Part shown: piece after piece, positions 1 to 64,000 of the stretch
How the letters are laid out: the number at the start of each line of letters is the position of its first letter
Numbering within the stretch: the stretch's first letter is position 1
Source: Vibrio lentus
Lineage (GTDB): Bacteria; Pseudomonadota; Gammaproteobacteria; Enterobacterales; Vibrionaceae
NCBI RefSeq assembly: GCF_030409755.1
Contig: NZ_JAUFQE010000002.1
Span: forward strand, 2,666,001 to 2,730,000
DNA: 64,000 nt
Reading direction: 5' to 3'
Notes under the pieces: model-generated
Database searches by the model: none
Told to the model about the DNA's origin: nothing
The model's input: only the letters and a program-made list of their open reading frames with translations
Made by a program: the position numbers and the translations under genes

Positions 1-775
1 GATTACGACGCAACCCGATGTTGCGGTTTCCGAAGTGATGGAAGATGCAGACGAAGCTATCGCGGTTGAAACCAGTGCCTCTGATATCACCAGTCTATTC
101 GAACGTCGTAACTGGGTGTCAGCTCCTGTTGTCGATGTAAATCAACATCTTGTCGGTCGTATCACGATCGATGATGTGGTTGATGTCATTCGTGAGGATG
201 CCGAACACTCGATGATGAGCATGGCGGGTATGGACGATGACGAAGATACCTTCGCTCCGGTCGTAAAATCCGCACGTCGTCGTAGTGTCTGGTTAGGCGC
301 AAATGTTTTAGCAGCACTCGCCGCAGCGTCTGTGTCTAACATGTTTGAAGCGACACTGAATGAGATGGCAGCCATCGCTGTTTTGATGACCATCGTACCG
401 TCCATGGGCGGTGTTGCTGGTAACCAAACCGTCGCTCTGGTCATTCGTGGTTTAGCACTTGGTCACATCGGTGACAGTAACAAACGCGAACTACTACTCA
501 AAGAAGCCTCTATCGGCTTCCTTAACGGCATTCTATGGGCCGTTATCATTGGCGGTATAGTCGTAGCTTGGAAAGGCAATTGGATCTTGGGAGGCATTAT
601 CTCAGCAGCGATGATGACGAACTTGATTGTCGCAGGTATTGCAGGTGTAACCATTCCAGTGATGCTGAAGAAGATGAATATCGACCCAGCCCTTGCTGGC
701 GGTATGGCATTGACCACTGTAACCGATGTTATTGGCCTATCGGTGTTCTTAGGCTTAGCGACCATACTGATCTAG
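1..775 (+). CDS. mgtE: Magnesium transporter MgtE, 3' part (5' end outside window)
   Basis: The reading frame is already open at base 2, so this is the C-terminal 257 residues of a longer protein; the ATG at 35 is internal. The visible part begins in the tandem CBS region (a stretch reading NWVSAPVVDV followed by VGRITIDDVVDVI), which in MgtE senses cytosolic Mg2+. It continues into the membrane domain with about five hydrophobic segments and the family signature region GGVAGNQT, part of the Mg2+ pore. MgtE is an inner-membrane Mg2+ channel/transporter gated by Mg2+. The gene ends at a strong hairpin terminator shared with the convergent pmbA. Family assignment is firm; the cytosolic N domain cannot be judged here. 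Confidence 0.93.
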   Translation, partial: ITTQPDVAVSEVMEDADEAIAVETSASDITSLFERRNWVSAPVVDVNQHLVGRITIDDVVDVIREDAEHSMMSMAGMDDDEDTFAPVVKSARRRSVWLGANVLAALAAASVSNMFEATLNEMAAIAVLMTIVPSMGGVAGNQTVALVIRGLALGHIGDSNKRELLLKEASIGFLNGILWAVIIGGIVVAWKGNWILGGIISAAMMTNLIVAGIAGVTIPVMLKKMNIDPALAGGMALTTVTDVIGLSVFLGLATILI

Positions 776-811
776 TTAGCAAAAGCAGCTAGCCAACTTT
801 TGGCGAAAAAC

Positions 812-838
812 AAAAAGGGAGCTATCAGCTCCCTTTTT
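812..838. terminator. Bidirectional rho-independent terminator, mgtE / pmbA
   Basis: Inverted repeat AAAAGGGAGCT / AGCTCCCTTTT around a short ATC loop, with an A run on one side and a T run on the other, so it can stop transcription from both strands. It lies between the convergent mgtE and pmbA ends. Confidence 0.88.
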
Positions 839-864
839 AATTCATCAGATTAGCTTTAATTGAA

Positions 865-2208
865 TTACTCGCCTGCGACTTTCATCGACTCAAGCAAGAT
901 AGAACCGGTTTGAATTTGCGAACGCGTTTCAACGTCGTTACCTACCGCTACAATCTGAGTGAACATGTCTTTTAGATTGCCCGCGATCGTCACTTCCGAC
1001 ACTGGGTATTGGATCTCTCCATTCTCAACCCAGAAACCTGCTGCGCCACGAGAGTAATCACCAGTCACGGTATTCACACCTTGCCCCATCACTTCAGTCA
1101 CAAGGAAACCTGTGCCTAATTCTTTTAGCATTTGCTCAAAGTTTTGACCGGTAGATTTAACGAACCAGTTATGGATACCACCCGCATGACCTGTCGGTGT
1201 CATTTCCATCTTACGAGCAGCATAGCTAGTCAGAAGGTAAGTTGCTAACACACCATCCGTGATAATTTCACGATCTTGAGTGTAAACACCTTCGCTGTCG
1301 AACGGACTTGAAGCCAAACCACGTAAGATATGCGGACGCTCAGAGATATTGAACCAATCTGGTAGGATTTTCTGACCTAGGTGATCCAGTAAGAACGAAG
1401 ACTTGCGGTAAAGGTTGCCACCGCTAATTGCCATCACAAGGTGGCCAATTAGTCCTGTAGCGACGTCGTTAGCGAACATGATTGGGTATTGACCTGTTGG
1501 AAGCTTCTTCGCATCCAAACGGCTTACAGTCTTTTCTGCGGCTTCTTGACCAACACGCTCAGGCGTCCAAAGCTCATCACGGTGACGTGCAACGGTGTAG
1601 CTGTAATCACGTTCCATTTCGCCATTAGCACCTTCACCAATCACACAACAGCTTGTGCTATGACGGCTTGATGCGAAGCTGGCTAGTAAACCGTGGCTAT
1701 TACCATAAACCTTAACGCCATAATGGCTGTCGTAGCTTGCGCCATCACTTTGTTTGATCTTGTCGCTGTACGCGAGTGCTTGTCTTTCGGCAGCAATCGC
1801 AATCTCAGCGGCATAGTCAGGGTTCGGCTCATCAGGGTGAAAAAGATCCAAATCAGGAATTTCTTTCACCATATATTCTTTAGGTGCTGGACCTGCAAAC
1901 GGGTCTTCAGAAGTGTATTGAGCAATATCAAGCGCGGCTGCGACGGTTTGAGCAATCGCCTTCTCGCTCAGATCAGATGTAGATGCGCTGCCTTTCTTCT
2001 GGCCGCGATAAACAGTAATGCCTAGAGCACCATCACTATTAAATTCAACGTTTTCCACTTCACACATACGTGTTGAAACACTTAAACCCGTTGACTTAGT
2101 AATAGCGACCTCAGCTGCGTCTGCACTCACTGATGCCATATCCAACGCTTTAGCTACTGCGGCTTCTAGCTCAACTCTTTGCTGGGCGACTTGCTGTTTT
2201 ACATCCAT
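865..2208 (-). CDS. pmbA: Metalloprotease subunit PmbA/TldE
   Basis: 447 residues, close to the roughly 450 of E. coli PmbA, and collinear with the TldD/PmbA family throughout. TldE pairs with TldD to form a heterodimeric cytosolic protease that trims unfolded peptides such as microcin B17 precursor and the CcdA antitoxin. The zinc motif HExxxH belongs to TldD; it is not seen here, as expected for the TldE partner. The gene is divergent from yjgA across about 118 bases, the same pair order as in E. coli. The start at 2208 gives a conventional N-terminus [15 protein letters not shown]. Confidence 0.95.
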
Positions 2209-2326
2209 ATCTATTCTAATTTTTTAGGTCAATATTACGTAGGATAACAAGAATTTCGCTTTCTCCCCAAGATTCTTGCTAAAATAGGCAATATATTCGT
2301 TTGAGATAGTGACATAGGCAGAAAAG

Positions 2327-2851
2327 ATGGCTCGCAAAAACCAAAAAGCCCCATGGGAACCAGAAGAAGAAATCATCTGGGTAAGTAAGACTGAAATGAA
2401 AACGGACATGGACGCCCTGCAAAAGCTGGGAGAAGAGCTTGTTGAACTAAAGCCTTCTATTCTTGATAAGTTTCCTTTGTCTGAAGATCTGGCTTTAGCG
2501 ATTAAAGATGCACAGCGCTTTAAAAATGAAGCAAAGCGCCGTCAGCTTCAATACATTGGTAAAGTAATGCGTAATGTAGATCCAGAGCCGATTCAAGCGG
2601 CTTTAGATAAGATTCGCAACAAACACTCTCAAGCAACAGTTGAACTGCACAAACTAGAGCAACTGCGTGACCGCGTTGTTGCTGAAGGCGATGCTGCCAT
2701 TTCAGACGTGATGGATATGTACCCTGAAGCAGACCGTCAACGTCTTCGTCAGCTAGCTCGTCAAGCTAACAAAGAGAAATCAGCGAACAAGCCAGCAAAA
2801 TCTTCTCGTGAGATTTTCCAAATCTTAAAAGAGCTAAAGCTAGGCGACTAA
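2327..2851 (+). CDS. darP: Ribosome biogenesis factor DarP/YjgA (DUF615)
   Basis: 174 residues, highly charged and largely helical, matching the YjgA (DUF615) family that associates with late 50S assembly intermediates in E. coli. The acidic N-terminus ([17 protein letters not shown]) and the [12 protein letters not shown] segment are typical of the family. It is divergent from pmbA, an arrangement kept in enterobacteria. It ends about 30 bases before a terminator hairpin. Confidence 0.93.
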
Positions 2852-2881
2852 TTTTTGCCTCCCTTTACTCAGAAAGATAGT

Positions 2882-2910
2882 AAAAGACCTAGCACATGCT
2901 AGGTCTTTTT
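2882..2910. terminator. Bidirectional terminator between yjgA and thiQ
   Basis: Perfect stem AAAAGACCTAGCA / TGCTAGGTCTTTT with a T run on the plus side and an A run on the other. It serves yjgA and, on the minus strand, the end of thiBPQ. Confidence 0.88.
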
Positions 2911-2960
2911 GTATTTGACGCTCTCAATATAAAGAAGTATTCAATATCAGGACTCAGTCG

Positions 2961-3668
2961 TTATTCTCCAGCTCGAACAAAGGAACTCAATTCGCCTTGT
3001 GGGTGATCGGCAGTTAGCGCATCTATCGAGTCTTCGACTAAAACCTTACCCAGTGCCACAAACACAAACTTGTTTGCGATACTGCGCGCATCACCTAAGT
3101 GGTGTGTCACCATCAAAACAGTAATGTTTCGCTCTGCTGCTAATCGCTTCACTAAGCTCAGCATCTCTTCACGAAGCAAAGGATCAAGCGCCGAAAAGGG
3201 CTCATCAAGCAGCCAAATGTCATGTGGCTGTACGAAGCATCGAGCTAGCGCTACACGCTGACGTTGACCGCCCGATAAATGCTCCGGCAATCTATCCAAA
3301 TACTCCGCGACCCCAACTTGTGCGGCTGCTTGCTCAACTTCAAGCTTTTGGGTTGCCGTAAGCTTTAACCCTGGGTGCAGCCCCAAACCAATATTTTCAC
3401 GCACGGTGAGATGGGCAAACAAGTTATGCTCTTGGAACAACATAGCTAATGGGCGTTGATGTGCTTCTTTGCCTATCAAAGATTGCCCTGCTACCGAGAT
3501 CTCACCCGATGTCGGCTCAATAAAACCAGCAACCAGTGCCAGCAGTGTTGATTTACCCGCCCCACTAGGCCCCATCAATGCAACAATGTCGCCCTGCTCT
3601 GCTTGAAAATCAAAACTAAACAACTCTCGGTGATAGTGGTAATCCACATCTTTCATCACTAACATCAT
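2961..3668 (-). CDS. thiQ: Thiamine ABC transporter ATPase ThiQ
   Basis: 235-residue ABC ATPase. Walker A is GPSGAGKS at about residues 33-40, the signature is LSGGQRQR, and Walker B reads WLLDEPFSALD. It powers import of thiamine and its phosphates with ThiP and ThiB. The start overlaps the thiP stop by four bases (ATGA), so translation is probably coupled. Last gene of the thiBPQ operon. The N-terminus has two adjacent Met codons; either could be used. Confidence 0.94.
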   Translation of the reverse strand: MMLVMKDVDYHYHRELFSFDFQAEQGDIVALMGPSGAGKSTLLALVAGFIEPTSGEISVAGQSLIGKEAHQRPLAMLFQEHNLFAHLTVRENIGLGLHPGLKLTATQKLEVEQAAAQVGVAEYLDRLPEHLSGGQRQRVALARCFVQPHDIWLLDEPFSALDPLLREEMLSLVKRLAAERNITVLMVTHHLGDARSIANKFVFVALGKVLVEDSIDALTADHPQGELSSFVRAGE

Positions 3669-5311
3669 CGGTTCCTTAACCCTTTAGCATCTAGCTTTGA
3701 GTTTCGAGTAAATAAAAATTCTATCAGACTAAAACTGCCGACACTCAATAACAGCAGACTGACCGAAACAACGGCGGCGGCTTCCATTTGATAGCTGCCT
3801 AGCAATTGGAATAGATACAAAGGTAGTGTTCTAAAATCATGACTGCCAAACAAGGCAATCGCACTTAAATCTCCCATTGCAAGCATGAAGCTAATCGAGA
3901 ATGCGTGCGCCATAGGTTTACGTAATGCTCGCCATTCCACCAGCCTAAATCGCGTAAAGCCGGTCATCCCTAAGCTCGCACACACATACTGATACTGCTG
4001 AGACAGGTGCAGCATAGGTTGAGCCAAGGTTTTAATCACGTAAGGCAGCGCCATCAAACTGTTTACTGCAATCACAATAAAGAAAGCCAAGCTGAACACA
4101 TCGGTAAATGAACGCAGCAATAAGAAAAGGCCAGTACTGATCACTAACCCCGGTGTCACTAAGATAATCGTGCCAATCAGCTCGATTTTATCGGCTCGAA
4201 AATTCTTATTCTGCAAGCGCCATGCTCGACTGGTCAGCAGTATCGCAATACCAATAAAAACGGCGATAACACTGGCCAAGGAAGCGACACGAACTGAGGT
4301 CATTAACGCCGCCCAAAACGGTTCACTGCTGAGTACCGTCAAAGCTTGAGAGTTAATACCACTAAAGATAACCATGGCTAATGGCGGCAATACCAGCATT
4401 GAGACTACGATGATCCAAAAGCTATCCCAAGCTTTTGACCACCAGCTGTCCTTAACCAAATATTTATCTTCCGACAGCTGGCTGGCTGTCACAGAGATTG
4501 ACTTAGACAGGCGCTGAATACTCACCGCTAACACACCACACAGTAGCATTTGCCATATTGCGAGTAACGCACCAGCCTGTAAGTCAAAGTCGAATTTAAT
4601 CGCTTGATAGATGGCTAGTTCAATCGTGGTCGATTTAGGGCCTCCACCAAGAGCCATTACGGTAGCAAAGCTGGTGAAGCACAACATGAAAACTAAACCA
4701 CAAACATGTGGTAGTTGTTGTCTTAAACGTGGCCATTCGACCCATTTAAATTTATTCCAATGGCTCATGCCCAAATGAGCACACAGCTTGTGTTGCTCGG
4801 CAGGCACGGTATCCAAAGCTTGTAAAAGTAAACGGCTAGCATAAGGCAGATTAAAGAAAACGTGCGCCAGCAAAATGCCATTCAAACCATAAATCGAGAA
4901 TGGCAATTCAATGTCGAAGTTAGCCAAAAATTTAGCTAACCAGCCACTGTTACCATAAATCGCAAGCAAGCCAAAGACACCGACTAACACAGGCAGAACC
5001 AAAGTCGACGCGAACAGTCTTAACAACAAAGCTCGTCCAAAAAATTGCCTGCGACACAGAGCATGAGCAACGGGTATAGCAAAGCCAACACTCAGCACAG
5101 TTGAGAGTATCGCTTGATAAAAACTGAATTTCGTTACATGCCAATAGTAAGGATCGGACCATACTTGGCTGATATCAAGAGAAGGGGCATTGCTAAGCAA
5201 TGCCCCAACTGCTGAAACCACGAAGGCGGTAATGAGTATCGCAACCCAGATCCCGACCTTAGGTGTTTTCTTTATCATAAATTGATTTTTTACCGTGAAT
5301 AGTTCGCTCAA
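3665..5311 (-). CDS. thiP: Thiamine ABC transporter permease ThiP
   Basis: 548 residues with about twelve hydrophobic segments in two homologous halves, the ThiP fold of a fused pair of permease domains. Each half carries an EAA-type cytoplasmic loop for the ATPase (for example EQHKLCAHLGMSHWNKFKWV and QQYQYVCASLGMTGFTRFRL). It sits 32 bases after thiB and overlaps thiQ by four bases. Inner-membrane channel of the thiamine importer. Confidence 0.94.
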   Translation of the reverse strand: MSELFTVKNQFMIKKTPKVGIWVAILITAFVVSAVGALLSNAPSLDISQVWSDPYYWHVTKFSFYQAILSTVLSVGFAIPVAHALCRRQFFGRALLLRLFASTLVLPVLVGVFGLLAIYGNSGWLAKFLANFDIELPFSIYGLNGILLAHVFFNLPYASRLLLQALDTVPAEQHKLCAHLGMSHWNKFKWVEWPRLRQQLPHVCGLVFMLCFTSFATVMALGGGPKSTTIELAIYQAIKFDFDLQAGALLAIWQMLLCGVLAVSIQRLSKSISVTASQLSEDKYLVKDSWWSKAWDSFWIIVVSMLVLPPLAMVIFSGINSQALTVLSSEPFWAALMTSVRVASLASVIAVFIGIAILLTSRAWRLQNKNFRADKIELIGTIILVTPGLVISTGLFLLLRSFTDVFSLAFFIVIAVNSLMALPYVIKTLAQPMLHLSQQYQYVCASLGMTGFTRFRLVEWRALRKPMAHAFSISFMLAMGDLSAIALFGSHDFRTLPLYLFQLLGSYQMEAAAVVSVSLLLLSVGSFSLIEFLFTRNSKLDAKGLRNR

Positions 5312-5343
5312 AGTATATCGAACGAACTTTTAAATACAGGACG

Positions 5344-6336
5344 TTAAAAAGTAAGCGCACTCTGCCATTCGCGAATCCAAGGCTTACGCTTAGCGGCAAT
5401 TTCTTCAGGCGTAAAGCTCAGAGCTTTCTGCGGTACCGTTAACTGCTCGAACCCTTTTGGTAGTTCGATGTCAGTCACTGGGTACATCCAGTTGCCCGTT
5501 GGCATTGCTGATTGGAATTCGTCACTTAGAATAAACGCCATAAACTCATCAGCAAGTTTCTCGTTCTTGCTACCTTTTACCTTGGCTGCCACTTCAACTT
5601 GAGTGTAATGACCTTCTTCAAAGCTTGCAGCTGCGTACTTAGAATCACTTTCTGCAATGATGTGATAAGCCGGAGAAGTTGTGTAAGACAACACTAAATC
5701 AGACTCTCCTTCTAGAAACATAGAGTAAGCTTCAGACCAGCCTTTAGTCACAGTAACCGTTTTCTGAGCAAGTTTCTTCCATGCTGCAGTTGCTTCATCA
5801 CCGTAAACCGACTTCATCCAAAGCATCATGCCTTGGCCTGGTGTTGATGTACGTGGGTCTTGGTAGATAACCTTGAGGTCATCACGCTGCTCGACCAATT
5901 CTTTCAAACTCTTAGGCGGGTTTGCTAATTTCTCTTTGTTATAGATAAACGCAAAGTAACCAAAATCATAAGGAACAAAGGTGCTGTCGTTCCAACCGTT
6001 AGGAAGTGTCACTGATGACGTATCAACACTGTGCTCAGCTAATAAGCCTGTCGCTTTCGCTTCAGCCATTAGATTATTATCTAGGCCTAACACGATGTCT
6101 GCTTTGCTGTTACCACCTTCAAGACGCAAGCGGTTAAGAATAGACACGCCATCTTCTAGCGCGACAAAATTCACATCACAGCCACACTTTTCTTCGAATG
6201 CTTTTTCAACGGCAGGACGAGGGCCCCAATCCGCAGCAAAAGAATCATAGGTATATACAGTTAGAGTATTGTCTGCAGCAACGGCAGAAAAAGAGATGGC
6301 TGTAGTAACAGCAAGGGTTGTTAATGTGAATTTCAC
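5344..6336 (-). CDS. thiB: Thiamine-binding periplasmic protein ThiB (TbpA)
   Basis: 330 residues, starting with a Sec signal peptide of about 21 residues (MKFTLTTLAVTTAISFSAVAA). The mature part is a type 2 periplasmic binding protein: LTVYTYDSFAADWGPRPAVE near the mature N-terminus is characteristic of thiamine-binding proteins. It delivers thiamine, TMP or TPP to ThiPQ. First gene of the operon; the start lies about 65 bases after a TPP riboswitch, which predicts repression when intracellular TPP is high. Confidence 0.95.
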   Translation of the reverse strand: MKFTLTTLAVTTAISFSAVAADNTLTVYTYDSFAADWGPRPAVEKAFEEKCGCDVNFVALEDGVSILNRLRLEGGNSKADIVLGLDNNLMAEAKATGLLAEHSVDTSSVTLPNGWNDSTFVPYDFGYFAFIYNKEKLANPPKSLKELVEQRDDLKVIYQDPRTSTPGQGMMLWMKSVYGDEATAAWKKLAQKTVTVTKGWSEAYSMFLEGESDLVLSYTTSPAYHIIAESDSKYAAASFEEGHYTQVEVAAKVKGSKNEKLADEFMAFILSDEFQSAMPTGNWMYPVTDIELPKGFEQLTVPQKALSFTPEEIAAKRKPWIREWQSALTF

Positions 6337-6401
6337 TGGACGCTCTCCATGGTCTGAGCGGCACAGGTTTGAGGGAGGAGAACGGTAGAAGTTGTTCCTA
6401 A

Positions 6402-6506
6402 CTCAATTCCTACGCCAGCATTATCTGGTTCAGGTTTACGGGTCCCAAGCACTTGCTTGATCTCAGCTCGCATTCATTATTTGAATGGTTAGCTCCCCGA
6501 TGAGTG
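6402..6506 (-). promoter_or_regulatory. TPP riboswitch (THI element) upstream of thiBPQ
   Basis: Read on the minus strand this holds the conserved THI-box blocks in order: TCGGGGAGC, then GCTGAGATC, then ACCCGTAAACCTGA, CCAGATAATGC and TGGCGTAGGAA. These form the P1-P5 core that binds thiamine pyrophosphate. It lies in the 5' leader of thiB. In gamma-proteobacteria such elements usually act by hiding the ribosome binding site or by early termination; no strong terminator hairpin is obvious before the thiB start, so translational control is more likely (inference). Confidence 0.96.
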
Positions 6507-6552
6507 TTCAGAATTGTAATTCGAATTTTAACAATAAGCTATCAAGTTTGGA

Positions 6553-7176
6553 TCAATTACGTTGATCGTAACCCCAACGTGGCACTAAACCTTGCTCAAT
6601 ACCAAGATGATCCAAAATACGCGCCACCATAAAATCGACCAGATCTTCGATCGACTTAGGTTGGTGATAAAAACCCGGAGCCGCAGGCATGATCGTTACG
6701 CCCATGGTCGAGAGTTTGTGCATGTTCTCTAGATGCAGCGTAGAAAATGGCGTCTCACGAACCACCAACAGCAGCTGGCCTCGCTCTTTCATAACCACAT
6801 CAGCAGCTCGCTCAATCAGGTTATCTGATAGACCATGAGCAATTGAAGCTAAGCTTCCCGCAGAACATGGACACACCACCATCTGCTTCGGTGCTGCAGA
6901 ACCAGAGGCAACCGGTGAGAACCAGTCATCTTTGCCACACACCACCAGCTTTTCTGGGTCGCAACCTAAATGCTTAACCAAAGCTTGTTTCGCTGCGTCA
7001 GGCCCAGCAGGTAACTTAAGTTCATGCTCAGTCGCCAACACCACTCGCGCTGCCGACGATATCAGCAAATAGACCTGATAATCTGCCGCCAATAGGCATT
7101 CAAGTAAACGCAGTCCGTAAGGCGCACCAGATGCGCCAGTGAAAGCGAGGGTTATAGCTTTATCGTGTTTTGTCAT
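6553..7176 (-). CDS. ubiX: Flavin prenyltransferase UbiX
   Basis: 207 residues with the N-terminal flavoprotein motif TGASGAPYG at about residues 13-21 and a conserved [20 protein letters not shown] segment. UbiX joins a dimethylallyl group to FMN to make the prenyl-FMN cofactor of the decarboxylase UbiD in ubiquinone synthesis. It follows mpl after 13 bases and is probably co-transcribed with it. Slightly longer than the E. coli protein (189 residues) through a short N-terminal extension and the C-terminus. Confidence 0.94.
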
Positions 7177-7189
7177 GTTCTCAATTACT

Positions 7190-8572
7190 TCAAATTATAG
7201 GGGCTTGGATGCCGTTAGCCCTGAGTGCCAACGCATCCAACAGTTTCTGGTGAATACCACCAAAACCACCGTTACTCATTACCAAGATTTGGTCGCCCGC
7301 TTGTGCCTCTGAGACAATTCTAGCAACGAATGCGTCCATGTCATCACTAACGTGCGCGGGTTGATGGCACGCATCGGCCACGTCTTGTACAGACCAATCA
7401 ATGTTATCCGGTTGGAATAAGTAGGTAGAATCCGCCTGCTTGAGCGAATCAGCCAAGGTTTCTTTGTGCACACCACGCTTCATGGTGGCAGAACGCGGCT
7501 CTAAAACGGCAATGATTTTCTTTGTGTCGACCTTATTACGTAAGCCGCCCAGCGTAAGTTCAATCGCTGTAGGGTGATGAGCAAAATCGTCATAGACAGA
7601 AACGCCTGCCACTTCGCCTTTAAACTCTAAGCGACGCTTGGTATTAATGAACGTCGCCAGTGATTCGCACCCTAAGTCAGGTGTGACACCAACATGCCTT
7701 GCCGCCGCAATCGCCATCAAAGCATTGTTGACGTTATGATCGCCAACCAAATCCCAATCTACGGTTCCAACACATTCACCTTGGAAGTACACCTCAAATT
7801 TAGAGCCGTCTTTAACCAGTTTCTTGGCATCCCAATCACCGAGTTCACCACTCGACTCAGTTTCACTCCAGCAGCCACGAGATAACACATCTTGGATCGC
7901 GGTGTCTTGCTTCGGTGAGAAAATACGGCCATTACTTGGTACAGTGCGAACCAAATGATGGAACTGTCGCTTGATTGCCTCAAGATCATCAAAGATATCT
8001 GCATGATCGAATTCGAGATTGTTCATCACTAACGTTCTTGGGTGGTAATGAACAAACTTAGATCGCTTATCGAAGAAAGCGCTGTCGTATTCGTCAGCTT
8101 CAACCACGAAGAACATGCTTTCACCAAGGCGAGCAGAGATACCAAAGTTACCCAACACACCACCAACAAGAAAGCCCGGCGCGTAACCGCAGTCTTCAAG
8201 GATCCAAGCCAGCATGCTCGATGTTGTTGTCTTACCATGCGTTCCAGATACCGCCAGAACCCAACGGTCATGCAACAAGAACTCTTGCAACCACTGCGGC
8301 CCTGAAGTGTATCTAAGGTTGTTATCCAATACATACTCAACACACGGGTTACCACGGCTCATCGCATTGCCAATGACTACTAAGTCAGGTCTTGGTTCTA
8401 ATTGGCTCGGGTCGAACCCTTCAATAATCTCAATCCCCTGAGACTCCAACAAGGTGCTCATTGGAGGATAAACATTCGCGTCACTACCAGTAACCTTGTG
8501 ACCTAATTGACGAGCCAATACCGCAGCACCACCCATGAAGGTGCCACAAATTCCTAAGATATGAATATGCAT
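7190..8572 (-). CDS. mpl: Murein peptide ligase Mpl
   Basis: 460 residues, Mur-ligase fold. The ATP loop is GTHGKTTTS at about residues 110-118, and the N-terminus [15 protein letters not shown] is diagnostic of Mpl as against MurC. Mpl recycles cell-wall tripeptide by ligating it directly to UDP-MurNAc in the cytoplasm. It is divergent from fbp, the neighbour pair also found in E. coli. Followed closely by ubiX. Confidence 0.95.
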
Positions 8573-8842
8573 ATATTGCTTCCAAACGCTTGGCTAAATG
8601 AGCCATGTCTAAATCAAACTACTTGCACTCATTATCATTAAATGGCGATTAAAAGCGAGCCACAATGCAAAACAAATTTAGTCGACATAGTAAGTGAGAT
8701 CTGTGTCGCTTAGTTCATTACCATTAAAAAGATCTAACCTTTAGAATTTAGGTAAGCGTCTAGATGAATAAAGCCCATATAAGAGGCTAATTCTACAGTG
8801 CTCAAATCCCCCCTAATATTCAGAGAAGTTTAAGGAAATAAC
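8573..8842. other. Divergent mpl-fbp intergenic region
   Basis: 270 bases, AT rich, between the divergent mpl and fbp starts. It must hold both promoters, but I see no single unambiguous -35/-10 pair and no open frame with a ribosome binding site. A purine-rich stretch (AAGTTTAAGGAAATAAC) just before the fbp ATG supplies its Shine-Dalgarno sequence. Confidence 0.5.
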
Positions 8843-9853
8843 ATGTCTGAGATGCGCACCCTTGGTGAATTCATTGTTGCAAAACAAAATGACTTCCCCC
8901 ATGCAAGCGGTGATCTATCATCCCTTTTGTCATCAATTCGTCTTGCTGCGAAAATTGTTAACCGCGAAATTAACAAAGCAGGTCTTGTCGACATTACTGG
9001 CGCTGTTGGTACAGACAACGTTCAAGGTGAAGAGCAACAAAAGCTAGACCTATACGCGAACGACAAGTTTAAAGCTGCACTTGAAGCCCGAGACCAAGTT
9101 TGTGGTGTTGCGAGTGAAGAAGAAGACGAAGCCGTTGCCTTCAATAAAGAGCTCAACAAAAACGCAAAATACGTCGTGCTGATGGATCCACTTGATGGTT
9201 CTTCAAACATCGATGTGAATGTATCGGTTGGTACAATCTTCTCTATCTACCGTCGAGTATCACCGATTGGTACTCCGCCAACACAAGAAGATTTCCTACA
9301 ACCTGGGCACAAGCAAGTTGCCGCGGGTTACGTAATTTACGGTTCTTCAACCATGCTTGTTTACACAACAGGTGCTGGTGTAAATGGTTTCACCTACGAC
9401 CCATCACTGGGTACCTTCTGTCTATCTCATGAAAACATGATGATCCCTGATGAAGGCAAGATTTACTCGATCAACGAAGGTAACTACTTCCGCTTCCCAA
9501 CGGGTGTTAAAAAGTACATCAAGTACTGCCAAGAAGATGAGCCGAGTGACAACCGCCCTTATACTTCTCGTTACATTGGTTCTCTAGTATCAGATTTCCA
9601 CCGTAACCTGCTAAAAGGCGGCATCTACTTATACCCAAGTACACAAAGCCACCCTCAAGGTAAGTTGCGTTTGCTTTATGAGTGCAACCCAATTGCTTTC
9701 CTTATGGAACAGGCTGGTGGTATCGCTTCAGACGGTGTTCAACGTATCATGGATATCAAACCAACAGAGTTACACCAACGTGTACCTTTCTTTGTTGGCT
9801 CAACAGACATGGTTCGTAAGGTAGAAGAATTTCTTGAGCTTAACCAAGACTAA
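8843..9853 (+). CDS. fbp: Fructose-1,6-bisphosphatase class 1
   Basis: 336 residues, the usual length of class I FBPase. The metal-binding motif [10 protein letters not shown] lies at about residues 115-124, and the acidic SEEEDE loop is present around residue 91. It hydrolyses fructose-1,6-bisphosphate to fructose-6-phosphate in gluconeogenesis, in the cytosol. The start follows an AAGGAAAT ribosome binding site. Transcribed alone and ended by a terminator hairpin. Confidence 0.96.
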
Positions 9854-9884
9854 TCCTCTCGTTTATTTCTCAAAATAACACCAT

Positions 9885-9916
9885 TAAAAAAGCCAGCATT
9901 CACATGCTGGCTTTTT
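9885..9916. terminator. Bidirectional terminator, fbp / lipoprotein gene
   Basis: Stem AAAAAAGCCAGCAT / ATGCTGGCTTTTT around a short loop with T and A tails, between the convergent fbp and the minus-strand lipoprotein gene. Confidence 0.88.
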
Positions 9917-9930
9917 GTTTATTCATTGAA

Positions 9931-10287
9931 TTATCGAACATCAAATTTCGATTCAGCACCTCGTTCATAGTTGAAGCGGAACCATTTATCGATGTCATCA
10001 CAAATTCCAAGATAGGTTTCACCACGACGCCCTAGCGCTCTTGGATTCTGAGAACAATACTGAGTTTTACCCACTTCGTAACCTTGGCCATAAGCGGCAT
10101 ACAAGTTTGCATCAATTGATGGTGAAGACGCGGCTTCAGCCAAACTTGCTTCAGTCTGTTTGGTTTTTCCTTTCAGCGCCATTTCTTCGCCAAAGCTCTG
10201 CCAATCGGTCGTGTTCATTGATGTTGGTGGCGGAGTTTGCGCACAACCAAATAGCATTACTGATAGCACCAATAATATATATTTCAT
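9931..10287 (-). CDS. Small predicted lipoprotein (DUF2799-like)
   Basis: The long frame reaches 10365, but the better start is the ATG at 10287: it is preceded by a strong AGGAGG site and begins a typical lipoprotein signal (MKYILLVLSVMLFGC, lipobox Cys at residue 15). That gives 118 residues. The mature part contains YGQGYEVGKTQYC and RGAESKF, resembling DUF2799 envelope proteins, for which no function is established. It sits downstream of ytfP in the position where E. coli has ppa. Likely membrane anchored; specific role unknown. Confidence 0.75.
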   Translation of the reverse strand: MKYILLVLSVMLFGCAQTPPPTSMNTTDWQSFGEEMALKGKTKQTEASLAEAASSPSIDANLYAAYGQGYEVGKTQYCSQNPRALGRRGETYLGICDDIDKWFRFNYERGAESKFDVR

Positions 10288-10368
10288 AATTTCCTCCTGA
10301 TGGAAAAGACTAGCTCGTACATTGAGACTTTTAGCTATTACGTCAGAATGCTTCCAGTAGTTCATTCA

Positions 10369-10725
10369 CTATAGCGGGTTGTTCCGCTTACACCAGTCAC
10401 CCGAAAGTATTTCTTTATTAGCTGTTAGATCAAGCTGATACAAATATACCCATGCTAATCCAAATATAGTCTCTATTTGCTCGCGACGATACTCAACAGG
10501 GACATCTTCTAGCCGATCGAGCGACTCCAAAATTTCGTCGTTAATGATATAGACCTCGCCAGCGACACTTTTCTTTCCAAAAATCATCGCCGGATAGGCA
10601 CCTAAATCAAAAAGAGTAAACGACTCTGGTGTATCAAAGCGCCCCAACAACTCACAATGCTGCAAATAGTGGTGATTAGACTGGCCTTCTCTCAACGTGC
10701 CATAGACGAACACAAGATGCTGCAT
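10369..10725 (-). CDS. ytfP: Gamma-glutamylcyclotransferase-like protein YtfP
   Basis: 118 residues with the family N-terminal signature VFVYGTLREG and a conserved LDRLEDVPVEYRRE segment carrying the candidate catalytic Glu. The fold belongs to the GGCT-like superfamily; the cellular substrate of bacterial YtfP is not settled. It lies 88 bases downstream of tamB, as in E. coli (tamA-tamB-ytfP), so it is probably the last gene of that unit. Confidence 0.88.
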   Translation of the reverse strand: MQHLVFVYGTLREGQSNHHYLQHCELLGRFDTPESFTLFDLGAYPAMIFGKKSVAGEVYIINDEILESLDRLEDVPVEYRREQIETIFGLAWVYLYQLDLTANKEILSGDWCKRNNPL

Positions 10726-10813
10726 AAACCCTCCACAAGCCCTTCATACTTTTACTTCGATGAATGGCTGAAACATTATCTACTCGAGCTCAAATTACTC
10801 TATTCAAACTTCT

Positions 10814-13800
10814 TTACTCGAACTCGAATTGATAAAGAAGGTCCACAGCACTGTCTAGGCCCGATACGGCTTCAACATAGAGATCCTGCATCAATCGATA
10901 ACGAACAGTAAATTCACCTAACGAGTTGAAGATACCCACGCCATATTTCACCTGTAAGCCAGGCAGAATGTAGCCACTTACCGTTACTTGTGAGTCATCA
11001 CCAGAACCTGCGGTATCCAGTTGTAAATCTTGCACACCAAACGCTTCACCGATTTCGCCGACAACTTTACCGCTCTTCGCCAAGCTCAAGCCAATTAAGG
11101 TGGTTGTCATCGAACCGCTCGACTCGCCGTCGATATCTTGGCCACGCAATATATAAGACAGCGCATTCGCTTGAGGCATCGCTGGGTCAGAATAAATCTC
11201 AATGGTCGGCTCTGTCGCAGGGCCCGTCACTCGAATACCTGCGGTCACATCATCCTGAGTATTATCTGGGTTACGTATCGCATTGATTGCTACGTATGGC
11301 TGATCCGGCGGACCATTCATTAGAATCTTACCTTCTTCGATCAACAGATCTTGTCCGAATGATTGGTAAGTACCATCGACGATGTTCACTTCACCGGTAA
11401 TGAATGGACCTTGGTCTTTTTGAGCCACATTGAGCTTACCAACCAAGTCGCCTTCAAGACCGAATGCTGACAATTTAAAGTCATCACCAATGGAGATATT
11501 AATATTGGTCATCACATTGAATGGAATCGTGTCTTCATTTTCTGGCTCAAGATCTTTATTCAAGATAACTTGATCAGAGGACACACCAACCGCTGTCGGC
11601 GGTAAGTCTTCGACAACAATACGTCCCCAAGGCAATGCAATATCACCCGTAATTTTTGCAAGCTCTGGCGTGACATCAATGGTCATGTCGGGAACAACCT
11701 TCACCTTCACCATAGGCGGGATAACAACCATCAACTCGTCGGCAAACACTCTGACATTAGAGTGCCATGCTTGAAGGTCCTGCCAATCCCCAGAGCCTTC
11801 GATATCAAGGTGACCATCCGGTGTTTCAACATTGGCATCTAACTTCGCGCTGTAGCCGTCAAAATCGAGGTCAATACGACCACCTTTAATATCCACTGGC
11901 GTCACATCGCCTTTGACTTGAATACCATCAACAGAGAATTGGCCAAAGACTTGAGGATGCATCAAGGAGCCTTTTACTTTTAAATCACTCTCAAGATCCG
12001 CCTTCAATAGGCTGTATTCACCAAGAATCGGCTGTAAGAAATCCAGATGGAACGTTGTCAGCTGAATTGCCGCATCAACCATTTTGTCGTCAGCGAGAAT
12101 ATCCGGTAGCGACACAGTGCCAGACAGGTCACCATTATCAGACACATCCAACTTAAAATCGGCATCCAGTTTGTTATCTTTCAGTTGGGCATTCAATGCA
12201 ACGCTTTCCCAACCTAATGTGATTGGCTCACCAACTTGCTGAACAACCTGACCTTTCGGCATATCGACGCTAACCGTCACCTCAGGTTCACCTTGTTCCG
12301 ACCACTTAGCATGAGCGGTCGCATTCACTAAGCCCTGTAGTTGTGTTTCTTTAGGCACAAAGGCTTTAATCTGTTCGAAGTCGAATTGGTTGATCGCCAA
12401 TTTGGCCTCACCCGACTTTCCGACACGCACGTCTTCATCCAGACACACACTCGAACCCGATTGCTTCCAACAGTGCGCTTGTACATCAGCAAACTGATTA
12501 TCGACATCCGCCTTAATTGCGACAGGTTGATCTAATACCCAAGGTCCCTGCTGAGTGGTAATTTTGACTCTATCTAACGCCCCATCCCAAATAAGAGAAG
12601 GTTTTTGAATCAACTCACCGGAAATCGCTAAGCTTGTAGACACGATGTCGGATATCACATCAAGTGTCACGGTATGCTTCTTCTCACCACCACTCACTGT
12701 TAAGTCGATGCTTTCAACACTCTGATCTTGATAGGTTAAGTTCTTGGCTTTTAGTACAAGATCAGCTTGAGCTTCAGGTAATGGCAGTGGAACCACAGAT
12801 CCATTGAGCGACAAGGATTCCAGTGTAGCCTCGTTATTCCAATCGACCTTATCAACATTTAAAGCAAGATCGACCTCAGGTTCTTTCGTTGGGCCGCTCA
12901 GTTGGATGCTACCAATCACTCTGCCTTTCAACTCGGGAATACTTTTTGCGATCTCAGGGAAGAAGATCTCAACGCCCATGTCCCATTGCTTATCAAGCTC
13001 ACCCAGCGCCTTAATCGAGTTAACACCGTGAGCCAAACTCAAACCACTGGTTTTCAGTTTAGGTTCACCGCTCGCGCTGCGATCAGACGCTGACAACTGC
13101 CCTTCGATATCCAGAGGGTATTCTCGCAAGATCCCTTCAATATCGAGCTTCGGTAGTTCAATCGCCCAACCACCCGCTTCCGTCAACTCACCCGAAGTGA
13201 CGATGCTTCCGCTAATGTTACCTTCGGCTTCAGGCCACTGTAGACCCGGTTGTATGTCTTTGAGCGTCACATCGGCTTGCCAATTAACGAGCTTCTTCCA
13301 GTTCGCTTTGACTACACCATTTAGTTCGCCACCCAAGGTATTCAGTTTCAAGCGTTCAAGTTCAATCTGTTCTGTGGTGCCTTTGCCTTGCAGGTCGATG
13401 GCTAACGCAGGTATCTCCTTACCGTTCGCTTTGCCTTTAAGTTGCACATTAAAACCATCTAATGAGCCATCGGCTTTGAACTTCTCGATAGCCGCTTGAT
13501 AGTCACTTTTACCGGTTAGAGGCCATTGCGCTTTACCTCCCTCTAAAAGAAGGTCAAATGGCAGAGTCGGTTCTAAGGGTTGAATATCACCAGACAGTTG
13601 TGCCTCAATCAATTCAGAAAACTGAGAATCTAAGTGCAGCTTAGCCACGCTGCCTTGTGCTTTCAGCGATAATTTCTGACCAGCGAGGTCGGTTTCTTTC
13701 ACTAACGCATCCAAAGAAAGTTCTAGCGGATAGCCATCCTTGAGCTCAACCTTCGTCGCTAAATTCGCGCTTACTTGTGGCATATCGAGTTCGAGAGTAG

Positions 13801-14572
13801 AAACATCGACCGTATGTTTCCCTGCTCGAGCTTCTAGTCCAAGGTGGTTTACCACAATCGGTGTTTCTTGTTCTAAAGTGAAATTGTTGAGATCAAAACG
13901 CTCAAGTACAACCTGCAAAGGAATTAAGACTTCAGGCAACTCGATAGCCGTTTTAGTAGCAGCCTCTGGTTCTACCGTTTCGGTTTGCGGTTCTTCTGTC
14001 GATTCTGCAAGCTTAACTTTTAGGTCATTGAACAAGGTTGGCGATACCGTCAGCGTTTCCCCCTGCATACCTAGAGCCGTTGAGAACAAACCCCATTCAA
14101 TTTCATGACCCAAGATATTCAATTTGATATCAGACAACGCGATACGATTGATCACTATTGGTAGTGGTGTTTTCACCGATGTCACGGGCGGAGTCGGTTC
14201 TGCTTCTTCTGTTGAAGCTGGTGGTAATTCAGTAAATGCGAAATCCAAACCTTGAATCGCTAAGCGGTCGACACACAATTTAGGGTCGAGTAAACAACGA
14301 GGATTAATCGCCAAGTTCAGCTTTTTTACCTTGGTGTCGATATGCAGGCTGTCATCTTTAAATTGAACATTATTAAGCGTAAAGCTTGGGAACAGAGCCC
14401 CTTTAGTGCTTTCTACTTTAAGTTGTGGCAATGCTTTTTCAGCGCCCCATAGCACTGTATTCAACCCAGGATTGGTGAACAAAACAAAACCGAGCAGGGC
14501 TATCAACAACAGCAAAATAGACGTCAGTGAAATTGACGTCCATTTTATGCATTTACCCATCACTTTGATCAT
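10814..14572 (-). CDS. tamB: Translocation and assembly module subunit TamB
   Basis: 1252 residues, near the E. coli length. One N-terminal membrane helix (about residues 13-33) anchors a very long repetitive beta-rich periplasmic body ending in the DUF490/TamB domain (final segment with VRYRLMQDLYVEAVSG). TamB bridges the inner membrane to TamA in the outer membrane and is implicated in autotransporter assembly and in phospholipid traffic to the outer membrane. Its start overlaps the tamA stop by four bases, indicating translational coupling. Confidence 0.95.
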   Translation of the reverse strand: MIKVMGKCIKWTSISLTSILLLLIALLGFVLFTNPGLNTVLWGAEKALPQLKVESTKGALFPSFTLNNVQFKDDSLHIDTKVKKLNLAINPRCLLDPKLCVDRLAIQGLDFAFTELPPASTEEAEPTPPVTSVKTPLPIVINRIALSDIKLNILGHEIEWGLFSTALGMQGETLTVSPTLFNDLKVKLAESTEEPQTETVEPEAATKTAIELPEVLIPLQVVLERFDLNNFTLEQETPIVVNHLGLEARAGKHTVDVSTLELDMPQVSANLATKVELKDGYPLELSLDALVKETDLAGQKLSLKAQGSVAKLHLDSQFSELIEAQLSGDIQPLEPTLPFDLLLEGGKAQWPLTGKSDYQAAIEKFKADGSLDGFNVQLKGKANGKEIPALAIDLQGKGTTEQIELERLKLNTLGGELNGVVKANWKKLVNWQADVTLKDIQPGLQWPEAEGNISGSIVTSGELTEAGGWAIELPKLDIEGILREYPLDIEGQLSASDRSASGEPKLKTSGLSLAHGVNSIKALGELDKQWDMGVEIFFPEIAKSIPELKGRVIGSIQLSGPTKEPEVDLALNVDKVDWNNEATLESLSLNGSVVPLPLPEAQADLVLKAKNLTYQDQSVESIDLTVSGGEKKHTVTLDVISDIVSTSLAISGELIQKPSLIWDGALDRVKITTQQGPWVLDQPVAIKADVDNQFADVQAHCWKQSGSSVCLDEDVRVGKSGEAKLAINQFDFEQIKAFVPKETQLQGLVNATAHAKWSEQGEPEVTVSVDMPKGQVVQQVGEPITLGWESVALNAQLKDNKLDADFKLDVSDNGDLSGTVSLPDILADDKMVDAAIQLTTFHLDFLQPILGEYSLLKADLESDLKVKGSLMHPQVFGQFSVDGIQVKGDVTPVDIKGGRIDLDFDGYSAKLDANVETPDGHLDIEGSGDWQDLQAWHSNVRVFADELMVVIPPMVKVKVVPDMTIDVTPELAKITGDIALPWGRIVVEDLPPTAVGVSSDQVILNKDLEPENEDTIPFNVMTNINISIGDDFKLSAFGLEGDLVGKLNVAQKDQGPFITGEVNIVDGTYQSFGQDLLIEEGKILMNGPPDQPYVAINAIRNPDNTQDDVTAGIRVTGPATEPTIEIYSDPAMPQANALSYILRGQDIDGESSGSMTTTLIGLSLAKSGKVVGEIGEAFGVQDLQLDTAGSGDDSQVTVSGYILPGLQVKYGVGIFNSLGEFTVRYRLMQDLYVEAVSGLDSAVDLLYQFEFE

Positions 14573-16281
14573 AATTCTGGCCCTAAGCTAAAGTGTAACT
14601 GGAACTCATCACCTTTTGCTGCATCTAGACCCCAAGCAAAATCTAAGCTCACAGGACCGACGGGCGACGCCCAACGAACCCCGACGCCGGTACCATGTTT
14701 CCATTCAGGTTTATCATTGAAGGCATCACCAATATCGTAGAAAGCCGCACCCCACCAATTCCCAACCAATCGGTATTGATATTCAAAAGAGCTGGTTGCA
14801 ATAAATTTTGCACCCGTTAGTGCGCCACTTTCATCACGAGGAGAGATAGATTCATAACCATAACCACGAATACTGTTATCACCACCGGCAAAGAACCTTA
14901 GCGAGGGAGACAGCTTCTCAAACTCGTCGGCAAAGTTTCCGCCGAATTGAAGGCGAGTTAAACCGCGGTGATTATTACCAATGCTGCGAATCCATGCGGT
15001 TTGGCCTTGAAAACGCACTACCTTAGTTTCAGATAATAAGGTGTCATCAGCCGCTTCAAACATAATGGTTTGTTTATCGCCCCACATCGGCATCGACCCA
15101 CCACGCGTTCGAGTTCGCGAGAAAGAGATACCCGGCAACACGAATTGCGCTAAGTCATCTTGCAAACCTTGTTCATAGTTTTCGACCAAGTATCGAATAA
15201 ATACAGTACGTTGCCAGCCATTATCCAGACGCCAATATCTTTCTAAGGCTAAGTTTGACTCCAAACTTTTTGTATCTCGGTTATCCAAGTTCTTCATACC
15301 GTACTTAATTTGATAGTAGTCATTAAGCACGTCATCCAATGGGATTTTATAAGCCGCGGTAATCGTCTGCTCGGGCTTGGAGATCGACAGGCTACTATTG
15401 AAGCTATGACCTTTCTCGTTAACCCAAGGTTTCTTCCATTTTAGGGTGCCTTTTACACCAAGGTCTGTTGATACACCGATACCTGTTTCGATTTGGTTAC
15501 GCGCTTGCGGAGCAAGACTCACCTTCATCGGAATTTCACGGCCTTCGCCCAATTGGCTTAAATCAGGTTCAACAAAAACAGAAGAGAACCAATCCGTATT
15601 GGACAGGTTTTGGTTGTACTCACCGACTTTGGTTATCGAGTAAGGTTCGCCATCCTCAAATGGTTTAAGTGACTGCACCTTATCTTCTTCAATCTGGCTA
15701 CCGGTAACCTGAGTGGTACCAAAGTGGTAGCGGATACCACTGTCATAATGAAGGCGAACATAAGCACGGTTTAATTCGGGAGCGACTTCGAGCTTACTGA
15801 GGTCGTAAGCCCCATCGAAATAACCTTTCGCTAATCCAAGGTTACGTATCGACGATTTCAAAGAATCATAATTACCATGATTAAGCACTGAGCCTTTAGA
15901 CAGATTGCTCTTGGCGATCAAAGCCAAAAAGTCAGGATCATCTTTGGCTTCACCAGTTAGAACGATATCTGAAGTATAAATAACAACAGGCTCTCCCTGC
16001 TCAACCGTGACCGTCAGCTCGGTATCATCTTCGGCGTGAGTAAATGTGATGCGAGGTTGGTAGTAACCTAATGCATTCAGCGCTTCTTTGATCATAGATT
16101 CCAAGCGTGATTGGAACCTTAGCGAAACCGAGTACTCTTCTTCAGGGATCGCACTCAGATAAGCATCAACATTATCCTCAAGCGCTCCATCTAGCCCTTT
16201 AATTTCAAGGGAAACGTCAGCGAAAGCGAGCGTCGATGACAGTAGAGTGCCAATCAGAACTGGTAAAGTTTTTCTTATCAT
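14569..16281 (-). CDS. tamA: Outer-membrane Omp85-family protein TamA
   Basis: 570 residues. A cleavable signal of about 21 residues is followed by three POTRA-type domains (to about residue 260) and a 16-strand beta barrel. The barrel contains the conserved FAGGDNSIRGYGYESISPR segment, the RGY motif of Omp85 proteins, and ends in an aromatic-type beta strand (FQLHFSLG). It forms the TAM complex with TamB. Divergent from msrA across about 195 bases. Confidence 0.95.
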   Translation of the reverse strand: MIRKTLPVLIGTLLSSTLAFADVSLEIKGLDGALEDNVDAYLSAIPEEEYSVSLRFQSRLESMIKEALNALGYYQPRITFTHAEDDTELTVTVEQGEPVVIYTSDIVLTGEAKDDPDFLALIAKSNLSKGSVLNHGNYDSLKSSIRNLGLAKGYFDGAYDLSKLEVAPELNRAYVRLHYDSGIRYHFGTTQVTGSQIEEDKVQSLKPFEDGEPYSITKVGEYNQNLSNTDWFSSVFVEPDLSQLGEGREIPMKVSLAPQARNQIETGIGVSTDLGVKGTLKWKKPWVNEKGHSFNSSLSISKPEQTITAAYKIPLDDVLNDYYQIKYGMKNLDNRDTKSLESNLALERYWRLDNGWQRTVFIRYLVENYEQGLQDDLAQFVLPGISFSRTRTRGGSMPMWGDKQTIMFEAADDTLLSETKVVRFQGQTAWIRSIGNNHRGLTRLQFGGNFADEFEKLSPSLRFFAGGDNSIRGYGYESISPRDESGALTGAKFIATSSFEYQYRLVGNWWGAAFYDIGDAFNDKPEWKHGTGVGVRWASPVGPVSLDFAWGLDAAKGDEFQLHFSLGPEL

Positions 16282-16476
16282 GTTTAATTGGTGAAGAAGT
16301 TATCAATACGTTAATAAGTGAAAAGAAATAATACCGCTAAAAAGGCATTGAGTCTGTAATAAATCCTGCAATAACACGGTCTAATTTAAAGACTTAGTCA
16401 ATATGAACTAACCGTTGATATGAACCTACAGTTAGTAAAAGCCAACGCGGTAAACGTATGCGAAAAGGAATATAAC

Positions 16477-17106
16477 ATGCTAAACAAACAACAACTGGTT
16501 TCCGCAGCAACCGCATTACCGGGAAATGCTGACCCAATCCAAATCACTGAGCGCCATTTTGTCAATCAAACGGATCTACTCGATGCTCCTACGGGTTCTC
16601 AACAAGAAGTCCTACTTGGTATGGGATGCTTCTGGGGAGCTGAGCGTTTATTCTGGCAACTGGATGGCGTGATCTCCACATCCGTTGGCTACGCAGGTGG
16701 GTACACGCTCAATCCTACTTATGAGCAGGTATGTAGCGGGCAAACCGGCCATACCGAAGTTGTTCGTGTCATTTTTGATAGCGAACAAACGTCTCTAGCT
16801 CGAATACTTGAGACCTTTTGGGAACGCCATGACCCAACTCAAGGTATGCGTCAAGGCAACGATTTGGGGACCCAATATCGCTCGGCAATTTACACATTCA
16901 GTGAACAGCAGCAAGCTGTCGCCGAACACTCCAAACAAGAATATCAACGAGCGATGACTGAATCTTTAGGCAACGAGATCACGACGGAAGTTCTACCTGC
17001 TGGAAAATATTTTTTCGCGGAAACCTACCACCAACAATACCTAGCAAAAAACCCTAACGGTTACTGTGGGTTGGGCGGTACGGGTGTGTGCTTCCCTCCA
17101 CAATAA
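16477..17106 (+). CDS. msrA: Peptide methionine sulfoxide reductase MsrA
   Basis: The frame opens at 16420, but the ATG at 16477 has the AAAAGGAA site and gives 209 residues, like E. coli MsrA (212). The catalytic motif is GCFWG at about residues 50-54 (Cys51), with the resolving Cys in the C-terminal [11 protein letters not shown] tail. It reduces methionine-S-sulfoxide, repairing oxidised proteins with thioredoxin. Neighbour of tamA as in E. coli. Ends at a strong terminator. Confidence 0.95.
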
Positions 17107-17141
17107 TTTGTGTTAGGCATACCAACTAGAACGTCACCCAT

Positions 17142-17175
17142 AAAAAAAGGGCTTCCAATTAGGAAGCCCTTTTTC
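17142..17175. terminator. Bidirectional terminator, msrA / ytfK
   Basis: Stem AAAAAGGGCTTCC / GGAAGCCCTTTTT around AATTA, flanked by A and T tails, between the convergent msrA and ytfK. Confidence 0.88.
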
Positions 17176-17217
17176 ACTATAAATCTATTTAATACAAGAC
17201 AATTCAATAAAGCTCAG

Positions 17218-17418
17218 TTACACCGGCAGTGCAGCAATTGTGCCGTTAACTTCTTTAAAAATAGTGAGCTTTTGTTTGTCTGAAACTTCAGGAAGAAGCA
17301 CCTTGCCTTGGTCGAAGCGAAACTCTCCGATACCTTCAATAGCAAACTGGCCTTTGAACAGGACTTTAACGAAACGCGCCACCTGATGTGGACGGTAAGT
17401 AGAAAATTTTCTTAACAT
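17218..17418 (-). CDS. ytfK: YtfK-family small protein (DUF1107)
   Basis: 66 residues: YRPHQVARFVKVLFKGQFAI and GEFRFDQGKVLLP match the layout of E. coli YtfK (68 residues). E. coli YtfK binds SpoT and promotes (p)ppGpp accumulation under phosphate and fatty-acid starvation; carrying this over to Vibrio is inference. Located beside msrA and ytfJ, part of the same conserved neighbourhood. Confidence 0.87.
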   Translation of the reverse strand: MLRKFSTYRPHQVARFVKVLFKGQFAIEGIGEFRFDQGKVLLPEVSDKQKLTIFKEVNGTIAALPV

Positions 17419-17670
17419 AATACAACCTCAATTCCATTTGAGTACTACAGTCGCGCACCTGAACACCACCGTATTCAAAGCACATTAAATCGCTAATTCC
17501 TTTAGCAAACAGCAAGATAATCTATTGTTCATCTCGATATTGATGCATTATACCTTTTGGTAACAAGCCTGCAACTTATTTCTACGTCGTACGATAAAAA
17601 AGTTAAAGAGGCATTTTTCAAATTTCATATTATACTTCCAGAGCAAACCAATAAGCGGAACAAAAATATA

Positions 17671-18222
17671 ATGAAAAACAAAACTCTACTGGCTTTTTTA
17701 GCCGCAGCCTCTCCACTCTTTGCCAATGCTCACAACTTATCTGTAGGTGAAACTCTGCCTGCTGTCGATGTTAGCAACTATGGTGAAATCGTACTAAACG
17801 ACGGAAATACTGGATATCAAGCTTGGGCAACCAACGCTCTTCTAGGTAAAGTTCGCGTCGTTCAAGCAATCGCTGGCCGCAGCAGCTCTAAAGAGCTCAA
17901 CGCACCACTGATGGCAGCCATTACAGCATCGAAATTCGCAGAAGACAGCTACCAAACCACTACCATCATCAACCAAGATGATGCGATTTGGGGTACGGGG
18001 TCTTTTGTTAAATCATCAGCCGAAAGCAGCAAAGAAGAATTTCCATGGTCTTCTATGGTGCTAGATGAAGACGGAGCCGTCGCGTCATCATGGGCTTTAG
18101 CAGAAGAAAGCTCAGCGATTATCGTTCAAGACAAGCAAGGTAAAATATTGTTTGTTAAAGAAGGCGCTCTCAACGAATCAGAAGTCACGCAAGTTATTGA
18201 ATTGATTAAAGCCAGCCTTTAA
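17671..18222 (+). CDS. ytfJ: YtfJ-family periplasmic protein
   Basis: The frame opens at 17557; the ATG at 17671 is preferred because it begins a clean signal peptide (MKNKTLLAFLAAASPLFANA). That gives 183 residues, the E. coli YtfJ length. The body (GKVRVVQAIAGRSSSKELNA, YQTTTIINQDDAIWGTGSFV) has a thioredoxin-like/peroxiredoxin-like arrangement but no CxxC redox motif is seen. Function unknown; periplasmic by signal. Downstream hairpin at 18255-18290 may serve as its terminator. Confidence 0.88.
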   Translation: MKNKTLLAFLAAASPLFANAHNLSVGETLPAVDVSNYGEIVLNDGNTGYQAWATNALLGKVRVVQAIAGRSSSKELNAPLMAAITASKFAEDSYQTTTIINQDDAIWGTGSFVKSSAESSKEEFPWSSMVLDEDGAVASSWALAEESSAIIVQDKQGKILFVKEGALNESEVTQVIELIKASL

Positions 18223-18254
18223 TCAGATAATCGCGTCTTTTTCGAGACCTGACC

Positions 18255-18290
18255 AAAGGATATTGTTATATTATAACAGTATCCTTTTTT
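18255..18290 (+). promoter_or_regulatory. Zur operator, also a possible terminator of ytfJ
   Basis: The core TGTTATATTATAACA (18264-18278) is a perfect palindrome matching the known gamma-proteobacterial Zur consensus GTTATAWTATAAC. The symmetry extends to arms of 16 bases with one mismatch (AAAGGATATTGTTATA against AAAGGATACTGTTATA), followed by six T. It lies 35 bases before the first zinc-operon gene and overlaps likely -10 sequences (TATATT/TATAAC), so Zur-Zn would block the promoter. The T tail also lets it act as the ytfJ terminator (inference). Confidence 0.85.
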
Positions 18291-18312
18291 AATTCTGTGG
18301 TTAATCATCCTC

Positions 18313-18603
18313 ATGTGGCAAAACACACCTAACAATGTGAAACGCAAAACAGGCTTGTTGCTTGGGCTGATGCTCATGTTAAGCGTGTTAGCAGCGACAC
18401 ATATTGTGGATATCGACCCAGATCATCACTCTTCACATCATTGTGAGCTGTTTTCGATAAATCAGTTCATTACGGCGCACTCACTGCCACAGATCCCAGA
18501 GTTCCATTCAGAATTTACTGCCACTATCACAGAATCAGTAATTTCGTTACAGCGCTTGTATTTCGCTTATTTAGCACGTTCACCTCCTGTAAAGATCGCT
18601 TAA
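18313..18603 (+). CDS. DUF2607-like small protein, first gene of Zur-linked zinc operon
   Basis: 96 residues with one N-terminal hydrophobic helix (GLLLGLMLMLSVLAATHIV) followed by a short metal-ligand-rich patch DPDHHSSHHCE and a C-terminal region without clear motif. It resembles the DUF2607 proteins found at this position in vibrios. The His/Cys cluster just outside the membrane segment suggests a zinc-binding accessory of the downstream Zrg system; this is inference. Directly downstream of the Zur operator, 41 bases before the zrgA-like gene. Confidence 0.72.
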   Translation: MWQNTPNNVKRKTGLLLGLMLMLSVLAATHIVDIDPDHHSSHHCELFSINQFITAHSLPQIPEFHSEFTATITESVISLQRLYFAYLARSPPVKIA

Positions 18604-18644
18604 TTACCACTATTTTTTAATTAATCTTTATTCAGGAAAAAAAC

Positions 18645-19352
18645 ATGAAACCTACTATTTTAGCCGTTGTTATCGGCATGACTGTCTCTGCGAATGTTCT
18701 AGCTAACGAAGAGTTCCGCTCTCACGAAGCACACGTGCACGGTAAAGTTGAAGTAAACATAGCTCAAGATGGACAAGAGCTGCTTGTTGAAGTAACGGCT
18801 CCCGGCGCTGATGTGGTTGGCTTTGAACATGCTCCAGAGACTGCCGAGCAGAAGAAAGTGTTTGAGCAAGCTATCGCGCAATTAAATAAGCCAGAAGAGC
18901 TATTTGGTTTCAACAATGCAGGCTGTACGCTGAAGTTCAAGTCAGTGACGAACACCTTGGAAGGCGATCATGATGACCATGAAGGCCATGAAGGCCATGA
19001 CCACGCAGAACACGATCATGACGACCACAAAGGCCATGACCACGCGGAACACGATCATGACGACCACAAAGGCCATGACCACGCAGAACACGATCATGAC
19101 GACCACAAAGGCCATGACCATGCTGAACACGATCATGATGACCATGAAGGCCATGATCACTCAGAAGGTGGGCACGGTGAGTTCACTGTCGAGTATCATT
19201 ACCAATGTTCAAACATTGCGAAGCTGGATACCGTTAACACCCAATGGTTCTCTAAATTCGGCAACACCAAGTCTATGACTGTGAACCTGTTAACTGACAG
19301 CGCGCAAATTCAAGAAATACTTAATGCCGAGCGTATTAGTTTTCAATTCTAA
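18645..19352 (+). CDS. zrgA: ZrgA-family periplasmic zinc-uptake protein (DUF2796)
   Basis: 235 residues: signal peptide of about 20 residues, then a domain with SHEAHVHGKVEVNIAQDGQ typical of DUF2796/ZrgA, a long His/Asp-rich linker (about residues 108-178) and a closing domain with conserved YHYQC. The linker has four copies of a 13-residue unit (HDHAEHDHDDHKG and variants). In V. cholerae the ZrgABCDE system is a second zinc-uptake route beside ZnuABC. The position behind a Zur operator and before an ABC pair supports the same role here. Confidence 0.88.
   Translation: MKPTILAVVIGMTVSANVLANEEFRSHEAHVHGKVEVNIAQDGQELLVEVTAPGADVVGFEHAPETAEQKKVFEQAIAQLNKPEELFGFNNAGCTLKFKSVTNTLEGDHDDHEGHEGHDHAEHDHDDHKGHDHAEHDHDDHKGHDHAEHDHDDHKGHDHAEHDHDDHEGHDHSEGGHGEFTVEYHYQCSNIAKLDTVNTQWFSKFGNTKSMTVNLLTDSAQIQEILNAERISFQF
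18996..19151 (+). repeat. Four 39-bp tandem repeats encoding a His-rich zinc linker
   Basis: Four in-frame copies of a 39-base unit coding HDHAEHDHDDH plus KG or EG, inside zrgA at about residues 118-169. Copies differ by a few synonymous bases (for example GCAGAA, GCGGAA, GCTGAA), so they are not all recent. The unit multiplies His ligands and can change in number by slippage without breaking the frame. Confidence 0.9.
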
Positions 19353-19382
19353 TCACGATTAGATTGAATTAAACGCAGATAA

Positions 19383-19414
19383 ACAGCCAAGTAACGACCT
19401 GCTTACTTGGCTGT
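19383..19414 (+). other. Strong intercistronic stem-loop after zrgA
   Basis: Perfect 11-base stem ACAGCCAAGTA / TACTTGGCTGT around a 10-base loop, between zrgA and the ABC ATPase gene. No T run follows on the plus strand, so it is unlikely to be a full terminator. It may stabilise the upstream mRNA and set a high ratio of binding protein to transporter (inference). Confidence 0.7.
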
Positions 19415-19491
19415 GCAAATCGGTGTGTTCTGGGAATTTATTTTTCTAATAGCTGTCCAGTAAATACACCGCTTTAATCATTGGAGCTAAT

Positions 19492-20208
19492 ATGTCTTTT
19501 GACAGTTCATCACTTGTGGTCAAACTCGAAAATATCAGCTTTCGTTGGAAGCCTGAATTATCCCCAACGCTAGAGATCCCCTCACTGCATATCCAAGCCC
19601 AAGAGCACCTTTTCATCAAAGGGCCTAGTGGTTGTGGGAAGTCAACATTATTAGGGTTATTGACCGGAATTAACCAAGCAGAGCAAGGTGAAGTTTCTAT
19701 CCTTGGCCAAGATCTCACACAGCTAACGCCTCGCCAGAGAGACAAGTTCAGAGCCGATCATATTGGCTATATATTCCAACAATTTAATCTGCTTCCTTAC
19801 TTATCCGTGATCGACAATGTGACGCTTCCTTGCCAGTTTTCAAAGATTCGTAAACAGCAAGTCACTGAAAGTCAGAACAGCCTGCAAGCCACCGCTCAAG
19901 AATTATTGCTCAGATTAAAGCTACCGCAAGCCTTAATGAACAAACCTGTTACTGAGCTGAGTATTGGTCAACAGCAACGTGTCGCTGCAGCTCGCGCTTT
20001 AATCGGCCAACCAAAGATCATCATTGCCGACGAACCAACATCGGCTTTGGATCATGACAACCGAGAAGCCTTCATCGAATTGTTACTCGAGCAAGCAAAT
20101 CAAGCCGGGTCTACTCTGATATTTGTCAGTCACGATCCAACATTAGAAAAGCTGTTCACTCGAACCATAGATTTAAAAACCGTTAACCAAGCTAAGGTTG
20201 TCGTATGA
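19492..20208 (+). CDS. ABC transporter ATPase of the Zrg-type zinc system
   Basis: 238-residue ATPase with Walker A GPSGCGKS at about residues 44-51, signature LSIGQQQR and Walker B IIIADEPTSALD. It belongs to the MacB/LolD-type branch that pairs with FtsX-like permeases rather than to classical ZnuC importers. Overlaps the permease gene by four bases. In the V. cholerae Zrg system an ATPase of this kind is required for zinc uptake; how such a mechanotransmission-type ABC pair serves uptake is not clear. Confidence 0.87.
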   Translation: MSFDSSSLVVKLENISFRWKPELSPTLEIPSLHIQAQEHLFIKGPSGCGKSTLLGLLTGINQAEQGEVSILGQDLTQLTPRQRDKFRADHIGYIFQQFNLLPYLSVIDNVTLPCQFSKIRKQQVTESQNSLQATAQELLLRLKLPQALMNKPVTELSIGQQQRVAAARALIGQPKIIIADEPTSALDHDNREAFIELLLEQANQAGSTLIFVSHDPTLEKLFTRTIDLKTVNQAKVVV

Positions 20209-21464
20209 AAGTAATTACTCACTTAGCCCTAAAAAGCGTACTCAACCGTAAAGCCACCGCTATTCTGACGATTCTCACCGTGGCAGTGTCAGTGATTCTA
20301 TTACTCGGTGTTGAACGTGTAAGAACCGAAGCAAAGAGCAGTTTTGCCAATACGATTTCAGGTACTGACCTTATCGTTGGTGGCCGTTCTGGTCAGGTAA
20401 ACCTACTGCTTTATTCAGTATTTAGAATCGGTAATGCAACCAACAATATCGACTGGAAAAGTTACGAAGAATTTAGCCAGCATAATGCCGTAAAGTGGGC
20501 GATACCCATCTCATTGGGAGATTCGCACAAAGGCTTCCGAGTTATGGGTACAAACCATAGCTACTTCGAAAACTATCGCTATGGAAGTAAGCAACCACTT
20601 ACTTTTCAGCAGGGTAAAGAGTTTAAACAGCTATTTGATGTAGTAATTGGGGCTGATGTCGCGAAGAAGTTAGATTACAAAATCGGTGATCACATCATTC
20701 TTGCACACGGTATCAGTGATGTTGCCTTTAGTCGCCATGATAACCTGCCCTTCACAATTGTCGGTATACTCGCGCCAACCGGCACACCAGTAGATAAAAC
20801 CGTGCATGTTTCGTTAGAGGCTATTGAAGCGATTCACGTGGGCTGGGAATCAGGAGCCAACCTAGGGCACACGCCAGATGCAGAAACATTAAAGACCTAT
20901 GATTTCCAACCTAAGCAGATTACCGCGATGATGGTTGGCCTTAAATCGAAAATCCAAACCTTTGCACTGCAACGAGAAATCAATAACTATCGCCAAGAAC
21001 CTTTGAGCGCCATTATGCCGGGTATTGCGCTTCATGAATTGTGGGGAATGATGGCCGTTGCAGAACAAGCACTACTGATTGTTTCAGGGTTTGTTGTAGT
21101 CGCGGGACTATTAGGAATGCTAAGTAGCCTACTGACTAGCTTGCAAGAAAGACGTCGAGAGATGGCCATTTTGCGTGCGATGGGAGCAAGGCCTCGCCAT
21201 GTCTTTGGTTTACTGATCAGTGAAGCAAGTGCACTGACCTTCCTTGGTATAACACTAGGGGTTGCAGTTTTGTTTGCCCTAATCGCAGTAGTTGCTCCTA
21301 TTGTGCAACAAAGCTATGGTATCAATATATCGATATCCGCAATCACCCCTCATGAGTGGAAACTGCTTATACTGGTACAAGTTGCCGGAATCATTATCGG
21401 CTTTATTCCCGCTTTCAGGGCTTACCGTCAGTCATTGTCTGATGGCATGACTATTCGAATCTAA
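20205..21464 (+). CDS. FtsX/MacB-type ABC permease of the Zrg-type zinc system
   Basis: 419 residues: one N-terminal membrane helix, a large periplasmic domain (about residues 40-270) and three C-terminal helices carrying the FtsX signature (LTSLQERRREMAILRAMGARP). This is the MacB/LolCE topology. It starts inside the ATPase stop (ATGA overlap) and is followed 14 bases later by a DUF3299 gene. Inner membrane partner of the ATPase in the operon. Confidence 0.87.
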   Translation: MKVITHLALKSVLNRKATAILTILTVAVSVILLLGVERVRTEAKSSFANTISGTDLIVGGRSGQVNLLLYSVFRIGNATNNIDWKSYEEFSQHNAVKWAIPISLGDSHKGFRVMGTNHSYFENYRYGSKQPLTFQQGKEFKQLFDVVIGADVAKKLDYKIGDHIILAHGISDVAFSRHDNLPFTIVGILAPTGTPVDKTVHVSLEAIEAIHVGWESGANLGHTPDAETLKTYDFQPKQITAMMVGLKSKIQTFALQREINNYRQEPLSAIMPGIALHELWGMMAVAEQALLIVSGFVVVAGLLGMLSSLLTSLQERRREMAILRAMGARPRHVFGLLISEASALTFLGITLGVAVLFALIAVVAPIVQQSYGINISISAITPHEWKLLILVQVAGIIIGFIPAFRAYRQSLSDGMTIRI

Positions 21465-21478
21465 AATAGGAACCTACG

Positions 21479-21994
21479 ATGCAACGCAAATTCCTACTGA
21501 TATTTGGGCTACTTCTGTTCCCATTTATCAGCACAGCTCACGCTGAAACCGCACCGACTGACGAATCGGTATTAACTTTGGATTGGATTGATTTGATTCC
21601 GGAATCAGAACGTGCTCAGCTGGATTCGTTCGGCATGCCGACGGTTAACCACGACAGCATGGACAAACCTCAACAATCGACACTTGGCGCTGTTCGCCCT
21701 GAGCTGAATGGCAGCACAGTAAAGATTCCTGGCTTTGTGATTCCATTGGAAGGTGATGAAAACATGATCACTGAATTTCTGCTGGTACCGTACTTTGGCG
21801 CATGTATCCACGTGCCGCCACCGCCGCCGAACCAAATCATCTACGTGAAGTTCCCTAAAGGTGCACCAATACAGCAACTATGGGATGTGATTTATTTAGT
21901 AGGTACGCTAAAAACCGAGTCAATAAGCCACGACTTAGCTCAAACAGGTTATCTTATTGAAGGTACAGCAATAGAAGAATATGACGACATGTAG
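21479..21994 (+). CDS. DUF3299 periplasmic protein, last gene of zinc operon
   Basis: 171 residues with a cleavable signal (MQRKFLLIFGLLLFPFISTAHA). The conserved core reads GFVIPLEGDENMITEFLLVPYFGACIHVPPPPPNQ, the hallmark of DUF3299, with a single Cys and neighbouring His that could bind metal. It closes the Zrg-type operon 14 bases after the permease and is presumably a periplasmic accessory of zinc uptake. Exact role unknown. Confidence 0.83.
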   Translation: MQRKFLLIFGLLLFPFISTAHAETAPTDESVLTLDWIDLIPESERAQLDSFGMPTVNHDSMDKPQQSTLGAVRPELNGSTVKIPGFVIPLEGDENMITEFLLVPYFGACIHVPPPPPNQIIYVKFPKGAPIQQLWDVIYLVGTLKTESISHDLAQTGYLIEGTAIEEYDDM

Positions 21995-22084
21995 TCATTA
22001 GAAGGGTGGCTCACGGATGAGCTGCCATCACTGAACAAGTGAACTTATTAAATAACAGTTTCATAACGATATTGTTAGACTAGA

Positions 22085-22189
22085 TTACGCGATGTAATTA
22101 GACAAATATGCTAGGACAGCGACATAAGTAGCGAGTAATAACCCTATACTAAGCTGTTTCTTCAGCTTGTTATCATTGACTTGATTCAT
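22085..22189 (-). CDS. Unlisted 34-residue single-helix membrane peptide
   Basis: A short frame with a very strong ribosome site (AAGGAGGAG, spacing 3-8 to ATG at 22189). It encodes a charged N-terminus (MNQVNDNKLKKQ), one hydrophobic helix (LSIGLLLATYVAVLAYLS) and a short NYIA tail, ending TAA. The layout (basic residues before the helix) predicts an inner-membrane peptide with N-in orientation. An imperfect Fur-like sequence lies about 30 bases upstream. No homology can be asserted from sequence alone; the strong Shine-Dalgarno is the main argument that it is real. Confidence 0.65.
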   Translation of the reverse strand: MNQVNDNKLKKQLSIGLLLATYVAVLAYLSNYIA

Positions 22190-22345
22190 AACTCCTCCTT
22201 GAGAATTACAACAAATTTAACATTTTATTATCATTAGCAAAAGTAAAATTTTGTTGAAACCTTCAACTCTGCACGCAAAATCTAGCCACCAATAAGATAA
22301 AGAGTTACATTTTAGACAGTTAAGTCGTCTCCTTACGGTACTCTT
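22190..22345. promoter_or_regulatory. Divergent regulatory region with a Fur-like sequence
   Basis: AT-rich gap between the minus-strand peptide gene and the plus-strand TIGR03899-like gene. At 22220-22238, read on the minus strand, GCTAATGATAATAAAATGT matches the Fur 19-mer GATAATGATAATCATTATC at 12 positions, strong in the left half only. Promoter elements for the two genes are not unambiguous. Confidence 0.35.
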
Positions 22346-23254
22346 ATGTCAGAAACCAAACAGCCAGTGATCATTGAGCATGCTAGCGATACACAGCACA
22401 AGCATGAGAAAAAGCCTCATATTACCGACAGCACAAGCAGAATGCTGCACATCGCACAGAGCTTCGGCTTAGATTCCTTAATCAGTCATAGTGCAAAACC
22501 AAGCGATAAAGCTGAGAGTACGCTTATCGAGCGGGCGCTATTACGAGAGAAAAAACGTAAAGAACTGCGTCAAAAGAATCTAGAACAGATTCTGAAATTG
22601 GCGCACTCTTCATGTAAGGATGAAGCGGCTGGAGATCCTGATCAGGACTGGTTATATCGCTTTTTCGATATGGCACAAGAGATCCACAATACATCGATGC
22701 AGAGACTATGGGCTCAGGTATTAAAAAGAGAAGTCACCAACCCAGGTTCGACGTCGATGAAGGCACTGCAGATCTTGCAAGACATGACGCCAAAAGAAGC
22801 ACTCACCCTACAAAGAGCGGCGTCACTTGGCTGTAGTTTTGGTAGTGATAGCAGCAGAAAGCTATTACTTGGTTTCAAATCTCATGCTGGAATATTCAGT
22901 TTCGGCAAAAGAGACACCACCAACACCATCAACCTTGGTGGACACAACCTACCCTACTCTAGCCTGCTCCATTTAATTGAGCTCGGTATCATTCTAGGCA
23001 CTGAATTAGAGTCTGGTGAGATTGATTTCGACCCAGCGTTGCACCTGACTTATCAAGGTAAGAGCATGTCACTGGCACCTATCTCAAAAGGGGTTAAGCT
23101 GGTTTACTACCGATTCAGTCCAACCGGTAATGAGTTGTGCACCTTACTTGGCAACAAACCCAACATGCAGTATTACGACCAACTGATTACTCTATTGAGT
23201 CAGAAGTTCACGGTACAGACAGAAGTGAAAAGCAGTGTGAATTACACCGTCTAG
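22346..23254 (+). CDS. Conserved hypothetical protein, TIGR03899-like
   Basis: 302 residues, no signal peptide or membrane segment. The N-terminal third is highly charged and helical (LLREKKRKELRQKNLEQILKL, coiled-coil potential at about residues 62-85). The middle contains WLYRFFDMAQEIHNTSMQRLWAQVLKRE, a pattern seen in the TIGR03899/DUF2806 group of gamma-proteobacterial proteins, where function is unknown. The C-terminal part looks globular (YRFSPTGNELCTLLG). It stands alone, with no operon partner. Confidence 0.7.
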   Translation: MSETKQPVIIEHASDTQHKHEKKPHITDSTSRMLHIAQSFGLDSLISHSAKPSDKAESTLIERALLREKKRKELRQKNLEQILKLAHSSCKDEAAGDPDQDWLYRFFDMAQEIHNTSMQRLWAQVLKREVTNPGSTSMKALQILQDMTPKEALTLQRAASLGCSFGSDSSRKLLLGFKSHAGIFSFGKRDTTNTINLGGHNLPYSSLLHLIELGIILGTELESGEIDFDPALHLTYQGKSMSLAPISKGVKLVYYRFSPTGNELCTLLGNKPNMQYYDQLITLLSQKFTVQTEVKSSVNYTV

Positions 23255-23418
23255 GCACTCGACGGTGCAAAAAATAGACGGTGTAAAAGGTGAAGAGTAT
23301 TAAGAAGAATAAAGAGAATCTAGAGGATAGGTTTCTTGTCTCGGTAAACCAAGGCTGCACTATTTATCGGTCGTGAATAAGCAGATAAACAGCTGAGTAG
23401 CCTTACATACCAACGATC

Positions 23419-24039
23419 TCAATTGGCTAAAATATTACGCTTCTCTAAAGCATCAATACACAATTCGACCAGTTCATCGAGTGTCTTCTCACCCGCAGGT
23501 AGATCTATCTCAGGATTCTGAGGCGCTTCGTACACTGAGCTAATGCCCGTAAAATTCGGGATTTCTCCAGCACGCGCTTTCTTATACAAACCTTTAGGAT
23601 CACGCTGTTCGCAAACCTCAAGTGGCGTATTAACAAACACCTCTAGAAACTCACCTTCCGGCAATAAATCACGCACCAACTGTCTCTCCGCTTGATGTGG
23701 AGAAATAAACGCTGACAACACGATCAAACCCGCGTCCGCCATCAATTTAGCGAGCTCACCAATACGACGGATATTCTCTCGACGGTCTTGCTCAGAGAAG
23801 CCCAAGTCACTACATAATCCGTGACGGACATTATCACCATCCAATAAGTAAGTATGGTAACCAAGCTGTGCCAAGCGGTTTTCTAATGCTCCAGCGACTG
23901 TCGACTTCCCAGAACCAGATAAACCCGTGAACCAGAGCACGGCTGGTTTTTGTGATTTCAGATCAGAGCGAAATGTTTTATCAATCGAGTGTTGATGCCA
24001 CACAACATTCTCATCTTTTGGTTTGAGTACTGCGGTCAT
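23419..24039 (-). CDS. cysC: Adenylylsulfate kinase CysC
   Basis: 206 residues with P-loop GLSGSGKS at about residues 39-46 and the APS-binding stretch [16 protein letters not shown]. It phosphorylates APS to PAPS, the second activation step of sulfate assimilation, in the cytosol. Last gene of the cysD-cysN-transporter-cysC unit, 24 bases after the transporter gene. Confidence 0.96.
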
Positions 24040-24063
24040 AATTAGTCCTTTAAATAAACAGCA

Positions 24064-25788
24064 TTAAAATGGGAAAAAGTAAGGAATTAGGGTCAGCACC
24101 AAGCCCGAATAGACAATCGAGATTGGGATGCCGATACGTAGATAATCCGTGAGATGGTAATTACCTACGCTATAAACAAGTAAATTAGTTTGGTAGCCGT
24201 ATGGCGAAATAAAACTAGCACTGGCACCAAATAGAACCGCCATAATGAATGGCATAGGGTCAACGCCATAGCCGATAGCCATGCTATAGCCGATTGGGAA
24301 AGAGAGTGCTGCGGCCGCATTATTGGTAACAAGTTCTGTCAAAACCAATGTCATGAAATAAGTCGCGACTAACGCACCAAACACGCCCCAGCCATTAAAG
24401 GCTTCCATAAACATCAGCCCCATCCGCTCAGACAAACCCGATGAAATCATCAATTGAGCAATAGAAAGTGCAGAGCCAACGATCACCACAATATCAACCG
24501 GAAAACGGCGACGAAGCTCACCCAGTTGCACCACACCAAAGGCCACCAGCAACAGTAAGAAACCAGCCAGCCCTTTGATAATCGGCACGACTTCAGCAAG
24601 GGCTAAACCAATCACACTGGCAAAACCGAGCAATACAAACGTCGATTTATCCGCATCAAGCTTGGCACTCGAGTCCAAGTCATTCATCAACACAAATTCT
24701 TTGCTGTGTTGCTGGCGCTGTTCTTCAAAGCGTTTGCCAGGAACCAGAATCAAGGTATCACCAGCGGTTAGCGTGATGTTTCCAAGACCACCTTCAAGGC
24801 GCTCATGGCCACGACGAATGGCAACCACAACCGCATCGAAACGGTCTCTGAACTGGCTGGTTTTCAGGGTTTTGTTACAGAAGCTTGCCGACGAGCTCAC
24901 CACAACCTCAACAAAGCTCTGGCCGTTAAGGTGATGTTGGCCAAACAGGGTTAATCCTTGGATTTCTTGCAGTGTCGCCACACTCTCGACATCGCCACAA
25001 AACAGCAGTCGGTCACGAGCTTGCAATATGAAATCAGGGTCGATAGACGCCGTGGTTTTACCGTCTCGAATCACTTCCGCTAAGAACAATTTTCTCAGAG
25101 CTCTAAGATTATTTTCGCTAACACTGCGGCCAACTAACGGTGAACCGGGCTCAACTCTGGCTTCTAGAAAGTAAGGCAGATCGTCCTGCGATCCATCATC
25201 GTAGCTTGGTAGGAAGTAACTCAGAGGAATAAGGATCAACACACCACCGATCAAGACCGCTAAACCGATCAAGGTTGGTGTGAAAAAATTTAAGCTCGGC
25301 AATCCCGCATCTTCAACAAAGCTATTGATGATCAAATTGGTTGAAGTGCCGATCAATGTCAGCGTTCCACCTAAGATGGCAGCGTAAGACAGAGGGATAA
25401 GTAACTTAGATGGCGCGTGTTGCTGATTACGTTTGATCGCTCCGATCAAAGAGACAACCACCGCTGTGTTATTAGTAAAAGAAGAAAGTAACGCTGTGGA
25501 AATACCCAACTTCGCAACCACGGTACCTAGCCTGCCTTCAGAGATATTGCGGCTAACCCAGCTGATTAAGCGAGTTTTCTCCAACGCACTTGATGCGAGG
25601 ATCAGAAGAATTAAAGTCAGTAACGAGGAGTTAGTGAAGTTATTGGCTAAGCTCGACAAGTCGATCATACCAGCCATAAAAGCAATAAACGCCGCGCCAG
25701 CAAAGATAAAGCTTGGCTTAATACGGGTAACGAGCAGGCAAGTAATAATGCCGAGCAAAATCGCTAATACAAATCCTTGTTGCCACAT
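24064..25788 (-). CDS. SLC13-type sulfate permease with two RCK_C (TrkA-C) domains
   Basis: 574 residues, about eleven hydrophobic segments split by a cytosolic insert (about residues 200-370) that contains two TrkA-C/RCK_C-like domains (EARVEPGSPLVGRSVSENNL and GDTLILVPGKRFEEQ). Membrane motifs SSFTNNTAVV and TELVTNNAAAAL are the paired SLC13/DASS Asn-Asn-Thr substrate and Na+ sites. It lies between cysN and cysC, so sulfate is the likely substrate; the usual CysTWA importer is not part of this cluster. Inner membrane. Confidence 0.88.
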   Translation of the reverse strand: MWQQGFVLAILLGIITCLLVTRIKPSFIFAGAAFIAFMAGMIDLSSLANNFTNSSLLTLILLILASSALEKTRLISWVSRNISEGRLGTVVAKLGISTALLSSFTNNTAVVVSLIGAIKRNQQHAPSKLLIPLSYAAILGGTLTLIGTSTNLIINSFVEDAGLPSLNFFTPTLIGLAVLIGGVLILIPLSYFLPSYDDGSQDDLPYFLEARVEPGSPLVGRSVSENNLRALRKLFLAEVIRDGKTTASIDPDFILQARDRLLFCGDVESVATLQEIQGLTLFGQHHLNGQSFVEVVVSSSASFCNKTLKTSQFRDRFDAVVVAIRRGHERLEGGLGNITLTAGDTLILVPGKRFEEQRQQHSKEFVLMNDLDSSAKLDADKSTFVLLGFASVIGLALAEVVPIIKGLAGFLLLLVAFGVVQLGELRRRFPVDIVVIVGSALSIAQLMISSGLSERMGLMFMEAFNGWGVFGALVATYFMTLVLTELVTNNAAAALSFPIGYSMAIGYGVDPMPFIMAVLFGASASFISPYGYQTNLLVYSVGNYHLTDYLRIGIPISIVYSGLVLTLIPYFFPF

Positions 25789-25853
25789 ATACCCGTCCTT
25801 TATGGCGGAAACGATGAGTTTCCACCTGATTCAATAAGCTGTTGCTTGGTCGT

Positions 25854-27284
25854 TTATGACTTCAGTAATTGGCTTAGATCTTTGGCATCCCAATGAGGGA
25901 AGTGCTTACGAACCAGAGCGTTGAACTCAAGTTCAAATGCAGAGAAGTTACCGACTTGCTGTTCAACAGAATCCAAACGGTCTCGAATCAAACCCGCACC
26001 AACCGTCACGTTGGTTAGACGGTCGATAACGATAAAGCCACCGGTATCGGCACTCTCACGGTATTTATCCAGTGCGACAGTCTCGTTCAGTGACCATTCA
26101 CACAAACCAATACCGTTCAGTGGTAACTCATCGACAGCGTGAGTCGACAGGTTGTTGATGTCATATTGATGACGAACCGTTTCAACCTGACCGACGGTTT
26201 TCTTGCCTGCGATTTTGATGTCGTAAGCTTTACCCGGTTGCAATGGTTGCTCTGTCATCCACACGATGTCTGCCAATACATGGTTAGTGGATTCAATTTG
26301 CGCGTTTTCCAACACAATCAAATCACCACGGCTGATATCGATTTCATCTTCAAGAGTCAGTGTTACCGCCAAACCCGCTTGTGCTGATTCAAGTTCACCA
26401 TCAAAGGTCACAATACTTGCCACCTTAGAGGTTTTACCTGAAGGCAACGCCTTGATTTCATCACCCACACTGACACGGCCAGACGCAACGGTGCCTGCAA
26501 AACCACGGAAGTCTAAGTTAGGACGATTGACATACTGCACAGGGAAACGGAATTCGCCTGCAGAACGTTTTTGGTCAATGTCGACGTTCTCTAACACTTC
26601 TAATAGAGACGGACCTTCGAACCATGCAAGCTCTTTGCTTGGCGCAGCAACGTTAATACCTTCAAGTGCCGAAACTGGCAGAATCTGAATATTAGTTTCG
26701 CCCTCTAGGTTTTCAGCAAACTCTAGGTACTGATCGCGAATCTCCTCAAAACGATCTTGCGAGTACTCGACGAGATCCATTTTGTTGACTGCGACGATGA
26801 AATGCTTCAAACCAAGCAGGTTAGAAATAAACGAGTGACGACGTGTTTGATCCAGTACACCCTTACGAGCATCAATCAAGATCACAGCCAGATCACACGT
26901 TGAAGCGCCTGTTGCCATGTTGCGCGTGTACTGCTCATGCCCAGGAGTATCAGCAATAATGAATTTACGTTTTTGCGTCGAGAAGTAGCGATAAGCCACA
27001 TCGATCGTGATGCCTTGCTCACGTTCAGCTTGCAAGCCATCAACAAGCAATGCCAAGTCAGGTTTCTCACCTGTAGTACCCACTCGTTGGCTATCCGAGT
27101 GAACCGCTGCTAGCTGATCTTCATAAATCTGTTTTGTATCATGGAGCAAGCGACCGATTAGCGTACTTTTACCATCGTCTACCGAGCCACAAGTTAAAAA
27201 TCTAAGCATAGATTTATGCTGATGCTGACTTAGATAACCTTCAATCCCTAGTTCAGCCAATTCGGCTTCTACTGCACTATTCAT
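25854..27284 (-). CDS. cysN: Sulfate adenylyltransferase subunit 1, CysN
   Basis: 476 residues. The GTPase motifs are complete: GSVDDGKST at about residues 33-41, [12 protein letters not shown], and NKMD. Translation-factor-like barrel domains follow. CysN couples GTP hydrolysis to APS formation by CysD. It follows cysD by 18 bases. No fused CysC domain is present; the kinase is a separate gene downstream. Confidence 0.96.
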
Positions 27285-27302
27285 TTTTCTTTCCTTAGAT
27301 TC

Positions 27303-28211
27303 TTAGAAATAACCTTGGCGCTTTTTCAGCTCCATTGAGCCCGACTGATCATGGTCAATCGCTCGACCCTGACGCTCACTGGACGTTGCCACCAGCATCT
27401 CTTCAATAATGCCTGTTAGCGTATTCGCCTCAGATTCAACGGCTCCGGTTAGTGGGTAACAGCCCAAAGTACGGAAGCGAACGCTTTTCTCTTCAATCAC
27501 TTCACCTTCTTGCAGCTCCATACGGTCATCATCAACCATGATCAGCATGCCATCACGCTCAACCACAGGACGTTTGTCTGAAAGGTAAAGTGGAACAATA
27601 TCGATGCTCTCTAGGTAGATGTATTGCCAGATATCAAGCTCAGTCCAGTTAGATAGCGGGAAGACACGAATGCTTTCGCCCTTATTAACCTGACCGTTGT
27701 AGGTGTGCCAAAGCTCAGGACGCTGGTTTTTTGGATCCCATGTGTGGTTCTTGTCGCGGAAAGAATAAACACGCTCTTTCGCTCGAGATTTTTCTTCGTC
27801 ACGACGCGCACCACCAAAAGCGGCATCGAACCCGTACTTGTTTAACGCCTGCTTAAGGCCTTGAGTTTTCATGATGTCAGTGTGCTTAGAAGAACCATGT
27901 ACGAACGGGCTACATCCCATCTCAATACCTTCTGGGTTCTTATGTACTAAAAGGTCGAAGCCGTACTTTTTAGCCGTACGATCACGAAACTCAATCATCT
28001 CGCGGAATTTCCAATCCGTATCAACGTGCAATAGTGGGAATGGAATCTTGCCTGGATAAAACGCTTTGCGAGCTAAATGAAGCATCACAGAAGAATCTTT
28101 ACCGATGGAGTACATCATCACTGGGTTATCAAACTCAGCAGCAACTTCACGGATAATATGAATACTTTCCGCTTCAAGCTGTTTTAGGTGGGTTAAACGT
28201 TCTTGGTCCAT
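27303..28211 (-). CDS. cysD: Sulfate adenylyltransferase subunit 2, CysD
   Basis: 302 residues, PP-loop ATP pyrophosphatase family with the loop [11 protein letters not shown] at about residues 35-45 and conserved [20 protein letters not shown]. With CysN it makes APS from ATP and sulfate. First gene of the operon; the long upstream region must hold its promoter and a presumed CysB site. Confidence 0.96.
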
Positions 28212-28661
28212 TTCAGTGCTTCCTTTAAGGCTCGCAGTACGAGCAATTCATTACTTGGTCTTGCCAAGCAAGGGATTTAACTCATCCACTTGAGTGAATG
28301 GGAGTATTGGCACTAGAAGAAAACAGAAGCTTCGTTTTGAGCTATCCTTGCTATTCATCTGCCTGATACGTCCTTGATATAGGCATTATGACGAGCCTCT
28401 CATATTACTGGAAATTCTAAAATTTCATTTTTTATTCGAAAAGCTGATAAGGGATGAGATTCATCGATAAATTGGTGAAATGAATGGACTAATACTATCG
28501 ATGTGATTTGTACATTGATTGAGCAGGTTTGGGAGGCGTCTTGCAGAACACCATAAAGTAATCGATCTAAGTCACGAATTAACATTCGTTGTAATCATTG
28601 TTTCATTCGGTTTTGTTACATTACGCAACGAATTTTCTACTATCCACTTTGGAGCTACAAA
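28212..28661. other. Long divergent intergenic region cysD / cpdB
   Basis: 450 bases without a convincing gene. It is AT rich and must hold the cysD and cpdB promoters. CysB sites are too loosely defined to assign by eye. A half-site TGTGA followed by TTTGTACAT around 28499-28512 is too weak to call a CRP site. A TTGTTA near 28614 is a possible -35 for cpdB but without a good -10. Confidence 0.4.
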
Positions 28662-30638
28662 ATGAAAGTTGCAATGAAACCTTTGTCATTGGCTGTACTT
28701 GCGGGTCTTGGTTTGACTCTAGCAGGCTGCACAACAACACCAGATACCGATGAAGTGATTAAATTACGTGTCGTAGAAACGACGGATATCCATACCAACC
28801 TAATGGATTACGACTACTACAAAGACAAGCCATCGAAAAAAATCGGCTTAGCACGTACTGCAACTCTAGTAAAAGAAGCTCAAAGCGAAGTAACCAACAG
28901 CGTATTAGTTGATAACGGTGACTTGCTGCAAGGTAGCCCAATGGGTGACTACATGGCAGACAAAGGCATCGAAGCGGGCGAAGTTCACCCTGCATACAAA
29001 GCAATGAATCAACTAAGCTACGACGCTGCAAACCTAGGTAACCACGAATTCAACTACGGTCTTGAGTTCCTAGAAGAGTCTATCAACGACGCTGATTTCC
29101 CATACATCAGTGCTAACGTTTACGACGCAGAAACCAAAGAACACTACTTCACGCCATACATCATCAAGACGCACATGTTTGAAGATACTGCTGGCGTAAA
29201 ACATGAAGTAAAAGTCGGCTACATCGGTTTTGTTCCACCACAAATCATGACGTGGGATAAGAAGAACCTTGAAGGCAAAGTGATCGCTCGTGACATCATT
29301 GAGACAGCTAACGAGTTAGTGCCTCAAATGAAAGCGGAAGGCGCTGAAGTTATCGTTGCTATCCCTCACTCAGGCGTATCAACTGACCCGTACAAAAATG
29401 GCGAAGAGAACTCAACGTTCTACCTATCTGAAGTAGACGGCATTGATGCAATCGCATTCGGCCACTCTCACGCAGTGTTCCCTGGTAAAGGTTTTGATGA
29501 CATTCAAGGCATCGACAACGAAACTGGCACAATGAACGGCGTTGCGGCAGTAATGCCAGGTCGTTGGGGTAGCCACGTTGGTGTTATGGATCTAACACTT
29601 GCACAAAAAGACGGTAAGTGGGAAGTCGTTAAAGGCCAATCAGAAGCGCGTCCGATCTACGACAAAATCGAGAAGAAATCTCTTGCTGCCGCTGATGAAG
29701 GCATCGTAACAGCACTAGAAAAAGACCACGCTGGTACTCGTGAGTTTGTTAACCAACCGATTGGTAAAGCAGACGATGTGATGTACAGCTTCTTATCTCT
29801 AGTACAAGACGATCCAACAGTTCAAATCGTTAACCTTGCACAGAAAGATTACGTTGAACAGTTCATCCAAGGTGACCCAGACCTAGATGGTACGCCAGTA
29901 CTTTCAGCAGCTGCACCATTCAAGGCCGGTGGCCGTAAGAATGACCCAGCGAACTTCACTGAAGTTGAATCTGGCCAACTGACATTCCGTAACGCAGCTG
30001 ACCTGTACCTTTACCCGAACACGCTAGTCGCGATGAAGGTAACAGGCCACGAAGTAAAAGAGTGGCTTGAATGTTCTGCTGGTCAGTTCAACCAAGTGGA
30101 TGTTAACTCAACAGCACCACAACAGTTGATCGAGTGGGATAACTTCCGCACTTACAACTTCGATGTTATCGACGGTGTTGATTACCAAATCGACGTAACT
30201 CAACCTGCGAAATACGATGCAAACTGTAAAGTCGTTAACCCTGACTCACAGCGTATCGTTGGCCTAACTTACCAAGGTAAGCCAATTGACATGAAGCAAG
30301 ACTTCCTGATCGCAACCAACAACTACCGTGCATACAGTGCTAAGTTCCCAGGTACCGGTGAAGACTTCATCGCATTTGATGCACCAGATGAAAACCGTAC
30401 TGTTCTTGCGAACTACATCTCTCGCGTAAGCAAAGAGCAAGGTCAAGTTAGCCCAACGGCTGATAACAACTGGTCATTTGCGCCAATCAAAACGGATAAC
30501 AAACTAGATATCCGCTTTGAAACATCTCCAAGCGACAAAGCGGCAGAGTTCATCAAAGAAAAGGGTCAATACCCGATGAAACGTGTTGCGACTGACGATG
30601 TTGGTTTTGCTGTTTACCAGATTGACCTAACTAAATAG
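28662..30638 (+). CDS. cpdB: 2',3'-cyclic-nucleotide phosphodiesterase / 3'-nucleotidase CpdB, lipoprotein form
   Basis: 658 residues. The metallophosphatase domain starts with [17 protein letters not shown] and includes [18 protein letters not shown] and the [10 protein letters not shown] motif; the C-terminal 5'-nucleotidase domain includes [17 protein letters not shown]. It converts 2',3'-cyclic nucleotides and 3'-nucleotides to nucleosides outside the inner membrane. Unlike E. coli CpdB, which is soluble periplasmic, the N-terminus is a lipoprotein signal with lipobox LAGC (Cys at about residue 23). Single gene with its own terminator. Confidence 0.93.
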
Positions 30639-30667
30639 ATTACCCAGTAATCCATAGTTAACGTTCT

Positions 30668-30702
30668 GAAAGGCTGAGTTTAACGACTCAGCCTTTTTCT
30701 TT
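30668..30702 (+). terminator. Rho-independent terminator of cpdB
   Basis: Stem AAAGGCTGAGT / ACTCAGCCTTT around a TTAACG loop, followed by a T-rich tail (TTTCTTTTG). Confidence 0.9.
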
Positions 30703-30922
30703 TGTTATTTATAAATCGAATCCACTGCCCTATTTTTCTCACCGTAAACACCCGCTAATTCAATACCCAAACAGCACGACTCAAACCGTCAATCGATTTA
30801 AGTCCCCACAAAAAAACACTAATCAGCTGTAAGTTTTTCTCTGCTCCTCCTGTCTATTTAATTTACTACACTCAATGAATGGCCAATAAGCCATTCATCT
30901 ATAGGATAGATAAGGGTATTTG

Positions 30923-31510
30923 ATGAGCACCGTCGAGAGTATTCAAGCATGGTTAAATACAGGAGAAGAATCGCTGCTATGGCTGATGCTTGGCATTATC
31001 GCGCTTTCTTACTTGCTTGAAGATCTGGCGATTGTTACAGCGGCAGGTTTAGCAACTCAAGAGTTCATGCTTCCTCAATATGCGTTGCTTGCCATTTTCA
31101 TCGGCATTGCCACAGGTGATCTCGGTCTCTATTACCTAGGTAAATCAGGACGTTATTTCCGAGGCGTTCGTTACAAAGCCCTCACCAACCGATACTTTCG
31201 TGCACTTCGCACTAAATTACGTCAAAACGCTTTCAGCAGTCTTTTTGTCATCCGCTTTATTCCCGGGCTTCGTACCGTCGGTTTTACCTTAAGTGGCTTT
31301 TTCGCAATCCCACTGCCTACTTTCCTGTTTGCCGTTATTAGTGCCACTGCGCTCTGGACTGGCATTGTCTTCTCTGCCATCTACTATTTAGGGACATCAG
31401 CGTGGCTGCAAGCCTCTGAATATCAATGGATCATCATCCCGTGTGCCATCGCTTTGCTGTTTATCGGCAATCAATTAATGAATAGAACCTACTCTAGAGG
31501 ATTATCATGA
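30923..31510 (+). CDS. DedA-family membrane protein, first gene of a seven-gene operon
   Basis: The ATG at 30923 follows AAGGG at good spacing; a TTG three bases earlier is also in frame. 195 residues with five or so hydrophobic segments and the DedA/SNARE-associated core (GIATGDLGLYYLGKSGRYFRG and RFIPGLRTVGFTLSGFF, with the conserved Arg and Gly residues). DedA proteins include undecaprenyl-phosphate and phospholipid flippases; some act in envelope stress. Its stop overlaps the next ATG by four bases. Inner membrane. Confidence 0.87.
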   Translation: MSTVESIQAWLNTGEESLLWLMLGIIALSYLLEDLAIVTAAGLATQEFMLPQYALLAIFIGIATGDLGLYYLGKSGRYFRGVRYKALTNRYFRALRTKLRQNAFSSLFVIRFIPGLRTVGFTLSGFFAIPLPTFLFAVISATALWTGIVFSAIYYLGTSAWLQASEYQWIIIPCAIALLFIGNQLMNRTYSRGLS

Positions 31511-32052
31511 GTTCACCGCAAGATATTCGCATCATTCCAGCACATCAAATCAATGCAGGCATGCCCTTGCTTGAAAAAGATACCGTGCGCAGTGTCTCTC
31601 CTTATGAGTTTCTTCCAACTTGGTTCTTCTACACGCCAGTGGTGATTCAAAGCCTGATGCAAGGGTTACGGCACTTTGACTGGGCGCTACCGCTCATCGC
31701 CAACCCGAGTATTAAGTTAAGCGGTATGGTAGGCGAATCAAAACACGAGATACTGAGCCTTGCCGGATCATCGAGTCAGCGTTGGATCTCTCCGTTTATC
31801 ACCTTAACCAAAACGGATCTTAGCAGTAAGAAACAAGCCGAAGATGCGCGCAGCGCACTCATACAGTCGGATCTCGATTTCCCGATTGTGGCCAAACCGG
31901 ATCTTGGTTGTCGAGGTGTTGGCGTTAAGCTGATCAACACACAAGATCAACTTGAGCAGTATGTTGAATCTTTCCCAAATAATGCTCGCTTTCTATTGCA
32001 AGAAAAGGCGCCTTATCAAGCCGAAGCGGGTGTTTTCTATGTTCGCTACCCA

Positions 32053-32675
32053 AAAAAAATATCCGCCTTCTTAGAAGGCGGTTTTGCTTTATAACCCCCT
32101 AAAAGGGGGCGTCCGCGCTATCAGTTCTTCAATAACTGTAATTGTTGTTCATACTCTATGTCCTGCTTATCTTGGTGTCGTACATATCGCCGAATGACTT
32201 CTTCATTCACACCGACCGTATCTACAAAATACCCTCTAGCCCAAAAGTGATTTCCCCATAATTTCTTACGTATATGTGGGAATCTATTGAAAAGTCGAAT
32301 TGCTGTTCGGCCTTTTAAAACTCCTAACAAACTCGATACTGATAACTTGGGAGGAATAATGACAACAAGATGAACATGATCTGGTTGAACATTTAATTCT
32401 AAAACTTCGCAGTCTTTCATATTGCACAAAATATAGATTGAACGATAAAGCTCCTTTCCTACCTTATCTTTCAAAATCTTATATCTGTACTTTGGAGTCC
32501 AAACTATATGGTATTTGCAACGCCAATAGACATGTGATGAACTTCTGTAATCGCCCATGTGGTTGTTTCCTCTTACTTGTGGTGAATAAGAGGTTACTTC
32601 TAACATGGGCACTTCTTCAGGCTATAGCCTCAAGGAACAATCACCACCGCCCTAGGCGGTGGTTTTGAGGAGCCA
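32053..32675 (-). mobile_element. IS200-type insertion sequence (IS200/IS605 family)
   Basis: A single intact Y1 transposase gene is framed by subterminal hairpins and no terminal inverted repeats, the IS200 plan. On the right (the transposase 5' side) is a 9-base stem ACCACCGCC / GGCGGTGGT at 32643-32662; on the left are CCGCCTTC / GAAGGCGG at 32063-32081 and CCCCCTAAAAGGGGG at 32095-32109. Ends are inferred from where the host ATP-grasp frame breaks and resumes; each may be off by several bases because both flanks are A rich. No target duplication is expected for this family. Confidence 0.85.
32121..32558 (-). CDS. tnpA: IS200-family transposase TnpA (Y1 HUH)
   Basis: 145 residues from the ATG at 32558 (MGDYRSSSHVYWRCKYHIVW); the frame extends 18 codons further but this start matches the family and follows AAGAGG. 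HUH motif is HVHLVV, and the catalytic Tyr lies in the C-terminal helix near EEVIRRYVRHQDKQ. TnpA cuts and joins single-stranded ends of the element. The gene is complete, so the element may still be mobile. No tnpB accompanies it. Confidence 0.93.
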   Translation of the reverse strand: MGDYRSSSHVYWRCKYHIVWTPKYRYKILKDKVGKELYRSIYILCNMKDCEVLELNVQPDHVHLVVIIPPKLSVSSLLGVLKGRTAIRLFNRFPHIRKKLWGNHFWARGYFVDTVGVNEEVIRRYVRHQDKQDIEYEQQLQLLKN

Positions 32676-33281
32676 ATAAAAAGCAAGGCGAGATCATCTC
32701 GATCACACTCAAATACGCACCAATGGTGACGGGGAATGGTGCCTCAACACTCAAGCAGTTAATTGAAAATAGCCCGCGTGCTGGGCAGCTTAGTCACCTC
32801 TATCTACCGAGACATCAAGATAAATTAGATCAAGTGCTCGCAGAGGGCGAAGAGTTCCAACTCGCATTCGCAGGTAGCCATAGCCGTGGTTGTATCTTCC
32901 GAGACGGCAATCAATACATCACTCAGGCTTTAACTGAACGCTTAGATGAGATATTCGACGACTTCGATGGCTTTCACTTTGGTCGACTCGACGTCAAATT
33001 CAAGGACATGCACAGCCTAATGAACGGCGAGGACTTCACTATCCTTGAGGTCAATGGCGCAAGCAGTGAGGCCGGGCACATCTGGGATCGCAACACACCA
33101 TTGCGAGAGATATTTTCTACGCTACTCCTGCAATACCGCATTCTTTTTGATATTGGCGCTCAACAGAAACAAAGAGGCCACCAGCCTCCTTCTTTTAAGA
33201 GCTTATTTAACGCGTGGCAAGAAGAGCGACGTCTTGTTCAACAATATCCGACCACCGATTAACTTTGTACGAGGATCATGA

Positions 33282-33824
33282 ATGAACCCCATAGCCCAAC
33301 CGAGCGCCCTCACCTCTCTCTCTCCTAGTATCAAGGGAGCGGTAGAGATATTGAATCAGGGTTTAGAGTTTTTGTTAGCCATATCTGACAGCGACTATCT
33401 GACACGAGCAAAGCCGCACGTCACAAGTTCTATTGGTGAGCATACTCGTCACACGCTCGATCTTTTTCACGCTCTGATTTTAAAAGAGAATGCGACCGTT
33501 GATTACAACACTCGTCGTCGTGGTCACCCTGTCGAATTCGATAGGTCGATTGCGTTGAAAGAGATCCATTACGTGATCAACTGGCTTGAACGATTAGACC
33601 GTAGAGATCTCGAAGCGCCTATCATGATCCAAACCGAAGTTTCGATGGATACACAAGTATTTGCCAGCCTGCCTTCTACGCTAGAAAGAGAGGTTACCTT
33701 TGCTGCGCTGCACGCCAATCATCATTACGCGATGATCAAAGTGATCACGACCTTTCTTGATGTCGAAACATGCAACACCTTTGGTTATGCCCCAACCACC
33801 AGCAGCTATTTGAGGGAGCAATAA
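33282..33824 (+). CDS. DinB-like four-helix protein
   Basis: 180 residues, soluble, mostly helical. It shows the spaced histidines of the DinB/YfiT metal site: IGEHTRHTLDLFHAL near residue 50 and ALHANHHYAM near residue 148. Such proteins are often metal-dependent thiol transferases or of unknown activity. The ATG at 33282 has GAGG seven bases upstream. It lies 19 bases after the broken ATP-grasp gene and two bases before the next start, so it belongs to the same transcript. Confidence 0.78.
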   Translation: MNPIAQPSALTSLSPSIKGAVEILNQGLEFLLAISDSDYLTRAKPHVTSSIGEHTRHTLDLFHALILKENATVDYNTRRRGHPVEFDRSIALKEIHYVINWLERLDRRDLEAPIMIQTEVSMDTQVFASLPSTLEREVTFAALHANHHYAMIKVITTFLDVETCNTFGYAPTTSSYLREQ

Positions 33825-33826
33825 TC

Positions 33827-34576
33827 ATGTGTTCAGTATCTTGGCTACTTGAAGACAATGGCTATCAGGTCTTCTTTAATCGTGATGAACAAAAGACACG
33901 TGCACTGGCGATGCCACCTAAACAATATCGAGTTAACGGCGTCGATATCATCATGCCACTCGACCCAACCGGTGGTGGTAGCTGGATCAGTATCAATGAG
34001 TTCGGGCTTTCGTTATGCCTACTCAATAACTATCAAGGCATCGTACCTGATGGCCTTTTAGTCAGCCGTGGTTTGTTACTCAAGAACCTATCATCGAGTC
34101 GTAATATCAGTCAGCTCTCTGAAGCATTTCATAAGCTCGACCTGCACTCTTTTGCCCCATTTACCTTGCTGGCTTTCGCGCCGAACTTAACTCAACACCA
34201 TGGTTTGGTTATCGCCTATATGTGGGATGGCATTCAACAAAAAATAGTCGAAACCGATTCTCCACTGTTCTCATCCGGTGTTGATTTAGAGCGAGTACAA
34301 GCCTATCGACAAGCAAAATACGATCAGCTTATGGCAACGGGTAAGAATCAACAGAACTTACTTCAGTTTCACTCTCACCATCACAGCGAACAACCTCATT
34401 TAGCGACCTGTATGCATCGTGAAGACGCGCACACAGTGAGCTTTACACACTTACGCAATCTACACGGCCAAGCCTCGATGCTTTACGCACCCGGCTCGCC
34501 TTGTGAACCCATTAAACCATGCCAGATAAATCAACAGCGTTTTACCTTCGATTTATCACCAGCAATCAATCTATAG
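33827..34576 (+). CDS. NRDE/TANGO2-family protein
   Basis: The listed frame is longer, but the ATG at 33827 follows GAGGGAGC and begins MCSVSWLLEDNGYQVFFNRDEQ, which places the initiator Met-Cys and the NRDE motif (FNRDEQK) as in TANGO2 homologues. 249 residues. A second conserved stretch is GGGSWISINEFGLSLCLLNNYQ. Cys2 could act as an N-terminal nucleophile after Met removal. TANGO2 is linked to heme and lipid handling in eukaryotes; the bacterial function is unknown. Confidence 0.82.
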   Translation: MCSVSWLLEDNGYQVFFNRDEQKTRALAMPPKQYRVNGVDIIMPLDPTGGGSWISINEFGLSLCLLNNYQGIVPDGLLVSRGLLLKNLSSSRNISQLSEAFHKLDLHSFAPFTLLAFAPNLTQHHGLVIAYMWDGIQQKIVETDSPLFSSGVDLERVQAYRQAKYDQLMATGKNQQNLLQFHSHHHSEQPHLATCMHREDAHTVSFTHLRNLHGQASMLYAPGSPCEPIKPCQINQQRFTFDLSPAINL

Positions 34577-34588
34577 ATGGAGTCCATC

Positions 34589-35026
34589 ATGAGAAAACTA
34601 TTAACCATGGTCATGCTACTTGTTAGCCCATATGTATTTGCCGCCGATGAAATCTACACCGGATTCTTTAGCAGCAAGGCGCTCGATGGCTACGACACTG
34701 TGGCTTATTTCACTTCAGGTAAGCCTATTGAAGGCAGTAAAAAATTCAGCACCGAGTACAAGGGCGCGGACTGGTATTTTTCTTCTGAAAAGAATCTGAC
34801 TTTATTTGTTAATAATCCTGAAAAATATGCCCCTCAATATGGTGGTTATTGCGCTTGGGCTGTTTCAGCAAAAAGTGATTTTGCACCCGGTGACCCGAAT
34901 CAATGGACAATTGTTGATAACAAGCTTTACCTCAACTACGACCAAGAGATTAAACAGCGTTGGGAACAAGACCGAGCACAACATATTCAAAAAGCCGACA
35001 CCGTTTGGCCGCAACTGATCAAATAA
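34589..35026 (+). CDS. YHS-domain periplasmic protein
   Basis: The start at 34589 has TGGAG at good spacing; the in-frame ATG 12 bases earlier contains that site. 145 residues with a signal peptide (MRKLLTMVMLLVSPYVFA). The YHS domain reads LDGYDTVAYFTSGKPIEGS and PEKYAPQYGGYCAWAVS, with a single Cys in the place where YHS domains often bind metal. Secreted to the periplasm. Twelve bases after the NRDE gene. Confidence 0.82.
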   Translation: MRKLLTMVMLLVSPYVFAADEIYTGFFSSKALDGYDTVAYFTSGKPIEGSKKFSTEYKGADWYFSSEKNLTLFVNNPEKYAPQYGGYCAWAVSAKSDFAPGDPNQWTIVDNKLYLNYDQEIKQRWEQDRAQHIQKADTVWPQLIK

Positions 35027-35036
35027 GGGAATAACC

Positions 35037-35480
35037 ATGACATTCACTCCAGCTAAACATATCCCTGCGGCATTTATTGCGTTTGTGTTCATTCAGTCGC
35101 TATTTTTTAAGTTCACCGGCTCATACGAAACTGAGCATATCTTTGGCACCTTGGCGACATGGTCTGGCTTAAGTTGGTTCGGTTCATTTGGCGGCTACTT
35201 GATTGGGTTCGCTGAATTGATTGCGGCTATTTTGCTGTTTACTCGTTGGCATGGCCTAGGTGCCATCATAAGTGTGGGAATTATGAGTGGCGCTATTTTC
35301 TTCCACCTGTTTACGCCGCTCGGTATTCAAATGCCTGAGTTTAATGCAGCGGGTGAAATTGTTGGTTATGACGGCGGATTACTGTTTGGTATGGCATGCC
35401 TAGTGTGGCTGTGCGGTGCATTTTTAAGTGTGAAAGATTTCAAGAATCAAGACGGTTTCCTAAACAACTTTAGTCAATAA
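35037..35480 (+). CDS. DoxX-like small membrane protein
   Basis: 147 residues with four hydrophobic segments. The first carries FIQSLFFKFTGS and the second GFAELIAAILLFTRWHGLGA, the pattern of DoxX-type proteins. These are four-helix inner-membrane proteins of uncertain redox or quinone-linked role. It follows the YHS gene by ten bases and precedes the acyltransferase gene by twelve. Confidence 0.8.
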   Translation: MTFTPAKHIPAAFIAFVFIQSLFFKFTGSYETEHIFGTLATWSGLSWFGSFGGYLIGFAELIAAILLFTRWHGLGAIISVGIMSGAIFFHLFTPLGIQMPEFNAAGEIVGYDGGLLFGMACLVWLCGAFLSVKDFKNQDGFLNNFSQ

Positions 35481-35492
35481 GGTAGCTTCATT

Positions 35493-37247
35493 ATGATTGA
35501 TAGTCCTTTTCGTTTACCACGTTACACGCCTTTTGGTTTAGGTGAGTCTGTTGTCGAGTGGGCAACTGGGCTATCTAAACTAGATAAACTCTATCAAGAT
35601 AGACCTGATGAGTTGTCTAGTTTTGAATTCATGCATCACACCCTATCGGCTTTGAATATCGACTATTCTGTTTCCGCAGGCGCCACTGATAATATTCCTG
35701 AGGAAGGATCCGTAGTCATTGTAGCTAACCACCCGCTTGGCGCGATTGAAGGTGTGATCCTTGCTGATCTCGTAGGATCGGTAAGGAAGGATGTAAAGGT
35801 GTTAGCGAATGAACTGCTCAAGCGACTGCCTGAACTGGACGATCTTTTCATCGGGGTCGATGTCTTTAATAGTAAAGAATCGAAACGCACCAACGCTAAA
35901 GCCATTCGAGATGCCAATCGTCATTTGGCAGACGGTGGACTGTTGATTGTGTTCCCTGCTGGCGAAGTATCGAGTTACCGTAAAGGGGCAAAAACACTGA
36001 CAGATATCGAATGGAGTAAATCGGTTGCCAAGTTTGTTAAGCGTCATCAGGCCACTACGGTTCCTATCTTTATCAATGGTAAAAACAGCGAGCTTTTCTA
36101 TCAAGCCGGACGAGTTCATCCACTGCTAAGAACGGCTTTACTTGGGCGTGAACTTCTTAATAAACGAGCGACTACCATCTCTATCTCTATCGGCTCTTCA
36201 ATCCCATACTCAGAGATAAAATCGTTTGAACAAGAAATGGATATCGTCAACTATCTGCGACTCAATACCTATCTGATGAGTCAACAAGATAGCCCTAGCA
36301 CGCCAGTCCATGCGCCCTCTTTTGACACTCAGGTTATTGCGCCTATTCCATCAGAAGTACTCTCTATAGAAGTCGCGTCACTGCCTCAAGAAATGAGATT
36401 ACTTGAACAGGGAGATTTTGAGGTGTATTGCACACCAAGCCAGTCGATCCCCAATTTAATGCGCGAGATTGGTCGAGTAAGAGAAGAGAGCTTTAGAGAG
36501 GTCGGCGAAGGCAGCGGGCTTGCCTGTGATTTAGATGAGTATGACCTTTACTACCATCAACTGTTTGTGTGGAACAAAGCTAAGGCTGAACTGGTCGGGG
36601 CGTACCGACTTGGTATGGTCGACAAGTTGATCGCTGAGCACGGGCTTGATCAACTCTATTCCCGCAGTCTGTTTAACTACAATCAAGAATTCATCGATAC
36701 CTTAGACAACAGTATCGAGCTTGGGCGTTCTGTAGTGAGCAAGCCTTATCAAAAGAGCCTTAACTCACTATTACTATTGTGGAAAGGTATCGCGGCCTTC
36801 GTGTATCGTCACCCTCAATACACTCACCTATTCGGCCCAGTCAGTATCAGTAATGATTACAGCCACAATGCGCGCCTGTTGATCGCGACCACCTTATCAA
36901 TCCACCATTATGATGAGGAAAAGGCTAATCTGGTTTCTCCTTCTTCACCGCTCAATACCAGTAGTCATGTGTTCTGGCAAAATCACCTGTTATCGTCATT
37001 GGCGAGTGTTCCTCTGCTCTCTAAAGTATTAGCACGTATGGAGCAAGGAAAAGGCCTACCAGTACTACTGCGCCAGTATCTAGGGATGAACGGTAAGTTG
37101 GTGTGCTTTAACGTCGACCCATCATTTAATGATGCTCTGGATGGCTTGATTGTGGTTAACCTTAAGAAAGTACCACTGAAAACTCTTGGTAAATACATGG
37201 GTAGAGAACTTGCTCAAGATTATCTAGAACAGCACGCTCGACGCTGA
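35493..37247 (+). CDS. OlsF-like bifunctional acyltransferase (PlsC-like + GNAT-like)
   Basis: 584 residues in two domains. The N-terminal half (about 50-260) is a glycerolipid acyltransferase: VANHPLGAIEGV in the place of the H(x)nD motif (Glu rather than the usual Asp) and LIVFPAGEVSSY. The C-terminal half (about 300-560) is a GNAT-like N-acyltransferase (REESFREVGEGSGLACDLDEYD, LVGAYRLG, ELGRSVV). OlsF in Serratia has this two-domain order and makes ornithine lipid, with the C-terminal half doing the first, N-acylating step. Ornithine lipid synthesis here is a family-based prediction. Last gene of the operon. Confidence 0.8.
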   Translation: MIDSPFRLPRYTPFGLGESVVEWATGLSKLDKLYQDRPDELSSFEFMHHTLSALNIDYSVSAGATDNIPEEGSVVIVANHPLGAIEGVILADLVGSVRKDVKVLANELLKRLPELDDLFIGVDVFNSKESKRTNAKAIRDANRHLADGGLLIVFPAGEVSSYRKGAKTLTDIEWSKSVAKFVKRHQATTVPIFINGKNSELFYQAGRVHPLLRTALLGRELLNKRATTISISIGSSIPYSEIKSFEQEMDIVNYLRLNTYLMSQQDSPSTPVHAPSFDTQVIAPIPSEVLSIEVASLPQEMRLLEQGDFEVYCTPSQSIPNLMREIGRVREESFREVGEGSGLACDLDEYDLYYHQLFVWNKAKAELVGAYRLGMVDKLIAEHGLDQLYSRSLFNYNQEFIDTLDNSIELGRSVVSKPYQKSLNSLLLLWKGIAAFVYRHPQYTHLFGPVSISNDYSHNARLLIATTLSIHHYDEEKANLVSPSSPLNTSSHVFWQNHLLSSLASVPLLSKVLARMEQGKGLPVLLRQYLGMNGKLVCFNVDPSFNDALDGLIVVNLKKVPLKTLGKYMGRELAQDYLEQHARR

Positions 37248-37271
37248 TTTAGCCTGCTCTGTACCTATACT

Positions 37272-37303
37272 CAAATAAGTGCGATGATTTCGCCACTTAT
37301 TTG
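37272..37303. other. Inverted repeat upstream of the Crp/Fnr-type regulator
   Basis: Ten-base perfect arms CAAATAAGTG / CACTTATTTG around a 12-base loop, 16 bases before the ATG of the regulator gene. There is no T run, so it is a weak terminator candidate for the operon before it; it could equally be an operator. Confidence 0.6.
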
Positions 37304-37318
37304 GGTTAGGTTATTTCC

Positions 37319-37885
37319 ATGCACACCTCTTTTATCGAACAACTACAAAGCTTTGACTTCTCTGAAAGTCAGATTGAATCTCTATTAGCCGTCGCCAAGC
37401 CGCTTGAGCTACCCACTAGACACATCCTGATCAATCAAGGTGAAATGGCGAGTTCAATCTACTTTGTACTTGAAGGCTTGTGCCACGCTTGTTATCTCAC
37501 TAATGACGGTAAGCAATACAGCAAAGAGTTCTACTGGGAACAAGATTGGATTATCGGCTTTGAGAGTCTGATAAAAAGCCAAGCGTCCCCTTACCTGTTA
37601 GAAACACTCACACCAATTACTATGTTAGAACTGCCAATGAACGCGGTTATCGAGTGGCGCGCATCAAACAACCCTTTGTATTTAAAGTTATTAGAAACTC
37701 AACTGATGCATAAAGAAAACAAAGAACGCTTTATGCTGCTCTATACTCCCGAGCAACGCTATCAACTTTTCTGCGAACATTATCCCGACCTGGAACAGCG
37801 CTTGAACGACAACCAGATTGCCGCTTACCTAGGAATAACCGCGATAAGTCTGAGTAGAATTAAAGGTCGAATTAACAATAGTTAA
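37319..37885 (+). CDS. Crp/Fnr-family transcriptional regulator
   Basis: 188 residues: N-terminal cyclic-nucleotide-binding-type beta barrel (HILINQGEMASSIYFVLEG at about residues 39-57) and a C-terminal helix-turn-helix (NDNQIAAYLGITAISLSRIKG). It lacks the Cys set of FNR and the full cAMP-binding signature of CRP, so the ligand is unknown. It stands between the seven-gene operon and the GNAT gene; a regulatory link to either is possible but not shown. Confidence 0.85.
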   Translation: MHTSFIEQLQSFDFSESQIESLLAVAKPLELPTRHILINQGEMASSIYFVLEGLCHACYLTNDGKQYSKEFYWEQDWIIGFESLIKSQASPYLLETLTPITMLELPMNAVIEWRASNNPLYLKLLETQLMHKENKERFMLLYTPEQRYQLFCEHYPDLEQRLNDNQIAAYLGITAISLSRIKGRINNS

Positions 37886-37942
37886 TGCCAACAATCATCG
37901 CACATAGTACATTCAGAGCATCGATAACCTCTGGATGTAAAC

Positions 37943-38395
37943 ATGATCACTTGGCACTCAATTCCCTTCTCTGAACTTTCAACACAACAGCTTTATCAAC
38001 TACTTAAATTACGAGTAGATGTGTTCGTCGTTGAGCAAAATTGCCCTTACCCAGAGCTCGATGGTAAAGATACACTCGCAGGTGTTGAACACTTGCTTGG
38101 CTATGCTGATGAAGAGTTAGTGGCGTGTGCACGCTTGTTACCACCAGGGACTTCTTACGACAACACGAGCATCGGCCGAGTGGCGACTAAGCAATCGGCA
38201 AGAGGTGATGGTTTAGGCCATCAATTGATAAAAGAAGCGTTAACACGCTGTGAGGCTCTTTGGCCTAGCACGACTATCGATATTGGTGCGCAACAACACC
38301 TAGAAAACTTCTATGCGAGCCACGGCTTCAAAACGATCTCTGAGATGTACTTGGAAGACGATATTCCGCACGTTGATATGAGATTAGAGAAGTAA
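37943..38395 (+). CDS. ElaA-like GNAT acetyltransferase
   Basis: 150 residues, collinear with E. coli ElaA: LLKLRVDVFVVEQNCPYPELDGKD at the N-terminus and acetyl-CoA loop SIGRVATKQSARGDGLGHQL. Substrate unknown. The stop overlaps the next ATG by one base (TAATG), so it is co-translated with the transporter gene. Confidence 0.88.
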   Translation: MITWHSIPFSELSTQQLYQLLKLRVDVFVVEQNCPYPELDGKDTLAGVEHLLGYADEELVACARLLPPGTSYDNTSIGRVATKQSARGDGLGHQLIKEALTRCEALWPSTTIDIGAQQHLENFYASHGFKTISEMYLEDDIPHVDMRLEK

Positions 38396-39243
38396 TGTCG
38401 AATATCACTGTCGGTATCCTATTGCTGATTGCAGGTAATTTGTTTGCCTCGCTTTCCGACGTAGCGGTAAAACTGTTGAATGGCGAAGTGCCACCTCTTC
38501 AGTATATTTTTTTCCGACAGTTGATATCTCTGCTCATCATCACCCCTTTGTGGCTACAGCAGAAAAAGGAACAACGACGCTTACAACAAGCCAAAGTAAC
38601 CATCATACGCGGACAGCTGATATTAATTGGCAGTGGATGTATGGTTGTCGCGATTACCCATTTATCTTTGGCTACCGCCAACGCTGTATTTTATGTCGCA
38701 CCCTTGTTGATGCTGCCTTTATCGATGTTTCTACTCAAAGAGCAGCCCGCACTGGGTAAGGTGATAGCAACCACTATCGGCTTCATTGGCGCACTGATTG
38801 TCTTGAGGCCATCGCAATTTCATTGGGCAGCATTGTTTGCATTAGGCACAGCGCTGACGCTCGCACTGTTCAATGTCTTGGTAAGAAAGCTTCCGAGTGA
38901 GCAAACGGTGGTCACTACGCTGTGGTGGACAACGTTATTCTCTATTCCAGCATCACTAATACTGTGCTTCCTATACTGGCAACCGGTATCTGTGGAGCAT
39001 TTGGGATACATAGCACTCAGCGCAACACTCATATTGAGCTATAACGGCCTTGCTGTTTCCGCCTACCAGAAAGCGCATTCGAGTCAAATCGCCTTGGCTG
39101 AATATTCAGGATTAGTGTTTGTCGCACTAATAGGCGCAATATGGTTTGATGAGATTCCAGATACGTTAACCTTTATCGGAATCATGCTTATCATCTTGCC
39201 ACTCGCCCCTTTCAAGCGACCAAAAAAAAGAGCTAACACTTAG
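38395..39243 (+). CDS. EamA/DMT-family transporter
   Basis: 282 residues, about ten hydrophobic segments in two repeats of five, the EamA layout. No cargo can be deduced. It shares the TAATG junction with the ElaA-like gene. The coding end (KKRANT) is itself the 5' arm of a terminator hairpin. Confidence 0.85.
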   Translation: MSNITVGILLLIAGNLFASLSDVAVKLLNGEVPPLQYIFFRQLISLLIITPLWLQQKKEQRRLQQAKVTIIRGQLILIGSGCMVVAITHLSLATANAVFYVAPLLMLPLSMFLLKEQPALGKVIATTIGFIGALIVLRPSQFHWAALFALGTALTLALFNVLVRKLPSEQTVVTTLWWTTLFSIPASLILCFLYWQPVSVEHLGYIALSATLILSYNGLAVSAYQKAHSSQIALAEYSGLVFVALIGAIWFDEIPDTLTFIGIMLIILPLAPFKRPKKRANT

Positions 39244-39250
39244 CTCTTTT
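39226..39250 (+). terminator. Terminator hairpin built into the end of the DMT gene
   Basis: AAAAGAGCTAA / TTAGCTCTTTT around a three-base loop, followed by TTCTATC. Its 5' arm encodes the last residues and the loop/3' arm contains the stop codon at 39241-39243. An A run before it may let it work on the minus strand too, for oapA/ytfB. Confidence 0.75.
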
Positions 39251-39304
39251 CTATCGTTTATCTATGTCTACCGAAACATTTTAGCGCACGGCTCTATATT
39301 AGAC

Positions 39305-39889
39305 CTATTTGCTGCGGCCAAAACCACCGTCAGACAAACGGAAAAACATCACTGACGTGTCGCCCTTCTCTAGCTGCAGAATATCCAGTTGCCCAGTTTC
39401 GGCTAGCTTGAATCTAACTAGCTGACCTTTTCTGATCTGACTCAGCGGCTTGTCTGAACCTTCAATCCGTACTAACGCATTCAAATCAGACAACGGTAAA
39501 TCGTTGTTTCGAAAAACTTGTGCCAACGTATCGCCCTGTTTAACCAGGTACTCCTGCCAGTTATTGTTGCTCGGTTCTGATGAACTGTTCTTGGCATTTT
39601 GCTGTTCGCTTAAGCCAACGGTGTTAATTTCAAGCTCAACGCGCGATGTGGTTGGGGCTGCGTCTACTTTAGGTTCTGGTAGCGGCACGAAAAGTAAGAT
39701 TAATACGATCGGCGAAATCACCATCAATAGTCGTTGGTGTAATTTCGGTAATGATCCCCAAGTTTGTACTGTTGAGGTTTTCATTTTCTTTATATCGATC
39801 GAACTTAGTTTCTCTTTGACCTGATTCAGTCGATCCTTGAACTCTGCTAAGTGGTCTACTTTCTGTTTTTTCTTTTGACGACGATTCAT
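39305..39889 (-). CDS. ytfB: OapA/YtfB-family cell-division-associated protein
   Basis: 194 residues: basic N-terminus, one membrane helix (about residues 56-70, LLMVISPIVLILLFVPLP) and a C-terminal LysM-like/OapA domain (YLVKQGDTLAQVFRNNDLPLSDLN). E. coli YtfB has the same topology, binds glycans and affects division. Divergent from fklB, as in E. coli. Probably anchored in the inner membrane with the domain in the periplasm. Confidence 0.85.
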   Translation of the reverse strand: MNRRQKKKQKVDHLAEFKDRLNQVKEKLSSIDIKKMKTSTVQTWGSLPKLHQRLLMVISPIVLILLFVPLPEPKVDAAPTTSRVELEINTVGLSEQQNAKNSSSEPSNNNWQEYLVKQGDTLAQVFRNNDLPLSDLNALVRIEGSDKPLSQIRKGQLVRFKLAETGQLDILQLEKGDTSVMFFRLSDGGFGRSK

Positions 39890-40102
39890 GCCACTGCGTC
39901 CTATACATTGAATAACTACAGTATAAAAACCAAAGTACCAACAGTATAGATCTTTCCGCTACAACAGAGACCAAAGCGAGAAAATTGACATAGCTGTGAT
40001 TTGGACACGGTAAAGCGTAAGTGATCAGGGGCTAGCCGTTTATTCAGGCTGCTAATACTGGTATTCTTACCCTTTTCGTACTGACAAAAAGAGTGACTTT
40101 TC

Positions 40103-40723
40103 ATGTCTGAAGTAAAATTTGAAACTGTAGAGCAAAAAGCTAGCTACGGTATCGGTCTACAAATGGGCCAACAACTTGCTGGTTCTGGTCTTGAAGGCCT
40201 AAACGTTGACGCAATCGCTGCTGGTATCGCAACAGCTCTAGTTGGTGACATGCCAGCTATCGAAGTTGACGAAATCAACAACGCACTACAAGAGCTACAC
40301 ACTCGTGGTGAAGCTGCACGTCAAGAACTAGCTAAAGCTGCAGCTGCTGACGGCGAAGCTTTCCTATCTGACAACGCTCTTCGTTCAGAAGTAACAGTTC
40401 TTGAGTCTGGTCTTCAGTACGAAGTACTAACTGAAGGCACTGGCGAAATCCCTACTGCAGACAAGCAAGTACGTGTTCACTACCACGGCGAACTAACTGA
40501 CGGTACTGTTTTCGACAGCTCTGTATCTCGCGGTCAACCTGCTGAATTCCCAGTAACTGGCGTAATTCAAGGTTGGGTACAAGCTCTACAAATGATGCCT
40601 GTTGGCTCTAAGTGGAAGCTATACATCCCTCAAGATCTAGCATACGGTGAGCGTGGCGCAGGTGCTGCAATCCCACCATTTGCAGCTCTAGTATTCGAAG
40701 TAGAACTTCTAGCTATTCTTTAA
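40103..40723 (+). CDS. fklB: FKBP-type peptidyl-prolyl isomerase FklB
   Basis: 206 residues, no signal peptide. N-terminal dimerisation helices ([20 protein letters not shown]) and a C-terminal FKBP domain with [22 protein letters not shown] and the AYGERGAG loop. Cytosolic FklB type, as against the exported FkpA at 62.7 kb. Codon use is strongly biased, suggesting high expression. Divergent from ytfB. Confidence 0.94.
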
Positions 40724-40781
40724 TTTTTATAAAAACCTTTAGTAAAACAAAATACTATAGGCAAATAAAATTGAAATAATT

Positions 40782-40812
40782 CAACGGCGATGTGACTACA
40801 TCGCCGTTTTTC
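40782..40812 (+). terminator. Terminator after fklB
   Basis: AACGGCGATGT / ACATCGCCGTT around GACT followed by TTTTCG, in the gap before the DUF2780-like gene. Confidence 0.85.
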
Positions 40813-40857
40813 GTTTATAGTGAATAGGTCGATTACTTTATTACTTAAGGAAGAATA

Positions 40858-41352
40858 ATGAAGAAGATACTCATCACTGTACTCAGCAGCCTTGCTGTAG
40901 TCTCTTGCGCTAGCACGAGCGATTCTGAACAAACCGGTTCATCATCAGATACCAACTATTCCCAACTATCACAAACTGCACTGATGGCAGCGGTGAATAT
41001 GTGGTCTCAACAAAATGAAACAACGCCACTTGCTGATACCGTTGCTGACCAAGCGTCTGTAACGAGCGATCAAGCTATCGGCGGAATCGGTTCAATGTTG
41101 GCGCTTGCACAAAATTCACTTGGCTCTGCCGACAATAAAGAACTTGCGACGCTTATTCCTGGAATGTCTTCACTTGAATCTACTGGCTTATCATCGGTTC
41201 TAAGCTCACAAGGTGCTGTTGAAAGTGCGTTTGCTGGGTTAGGTATGGATTCGTCAATGGTTACGACATTTGCACCAATCATTCTTCAGGCACTTCAATC
41301 ACAAGGTGCAACGAGTGGCCTTATGGATTCACTTGCCGCTATTTGGCAGTAG
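40858..41352 (+). CDS. DUF2780-like lipoprotein
   Basis: 164 residues with a lipoprotein signal (MKKILITVLSSLAVVSC, Cys17) and a low-complexity Ser/Thr-rich stretch after it. The rest (IGGIGSMLALAQNSLG, LIPGMSSLESTGLSS, ILQALQSQGATSGLMDSLAAIW) has the shape of DUF2780 proteins of vibrios, with no known function. Preceded by AAGGAAGAAT. It ends just before the repeat region at 41.43 kb. Confidence 0.78.
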   Translation: MKKILITVLSSLAVVSCASTSDSEQTGSSSDTNYSQLSQTALMAAVNMWSQQNETTPLADTVADQASVTSDQAIGGIGSMLALAQNSLGSADNKELATLIPGMSSLESTGLSSVLSSQGAVESAFAGLGMDSSMVTTFAPIILQALQSQGATSGLMDSLAAIWQ

Positions 41353-41355
41353 GCC

Positions 41356-41373
41356 TTAGCGATTAGCGATTAG
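41356..41373 (+). repeat. Short 7-bp tandem duplication (TTAGCGA)
   Basis: Two full copies of TTAGCGA plus a partial third (TTAG), directly after the stop of the lipoprotein gene. Same unit length as the much larger array 60 bases away, but a different sequence. Confidence 0.7.
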
Positions 41374-41388
41374 TTGAAGAATATTGTA

Positions 41389-41412
41389 AGGGCACTTCGG
41401 TGCTCTTTTTTG
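41389..41412 (+). terminator. Terminator after the DUF2780-like gene
   Basis: Stem AGGGCAC / GTGCTCT with a stable TTCG loop and a T6 tail, just upstream of the 7-bp array. Confidence 0.75.
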
Positions 41413-41433
41413 TGCATGAAAGAAAAGGGATTT

Positions 41434-41762
<329 letters not shown>

Positions 41763-41848
41763 TTTTGAAAAATGAAGCAGAGAAGGCAAGAATAAATGCC
41801 AAACATCGTGGTGCTAGTTTCTTGCTCTAAAGACACAAAATCCAGATA

Positions 41849-41878
41849 CAAAAAAGCCGAGCTAATGCTCGGCTTTTG
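41849..41878 (-). terminator. Terminator of the alpha operon (after rplQ)
   Basis: Stem AAAAGCCGAGC / GCTCGGCTTTT around TAAT, with A and T tails; on the minus strand it follows rplQ by about 20 bases. Confidence 0.9.
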
Positions 41879-41898
41879 TATTAAGAATCTAGTATAGA

Positions 41899-42279
41899 TT
41901 ACTCAGCAGCTTCTTCAGCAGCTGGGCGGTCTACAAGCTCAATGTAAGCCATTGGAGCTTTATCACCAGTACGGAAACCACATTTAAGAATGCGAGTGTA
42001 ACCACCTTGGCGAGCCGCGAAACGCGGGCCTAGTTCATTAAATAGTTTTGCCACAACTTCGTTATCACGAGTGCGAGCAAATGCAAGACGACGGTTAGCA
42101 ACACTGTCTGTCTTAGCTAGGGTAATCAACGGCTCAATTACGCGACGTAGTTCTTTTGCTTTAGGCACGGTAGTTTTGATAACTTCGTGACGAACAAGAG
42201 AGCTAGCCATGTTGCTGAACATCGCTTTGCGATGACTGCTGTTGCGGTTGAGTTGACGACCACTTTTACGATGGCGCAT
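41899..42279 (-). CDS. rplQ: 50S ribosomal protein L17
   Basis: 126 residues, start [20 protein letters not shown], the universal L17 N-terminus. Last gene of the alpha operon, 24 bases after rpoA, followed by a strong terminator. Confidence 0.98.
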
Positions 42280-42303
42280 GACCTAATCCTTCTAACTTTT
42301 CGA

Positions 42304-43296
42304 TTAATCTTCAGCGATTGACGCTGGTGGCCAGTTTTCTAGGCGCATGCCTAGAGAAAGACCACGTGAAGCAAGCACATCTTTAATCTCTGTAAGAGAT
42401 TTCTTACCAAGGTTTGGCGTTTTAAGTAGCTCAACCTCAGTGCGCTGTACAAGATCACCGATGTAGTGAATCGCTTCTGCTTTCAAACAGTTAGCAGAGC
42501 GAACTGTTAGTTCAAGATCGTCTACAGGACGCAGTAGGATAGGATCGAATTCTGGCTTCTCTTCCTTCTCCTCAGGTACACGTACATCACGAAGATCTAC
42601 GAACGCATCCAGTTGTTCAGCTAAAATAGTAGCTGCACGACGGATTGCTTCCTCAGGTTCAAGAGTACCGTTCGTTTCCATATCGATAACAAGCTTGTCT
42701 AAGTCAGTACGTTGTTCTACACGTGCCGCTTCTACAGCGTAGGCGATTTTATCGACCGGGCTGTAAGTAGCGTCAACAAGTAGACGACCGATTGGACGCT
42801 CATCTTCTTCAGTATGGATACGAGCTGAAGCTGGAACGTAACCACGACCACGTTCAACTTTGATACGCATAGCGATCTCAGCGTTGTCATCCGTAAGGTG
42901 ACAAATAACGTGCTCAGGGTTAGCGATCTCTACATCACCATCGTGGGTGATGTCACCTGCAACAACAGGGCCTGAGCCTGATTTGTTCAGTGTAATAAAC
43001 ACTTCATCTTTGCCTTCAGCAACGCGTACAGCCAAACCTTTAAGGTTTAGAAGGATTTCTAGGATATCTTCCTGAACGCCTTCTTTAGTGCTGTATTCGT
43101 GTAGCACACCTTCGATTTCAACTTCTGTTACGGCACAACCCGGCATAGAAGATAGAAGAATGCGGCGAAGAGCATTACCTAGAGTATGGCCGAAACCGCG
43201 CTCTAATGGCTCAAGAGTTACTTTCGCGTGTGTCGTATTGATCTGTTCAATGTCAACAAGACGCGGCTTAAGAAATTCTGTTACAGAACCCTGCAT
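42304..43296 (-). CDS. rpoA: RNA polymerase alpha subunit
   Basis: 330 residues; the N-terminal dimerisation domain ([23 protein letters not shown]) and the C-terminal DNA/activator-binding domain ([23 protein letters not shown]) are both complete. Core subunit of transcription. Lies between rpsD and rplQ as in other gamma-proteobacteria. Confidence 0.99.
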
Positions 43297-43318
43297 TGTG
43301 TCCTCTCTTTTTTTAACC

Positions 43319-43939
43319 TTACTTAGAGTAAAGTTCGACGATCAAGTGTTCATTGATGTCAGCTGATAGGTCAGAACGCTCAGGCATACGCTTGAATGTA
43401 CCTTCCATCTTGCTAGCATCTACTTCAATCCAAGTTGGCTTTTCACGTTGTTCAGCAACTTCTAGAGCCGCTTTAATACGAGATTGCTGTTTAGCTTTCT
43501 CGCGGATAGAAACAACGTCGTTTGCCGCTACTTTGAAAGAAGGAACGTTTACAACTTTACCGTTAACTAGAATAGACTTGTGGCTAACTAGTTGACGAGA
43601 TTCAGCACGAGTAGCGCCAAAGCCCATACGGTAAACTACGTTATCAAGACGACCTTCAAGAAGCTGAAGCAGGTTTGCACCTGTGTTGCCTTTAAGACGT
43701 GCAGCTTCTTTGTAGTAGTTGCGGAATTGTTTTTCTAGAACGCCGTAAATACGACGAACTTTTTGCTTCTCACGAAGCTGAACGCCATACTCAGATAGAC
43801 GACCGCGACGAGCGCCGTGTACACCTGGTGCGTTATCAATTTTACACTTGGTATCGATCGCACGGACACCAGACTTAAGGAATAAGTCAGTACCTTCGCG
43901 ACGGCTAAGCTTCAGCTTAGGACCCAAATATCTTGCCAT
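43319..43939 (-). CDS. rpsD: 30S ribosomal protein S4
   Basis: 206 residues, [20 protein letters not shown] start and an S4 RNA-binding domain ([20 protein letters not shown]). 16S rRNA assembly protein and, in E. coli, translational repressor of its own alpha operon; the leader hairpin before rpsM would be its target. Confidence 0.98.
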
Positions 43940-43970
43940 GATCTTTCTCCAATATTCCTAGAAACGAAAC

Positions 43971-44366
<396 letters not shown>

Positions 44367-44379
44367 CTACCTTATCCGA

Positions 44380-44736
44380 CTATTTCTTGATCGGCTTGCG
44401 CGGACCCTTACGGGTGCGAGCGTTGGTTTTAGTACGCTGTCCACGTAGTGGTAGACTGCGACGATGACGAAGACCGCGGTAACAGCCAAGGTCCATAAGA
44501 CGCTTGATGTTCATCGATACTTCACGACGTAGATCACCTTCTACAGTGTACTTAGCTACACCATCACGCAGTTGATCGATCTGCTCTTCAGTTAGTTCAC
44601 TGATCTTAGCATCTTCAGCAATACCCACTTCAGCTAGAATAGCTTGAGAGCGAGTTTTACCGATACCGTAGATTGCAGTAAGTGCAATTACAGAATGCTT
44701 ATGATCAGGAATGTTAATGCCGGCTATACGGGCCAT
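44380..44736 (-). CDS. rpsM: 30S ribosomal protein S13
   Basis: 118 residues, [20 protein letters not shown] start and the basic tail [18 protein letters not shown] that reaches the P-site tRNA. First gene of the alpha operon, with a structured leader upstream. Confidence 0.98.
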
Positions 44737-44770
44737 TATTCACTCCTAAGGGGTTCATAAAAGAATTATC

Positions 44771-44802
44771 CGCAGCAAAGCCCGTGATGGATACGCTGCG
44801 GC
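44771..44802 (-). promoter_or_regulatory. Leader hairpin of the alpha operon (likely S4 target)
   Basis: On the minus strand CCGCAGC and GCTGCGG pair across an 18-base loop, between the promoter and the rpsM start. In E. coli the equivalent leader folds into a pseudoknot bound by S4. Position and stem fit; the pseudoknot pairing was not worked out. Confidence 0.6.
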
Positions 44803-44838
44803 ATACTACTTCTTTTGCACGCAAAAGGTAGGCCGAGG

Positions 44839-44867
44839 AATATACTCGACTCTACCTTGTATTTCAA
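44839..44867 (-). promoter_or_regulatory. Sigma-70 promoter of the alpha operon
   Basis: Minus strand TTGAAA, 17-base spacer, TATATT. It begins just past the rpmJ stop, leaving a leader of roughly 95 bases before rpsM. Confidence 0.8.
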
Positions 44868-44884
44868 GTAAAAATTTCTGCTAA

Positions 44885-44998
44885 TTAGCCTTGGCGTTGC
44901 TTATGCTTTGGCTCACTGCAAATCACGCGAACGACACCGTTACGCTTGATAACTTTACAGTTACGGCAGATTTTTTTAACGGAAGCACGAACTTTCAT
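44885..44998 (-). CDS. rpmJ: 50S ribosomal protein L36
   Basis: 37 residues, too short for a length-filtered frame list. Starts [20 protein letters not shown]. The zinc ligands Cys11, Cys14, Cys27 and His32 are all present, so it is the zinc-binding form. Last gene of the spc operon, 39 bases after secY, as in E. coli. Confidence 0.97.
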
Positions 44999-45037
44999 TG
45001 CTAAACTCCGTAATGGAATCTAAATGCTACAACCGGA

Positions 45038-46372
45038 TTAACGGCCGTAACCTTTAAGATTCGCTTTCTTTAACACAGAATCATACTGTTGTGACATCAG
45101 ATGAGTCTGTACCTGTGCCATGAAATCCATGATAACAACCACTACGATTAGTAGGGATGTGCCGCCAAAGTAGAAACGAACGTTCCACGCGACCATCATG
45201 AACTCAGGAATCAGACATATAAAAGTAATGTATAGAGCGCCCGCTAGGGTTAGTCTAGTCATCACTTTATCGATATATTTCGCTGTCTGCTCACCTGGGC
45301 GGATACCGGGTACGAATGCACCAGACTTCTTCAAGTTATCAGCTGTTTCACGTGGGTTAAACACCAACGCTGTATAGAAGAAACAGAAGAAGATTATAGC
45401 TGCTGCATAAAGCATTACATACAAAGGTTGACCTGGGCTAAGAGCTAATGACACGTCAGTTAACCAACCGAACGCGCTGCTTTCACCATTTTGACCAAAC
45501 CATTGCGCTAATGTTCCTGGGAACAAAATAATACTTGATGCAAAAATCGCTGGTATAACACCTGCCATATTAATCTTAAGTGGCAAGTGAGAACTTTGTG
45601 CTGCAAACACTTTACGACCTTGTTGACGCTTCGCATAGTTAACGACGATACGACGTTGACCACGCTCCATGAAAACCACGAAGTAAATTACAGCAAAAGA
45701 CAATACCGCGATAAACAACAGAAGAAGCACATGCAATTCACCTTGACGCGCTTGCTCGATTGTTTGACCGATTGCAGAAGGCAATCCAGCAACAATACCT
45801 GCAAAAATCAGAATGGAAATACCATTACCGATTCCTCGCTCAGTGATTTGTTCACCTAACCACATCAAAAACATGGTACCAGTTACTAAACTCACGGTAG
45901 CAATAAGCGTAAACATGGTTTGGTTGATAACAACCAGATTGTCGACCATGTTTGGTAAGCCTGTTGCGATACCAATAGCTTGGAATGTTGCAAGTACAAG
46001 CGTGCCGTAGCGTGTATATTGGCTTATCTTACGACGGCCTGCTTCACCCTCTTTCTTGAGTTCCGCTAACGCTGGATGAACTACAGTTAGCAATTGGACT
46101 ACGATCGATGCCGAAATGTACGGCATGATACCCAATGCTAATATAGATGCACGCTCAAGAGCACCACCGGAGAACATGTTAAACATTTCTACGATGGTAC
46201 CTTTTTGCTGATCGAACAAATCGGCAAGTACAGCTGCGTCAATACCAGGGATCGGCACAAAAGAGCCGGCTCGGAATACTAAAAGTGCACCAATTACGAA
46301 TAACAAGCGCGACTTTAATTCACTTAAGCCGCTCTGAGCACTACGAAAATCTTTTCCTGGTTTCTTAGCCAT
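45038..46372 (-). CDS. secY: Protein translocase subunit SecY
   Basis: 444 residues with ten membrane helices. Conserved [12 protein letters not shown], the plug region near [15 protein letters not shown], and the cytosolic [19 protein letters not shown] loop are present. Central channel of SecYEG. Located in the spc operon between rplO and rpmJ. Confidence 0.98.
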
Positions 46373-46392
46373 CTGTACCTCGTTCCTCGAGA

Positions 46393-46827
46393 TTATTCCT
46401 CGATTTTACCGCCTGCAGCTTCGATTGCAGCTTTAGCGCCTTTAGTCACGCGTAGACCTTTAACAGTCACAGCTTTGCTTAGGTCACCAGAAAGAACGAT
46501 CTTAACAAACTCGATGTTCTTAGTGATAACGTTAGCAGCTTTAAGGCTGTTAAGATCAACTACGTCACCTGTTACTTTCGCTAGCTCAGCTAGACGAACT
46601 TCAGCAGACACTAGGCTCTTACGAGAAGTGAAACCGAATTTAGGTAGACGTTGTTTTAGAGGCATTTGACCGCCTTCAAAACCTGGACGAACAGAGCCGC
46701 CAGAACGTGACTTTTGACCTTTGTGACCGCGGCCACCTGTTTTACCAAGGCCAGAACCGATACCACGACCTACACGCTTCTTAGAAGGTTTAGAGCCAGC
46801 AGCCGGTGATAGAGTATTCAAACGCAT
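46393..46827 (-). CDS. rplO: 50S ribosomal protein L15
   Basis: 144 residues, [20 protein letters not shown] start and Gly-rich extension [20 protein letters not shown]. spc operon, five bases after rpmD. Confidence 0.98.
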
Positions 46828-46832
46828 TCTGA

Positions 46833-47009
46833 TTACTCCTCAATCTTAACCATGTAGTAAACCTTGTTGATCATACCGCGTACGCACGGTGTATCTTCAA
46901 GTTCTACTGTATGGTTGATGCGACGAAGACCTAGACCTTTAAGACACGCTTTGTGCTTAGGTAGGCGACCAATTGAGCTTTTAGTTTGAGTTACTTTAAT
47001 AGTTGCCAT
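46833..47009 (-). CDS. rpmD: 50S ribosomal protein L30
   Basis: 58 residues from the ATG at 47009 ([20 protein letters not shown]); the longer frame to 47036 runs back into rpsE and is not used. Seven bases after rpsE. Confidence 0.97.
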
Positions 47010-47016
47010 CGTGTTC

Positions 47017-47517
47017 TTACTCCGAAATAGATTCAACAGTTAGACCACGTTTAGCAGCAACCATTTCTGGTGACTTAACGTCTACTAGAGCACCAATCGT
47101 TGCGCGAACAACGTTGATTGGGTTCGTTGAACCGTATGCTTTAGAAAGTACGTTATGTACGCCTGCAACTTCAAGTACGGCACGCATTGCACCACCGGCA
47201 ATAACACCTGTACCTTCAGCAGCTGGCTGCATGTAAACTTTAGAGCCCGAATGACGACCTTTCACCGGGTGGTGAAGAGTGCCTTCGTTAAGCGCAACAG
47301 TAACCATGTTACGACGCGCTTTTTCCATTGCTTTTTGAATCGCAGCAGGTACTTCACGAGCTTTGCCGTAACCGAAACCTACGCGACCATTACCGTCACC
47401 AACTACTGTTAGTGCAGTGAAGCTCATGATTCGACCACCTTTAACCGTCTTAGATACACGGTTAACAGCGATCAGCTTTTCTTGCAAATCATTAGCTTGT
47501 TGTTGTTCTTTAGCCAT
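47017..47517 (-). CDS. rpsE: 30S ribosomal protein S5
   Basis: 166 residues with [20 protein letters not shown]5 affects fidelity and is the spectinomycin site protein; the loop residues KTVKGGR near the N-terminus look wild type. Confidence 0.98.
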
Positions 47518-47531
47518 CTTCCAACCCTACC

Positions 47532-47885
47532 TTAGAATTTCAGACCAGCTTCGCGAGCAGAATCTGCTAGCGCCGCTACTCGACCGTGGTATTGGAAACC
47601 AGAACGATCAAATGCAACTGTAGCTACGCCTTTTTCAAGAGCGCGCTCAGCAACAGCTTTACCAACTGCTTTAGCTGCATCAACGTTACCAGTGTTCTTA
47701 ACTTGCTCACGGATCGCTTTTTCTACAGTAGAAGCAGCTGCGATAACCTCAGAGCCGTTTGCCGAGATAACTTGAGCGTAAACGTGGCGAGGAGTACGGT
47801 GTACTACCAAGCGAGTTGCGCCAAGTTCTGCAATCTTACGACGTGCACGTGTAGCACGACGGATGCGAGATGCTTTCTTATCCAT
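47532..47885 (-). CDS. rplR: 50S ribosomal protein L18
   Basis: 117 residues, [20 protein letters not shown] start, conserved [20 protein letters not shown]. 5S rRNA-binding protein. Confidence 0.98.
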
Positions 47886-47894
47886 AGTGATACC

Positions 47895-48428
47895 TTACTT
47901 CTTCTTAGCTTCTTTAGTACGCACATTTTCATCTGCGTAACGAACACCTTTGCCTTTGTAAGGCTCAGGAGCACGGTAAGAACGAATGTCAGCCGCAACT
48001 TGACCTACTACTTGCTTATCGCAACCAGTAATGATGATCTCAGTTTGGCTAGGGCACTCAGCTTTAATACCTTCAGGTAGAGCGTGCTCTACTGGGTGAG
48101 AAAAACCAAGAGTTAGAGCTACAGTATTGCCTTTCATAGCAGCACGGTAACCAACACCCTTAAGAGTTAGCTTCTTAGTGAAGCCCTCAGTAACACCCAC
48201 AACCATGTTATTAACTAGAGCGCGAGCTGTACCAGCCTGTGCCCATGCGTTAGTAACGCCTTCTTTCGGACCGAAAGTAAGGTTGGTTTCTTCCTGTGCA
48301 ATAACTACGGCGCTGTTAAGAACGCGAGTAAGCTCACCTTTGCTACCTTTTACAGTAACTTCTTGGCCGTTTAGTTTCACCTCTACGCCAGCTGGAATAG
48401 CGACAGGTGCTTTAGCAACACGAGACAT
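47895..48428 (-). CDS. rplF: 50S ribosomal protein L6
   Basis: 177 residues, [20 protein letters not shown] start and [20 protein letters not shown] near the end. Nine bases before rplR. Confidence 0.98.
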
Positions 48429-48438
48429 AATCTACTCC

Positions 48439-48831
48439 TTAAGCTACGTAACAGATGATTTCACCGCCAAGACCTGCTTTACGAGCAGCACGGTCAGACA
48501 TCAGACCCTTGGAAGTAGAAACAACTGCAATACCAAGACCACCCATCACTGTAGGTAAAGAGTCTTTATTCTTATAAACTCTTAGACCAGGACGTGATAC
48601 ACGCTTGATTTGCTCGATTACAGGTTTAGCTTGGAAGTACTTAAGAGTAACTTCTAGCTCAGGTTTTGCTTCGCCGTCAACAGCGAAGTCTACGATGTAA
48701 CCTTCAGCTTTAAGTAATGCAGCAATTGCAACTTTAAGCTTTGAAGAAGGCATTTTTACAGCAACTTTGTTTGCTGCCTGACCGTTGCGAACGCGGGTCA
48801 GCATATCCGAAATCGGATCTTGCATGCTCAT
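48439..48831 (-). CDS. rpsH: 30S ribosomal protein S8
   Basis: 130 residues, [20 protein letters not shown] start and [20 protein letters not shown] near the end. In E. coli S8 is the translational repressor of the spc operon. Confidence 0.98.
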
Positions 48832-48860
48832 AAGATTTACTCCAAATGATTAAGTGGCAA

Positions 48861-49166
48861 TTACCAGCTAGCCTTACGAAGACCCGGAATCTCGCCTTTC
48901 ATGCAAGCTTCGCGAACCTTAATACGGCTTAGACCGAATTTACGTAGGTAACCGTGTGGACGACCAGTTTGGTTGCAACGGTTGCGCTGACGTGATGCAC
49001 TTGAATCACGTGGAAGAGATTGCAGTTTAAGAACCGCATTCCAACGATCTTCTTCAGATGCGTTTACATCGCTAATGATAACTTTTAGCGCAGAACGCTT
49101 TTCAGCGAACTTAACTACTAGTTTTGCACGTTTAGCTTCACGTGCTTTCATTGATTGTTTAGCCAT
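48861..49166 (-). CDS. rpsN: 30S ribosomal protein S14
   Basis: 101 residues from the ATG at 49166 ([20 protein letters not shown]); the frame that extends to 49394 runs back through rplE and is a shadow. It is the long, zinc-free form with no CxxC pairs. Confidence 0.97.
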
Positions 49167-49182
49167 AACAGTAACCCTACCC

Positions 49183-49722
49183 TTACTTACGGAATGGGAA
49201 GTTAAAGGCAGCCAGCAGAGCTCGGCCTTCCTCATCGGATCCCGCAGATGTCGTGATAGTAATATCAAGACCGCGGACACGATCGACTTTATCGTAGTCG
49301 ATTTCCGGAAAGATGATTTGCTCGCGAACGCCCATGCTGTAGTTACCGCGTCCGTCAAAAGACTTAGCGCTAACACCACGGAAATCACGTACACGTGGAA
49401 GTGCGATAGAGATTAAACGCTCTAAAAATTCCCACATGCGCTCACCACGCAAGGTTACTTTACAACCGATTGGGTAGCCTTCACGAATTTTGAAACCAGC
49501 TACAGATTTACGCGCTTTAGTGATAAGTGGCTTTTGACCAGAGATCGTTGCCATATCAGCTGCTGCGTTTTCTAGCAGTTTCTTATCGTTGATTGCTTCA
49601 CCAACGCCCATGTTTAGGGTGATTTTCTCAATCCTAGGGACTTGCATGACGCTTGTGTAGCTGAACTCTTTGGTAAGCTCAGCGACTACAGACGACTTGT
49701 AGTAATCATGCAGTTTCGCCAT
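49183..49722 (-). CDS. rplE: 50S ribosomal protein L5
   Basis: 179 residues, [20 protein letters not shown] start, [11 protein letters not shown] conserved. Binds 5S rRNA. Confidence 0.98.
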
Positions 49723-49746
49723 AGTAGAACTCCAAATTACTTCTAA

Positions 49747-50064
49747 TTAGTTAGAAACAGTTTCGCCGTTAGATTTGAAGAAACGAACTTTCTTACCATC
49801 TTCGATACGGAAACCGATACGGTCTGCTTTACCAGTAGCCGTGTTAAAGACTGCAACGTTAGAAGCATCAATAGCTGCTTCTTGTTCAACGATGCCACCT
49901 TGTTGACCTAGAGCCGGAACCGGCTTTTGGTGTTTTTTAACAAGATTGATGCCTTCAACAACAACTTTACCAGTTGTCAGAACCTTAGTTACTTTACCTT
50001 TCTTGCCTTTATCTTTACCAGCAAGAATGATTACTTCGTCATTACGACGGATTTTAGCTGCCAT
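49747..50064 (-). CDS. rplX: 50S ribosomal protein L24
   Basis: 105 residues with the KOW motif [20 protein letters not shown] at the N-terminus. 11 bases after rplN; in E. coli S8 binds the rplX-rplE region to control the spc operon. Confidence 0.98.
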
Positions 50065-50075
50065 GTTGCCGCTCC

Positions 50076-50447
50076 TTACAGAACTTCAGGTGCTAGTGAT
50101 ACAATCTTCATGAATTTCGCGTTACGAAGTTCACGAGTCACAGGACCAAAGATACGTGTGCCGACTGGTTGCTCAGTAGTGTCATTTAACAATACACAAG
50201 CATTACTGTCGAAGCGAATGACAGAACCGTCTGGGCGACGAACGCCTTTACGGGTGCGCACTACTACCGCCTTCAGAACATCACCTTTCTTTACTTTACC
50301 GCGAGGAATCGCTTCCTTCACTGTAACCTTGATGACGTCACCGATATGTGCATAACGGCGGTGAGAGCCACCCAGAACCTTAATACACATTACCTTGCGC
50401 GCGCCAGAGTTATCTGCTGCGTCAAGTGTACTTTGCATCTGGATCAT
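50076..50447 (-). CDS. rplN: 50S ribosomal protein L14
   Basis: 123 residues, [20 protein letters not shown] start. First gene of the spc operon, with its own promoter upstream and separated from rpsQ by a terminator. Confidence 0.98.
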
Positions 50448-50476
50448 TGTTAGTGCTCCGCTAAATATTAAAACTA

Positions 50477-50525
50477 GACCCTCTCGGGTCGGGCTGCCTC
50501 TTTAAAAGGGACGCGAATTGTACCA
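50477..50525 (-). promoter_or_regulatory. Candidate spc promoter with leader inverted repeat
   Basis: On the minus strand an extended -10 TGGTACAAT sits at 50517-50525; no good -35 is found at 17 bases. About 25 bases downstream is GACCCGAGAGGGTC (50482-50495 region), a perfect 14-base inverted repeat in the rplN leader. Confidence 0.55.
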
Positions 50526-50548
50526 CCCTTTTTTTAAATTGGGTAGAC

Positions 50549-50588
50549 AAAAAACAAGCGGCTCCAAAAAATTATTTGGAGCCGCTTT
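50549..50588 (-). terminator. Terminator between S10 and spc operons
   Basis: Stem AAAGCGGCTCCAAATAA / TTTTTTGGAGCCGCTTG on the minus strand, followed by GTTTTTTGTC. It follows rpsQ by about 20 bases and separates the S10 unit from spc. Confidence 0.85.
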
Positions 50589-50608
50589 AAGTCATAGAAT
50601 TACAAAGA

Positions 50609-50863
50609 TTAAATCTTCGCTTTTTCTAGAACTTTAACCAATGTCCAAGACTTAGTCTTAGACAGAGGACGACACTCAGCGATTTCAACTTTGTCGCCTA
50701 GGCCACAAGTGTTGTCTTCGTCGTGTGCGTGTACTTTAGTCGTGCGTTTGATGAACTTACCGTAAATTGGGTGTTTTACAGTACGCTCAATAGCAACAAC
50801 GATAGACTTGTCCATCTTGTCACTTACTACACGGCCTTGCTGGATGCGGTTAGTTTCGCTCAT
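50609..50863 (-). CDS. rpsQ: 30S ribosomal protein S17
   Basis: 84 residues, [20 protein letters not shown] near the start. Last gene of the S10 operon; start overlaps the rpmC stop by one base. Confidence 0.98.
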
Positions 50864-51054
50864 TATGCGCCTGCCTTTTCAGTCAAAACAGTTTTCACAC
50901 GTGCGATGTCACGGCGTACAGCTTTTAGAGTATGAGTTTGCTGTAGTTGACCAGTTGCAGCTTGCATGCGCAAGTTAAACTGTTCACGTAGCAAATTCAA
51001 TAGCTCAGCGTTAAGCTCTTCAACGTTCTTTTCGCGTAGATCTTGTGCTTTCAT
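50863..51054 (-). CDS. rpmC: 50S ribosomal protein L29
   Basis: 63 residues ([20 protein letters not shown]). The ATG at 51054 overlaps the rplP stop (TGATG); the GTG three bases earlier is less likely. Exit-tunnel protein that docks SRP and trigger factor. Confidence 0.97.
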
Positions 51055-51464
51055 CACATCACCTGCTTAGTTACAAAAGTAGTTTTAACAGGCAGTTTAC
51101 GTGCCGCTAGGCGGAACGCTTCACGTGCCAACTCTTCAGGTACGCCATTCATCTCGTACATAACTTTGCCTGGTTGGATTTGAGCAACCCAGTACGCAAC
51201 TGAACCTTTACCTTTACCTTGACGAACTTCAAGAGGCTTTTCAGTAATCGGTTTGTCTGGGAACACACGGATCCAGATTTGACCTTGACGCTTAATGTGA
51301 CGTGTCATAGCACGACGTGCCGCTTCGATTTGACGTGCAGTCAGACGACCACGGCCAACAGCTTTAAGACCGAATTCGCCGAAGCTCACTTCAGTACCTT
51401 TAGCTAGACCACGGTTACGACCAGTCATAACCTTGCGGAACTTAGTACGTTTTGGTTGTAGCAT
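51054..51464 (-). CDS. rplP: 50S ribosomal protein L16
   Basis: 136 residues, [20 protein letters not shown] start. Near the peptidyl-transferase region. 11 bases after rpsC. Confidence 0.98.
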
Positions 51465-51475
51465 CGTTCGACTCC

Positions 51476-52174
51476 TTACTTACGGCCTTTACGCTGCTTC
51501 TTAGGCTTATCGCCTTTAGGCTCTACTGCGTTAGCAGCTGGCATACCGCCTAGAATCTCACCTTTGAAGATCCAAACTTTAATGCCGATCACACCGTATT
51601 GAGTGTGAGCCGAAGAAGTTGCGTAATCAATGTCTGCACGTAGAGTGTGTAGAGGCACACGGCCTTCACGGTACCACTCTGAACGTGCGATTTCAGCGCC
51701 GCCAAGACGGCCGCCTACTTGTACTTTGATGCCTTTAGCGCCTAGACGCATAGCATTTTGTACCGCACGCTTCATTGCACGACGGAACATAACACGACGC
51801 TCTAGTTGAGACGCGATGCTATCAGCTACAAGCTGACCATCTAACTCAGGTTTACGTACTTCAGCGATGTTGATCTGCGCTGGTACACCTGCGATTTTAG
51901 CTACAGCTGCACGTAGTTTCTCTACGTCTTCACCTTTCTTACCGATAACAACGCCAGGGCGAGCAGTGTGAATAGTCACACGGATGCTCTTAGCTGGACG
52001 CTCGATAACGATACGAGATAATGATGCTTTTTGTAGTTCCTTAGTAAGGAACTGACGTACCTTGAAGTCGCCGTCTAGGTTGTCAGCGAATTCGTTGGTA
52101 TTAGCAAACCATGTAGCATTCCAAGGCTTAACGATGCCAAGACGAATACCATTAGGATGTACTTTCTGACCCAT
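51476..52174 (-). CDS. rpsC: 30S ribosomal protein S3
   Basis: 232 residues, [20 protein letters not shown] start, KH domain with [16 protein letters not shown]. mRNA-entry helicase component. Confidence 0.98.
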
Positions 52175-52192
52175 TGCTTAATCTCCTAGTCT

Positions 52193-52525
52193 TTAGCGAT
52201 CTGCTACAACAATAGTGATGTGGCTTGAACGCTTCAAGATACGATCCGCACGACCTTTAGCACGAGGCATAATGCGCTTCATGATAGGGCCCTCATCTAC
52301 GAAGATTTTAGCGACATTTAGATCGTCGATATCTGCACCTTCGTTATGTTCCGCGTTAGCGATAGCTGACTCAAGAACTTTCTTAACTAGTACAGCAGCT
52401 TTTTTGTTGCTGAAAGTTAGAATTTCTAGAGCCTGGTCTACCGACTTACCGCGAATTTGGTCTGCAACTAAGCGAGCTTTCTGTGGAGAAATACGAGCAA
52501 AGTTATGTTTAGCTAAAGCTTCCAT
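52193..52525 (-). CDS. rplV: 50S ribosomal protein L22
   Basis: 110 residues. Two adjacent ATGs occur; the inner one at 52525 is chosen because the GGAG site then sits six bases away, and [15 protein letters not shown] matches E. coli L22. Lines the exit tunnel. Confidence 0.96.
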
Positions 52526-52535
52526 CATCTACTCC

Positions 52536-52826
<291 letters not shown>

Positions 52827-52833
52827 TTATAGA

Positions 52834-53658
52834 TTATTTATTACGACGACGTACGATGTACTTGTCAGTGCGTTTGTTCTTACGAGTCTTGAAGCCCTTA
52901 GTAGGAACGCCCCAAGGAGAAACTGGGTGACGACCACCAGATGTGCGGCCTTCACCACCACCATGTGGGTGATCCACCGGGTTCATTACTACACCACGTA
53001 CGGTTGGACGTACGCCGCGCCAGCGTGAAGCACCAGCTTTACCAAGTTCACGTAGCATATGCTCAGAGTTACCAACTTCACCGATCGTTGCACGACCTTC
53101 AGAAAGTACTTTGCGCATCTCACCAGAACGTAGACGGATAGTTACGTATGCACCATCGCGAGCGATGATTTGTACATATGCACCAGCCGAACGAGCTAGT
53201 TGAGCACCTTTACCAGGCTTAAGTTCAACACAGTGTACAGTAGAACCTACTGGGATGTTGCGCATCGGCAGAGTGTTACCTGCTTTGATTGGCGCATCAG
53301 AACCAGATTGAATCTGGTCACCTGCGTTAACACCTTTAGGTGCAATGATGTAACGACGCTCACCGTCTGCGTACAGAACTAGAGCGATGTTAGCACTACG
53401 GTTTGGATCGTATTCTAAACGCTCAACTTTCGCTGGGATACCGTCTTTAGTACGTTTGAAGTCAATCAAACGGTAATGGTGCTTATGACCACCACCGATG
53501 TGACGTACTGTGATACGACCGTTGTTGTTACGACCACCGTTCTTAGAGTTTTTCTCTAGAAGTGGTGCGTATGGCTTACCCTTGTGCAGGTCAGCGTTAA
53601 CAACTTTAACGACGTGACGACGACCAGGGGAAGTCGGCTTACATTTAACAATAGCCAT
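52834..53658 (-). CDS. rplB: 50S ribosomal protein L2
   Basis: 274 residues, [20 protein letters not shown] start, with the conserved [16 protein letters not shown] loop near the peptidyl-transferase centre. Confidence 0.99.
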
Positions 53659-53672
53659 TTTTACTACTCCTG

Positions 53673-53975
53673 TTATTCCGCGCCGCCAACGAAGTCAAGA
53701 TCTTGACCTTCTTTCAAAGTAACGTAGGCTTTTTTCACGTCTGAACGACGGCCTTCACGCATACCTTGACGTTTGGTCTTACCCTTTTGTACAAGAGTAT
53801 TTACTGACTTAACTTCAACTTCAAATAGCTTTTCTACAGCTGCTTTGATCTCTTTCTTAGTTGCATCTTTAGCTACTTTGAAAACGATAGTGTTCGCTTT
53901 CTCAGCCGCCATAGTTGCTTTTTCAGAGATGTGCGGAGCACGTAGAACTTTTAAGATACGTTCTTCAGTGATCAT
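53673..53975 (-). CDS. rplW: 50S ribosomal protein L23
   Basis: 100 residues, [20 protein letters not shown] near the start. Its start overlaps the rplD stop by four bases. Confidence 0.98.
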
Positions 53976-54574
53976 GCTAGCATCTCCTCAACTTGCTTAA
54001 CTGCGTCAGCAGTCATTAGAACCTTGTCGAATGCAATTAGAGATACTGGATCAATACCAGCAACGTCACGTGCGTCAACTTTGTACAGGTTACGAGCAGC
54101 TAAGAATAGATTTTCATCTACTTCGCCAGTTACAATCAGAACGTCGTTAAGCTGAAGCTCATTAAGCTTAGCTAAAAGTTCTTTTGTTTTTGGTGCTTCT
54201 ACAGAGAAGTTATCAACAACGATTAGACGCTCTTGACGAATCAACTCAGAAAGAATGCTTTTCATAGCACCGCGGTACATTTTCTTGTTAACTTTTTGGC
54301 TGTGATCTTGTGGTTTCGCAGCAAAAGTAACACCACCTGTACGCCAGATTGGGCTACGAATTGTACCAGCACGTGCACGGCCAGTACCTTTTTGGCGCCA
54401 TGGCTTAGCACCGCCGCCTGATACTTCAGAACGAGTCTTTTGAGCACGAGTACCTTGACGAGCACCTGCTGCATACGCAACAACTACTTGATGTACTAGA
54501 GCTTCGTTAAAGTCACGTCCGAAAGTAGTCTCGGAAACAGTTAGTGCATCAGCACCTTTAACCATCAATTCCAT
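53972..54574 (-). CDS. rplD: 50S ribosomal protein L4
   Basis: 200 residues, [20 protein letters not shown] start, with the tunnel loop [20 protein letters not shown]. In E. coli L4 represses the S10 operon through its leader. Confidence 0.98.
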
Positions 54575-54590
54575 TACTTACTCCTAGACG

Positions 54591-55220
54591 TTATGCTTTA
54601 ACAGCAGGTTTTACGATCACGTTACCGCCTGTTGAGCCTGGTACTGCACCTTTAATAAGGAGTAGATTGCGCTCAGCGTCAACACGTACGATCTCTAGGT
54701 TTTGAGTCGTTACACGCTCAGCACCCATGTGACCTGCCATTTTCTTGCCTTTAAACACGCGGCCTGGAGTTTGACATTGGCCAATTGAACCCGGTGCGCG
54801 GTGAGACAAAGAGTTACCGTGAGTCATATCTTGAGTAGAGAAGTTCCAACGCTTGATAGCGCCTTGGAAGCCTTTACCTTTAGATGTACCAGTAACGTCT
54901 ACTTTTTTAATTTCGTTGAAAAGTTCTACGTTTAGCTCAGCGCCAACTTCAAACTCTTCGCCGTTTTCTAAACGGAATTCCCAAAGACCGCGACCTGCTT
55001 CAACACCCGCTTTCGCGAAGTGACCAGCTTCAGGTTTAGTTACACGGTTAGCTTTCTTAGCACCAGTAGTTACTTGGATTGCTGCGTAGCCGTCTGTCTC
55101 AAGAGTTTTAACTTGAGAAATACGGTTCGCTTCAACCTCAACAACAGTTACTGGGATAGAAACGCCTTCTTCGGTAAATACGCGGGTCATACCCACTTTA
55201 CGTCCGACTAGACCAATCAT
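54591..55220 (-). CDS. rplC: 50S ribosomal protein L3
   Basis: 209 residues, [20 protein letters not shown] start; contains [20 protein letters not shown], which includes the Gln methylated by PrmB in E. coli. Confidence 0.98.
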
Positions 55221-55234
55221 TATTCTTATCTCCC

Positions 55235-55791
<557 letters not shown>

Positions 55792-55798
55792 GCGATGC

Positions 55799-55826
55799 AT
55801 TATACAGATCACATTTTGGTATGCAA
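55799..55826 (-). promoter_or_regulatory. Sigma-70 promoter of the S10 operon
   Basis: Minus strand TTGCAT, 16-base spacer, TATAAT; a near-consensus promoter about 250 bases before rpsJ. Confidence 0.88.
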
Positions 55827-55880
55827 GTGGCGTTGGAAAAATAATCGGAATATATTTGATGGAAGCAATCGATGGTAGCT

Positions 55881-55901
55881 GAAGGTCGAAGGTCGAAGGT
55901 C
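55881..55901 (+). repeat. Three copies of the 7-bp unit GAAGGTC
   Basis: Three perfect tandem copies, with a degenerate fourth (GAATAGC), in the gap between tufA and the S10 promoter, about 60 bases from the tufA terminator. Confidence 0.85.
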
Positions 55902-55960
55902 GAATAGCAAAGAACAGAGAAACACTTGGGGAATTGTAGAAACGAAAAAGGTTAGAAAAA

Positions 55961-55992
55961 TAAAAGGGAAGCCGAAGCTTCCCTTTTTTAAT
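55961..55992 (-). terminator. Terminator of tufA
   Basis: Stem AAAAGGGAAGC / GCTTCCCTTTT around CGAA, with T and A tails; on the minus strand it follows tufA by about 40 bases. Confidence 0.9.
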
Positions 55993-56032
55993 GCAGTTCT
56001 TCTAATGAAGAGTGTGCAAAATCAATTCGCGA

Positions 56033-57217
56033 TTAAGCGAAGATTTTAGCTACAACACCAGCACCAACTGTACGGCCACCTTCGCGGATTGCGAAACGTA
56101 GACCTTCGTCCATTGCGATTGGAGCGATTAGCTCAACAGTCATTTGAACGTTGTCACCTGGCATTACCATTTCTACGCCTTCTGGTAGAGTGATATCGCC
56201 TGTTACGTCAGTTGTACGGAAGTAGAACTGTGGACGGTAACCCTTGAAGAAAGGAGTGTGACGGCCGCCTTCGTCTTTAGAAAGTACGTATACTTCAGAC
56301 TCAAACTTAGTGTGTGGGTTGATTGAACCTTTAGCAGAAAGTACTTGGCCACGTTCAACGTCATCACGCTTAGTACCACGTAGAAGTGCACCAACGTTCT
56401 CACCTGCACGACCTTCGTCAAGCAGTTTACGGAACATTTCAACACCAGTACAAGTAGTAAGAGTAGTTTCTTTGATACCAACGATTTCTACTTCGTCACC
56501 TACACGTAGGATACCGCGCTCGATACGACCAGTAACTACAGTACCACGACCTTGGATTGAGAATACATCTTCAATAGGAAGTAGGAACGGTAGATCAACA
56601 GCACGCTCTGGAAGTGGAATGTAAGAATCTAGTGCTTCTGCAAGCTCAACGATCTTGTCTTCCCACTGCTTTTCGCCGTTTAGAGCGCCAAGTGCAGAAC
56701 CTTGAATTACTGGAAGGTCGTCTCCTGGGTACTCGTACTCAGAAAGAAGTTCACGAACTTCCATTTCTACTAGCTCAAGTAGCTCTTCGTCATCAACCAT
56801 GTCACATTTGTTCATGAATACGATGATGTAAGGGATACCAACTTGACGACCAAGTAGGATGTGCTCACGAGTTTGTGGCATAGGGCCATCTGTAGCAGCA
56901 ACAACTAGGATACCGCCGTCCATTTGAGCAGCACCAGTGATCATGTTTTTAACATAATCGGCGTGTCCAGGACAGTCTACGTGTGCGTAGTGACGTTCAG
57001 GAGTATCGTACTCAACGTGAGAAGTTGCGATTGTGATACCGCGCTCGCGCTCTTCTGGAGCGTTATCGATAGATGCGAAATCTTTAGCAACACCGCCGTA
57101 CACTTTTGCAAGTGTAGTACAGATAGCAGCAGTTAGAGTTGTTTTACCGTGGTCAACGTGGCCGATAGTACCAACGTTTACGTGCGGTTTCGTACGTTCA
57201 AATTTTTCTTTAGACAC
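56033..57217 (-). CDS. tufA: Elongation factor Tu
   Basis: 394 residues with GTPase motifs GHVDHGKT at about residues 19-26, [12 protein letters not shown] and NKCD. Delivers aminoacyl-tRNA to the ribosome. Last gene of the str operon (rpsL-rpsG-fusA-tufA), 146 bases after fusA. Very strongly biased codon use. A second tuf copy is usual in vibrios but not in this window. Confidence 0.99.
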
Positions 57218-57363
57218 AATCGTGTTCCTTCCTAGTTATGATTCGCCACGTTCATTATTGAGCGAGACGCGCCAGAAATTGCTATTTTATGCGCCAACTC
57301 TCGTTAGCGCAATATTTGGACGCATTGTTCTTTCAAAAAATGAAAAAAATGCATCCCTTTTGT

Positions 57364-59460
57364 TTAACCACGCTCTGCAATGATTGCATTAGCAACATTT
57401 TTTGGCACTTCGGCGTACTCACTAAACTCCATAGAGTAAGAAGCACGACCTTGTGTCGCAGAACGTAAATCAGTTGCGTAACCGAACATGACAGACAACG
57501 GAACTTGTGCACGAATTATCTTCAGGCCAGCTGTCCCCTCGTCCATACCTTCGATGATGCCGCGACGACGGTTAATATCGCCAACAACGTCACCCATCCA
57601 GTCTTCTGGAGTAGTTACTTCAACTTTCATCATAGGCTCAAGCAAAACTGGTTGCGCTTCTAGTGCACCCGTTCTGAAAGCCATAGAGGCAGCGATTGTA
57701 AACGCCATCTCACTTGAATCTACTTCATGGTAAGAACCATCATATAGTGTAGCTTTGATATCCAAAACTGGATAGCCCGCTAATACACCATTGTTCATTT
57801 GTTCTTCAACGCCTTTAGCGACAGAGGTAATGAACTCTTTTGGCACGATACCATTGGCAATTTCATCTACGAAGACAAAGCCTTCACCGGCTTCTGATGG
57901 TTCCAGTTTCAGCCACACGTGACCGTACTGTCCTTTACCACCATGTTCGCGGATAAATTTACCTTCAGCTTTCGCTGTACCACGAATGGTTTCACGATAA
58001 GCAACTTGCGGATTACCAACGTTGCAGTTCACACTGAATTCACGCTTCATGCGGTCAACGATGATATCTAAGTGCAGTTCACCCATACCAGAGATTAGTG
58101 TCTGGCCAGTTTCGTCATCCGTTTCTACACGGAACGATGGATCTTCTGCCGCTAGCTTACCTAACGCGATAGTCATTTTGTCTTGATCAGCTTGAGAGCG
58201 AGGCTCTACAACGATCTGAATAACTGGATCTGGGAATTCCATACGCTCAAGAACAATTTTATGGTTCTGGTCACATAGAGTTTCACCAGTAGTAACATCT
58301 TTAAGGCCTATAATGGCTGCGATGTCACCTGCTCGTACTTCTTTTACTTCTTCACGTTTGTTTGAGTGCATTTGAACAATGCGCCCTAAACGTTCACGTT
58401 GTTTCTTCACAGAGTTGTAAGCTGTTTTACCGCTTTCAACAACACCAGAGTAAACACGGATGAAAGTTAAAGTACCAACAAATGGGTCTGTTGCAATTTT
58501 AAATGCTAGCGCTGAGAACGGTTCTTTGTCGTCCGCGTGACGCTCGATTTCATTCTCGTCATCATCGATACCTTTAATCGCAGGTACATCGACTGGAGAA
58601 GGAAGGAAATCAACAACTGCATCTAGAACAGCTTGTACGCCTTTGTTTTTGAAAGCACTACCGCAAGTTGCAAGTACGATTTCATTGTTAAGGGTACGAG
58701 TACGAAGACCTTGTTTGATTTCAGCTTCTGTCAATTCACCTTCTTCAAGGTACTTATCCATCAGCTCTTCATTTGCTTCTGCAGCAGCTTCAACAAGTTC
58801 TGTACGATATTCTTCAGCCATTTCTTGCATGTCTGCTGGAATGTCTTCGTACGTAAAAGTCATGCCTTGGTCAGCTTCGTTCCAGTTGATTGCCTTCATC
58901 TTAATAAGATCGACAACACCCTGGAAGTTTTCTTCAGCACCAATGTTCAGTTGAATCGGAACAGGAGTCGCACCTAGGCGGTCCTTGATCTGTTCAACTA
59001 CGCGCAAGAAGTCTGCGCCGGTACGGTCCATTTTGTTAACGAAAACCATACGCGGAACTTGGTACTTATCAGCTTGACGCCATACTGTCTCTGACTGAGG
59101 TTCAACACCAGATGAGCCACAGAAAACAACAACTGCACCATCAAGTACACGCAGAGAACGTTCTACTTCGATTGTGAAGTCAACGTGTCCAGGAGTATCG
59201 ATGATGTTGATACGGTGGTCAGAATACTGAGCTTCCATACCACGCCAAAACGTAGTAGTTGCTGCTGAAGTGATCGTAATACCGCGCTCTTGCTCTTGCT
59301 CCATCCAGTCCATGGTTGCTGCACCATCGTGAACTTCGCCGATTTTGTGAGAAAGACCGGTATAGAACAGAATACGTTCACTTGTGGTTGTTTTACCTGC
59401 ATCTACGTGAGCAACGATACCGATATTACGGTACTGCTCAATAGGAGTTTTACGAGCCAC
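57364..59460 (-). CDS. fusA: Elongation factor G
   Basis: 698 residues with AHVDAGKTT at about residues 17-25, [20 protein letters not shown] and NKMDR. All five domains are covered. Catalyses translocation and, with RRF, ribosome recycling. Lies 165 bases after rpsG with two hairpins between. Confidence 0.99.
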
Positions 59461-59560
59461 GGTTGAATCCTCTTATTAGAGACTTAGGGACTATTGCTAT
59501 GTCTAGATTGTGCGTTAAAAGCGATGCTTCGCTAAAAAGCTTTGCCCTAGAAATAGCAAT

Positions 59561-59616
59561 AGTTCCTAGCATAAGCATAGGAACTAAAGAAGTGCTGCAA
59601 GGAACCTTGCAGCACT
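59561..59616 (-). other. Two strong stem-loops between rpsG and fusA
   Basis: 59591-59616 is a perfect 12-base stem (AGTGCTGCAAGG / CCTTGCAGCACT) with a two-base centre; 59561-59585 is an 8-base stem (AGTTCCTA / TAGGAACT) with a 9-base loop. Both are read in the transcript between rpsG and fusA. T-poor tails argue against full termination; attenuation or mRNA processing is more likely (inference). Confidence 0.75.
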
Positions 59617-59625
59617 GAAAAGGTA

Positions 59626-60096
59626 TTACCAGCGGTAATGTGCGAACGCTTTGTTTGCGTCAGCCATGCGGTGAACGTCTTCACGTTTCTTAACCGCAGT
59701 ACCTTTGTTCTCAGACGCGTCTAGCATTTCAGCAGCTAGGCGTTGAGCCATAGATTTTTCACCACGCTTACGCGCAGCTTCAACTACCCAACGCATAGCA
59801 AGAGCGTTACGGCGAACCGGACGAACTTCTACAGGTACTTGGTAAGTTGAACCACCCACACGGCGAGATTTAACTTCTACCGCTGGGCGAACATTTTCAA
59901 GAGCTTCTTCAAATACAGCTAAGTGATCTTTACCAGATTTCTCAGCCATAGTTTCTAGTGCAGTGTAAACAATCTTCTCTGCAGTAGATTTTTTTCCGTC
60001 AACCATAAGGATGTTAACGAATTTTGCCAGCAGTTCAGATTTGAACTTAGGATCTGGAAGGATCTTACGCTGGCCTATTACGCGACGACGTGGCAT
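59626..60096 (-). CDS. rpsG: 30S ribosomal protein S7
   Basis: 156 residues, [20 protein letters not shown] start. Primary 16S rRNA-binding protein; in E. coli it represses the str operon by binding the rpsL-rpsG gap, here 103 bases long, similar to the E. coli spacing. Confidence 0.98.
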
Positions 60097-60199
60097 GGAA
60101 TTTCTCCGTTGTCTTCTTCAGGTTTTTTCCAAAACTTTTCAGAATAATAAATAAATAGTGTTTGGCCTTACTTAACGCTTTCTTTTAAAAAAAGACGCA

Positions 60200-60577
<378 letters not shown>

Positions 60578-60619
60578 CTAGCTCCTGATTTACTTGAAAG
60601 TAAGCTTGATGAAAAATCT

Positions 60620-60646
60620 AGCCCTATTACACATAGTGTAAATAGG
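60620..60646 (-). other. Leader hairpin of the str operon
   Basis: On the minus strand CCTATTTACAC pairs with GTGTAATAGG (one bulged T) around TAT, in the untranslated leader between the promoter and rpsL. Confidence 0.6.
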
Positions 60647-60654
60647 GACGCAAA

Positions 60655-60683
60655 ATTCTATTCAGCAGTGGGATGTGTGTCAA
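60655..60683 (-). promoter_or_regulatory. Sigma-70 promoter of the str operon
   Basis: Minus strand TTGACA, exactly 17 bases, TAGAAT: consensus -35 with a one-mismatch -10, about 75 bases before rpsL. Confidence 0.9.
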
Positions 60684-60755
60684 GAAATATACAGATCTTT
60701 TTTAGCCGTCTAGAGCTCAGGATGGTCTTTTTTTAACCATACTGATAAAACACAG

Positions 60756-61031
60756 CTACCAAGTGACTGATTTGTCGTTCAAAACCGTCAATTTGACGAA
60801 GCCATCGAAGTCCACTTGATTCAGAGTACTTGAAGCAAGTTGTTGTAAACCTCGGCTATCGAGATCTGTTTTTAATACCGACACATGTTCAACGGTTGAG
60901 ATTTGATTGAATAACTCATGATTTGGAAGGCAAACATACACCGCATCTTCAACCAAAAGGATATGATCCTGCTGTTGCGAGTACGCCAATGCAAGCTTGA
61001 GTTTATCTACTGATTTTACAATATGAAGCAT
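60756..61031 (-). CDS. tusB: Sulfurtransferase complex subunit TusB
   Basis: 91 residues, DsrH/TusB family (MLHIVKSVDKLKLALAYSQQ). Part of the TusBCD complex that relays sulfur from TusA to TusE for 2-thiouridine in tRNA wobble position. Eight bases after tusC. Confidence 0.93.
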   Translation of the reverse strand: MLHIVKSVDKLKLALAYSQQQDHILLVEDAVYVCLPNHELFNQISTVEHVSVLKTDLDSRGLQQLASSTLNQVDFDGFVKLTVLNDKSVTW

Positions 61032-61039
61032 AACGTTCC

Positions 61040-61396
61040 CTAGAAAGTCAGTATTTTTTGGGTCTGAGCTAACTTCTGCGTCAACTCACTCACTTCTAGC
61101 GCAGTCACATCGATCAACAAGTTATCTATCGAGAGGCCGAACTGATTGAGGCTATGTTGACACACGTAAACCTGCTCGATGTCGTAGAGATCCATGAGCT
61201 TGAATGCAGAAATATAGTCACGTGATAGGGATTCATCTGGCTGTTGAGCCTTGAGAAGCTGTGTAACGCCATCACCGACAAAGAATACGGTAATGTCTTC
61301 ACTATAGGCTGAAGCCGCTAGCAGTGCGTCTAGCCCTTCCCTACCCGCAGCCGTAGTATGAGGAAAAGTGTTAAATACAAAGGCCAATTTGCTCAA
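61040..61396 (-). CDS. tusC: Sulfurtransferase complex subunit TusC
   Basis: 118 residues, DsrE/DsrF family ([21 protein letters not shown]). Overlaps tusD by four bases. Structural subunit of TusBCD. Confidence 0.93.
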
Positions 61397-61782
61397 AACT
61401 GCACAACCCTATCTTGCGTTAAAAGTGCTTCAGATAAGCTCCCTAACCCAGCTTGGGTAAACCCAGCCGCCAAGTTAGAGGCACTCAATTGATGTTGTGT
61501 AGCTTCGTCCGTGCTGATCACTCCGCGTCTGAGCGCAGCAGCCACACATGTCTCTAGGCTAACATTGTGCTCATCCGCCAGTTTTTGCCAAGCGGAAGCC
61601 AAGTCAAATTCATCATTAGCAGGCACAGTAATGCCAGAGCCATTGCTGACACCATCTTGATAGAAGAACACACTGTGGAGTTTGTGGCCCTGTTTCAATA
61701 GAGCCACGGCAAACTGATAAGCACTTCTTGCGGATTGTGAGCCGTAAACCGGCCCATTAACTAGGAGTGTGTAGCTTAACAA
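61393..61782 (-). CDS. tusD: Sulfurtransferase complex subunit TusD
   Basis: 129 residues, DsrE family ([20 protein letters not shown]). The active Cys lies in [14 protein letters not shown] at about residue 79, where TusD accepts the persulfide. Its start overlaps the yheO stop by seven bases. Confidence 0.94.
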
Positions 61783-62501
61783 CCCTCTTCATCCTCTGTT
61801 TTGCGTTGACGGATGTATAAGTAAACGGTGTGCTTAGAGATATTCAATCGCTCAGCTACACGGTTAATCGCGTCTTTAATATCGAAAATACCTTTGTCGT
61901 AAAGCTCCATCACGATTTGACGGTTCTTAGTATTGTTCGATACTGATTTGTCTGCATTGATTTCTTCAATGGTGCGTTCAACCGTTTGGTCGACAAGCTC
62001 TTCCACATCACTTGCAAAGTTTACTGATGATGCAGCTTCGTCCGCATCTTGCGTAGGCATGAAAGATTGCAGTACTTGTGAGAATGGCGCATCTAGGTTG
62101 ACGTTAATACACAACAAGCCAATCACTCGGTCTTCACCATTGCGGATAGCAACCGTGATCGACTTCATCAATACTCCGCCTTTAGCACGAGTAAAGTATG
62201 AACGTGAGAAGTTACGCTTAGAACCTTCAATATCTTTCAGCATCTTTAATGCAAGATCGGTGATCGGCGAACCAACCTGACGACCTGTATTTTCGCCGTT
62301 GGCAATTTTAATCGCAGAAGTATTGAGGTCTTCTAAAGAGTGTAAAACGATTTCACAAAACGGACCGATAAGACTCGCAATACCGTCAACCACGGCCTCA
62401 TAAGATCTTAAGATAATTTTATCGTGTTCACTGAATGGCATGACGTGGACTGATTCCATTTCAAGTAACACATCCGCATTGACTGTTTCTGTAGTAGTCA
62501 C
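61776..62501 (-). CDS. yheO: YheO-family PAS-HTH regulator
   Basis: 241 residues. N-terminal YheO PAS-like domain (about residues 25-135; [32 protein letters not shown]) and a C-terminal helix-turn-helix ([25 protein letters not shown]). Same yheO-tusDCB order as E. coli, so it is co-transcribed with tusDCB. Ligand and targets are not established. Confidence 0.9.
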
Positions 62502-62637
62502 TTATTCCTTACCTTCGTGTGAAAAATCAACAAATTTATGTAAGTTTATCAGAAAATTTTAATTGCACACCTAGCTAACATTGCAACTAGTGATTTAGAA
62601 CAACTTTAAAAATCAAATACTCATTTAAAAAGCAAAA

Positions 62638-62670
62638 AAAAAGCCCAACTCAACGTTAGGCTTTTTATTC
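62638..62670 (-). terminator. Terminator of fkpA
   Basis: On the minus strand AAAAAGCCTAAC pairs with GTTGGGCTTTTT (one G-U) followed by a long T run. Confidence 0.85.
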
Positions 62671-62719
62671 AATCCACGAATTTTAATACGAAATATTCAT
62701 TCGATACTTTCGTTCGATA

Positions 62720-63496
62720 TTACTGAGCAGGAGCTGCTTCAGCGTTATCGATTTTCAGTAGCTCAACTTCAAATACTAGTGTTGAGTTAGCTGGGATAGT
62801 CGGTGTGTCTTGCTCACCGTATGCTAGCTCTGGCGGGATTACGAATTTGTACTTAGAACCAACTTGCATCAGTTGTACGCCTTCAGTCCAACCTGGGATT
62901 ACGCGGTTTAGTGGGAATGTTGCTGGTTCGCCACGATCGTAAGAGCTGTCAAACTGAGTACCGTCTGTTAGCGTACCTTTGTAGTGTACTTGAACTGTAT
63001 CAGTGTCTTTTGGAGATGCGCCTTCGCCAGCTGTCATTACTTGGTAAAGTAGGCCAGATTCAGTTTGCTTCACGCCTTCAGTCTTAGCGAACTCAGCGCG
63101 GAAGTCATCACCCGCTTTCTTCACTTCAGCTGATTTCTCTGCCGCTTGTGCTTGCATTGTTTCAGCAACACGCTTGTCTAGAGCTTCAAGTGCAGCGCGA
63201 GTCTCTTCTTCGTTCAGTGCAGTTTTTTCTGCAAATACGTCTTCAATACCTTGAAGAACCATATCTTTGTCTAGGTTGATGCCTAGCTCGCTTGGCTTAT
63301 CAATGCTTGTGCTTAGGTAGTTCGCGAAAGATACACCGATTGCGTATGCCGCTTTGTCGTCTTCTGTTTTAAAGTTTACTGCTGCAACTTTAGCTTCTTC
63401 TACCTGTGGAGCTTCTGCCTTTGGTTCTTCTTTCTGACAACCAACTGCTAGCATAACCGTTGCGGCAAGCAGTGATACTTTTAAAACTGATTTCAT
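62720..63496 (-). CDS. fkpA: FkpA-type peptidyl-prolyl isomerase, predicted lipoprotein
   Basis: 258 residues from the ATG at 63496 (GGAG seven bases upstream); the frame to 63508 adds four codons without a better site. Signal ends in lipobox AVGC (Cys20), so it is probably lipidated, unlike the soluble periplasmic FkpA of E. coli. Then an FKBP_N helical dimer domain ([20 protein letters not shown]) and an FKBP domain ([30 protein letters not shown]). Envelope folding helper and chaperone. Confidence 0.92.
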
Positions 63497-63627
63497 TGAA
63501 TTCTCCAATTAATGGCCAAGCCATTGGTTATTGTGCACAAATCTAATGATTAGATTGGTGTGAATACGTTAGTTATAACAATATACTAGTCATATGTCTT
63601 TCGACAAAAACCGGATTATTAGACGTG

Positions 63628-64000
63628 ATGCAAATATTTTTCCATTCATTGCTATGTGCAATTGTCATCACCTTGTTAAATGGATGTTTTTTCTTCCAAG
63701 ATGATGAGCAACGTTGGGAAATTGAACCCAATGGTGCCACCAGCTTTGCCCTAAGCAGAGATGGACGCTTCGCCCTACTCTACTCTCAACAAAAACACTT
63801 ACTGCTCTGGGACTTAGACCAAAACAAAGAGCTCGCTCAACTCGGCCCGCAAGACCAATCAGAAAACCAAATATCGCGTATCCGCATCTCTGACAATGGT
63901 CGCTTTGCGATTACCGCCAGTCAGATGAATTTCGCCGTTTGGGACCTATCTTGGACTCAAGCTGAAGGGCTATGGTCTATTTCCGATGGCTTGATTCGCG
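63628..64000 (+). CDS. WD40-like lipoprotein, 5' part (3' end outside window)
   Basis: 124 residues visible and still open at the window edge. It begins with a lipoprotein signal (MQIFFHSLLCAIVITLLNGC, Cys20). The rest shows repeating beta-propeller blades: SFALSRDGRFALLYSQQKHLLLWDLD and ISDNGRFAITASQMNFAVWDLS. A membrane-anchored propeller of unknown partner. Its ribosome site is weak (AGACGTG). Confidence 0.8.
   Translation, partial: MQIFFHSLLCAIVITLLNGCFFFQDDEQRWEIEPNGATSFALSRDGRFALLYSQQKHLLLWDLDQNKELAQLGPQDQSENQISRIRISDNGRFAITASQMNFAVWDLSWTQAEGLWSISDGLIR

What the first reader, a model, noticed from the sequence alone, without database searches (positions are those of the whole stretch)
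30923..37247. Compact seven-gene operon of envelope/lipid and stress families with no described joint function
DedA-family protein, ATP-grasp ligase, DinB-like protein, NRDE/TANGO2 protein, secreted YHS protein, DoxX-like protein and an OlsF-like two-domain acyltransferase follow each other with a 4-base overlap or gaps of 19, 2, 12, 10 and 12 bases. Spacing of this kind is seen in the sequence; the joint role is inference. Membrane lipid (DedA, acyltransferase), possible metal/redox (YHS, DoxX, DinB) and peptide-ligating (ATP-grasp) families suggest a membrane-modification or envelope-stress pathway, perhaps centred on an acylated amino acid or peptide lipid. This is the best candidate for an undescribed system here.
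Basis: partly seen in the sequence, partly recalled or inferred. Interest (0 to 1): 0.72.

Follow-up and report, generated by a model that had tools for sequence, protein, structure and literature searches.

The report
Ornithine-lipid operon with accessory membrane genes
A tightly packed run of seven marine-bacterial genes turns out to be one conserved unit built around an enzyme that makes a phosphorus-free membrane lipid, with a predicted ligase and a lipid transporter (fused in some bacteria) that may modify and move that lipid; in this strain the ligase gene is broken by a jumping gene.

Summary
In detail: dedA, ATP-grasp, DinB-like, NRDE/TANGO2, YHS, DoxX-like and olsF-like genes follow each other at 30923-37247; an IS200/IS605 element splits the ATP-grasp gene. 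The set is a real unit: the same order recurs in Vibrio, Marinomonas, Aliivibrio and Photobacterium. In 150 Vibrionaceae genomes, 55 of the 62 with the ATP-grasp gene have olsF within 6 kb. Elsewhere separate olsB+olsA replace olsF (2 loci), and the ATP-grasp is fused to DedA (3 loci read). 'No described function' is only partly right: the cluster is orthologous to Vibrio cholerae VCA0651-0646, whose last gene is a demonstrated ornithine-lipid synthase (PMC12186959) and whose last four genes are a quorum-sensing-activated cell-death operon of unknown function (PMC11573629). The papers I found do not connect these results or give the dedA and ATP-grasp genes a role. An ECF-like promoter motif precedes the operon, and in some vibrios also msrAB and a VTT-domain gene. 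Best reading: a stress-inducible ornithine-lipid synthesis and tailoring operon in which an ATP-grasp ligase extends the lipid head group and DedA moves it. The ligase's substrate is inferred, not shown.

The parts
30828..30856 (+). ECF-sigma-like promoter motif TGTAAGTTTT-N14-GTCTA, 66 bases between it and the dedA start codon
   Evidence: Exact match, the only 0-mismatch site in the genome; looser form before dedA in 27 of 44 relatives. Promoter function is inferred.
30923..31510 (+). dedA: DedA/VTT-domain membrane protein, 195 aa
   Evidence: Pfam VTT_dom 44 bits; E33, D34, D66, R111 invariant and R117 near-invariant in 32 sequences
31507..32054 (+). ATP-grasp ligase gene, 5' piece (the frame runs on into the insertion to 32094)
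   Evidence: 98% identical to residues 1-185 of the intact 377-aa orthologue in L003
32055..32673 (.). IS200/IS605-type insertion, about 619 bases (edges uncertain by a few bases), with a terminator-like hairpin at 32063-32081
   Evidence: Edges by comparison with L002; hairpin -13.1 kcal/mol, z -2.5
32121..32612 (-). tnpA, IS200/IS605 family transposase
   Evidence: NF033573 159 bits, Pfam Y1_Tnp 143.5 bits
32674..33262 (+). ATP-grasp ligase gene, 3' piece
   Evidence: 97% identical to residues 182-377 of the L003 orthologue
33282..33824 (+). DinB/YfiT-like protein, 180 aa, probable metal site
   Evidence: AlphaFold model closest to YfiT 1rxq; weaker matches include mycothiol S-transferase 8f5v and BstA 5wk0; invariant His
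33827..34576 (+). NRDE/TANGO2-family protein, 249 aa, invariant Cys2 and R19-D20-E21
   Evidence: Pfam TANGO2 29.2 bits; conservation in 36 sequences
34589..35026 (+). secreted YHS-domain protein, 145 aa, invariant C88
   Evidence: NF041384 166 bits; conservation in 35 sequences; secretion judged by eye from the N-terminus
35037..35480 (+). DoxX-like membrane protein, 147 aa, optional member
   Evidence: MauE 19.1 bits, below cut-off; absent in 8 of 24 syntenic loci
35493..37247 (+). OlsF-like two-domain acyltransferase, 584 aa (predicted ornithine lipid synthase)
   Evidence: Acyltransf_2 + Acetyltransf_5; 68% identical to the VCA0646-type protein in L150

Best explanation
The operon is a stress-inducible pathway that makes and tailors an ornithine lipid. 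OlsF N-acylates ornithine with its C-terminal domain and O-acylates the product with its N-terminal domain (ornithine lipid formation is shown for the orthologue VCA0646; inferred here). The ATP-grasp protein, a Ddl/cyanophycin-synthetase-like ligase with a moderately hydrophobic N-terminal helix, activates a carboxylate as an acyl phosphate and joins it to an amine on the lipid head group, giving a dipeptide-like aminolipid (inferred). The DedA-type protein, fused to the ligase in L180 and Azospirillum, carries the lipid across the inner membrane (inferred). The NRDE/TANGO2 protein is a Cys N-terminal-nucleophile amidohydrolase that trims or recycles N-acyl-amino-acid lipids (inferred). DinB-like, secreted YHS and DoxX-like proteins add metal/redox functions at the envelope (guess). 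An ECF-like promoter turns the unit on. In this strain the ligase gene is interrupted and the element brings a terminator-like hairpin, so the downstream genes may depend on internal promoters. My estimates: the genes form one functional unit about lipid, 0.85; the ligase acts on the aminolipid itself, 0.42 (lowered from 0.45 after one supposed fusion, L178, proved not to be one).
For: Conserved order at 42-77% identity in the Marinomonas-type loci L018-L022, L024, L025 and across Vibrionaceae. Starting from the ATP-grasp alone: 55 of 62 with olsF within 6 kb. Of 13 more distant genomes found through the ATP-grasp (6, 7), 7 have olsF or olsB near it. Separate olsB+olsA sit between ATP-grasp and yhs in L130 and L131 (Pfam). 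DedA and ATP-grasp share one open frame in L180, directly behind olsF, and in Azospirillum L181 and L186. The ATP-grasp model (pLDDT 88.9) is nearest to cyanophycin synthetase, then glutathione synthetase and Ddl (profile search). Distances between the six genes correlate at r 0.76-0.92 over 26 loci. VCA0646 makes ornithine lipid in E. coli and in V. cholerae at low salt (PMC12186959, passages); VCA0650-1, 0648-9 and 0646-7 fall together in an iurV mutant (PMC7600106, Table 1 passage). The human TANGO2 structure suggests a Cys Ntn hydrolase of fatty-acid derivatives (PMC13044924, passages).
Against: At least 36 genomes have an olsF row but no ATP-grasp (weak and fragmentary rows left out), so OlsF works alone. 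Six genomes of one genus have the ATP-grasp without olsF beside it; the three read keep dedA-ATP-grasp-dinB-nrde without yhs-olsF. Six of the 13 distant genomes have no olsF or olsB near the ATP-grasp, and four loci carry the ATP-grasp with none of the set on the same strand; the Azospirillum fusions have no olsF match beside them. In V. cholerae only plain ornithine lipid is reported in the passages seen, though label at the TLC origin is also mentioned (PMC12186959). The OlsF equivalog cut-off is not reached (435 of 620 bits). PF05742 gave no genome-level match in G000. The ligase's hydrophobic stretch is moderate (0.9 here). Distance correlations can reflect shared species history. No substrate was tested.
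Confidence: 0.48

Rival explanations
1. A redox/thiol or small-peptide pathway: the ATP-grasp, DinB-like and NRDE proteins make and use a soluble peptide or thiol cofactor for envelope redox stress, and ornithine lipid is merely co-produced.
For: Weaker structural matches of the DinB model include mycothiol and bacillithiol S-transferases (E about 0.01); nearest ATP-grasp structures include glutathione synthetases; in some vibrios the motif also precedes msrAB; three loci read keep dedA-ATP-grasp-dinB-nrde without yhs-olsF.
Against: Fusion of the ATP-grasp to DedA and replacement of olsF by olsB+olsA in place point to a membrane lipid; DedA would have no evident role.
Confidence: 0.26
2. Co-regulation only: the genes are independent envelope-repair functions held together by one stress promoter.
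For: Motif before the operon and, in some vibrios, before msrAB and a VTT-domain gene; doxX comes and goes; gene order differs in L129, L144 and L176.
Against: The set stays together where the motif was not found, e.g. L115-L121, and in distant rearranged clusters.
Confidence: 0.14
3. A regulated cell-death module: OlsF with the YHS protein lyses cells at high density, the other genes modulating it.
For: [quoted passage not shown] the four-gene operon does so without the T6SS (PMC11573629, passages).
Against: Same paper: deleting vca0646-0649 did not change the death pattern; Pfam shows no toxin-type domain in the seven genes. Overexpressed lipid enzymes may simply be harmful (inference).
Confidence: 0.08
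4. A haem-handling unit through the TANGO2-like protein.
For: A Shewanella TANGO2 homologue, HtpA, is reported to traffic haem (PMC10470608, title and passages).
Against: A crystal paper and a cross-species paper argue against haem trafficking by TANGO2 (PMC13044924, PMC12782551, passages); I noticed no cytochrome-type gene in the seven.
Confidence: 0.04

Closest known systems
Vibrio cholerae VCA0651-VCA0646 (PMC11573629, PMC12186959, PMC7600106; passages)
   Same: Orthologous genes in the same order in L150: dedA, ATP-grasp, dinB, nrde, yhs, olsF, 52-68% identity. Four of six typed primers of PMC12186959 lie in L150, including the VCA0646 start and both VCA0649 reporter primers, and its ATP-grasp is 98% identical to an entry named V. 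cholerae.
   Different: No doxX match in L150; two papers treat VCA0649-0646 as a four-gene operon; our ATP-grasp gene is broken. Two primers were not found in L150, so L150 is V. cholerae or very near it.
OlsF pathway (bifunctional ornithine lipid synthase)
   Same: Acyltransf_2 + Acetyltransf_5 domains; orthologous to a demonstrated enzyme.
   Different: Below the NCBIfam equivalog cut-off; embedded in a larger operon, whereas the 14 solo Vibrionaceae OlsFs put in the tree form one nested clade (support 0.835).
OlsBA pathway
   Same: In L130 and L131 OlsB-type and OlsA-type genes take the place of olsF.
   Different: No dedA match in the stretches read.
Cyanophycin synthetase / D-Ala-D-Ala ligase (ATP-grasp)
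   Same: Best structural and profile matches.
   Different: 11-19% identity and query TM-score below 0.5 in the 50 rows shown; moderately hydrophobic N-terminal helix; DedA fusions.
TANGO2/NRDE proteins
   Same: Cys2 and NRDE-type motif (residues of human TANGO2 from PMC13044924 passages).
   Different: Low overall similarity (29 bits); substrate unknown in both.

Membership tests
OlsF (bifunctional ornithine lipid synthase) | N-terminal Acyltransf_2 and C-terminal Acetyltransf_5 in one protein | tested here: met
   both above Pfam cut-offs
OlsF (bifunctional ornithine lipid synthase) | NCBIfam equivalog NF052615 cut-off 620 bits | tested here: not met
   435.2 bits; I therefore call it OlsF-like and orthologous to VCA0646, not a member of that equivalog
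OlsF (bifunctional ornithine lipid synthase) | Makes ornithine lipid | not testable with these tools
   Shown for VCA0646 (PMC12186959, passages); 68% identity to the corresponding protein in L150
VCA0651-0646 operon | Same gene set in the same order | tested here: met
   Six of six genes in L150; doxX extra here
ATP-grasp ligases | ATP-grasp fold | tested here: met
   Model of the intact orthologue nearest to ATP-grasp enzymes; Pfam ATP-grasp hits on the 5' fragment are below cut-off
ATP-grasp ligases | Intact gene in this strain | tested here: not met
   Split by IS200/IS605
DedA/VTT | VTT domain above cut-off | tested here: met
   44 bits, cut-off 33.9
TANGO2/NRDE | Pfam TANGO2 cut-off and Cys2/NRDE residues | tested here: met
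   29.2 over 22.6; C2, R19, D20, E21 invariant, N18 near-invariant
TANGO2/NRDE | Match of PF05742 in a six-frame genome search | tested here: inconclusive
   0 matches at E 0.001 in G000, although the protein itself clears the cut-off; the similarity is marginal
DinB/YfiT superfamily | DinB-type helical fold with conserved histidines | tested here: met
   Pfam score below cut-off
DoxX family | Pfam cut-off | tested here: not met
   MauE 19.1 of 27; a relative in L177 scores 24.8 of 26.3 to DoxX_2; hence 'DoxX-like'
ECF-sigma promoter | Recognised by an ECF sigma factor | not testable with these tools
   Only the motif is shown

The most novel reading that the evidence does not exclude
The ATP-grasp protein is a dedicated head-group ligase for acyloxyacyl aminolipids, working as a ligase-flippase pair with DedA (fused in L180 and Azospirillum), so these bacteria make an undescribed class of dipeptide-type ornithine lipids; and the bacterial TANGO2 homologue beside it is an amidohydrolase of N-acyl-amino-acid lipids, which would give a substrate class for the disease protein TANGO2.
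Probability: 0.28. Interest if true: 0.85.

Novelty: new variant of a known kind. Interest (0 to 1): 0.62.

Why it matters
It joins results that, in the papers found here, stand apart: an ornithine lipid synthase induced at low salt, a quorum-sensing-controlled death operon 'of unknown function', and a transcript set lowered together with copper, methionine-sulfoxide and ECF-sigma genes are one gene unit, and that unit has two more members (dedA and the ligase). It suggests why a reporter that starts at VCA0649 showed no induction (PMC12186959): that fragment begins at L150:7561, inside the ATP-grasp gene, and leaves out the region before dedA. If the ligase acts on ornithine lipid, a new lipid class and its transporter become testable; the standing link of a TANGO2 relative with N-acyl amino acid lipid synthesis offers a substrate class for a disease protein whose function is open.

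Tried and rejected
CpxR idea: a scan for GTAAA-N5-GTAAA in 45 dedA upstreams found no exact site; one-mismatch sites only in L022, L116, L120 and L121, and a shared weak site near -56 in L115, L116, L120 and L121; not taken as the common control. A Pho box was considered but not scanned for. ChrR-sigmaE: the published V. cholerae motif TGATC-N16-18-CGTAW (PMC5241685, passages) differs from ours, so the sigma factor is left unnamed. Motif as a wider regulon: 1-mismatch hits in bulk are at control level (12 sites against 14 for the reversed pattern in G000; 6 against 10 in G138; 3 against 4 in G544), so only the operon, msrAB and VTT-gene sites, which recur at orthologous places, are used; even there the regex found it before 3 of 8 msrAB and 5 of 9 VTT-gene loci, or 1 of 6 and 4 of 8 after leaving out loci first found through the motif, and before neither gene in the V. 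cholerae-like G544. Taurine-ornithine lipid (Gluconobacter, PMC4484230 passages): the two Komagataeibacter plasmids read carry the ATP-grasp but none of the set on its strand, so not pursued. Crp/Fnr-like, elaA and eamA genes after olsF: beside the cluster in Vibrio and Aliivibrio-type loci, no match beside the Marinomonas, L109-L114 and L150 clusters, so not counted as part of the unit. Bacteroidota-type OlsF loci: 41 of 65 loci show none of the other genes at tblastn E 1e-4 with the window's proteins. L178 was first taken for a DedA-ATP-grasp fusion (my notebook entry still says so); the frames differ, so it is not. Rows dropped: 15 near-identical or redundant Vibrio loci before (not all the same); 14 solo OlsFs before the olsF row; sequences with an internal stop or well under full length; weak and fragmentary OlsF rows before (97 of the 116 matching genomes were used). 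The 34%-identity OlsF type was not put in the tree.


Full report
WHAT IS THERE. The window is a stretch of a 5.9 Mb genome in three contigs, by its nearest OlsF matches a Vibrio of the Splendidus group (99% to V. tasmaniensis, 98% to V. lentus; the group name is recalled). Family assignments are in the observation check. The ATP-grasp gene is interrupted by an IS200/IS605 insertion of about 619 bases. In the 24 syntenic loci the two matching pieces lie only about 60 bases apart, so none of them has this insertion. The insertion carries a hairpin followed by a T-rich run on the + strand, so it may cut read-through from the promoter to dinB-olsF in this strain (inference).

A CONSERVED UNIT. 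A pattern scan of one genome per species with the OlsF protein gave 65 loci. In 24 of them (18 labelled Vibrio or Vibrionales, 6 Marinomonas) dedA, ATP-grasp, dinB, nrde, yhs and olsF stand in this order; doxX is present in 16 of the 24 (in L012 only a partial match) and missing in 8. The other 41, mostly Bacteroidota, show only olsF. Because these loci were found through olsF, the fairer test starts from the ATP-grasp: in 150 Vibrionaceae genomes it occurs in 62, and in 55 of the 62 an olsF match lies on the same strand within 6 kb (with positions). Of the other seven, one contig (G041) is 3,365 bases long and holds dedA-ATP-grasp-dinB-nrde, and six belong to one genus, Salinivibrio to judge by identical coordinates with NZ_CP114589; three of these six were read and keep dedA-ATP-grasp-dinB-nrde without yhs-olsF. 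At least 36 genomes have an olsF row and no ATP-grasp. L115 and L116 have the contig lengths of Aliivibrio sifiae entries, and L161 is the Photobacterium sp. GJ3 replicon by its length and coordinates, with olsF in two frames.

MORE DISTANT CLUSTERS. Searches with the ATP-grasp matched 11 of 369 genomes of the class (7 strongly, the window's own included, 4 weakly) and 14 of 398 of the phylum (7 in the genus, 7 outside). Of the 13 distant genomes with strong matches, 7 carry olsF or olsB near it, 8 dinB, 6 nrde, 6 dedA, 5 yhs, 3 doxX, and one none of them. In L130 and L131 the order is dinB-nrde-ATP-grasp-olsB-olsA-yhs: two separate proteins with Acetyltransf_5 (OlsB-type) and Acyltransferase (OlsA-type) domains take the place of the fused OlsF. 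In L129, L144 and L176 the order is ATP-grasp-olsF-dinB-nrde, followed by yhs in the last two. In L180 an olsF gene is followed by one 574-residue frame holding DedA and ATP-grasp (Pfam VTT 43 bits; same frame, no stop between). The Azospirillum proteins in L181 and L186, annotated 'VTT domain-containing protein', are the same fusion, without an olsF match beside them. A Variovorax plasmid has an olsB-like frame directly behind the ATP-grasp (25% identity, E 1e-19). Over 52 loci outside the Splendidus group that hold the ATP-grasp, dedA is near in 40, dinB 39, nrde 37, olsF 36, yhs 34, doxX 20 (this set includes loci found through olsF).

EVOLUTION. Distance matrices of the six genes correlate at r 0.76 to 0.92 over 26 loci; shared species history alone could give part of this. 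In a FastTree phylogeny of 55 OlsFs rooted on six Bacteroidota sequences, the deepest branches outside them are operon-linked, and the 14 solo Vibrionaceae OlsFs form one clade (support 0.835) nested among them. This suggests that the association is old and the solo form derived; one deep support is weak (0.344), the solo set is a sample, and the 34%-identity OlsF type was not included.

LINK TO PUBLISHED WORK. L150 carries the VCA0646 start primer and both VCA0649 reporter primers of PMC12186959 at fitting places (two of six typed primers were not found), and its ATP-grasp is 98% identical to a protein named V. cholerae. The cluster there is dedA-ATP-grasp-dinB-nrde-yhs-olsF, so VCA0649 is the dinB gene and VCA0646 the olsF gene; VCA0648, 0647 and 0651 as nrde, yhs and dedA follow by order, and PMC7600106 lists VCA0650-1 as 'D-alanine-D-alanine ligase, hypothetical protein'. 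Passages seen: PMC12186959 (VCA0646 makes ornithine lipid in E. coli and at low salt); PMC11573629 (HapR activates vca0646-0649; vca0646 with vca0647 raises cell death when overexpressed; the effect of the operon does not need the T6SS; deletion has no effect); PMC7600106 Table 1 (VCA0650-1, 0648-9, 0646-7 at log2 -2.94, -2.08, -1.98 in the iurV mutant, with cpxP, copG, VCA0615 msrB, VC1723 annotated COG0398, and VC1044-5 annotated with an ECF sigma factor). Searches for these locus names returned four papers each; in the passages seen none describes the six-gene unit or gives the ligase a role. That the unit is undescribed rests in an open-access library only.

REGULATION. Upstream of dedA, TG[AT]AA[AGT]-N18-[CG]TC[TA] occurs in 27 of 44 relatives, against 0.4 per set in shuffles and 1 of 44 on the other strand. 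The pattern was drawn after seeing some of these, and 13 of the 27 are near-identical Vibrio loci, but it also holds in six Marinomonas loci, L017/L126/L127, L109, L114, L122, L142 and L150. A stricter pattern has exactly three perfect sites in G138: the operon, an msrA-msrB fusion gene and a VTT-domain gene (Pfam); G000 has the same three places, two with one mismatch, among 12 sites against 14 for the reversed control. The wider check is mixed: 3 of 8 msrAB and 5 of 9 VTT-gene loci by regex, neither in G544. That these genes correspond to VCA0615 and VC1723 is by annotation only, not tested. Layout and spacing look like an ECF-sigma promoter; which sigma factor is unknown.

MECHANISM. Shown: gene content, order, fusions, predicted folds, conserved residues. 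From family knowledge: DedA proteins translocate lipids (recalled); ATP-grasp enzymes can condense ATP with a fatty-acid carboxylate to make amides through acyl phosphates (PMC11631085 passage); TANGO2 resembles Cys Ntn amidohydrolases such as acid ceramidase (PMC13044924 passages). Inferred: the ligase extends the ornithine lipid head group, DedA moves it, the NRDE protein trims it. Support for a membrane substrate is the fusion with DedA, the olsF/olsBA exchange, and a hydrophobic N-terminal stretch in the ligase (19-residue hydropathy 0.9 to 1.6 in five sequences, moderate). Roles of the DinB-like, YHS and DoxX-like proteins stay open beyond a metal/redox guess from invariant His and Cys.

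L178 was withdrawn as a fusion; the estimate for the ligase acting on the aminolipid fell from 0.45 to 0.42, the overall confidence from 0.50 to 0.48 and the novel case from 0.30 to 0.28.

Noticed in passing
41356-41851: A tandem repeat of several hundred bases, open in several frames (repeated ISYLVSR / TRYEIRD codes), between the gene at 40858-41352 and the one at 41899-42279.
   Followed up: no
18645-19352: A protein with a long His/Asp-rich repeat (HDHAEHDHDDHKG), next to an ABC transporter-like pair at 19492-21464; by eye it looks like metal handling.
   Followed up: no
L206 and L200 (G138:C2:712456, G142:C2:159618); L199 (G138:C1:1256613): The operon's promoter motif also stands just before an msrA-msrB fusion gene and before a VTT-domain membrane protein gene.
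   Followed up: yes
L159 (G077), L160 (G013), L161 (G072): Decayed or disrupted operons: L159 keeps dedA with partial ATP-grasp and olsF matches; L160 has the ATP-grasp match in three pieces; L161 has olsF in two frames.
   Followed up: partly
L183, L184 (Komagataeibacter plasmids): ATP-grasp relatives on plasmids typed as conjugative, beside an iron-containing redox enzyme gene, in L183 also a methyltransferase, without the other operon genes on that strand.
   Followed up: partly
L181, L186 (Azospirillum plasmids): DedA-ATP-grasp fusion proteins annotated only as VTT domain-containing proteins.
   Followed up: partly
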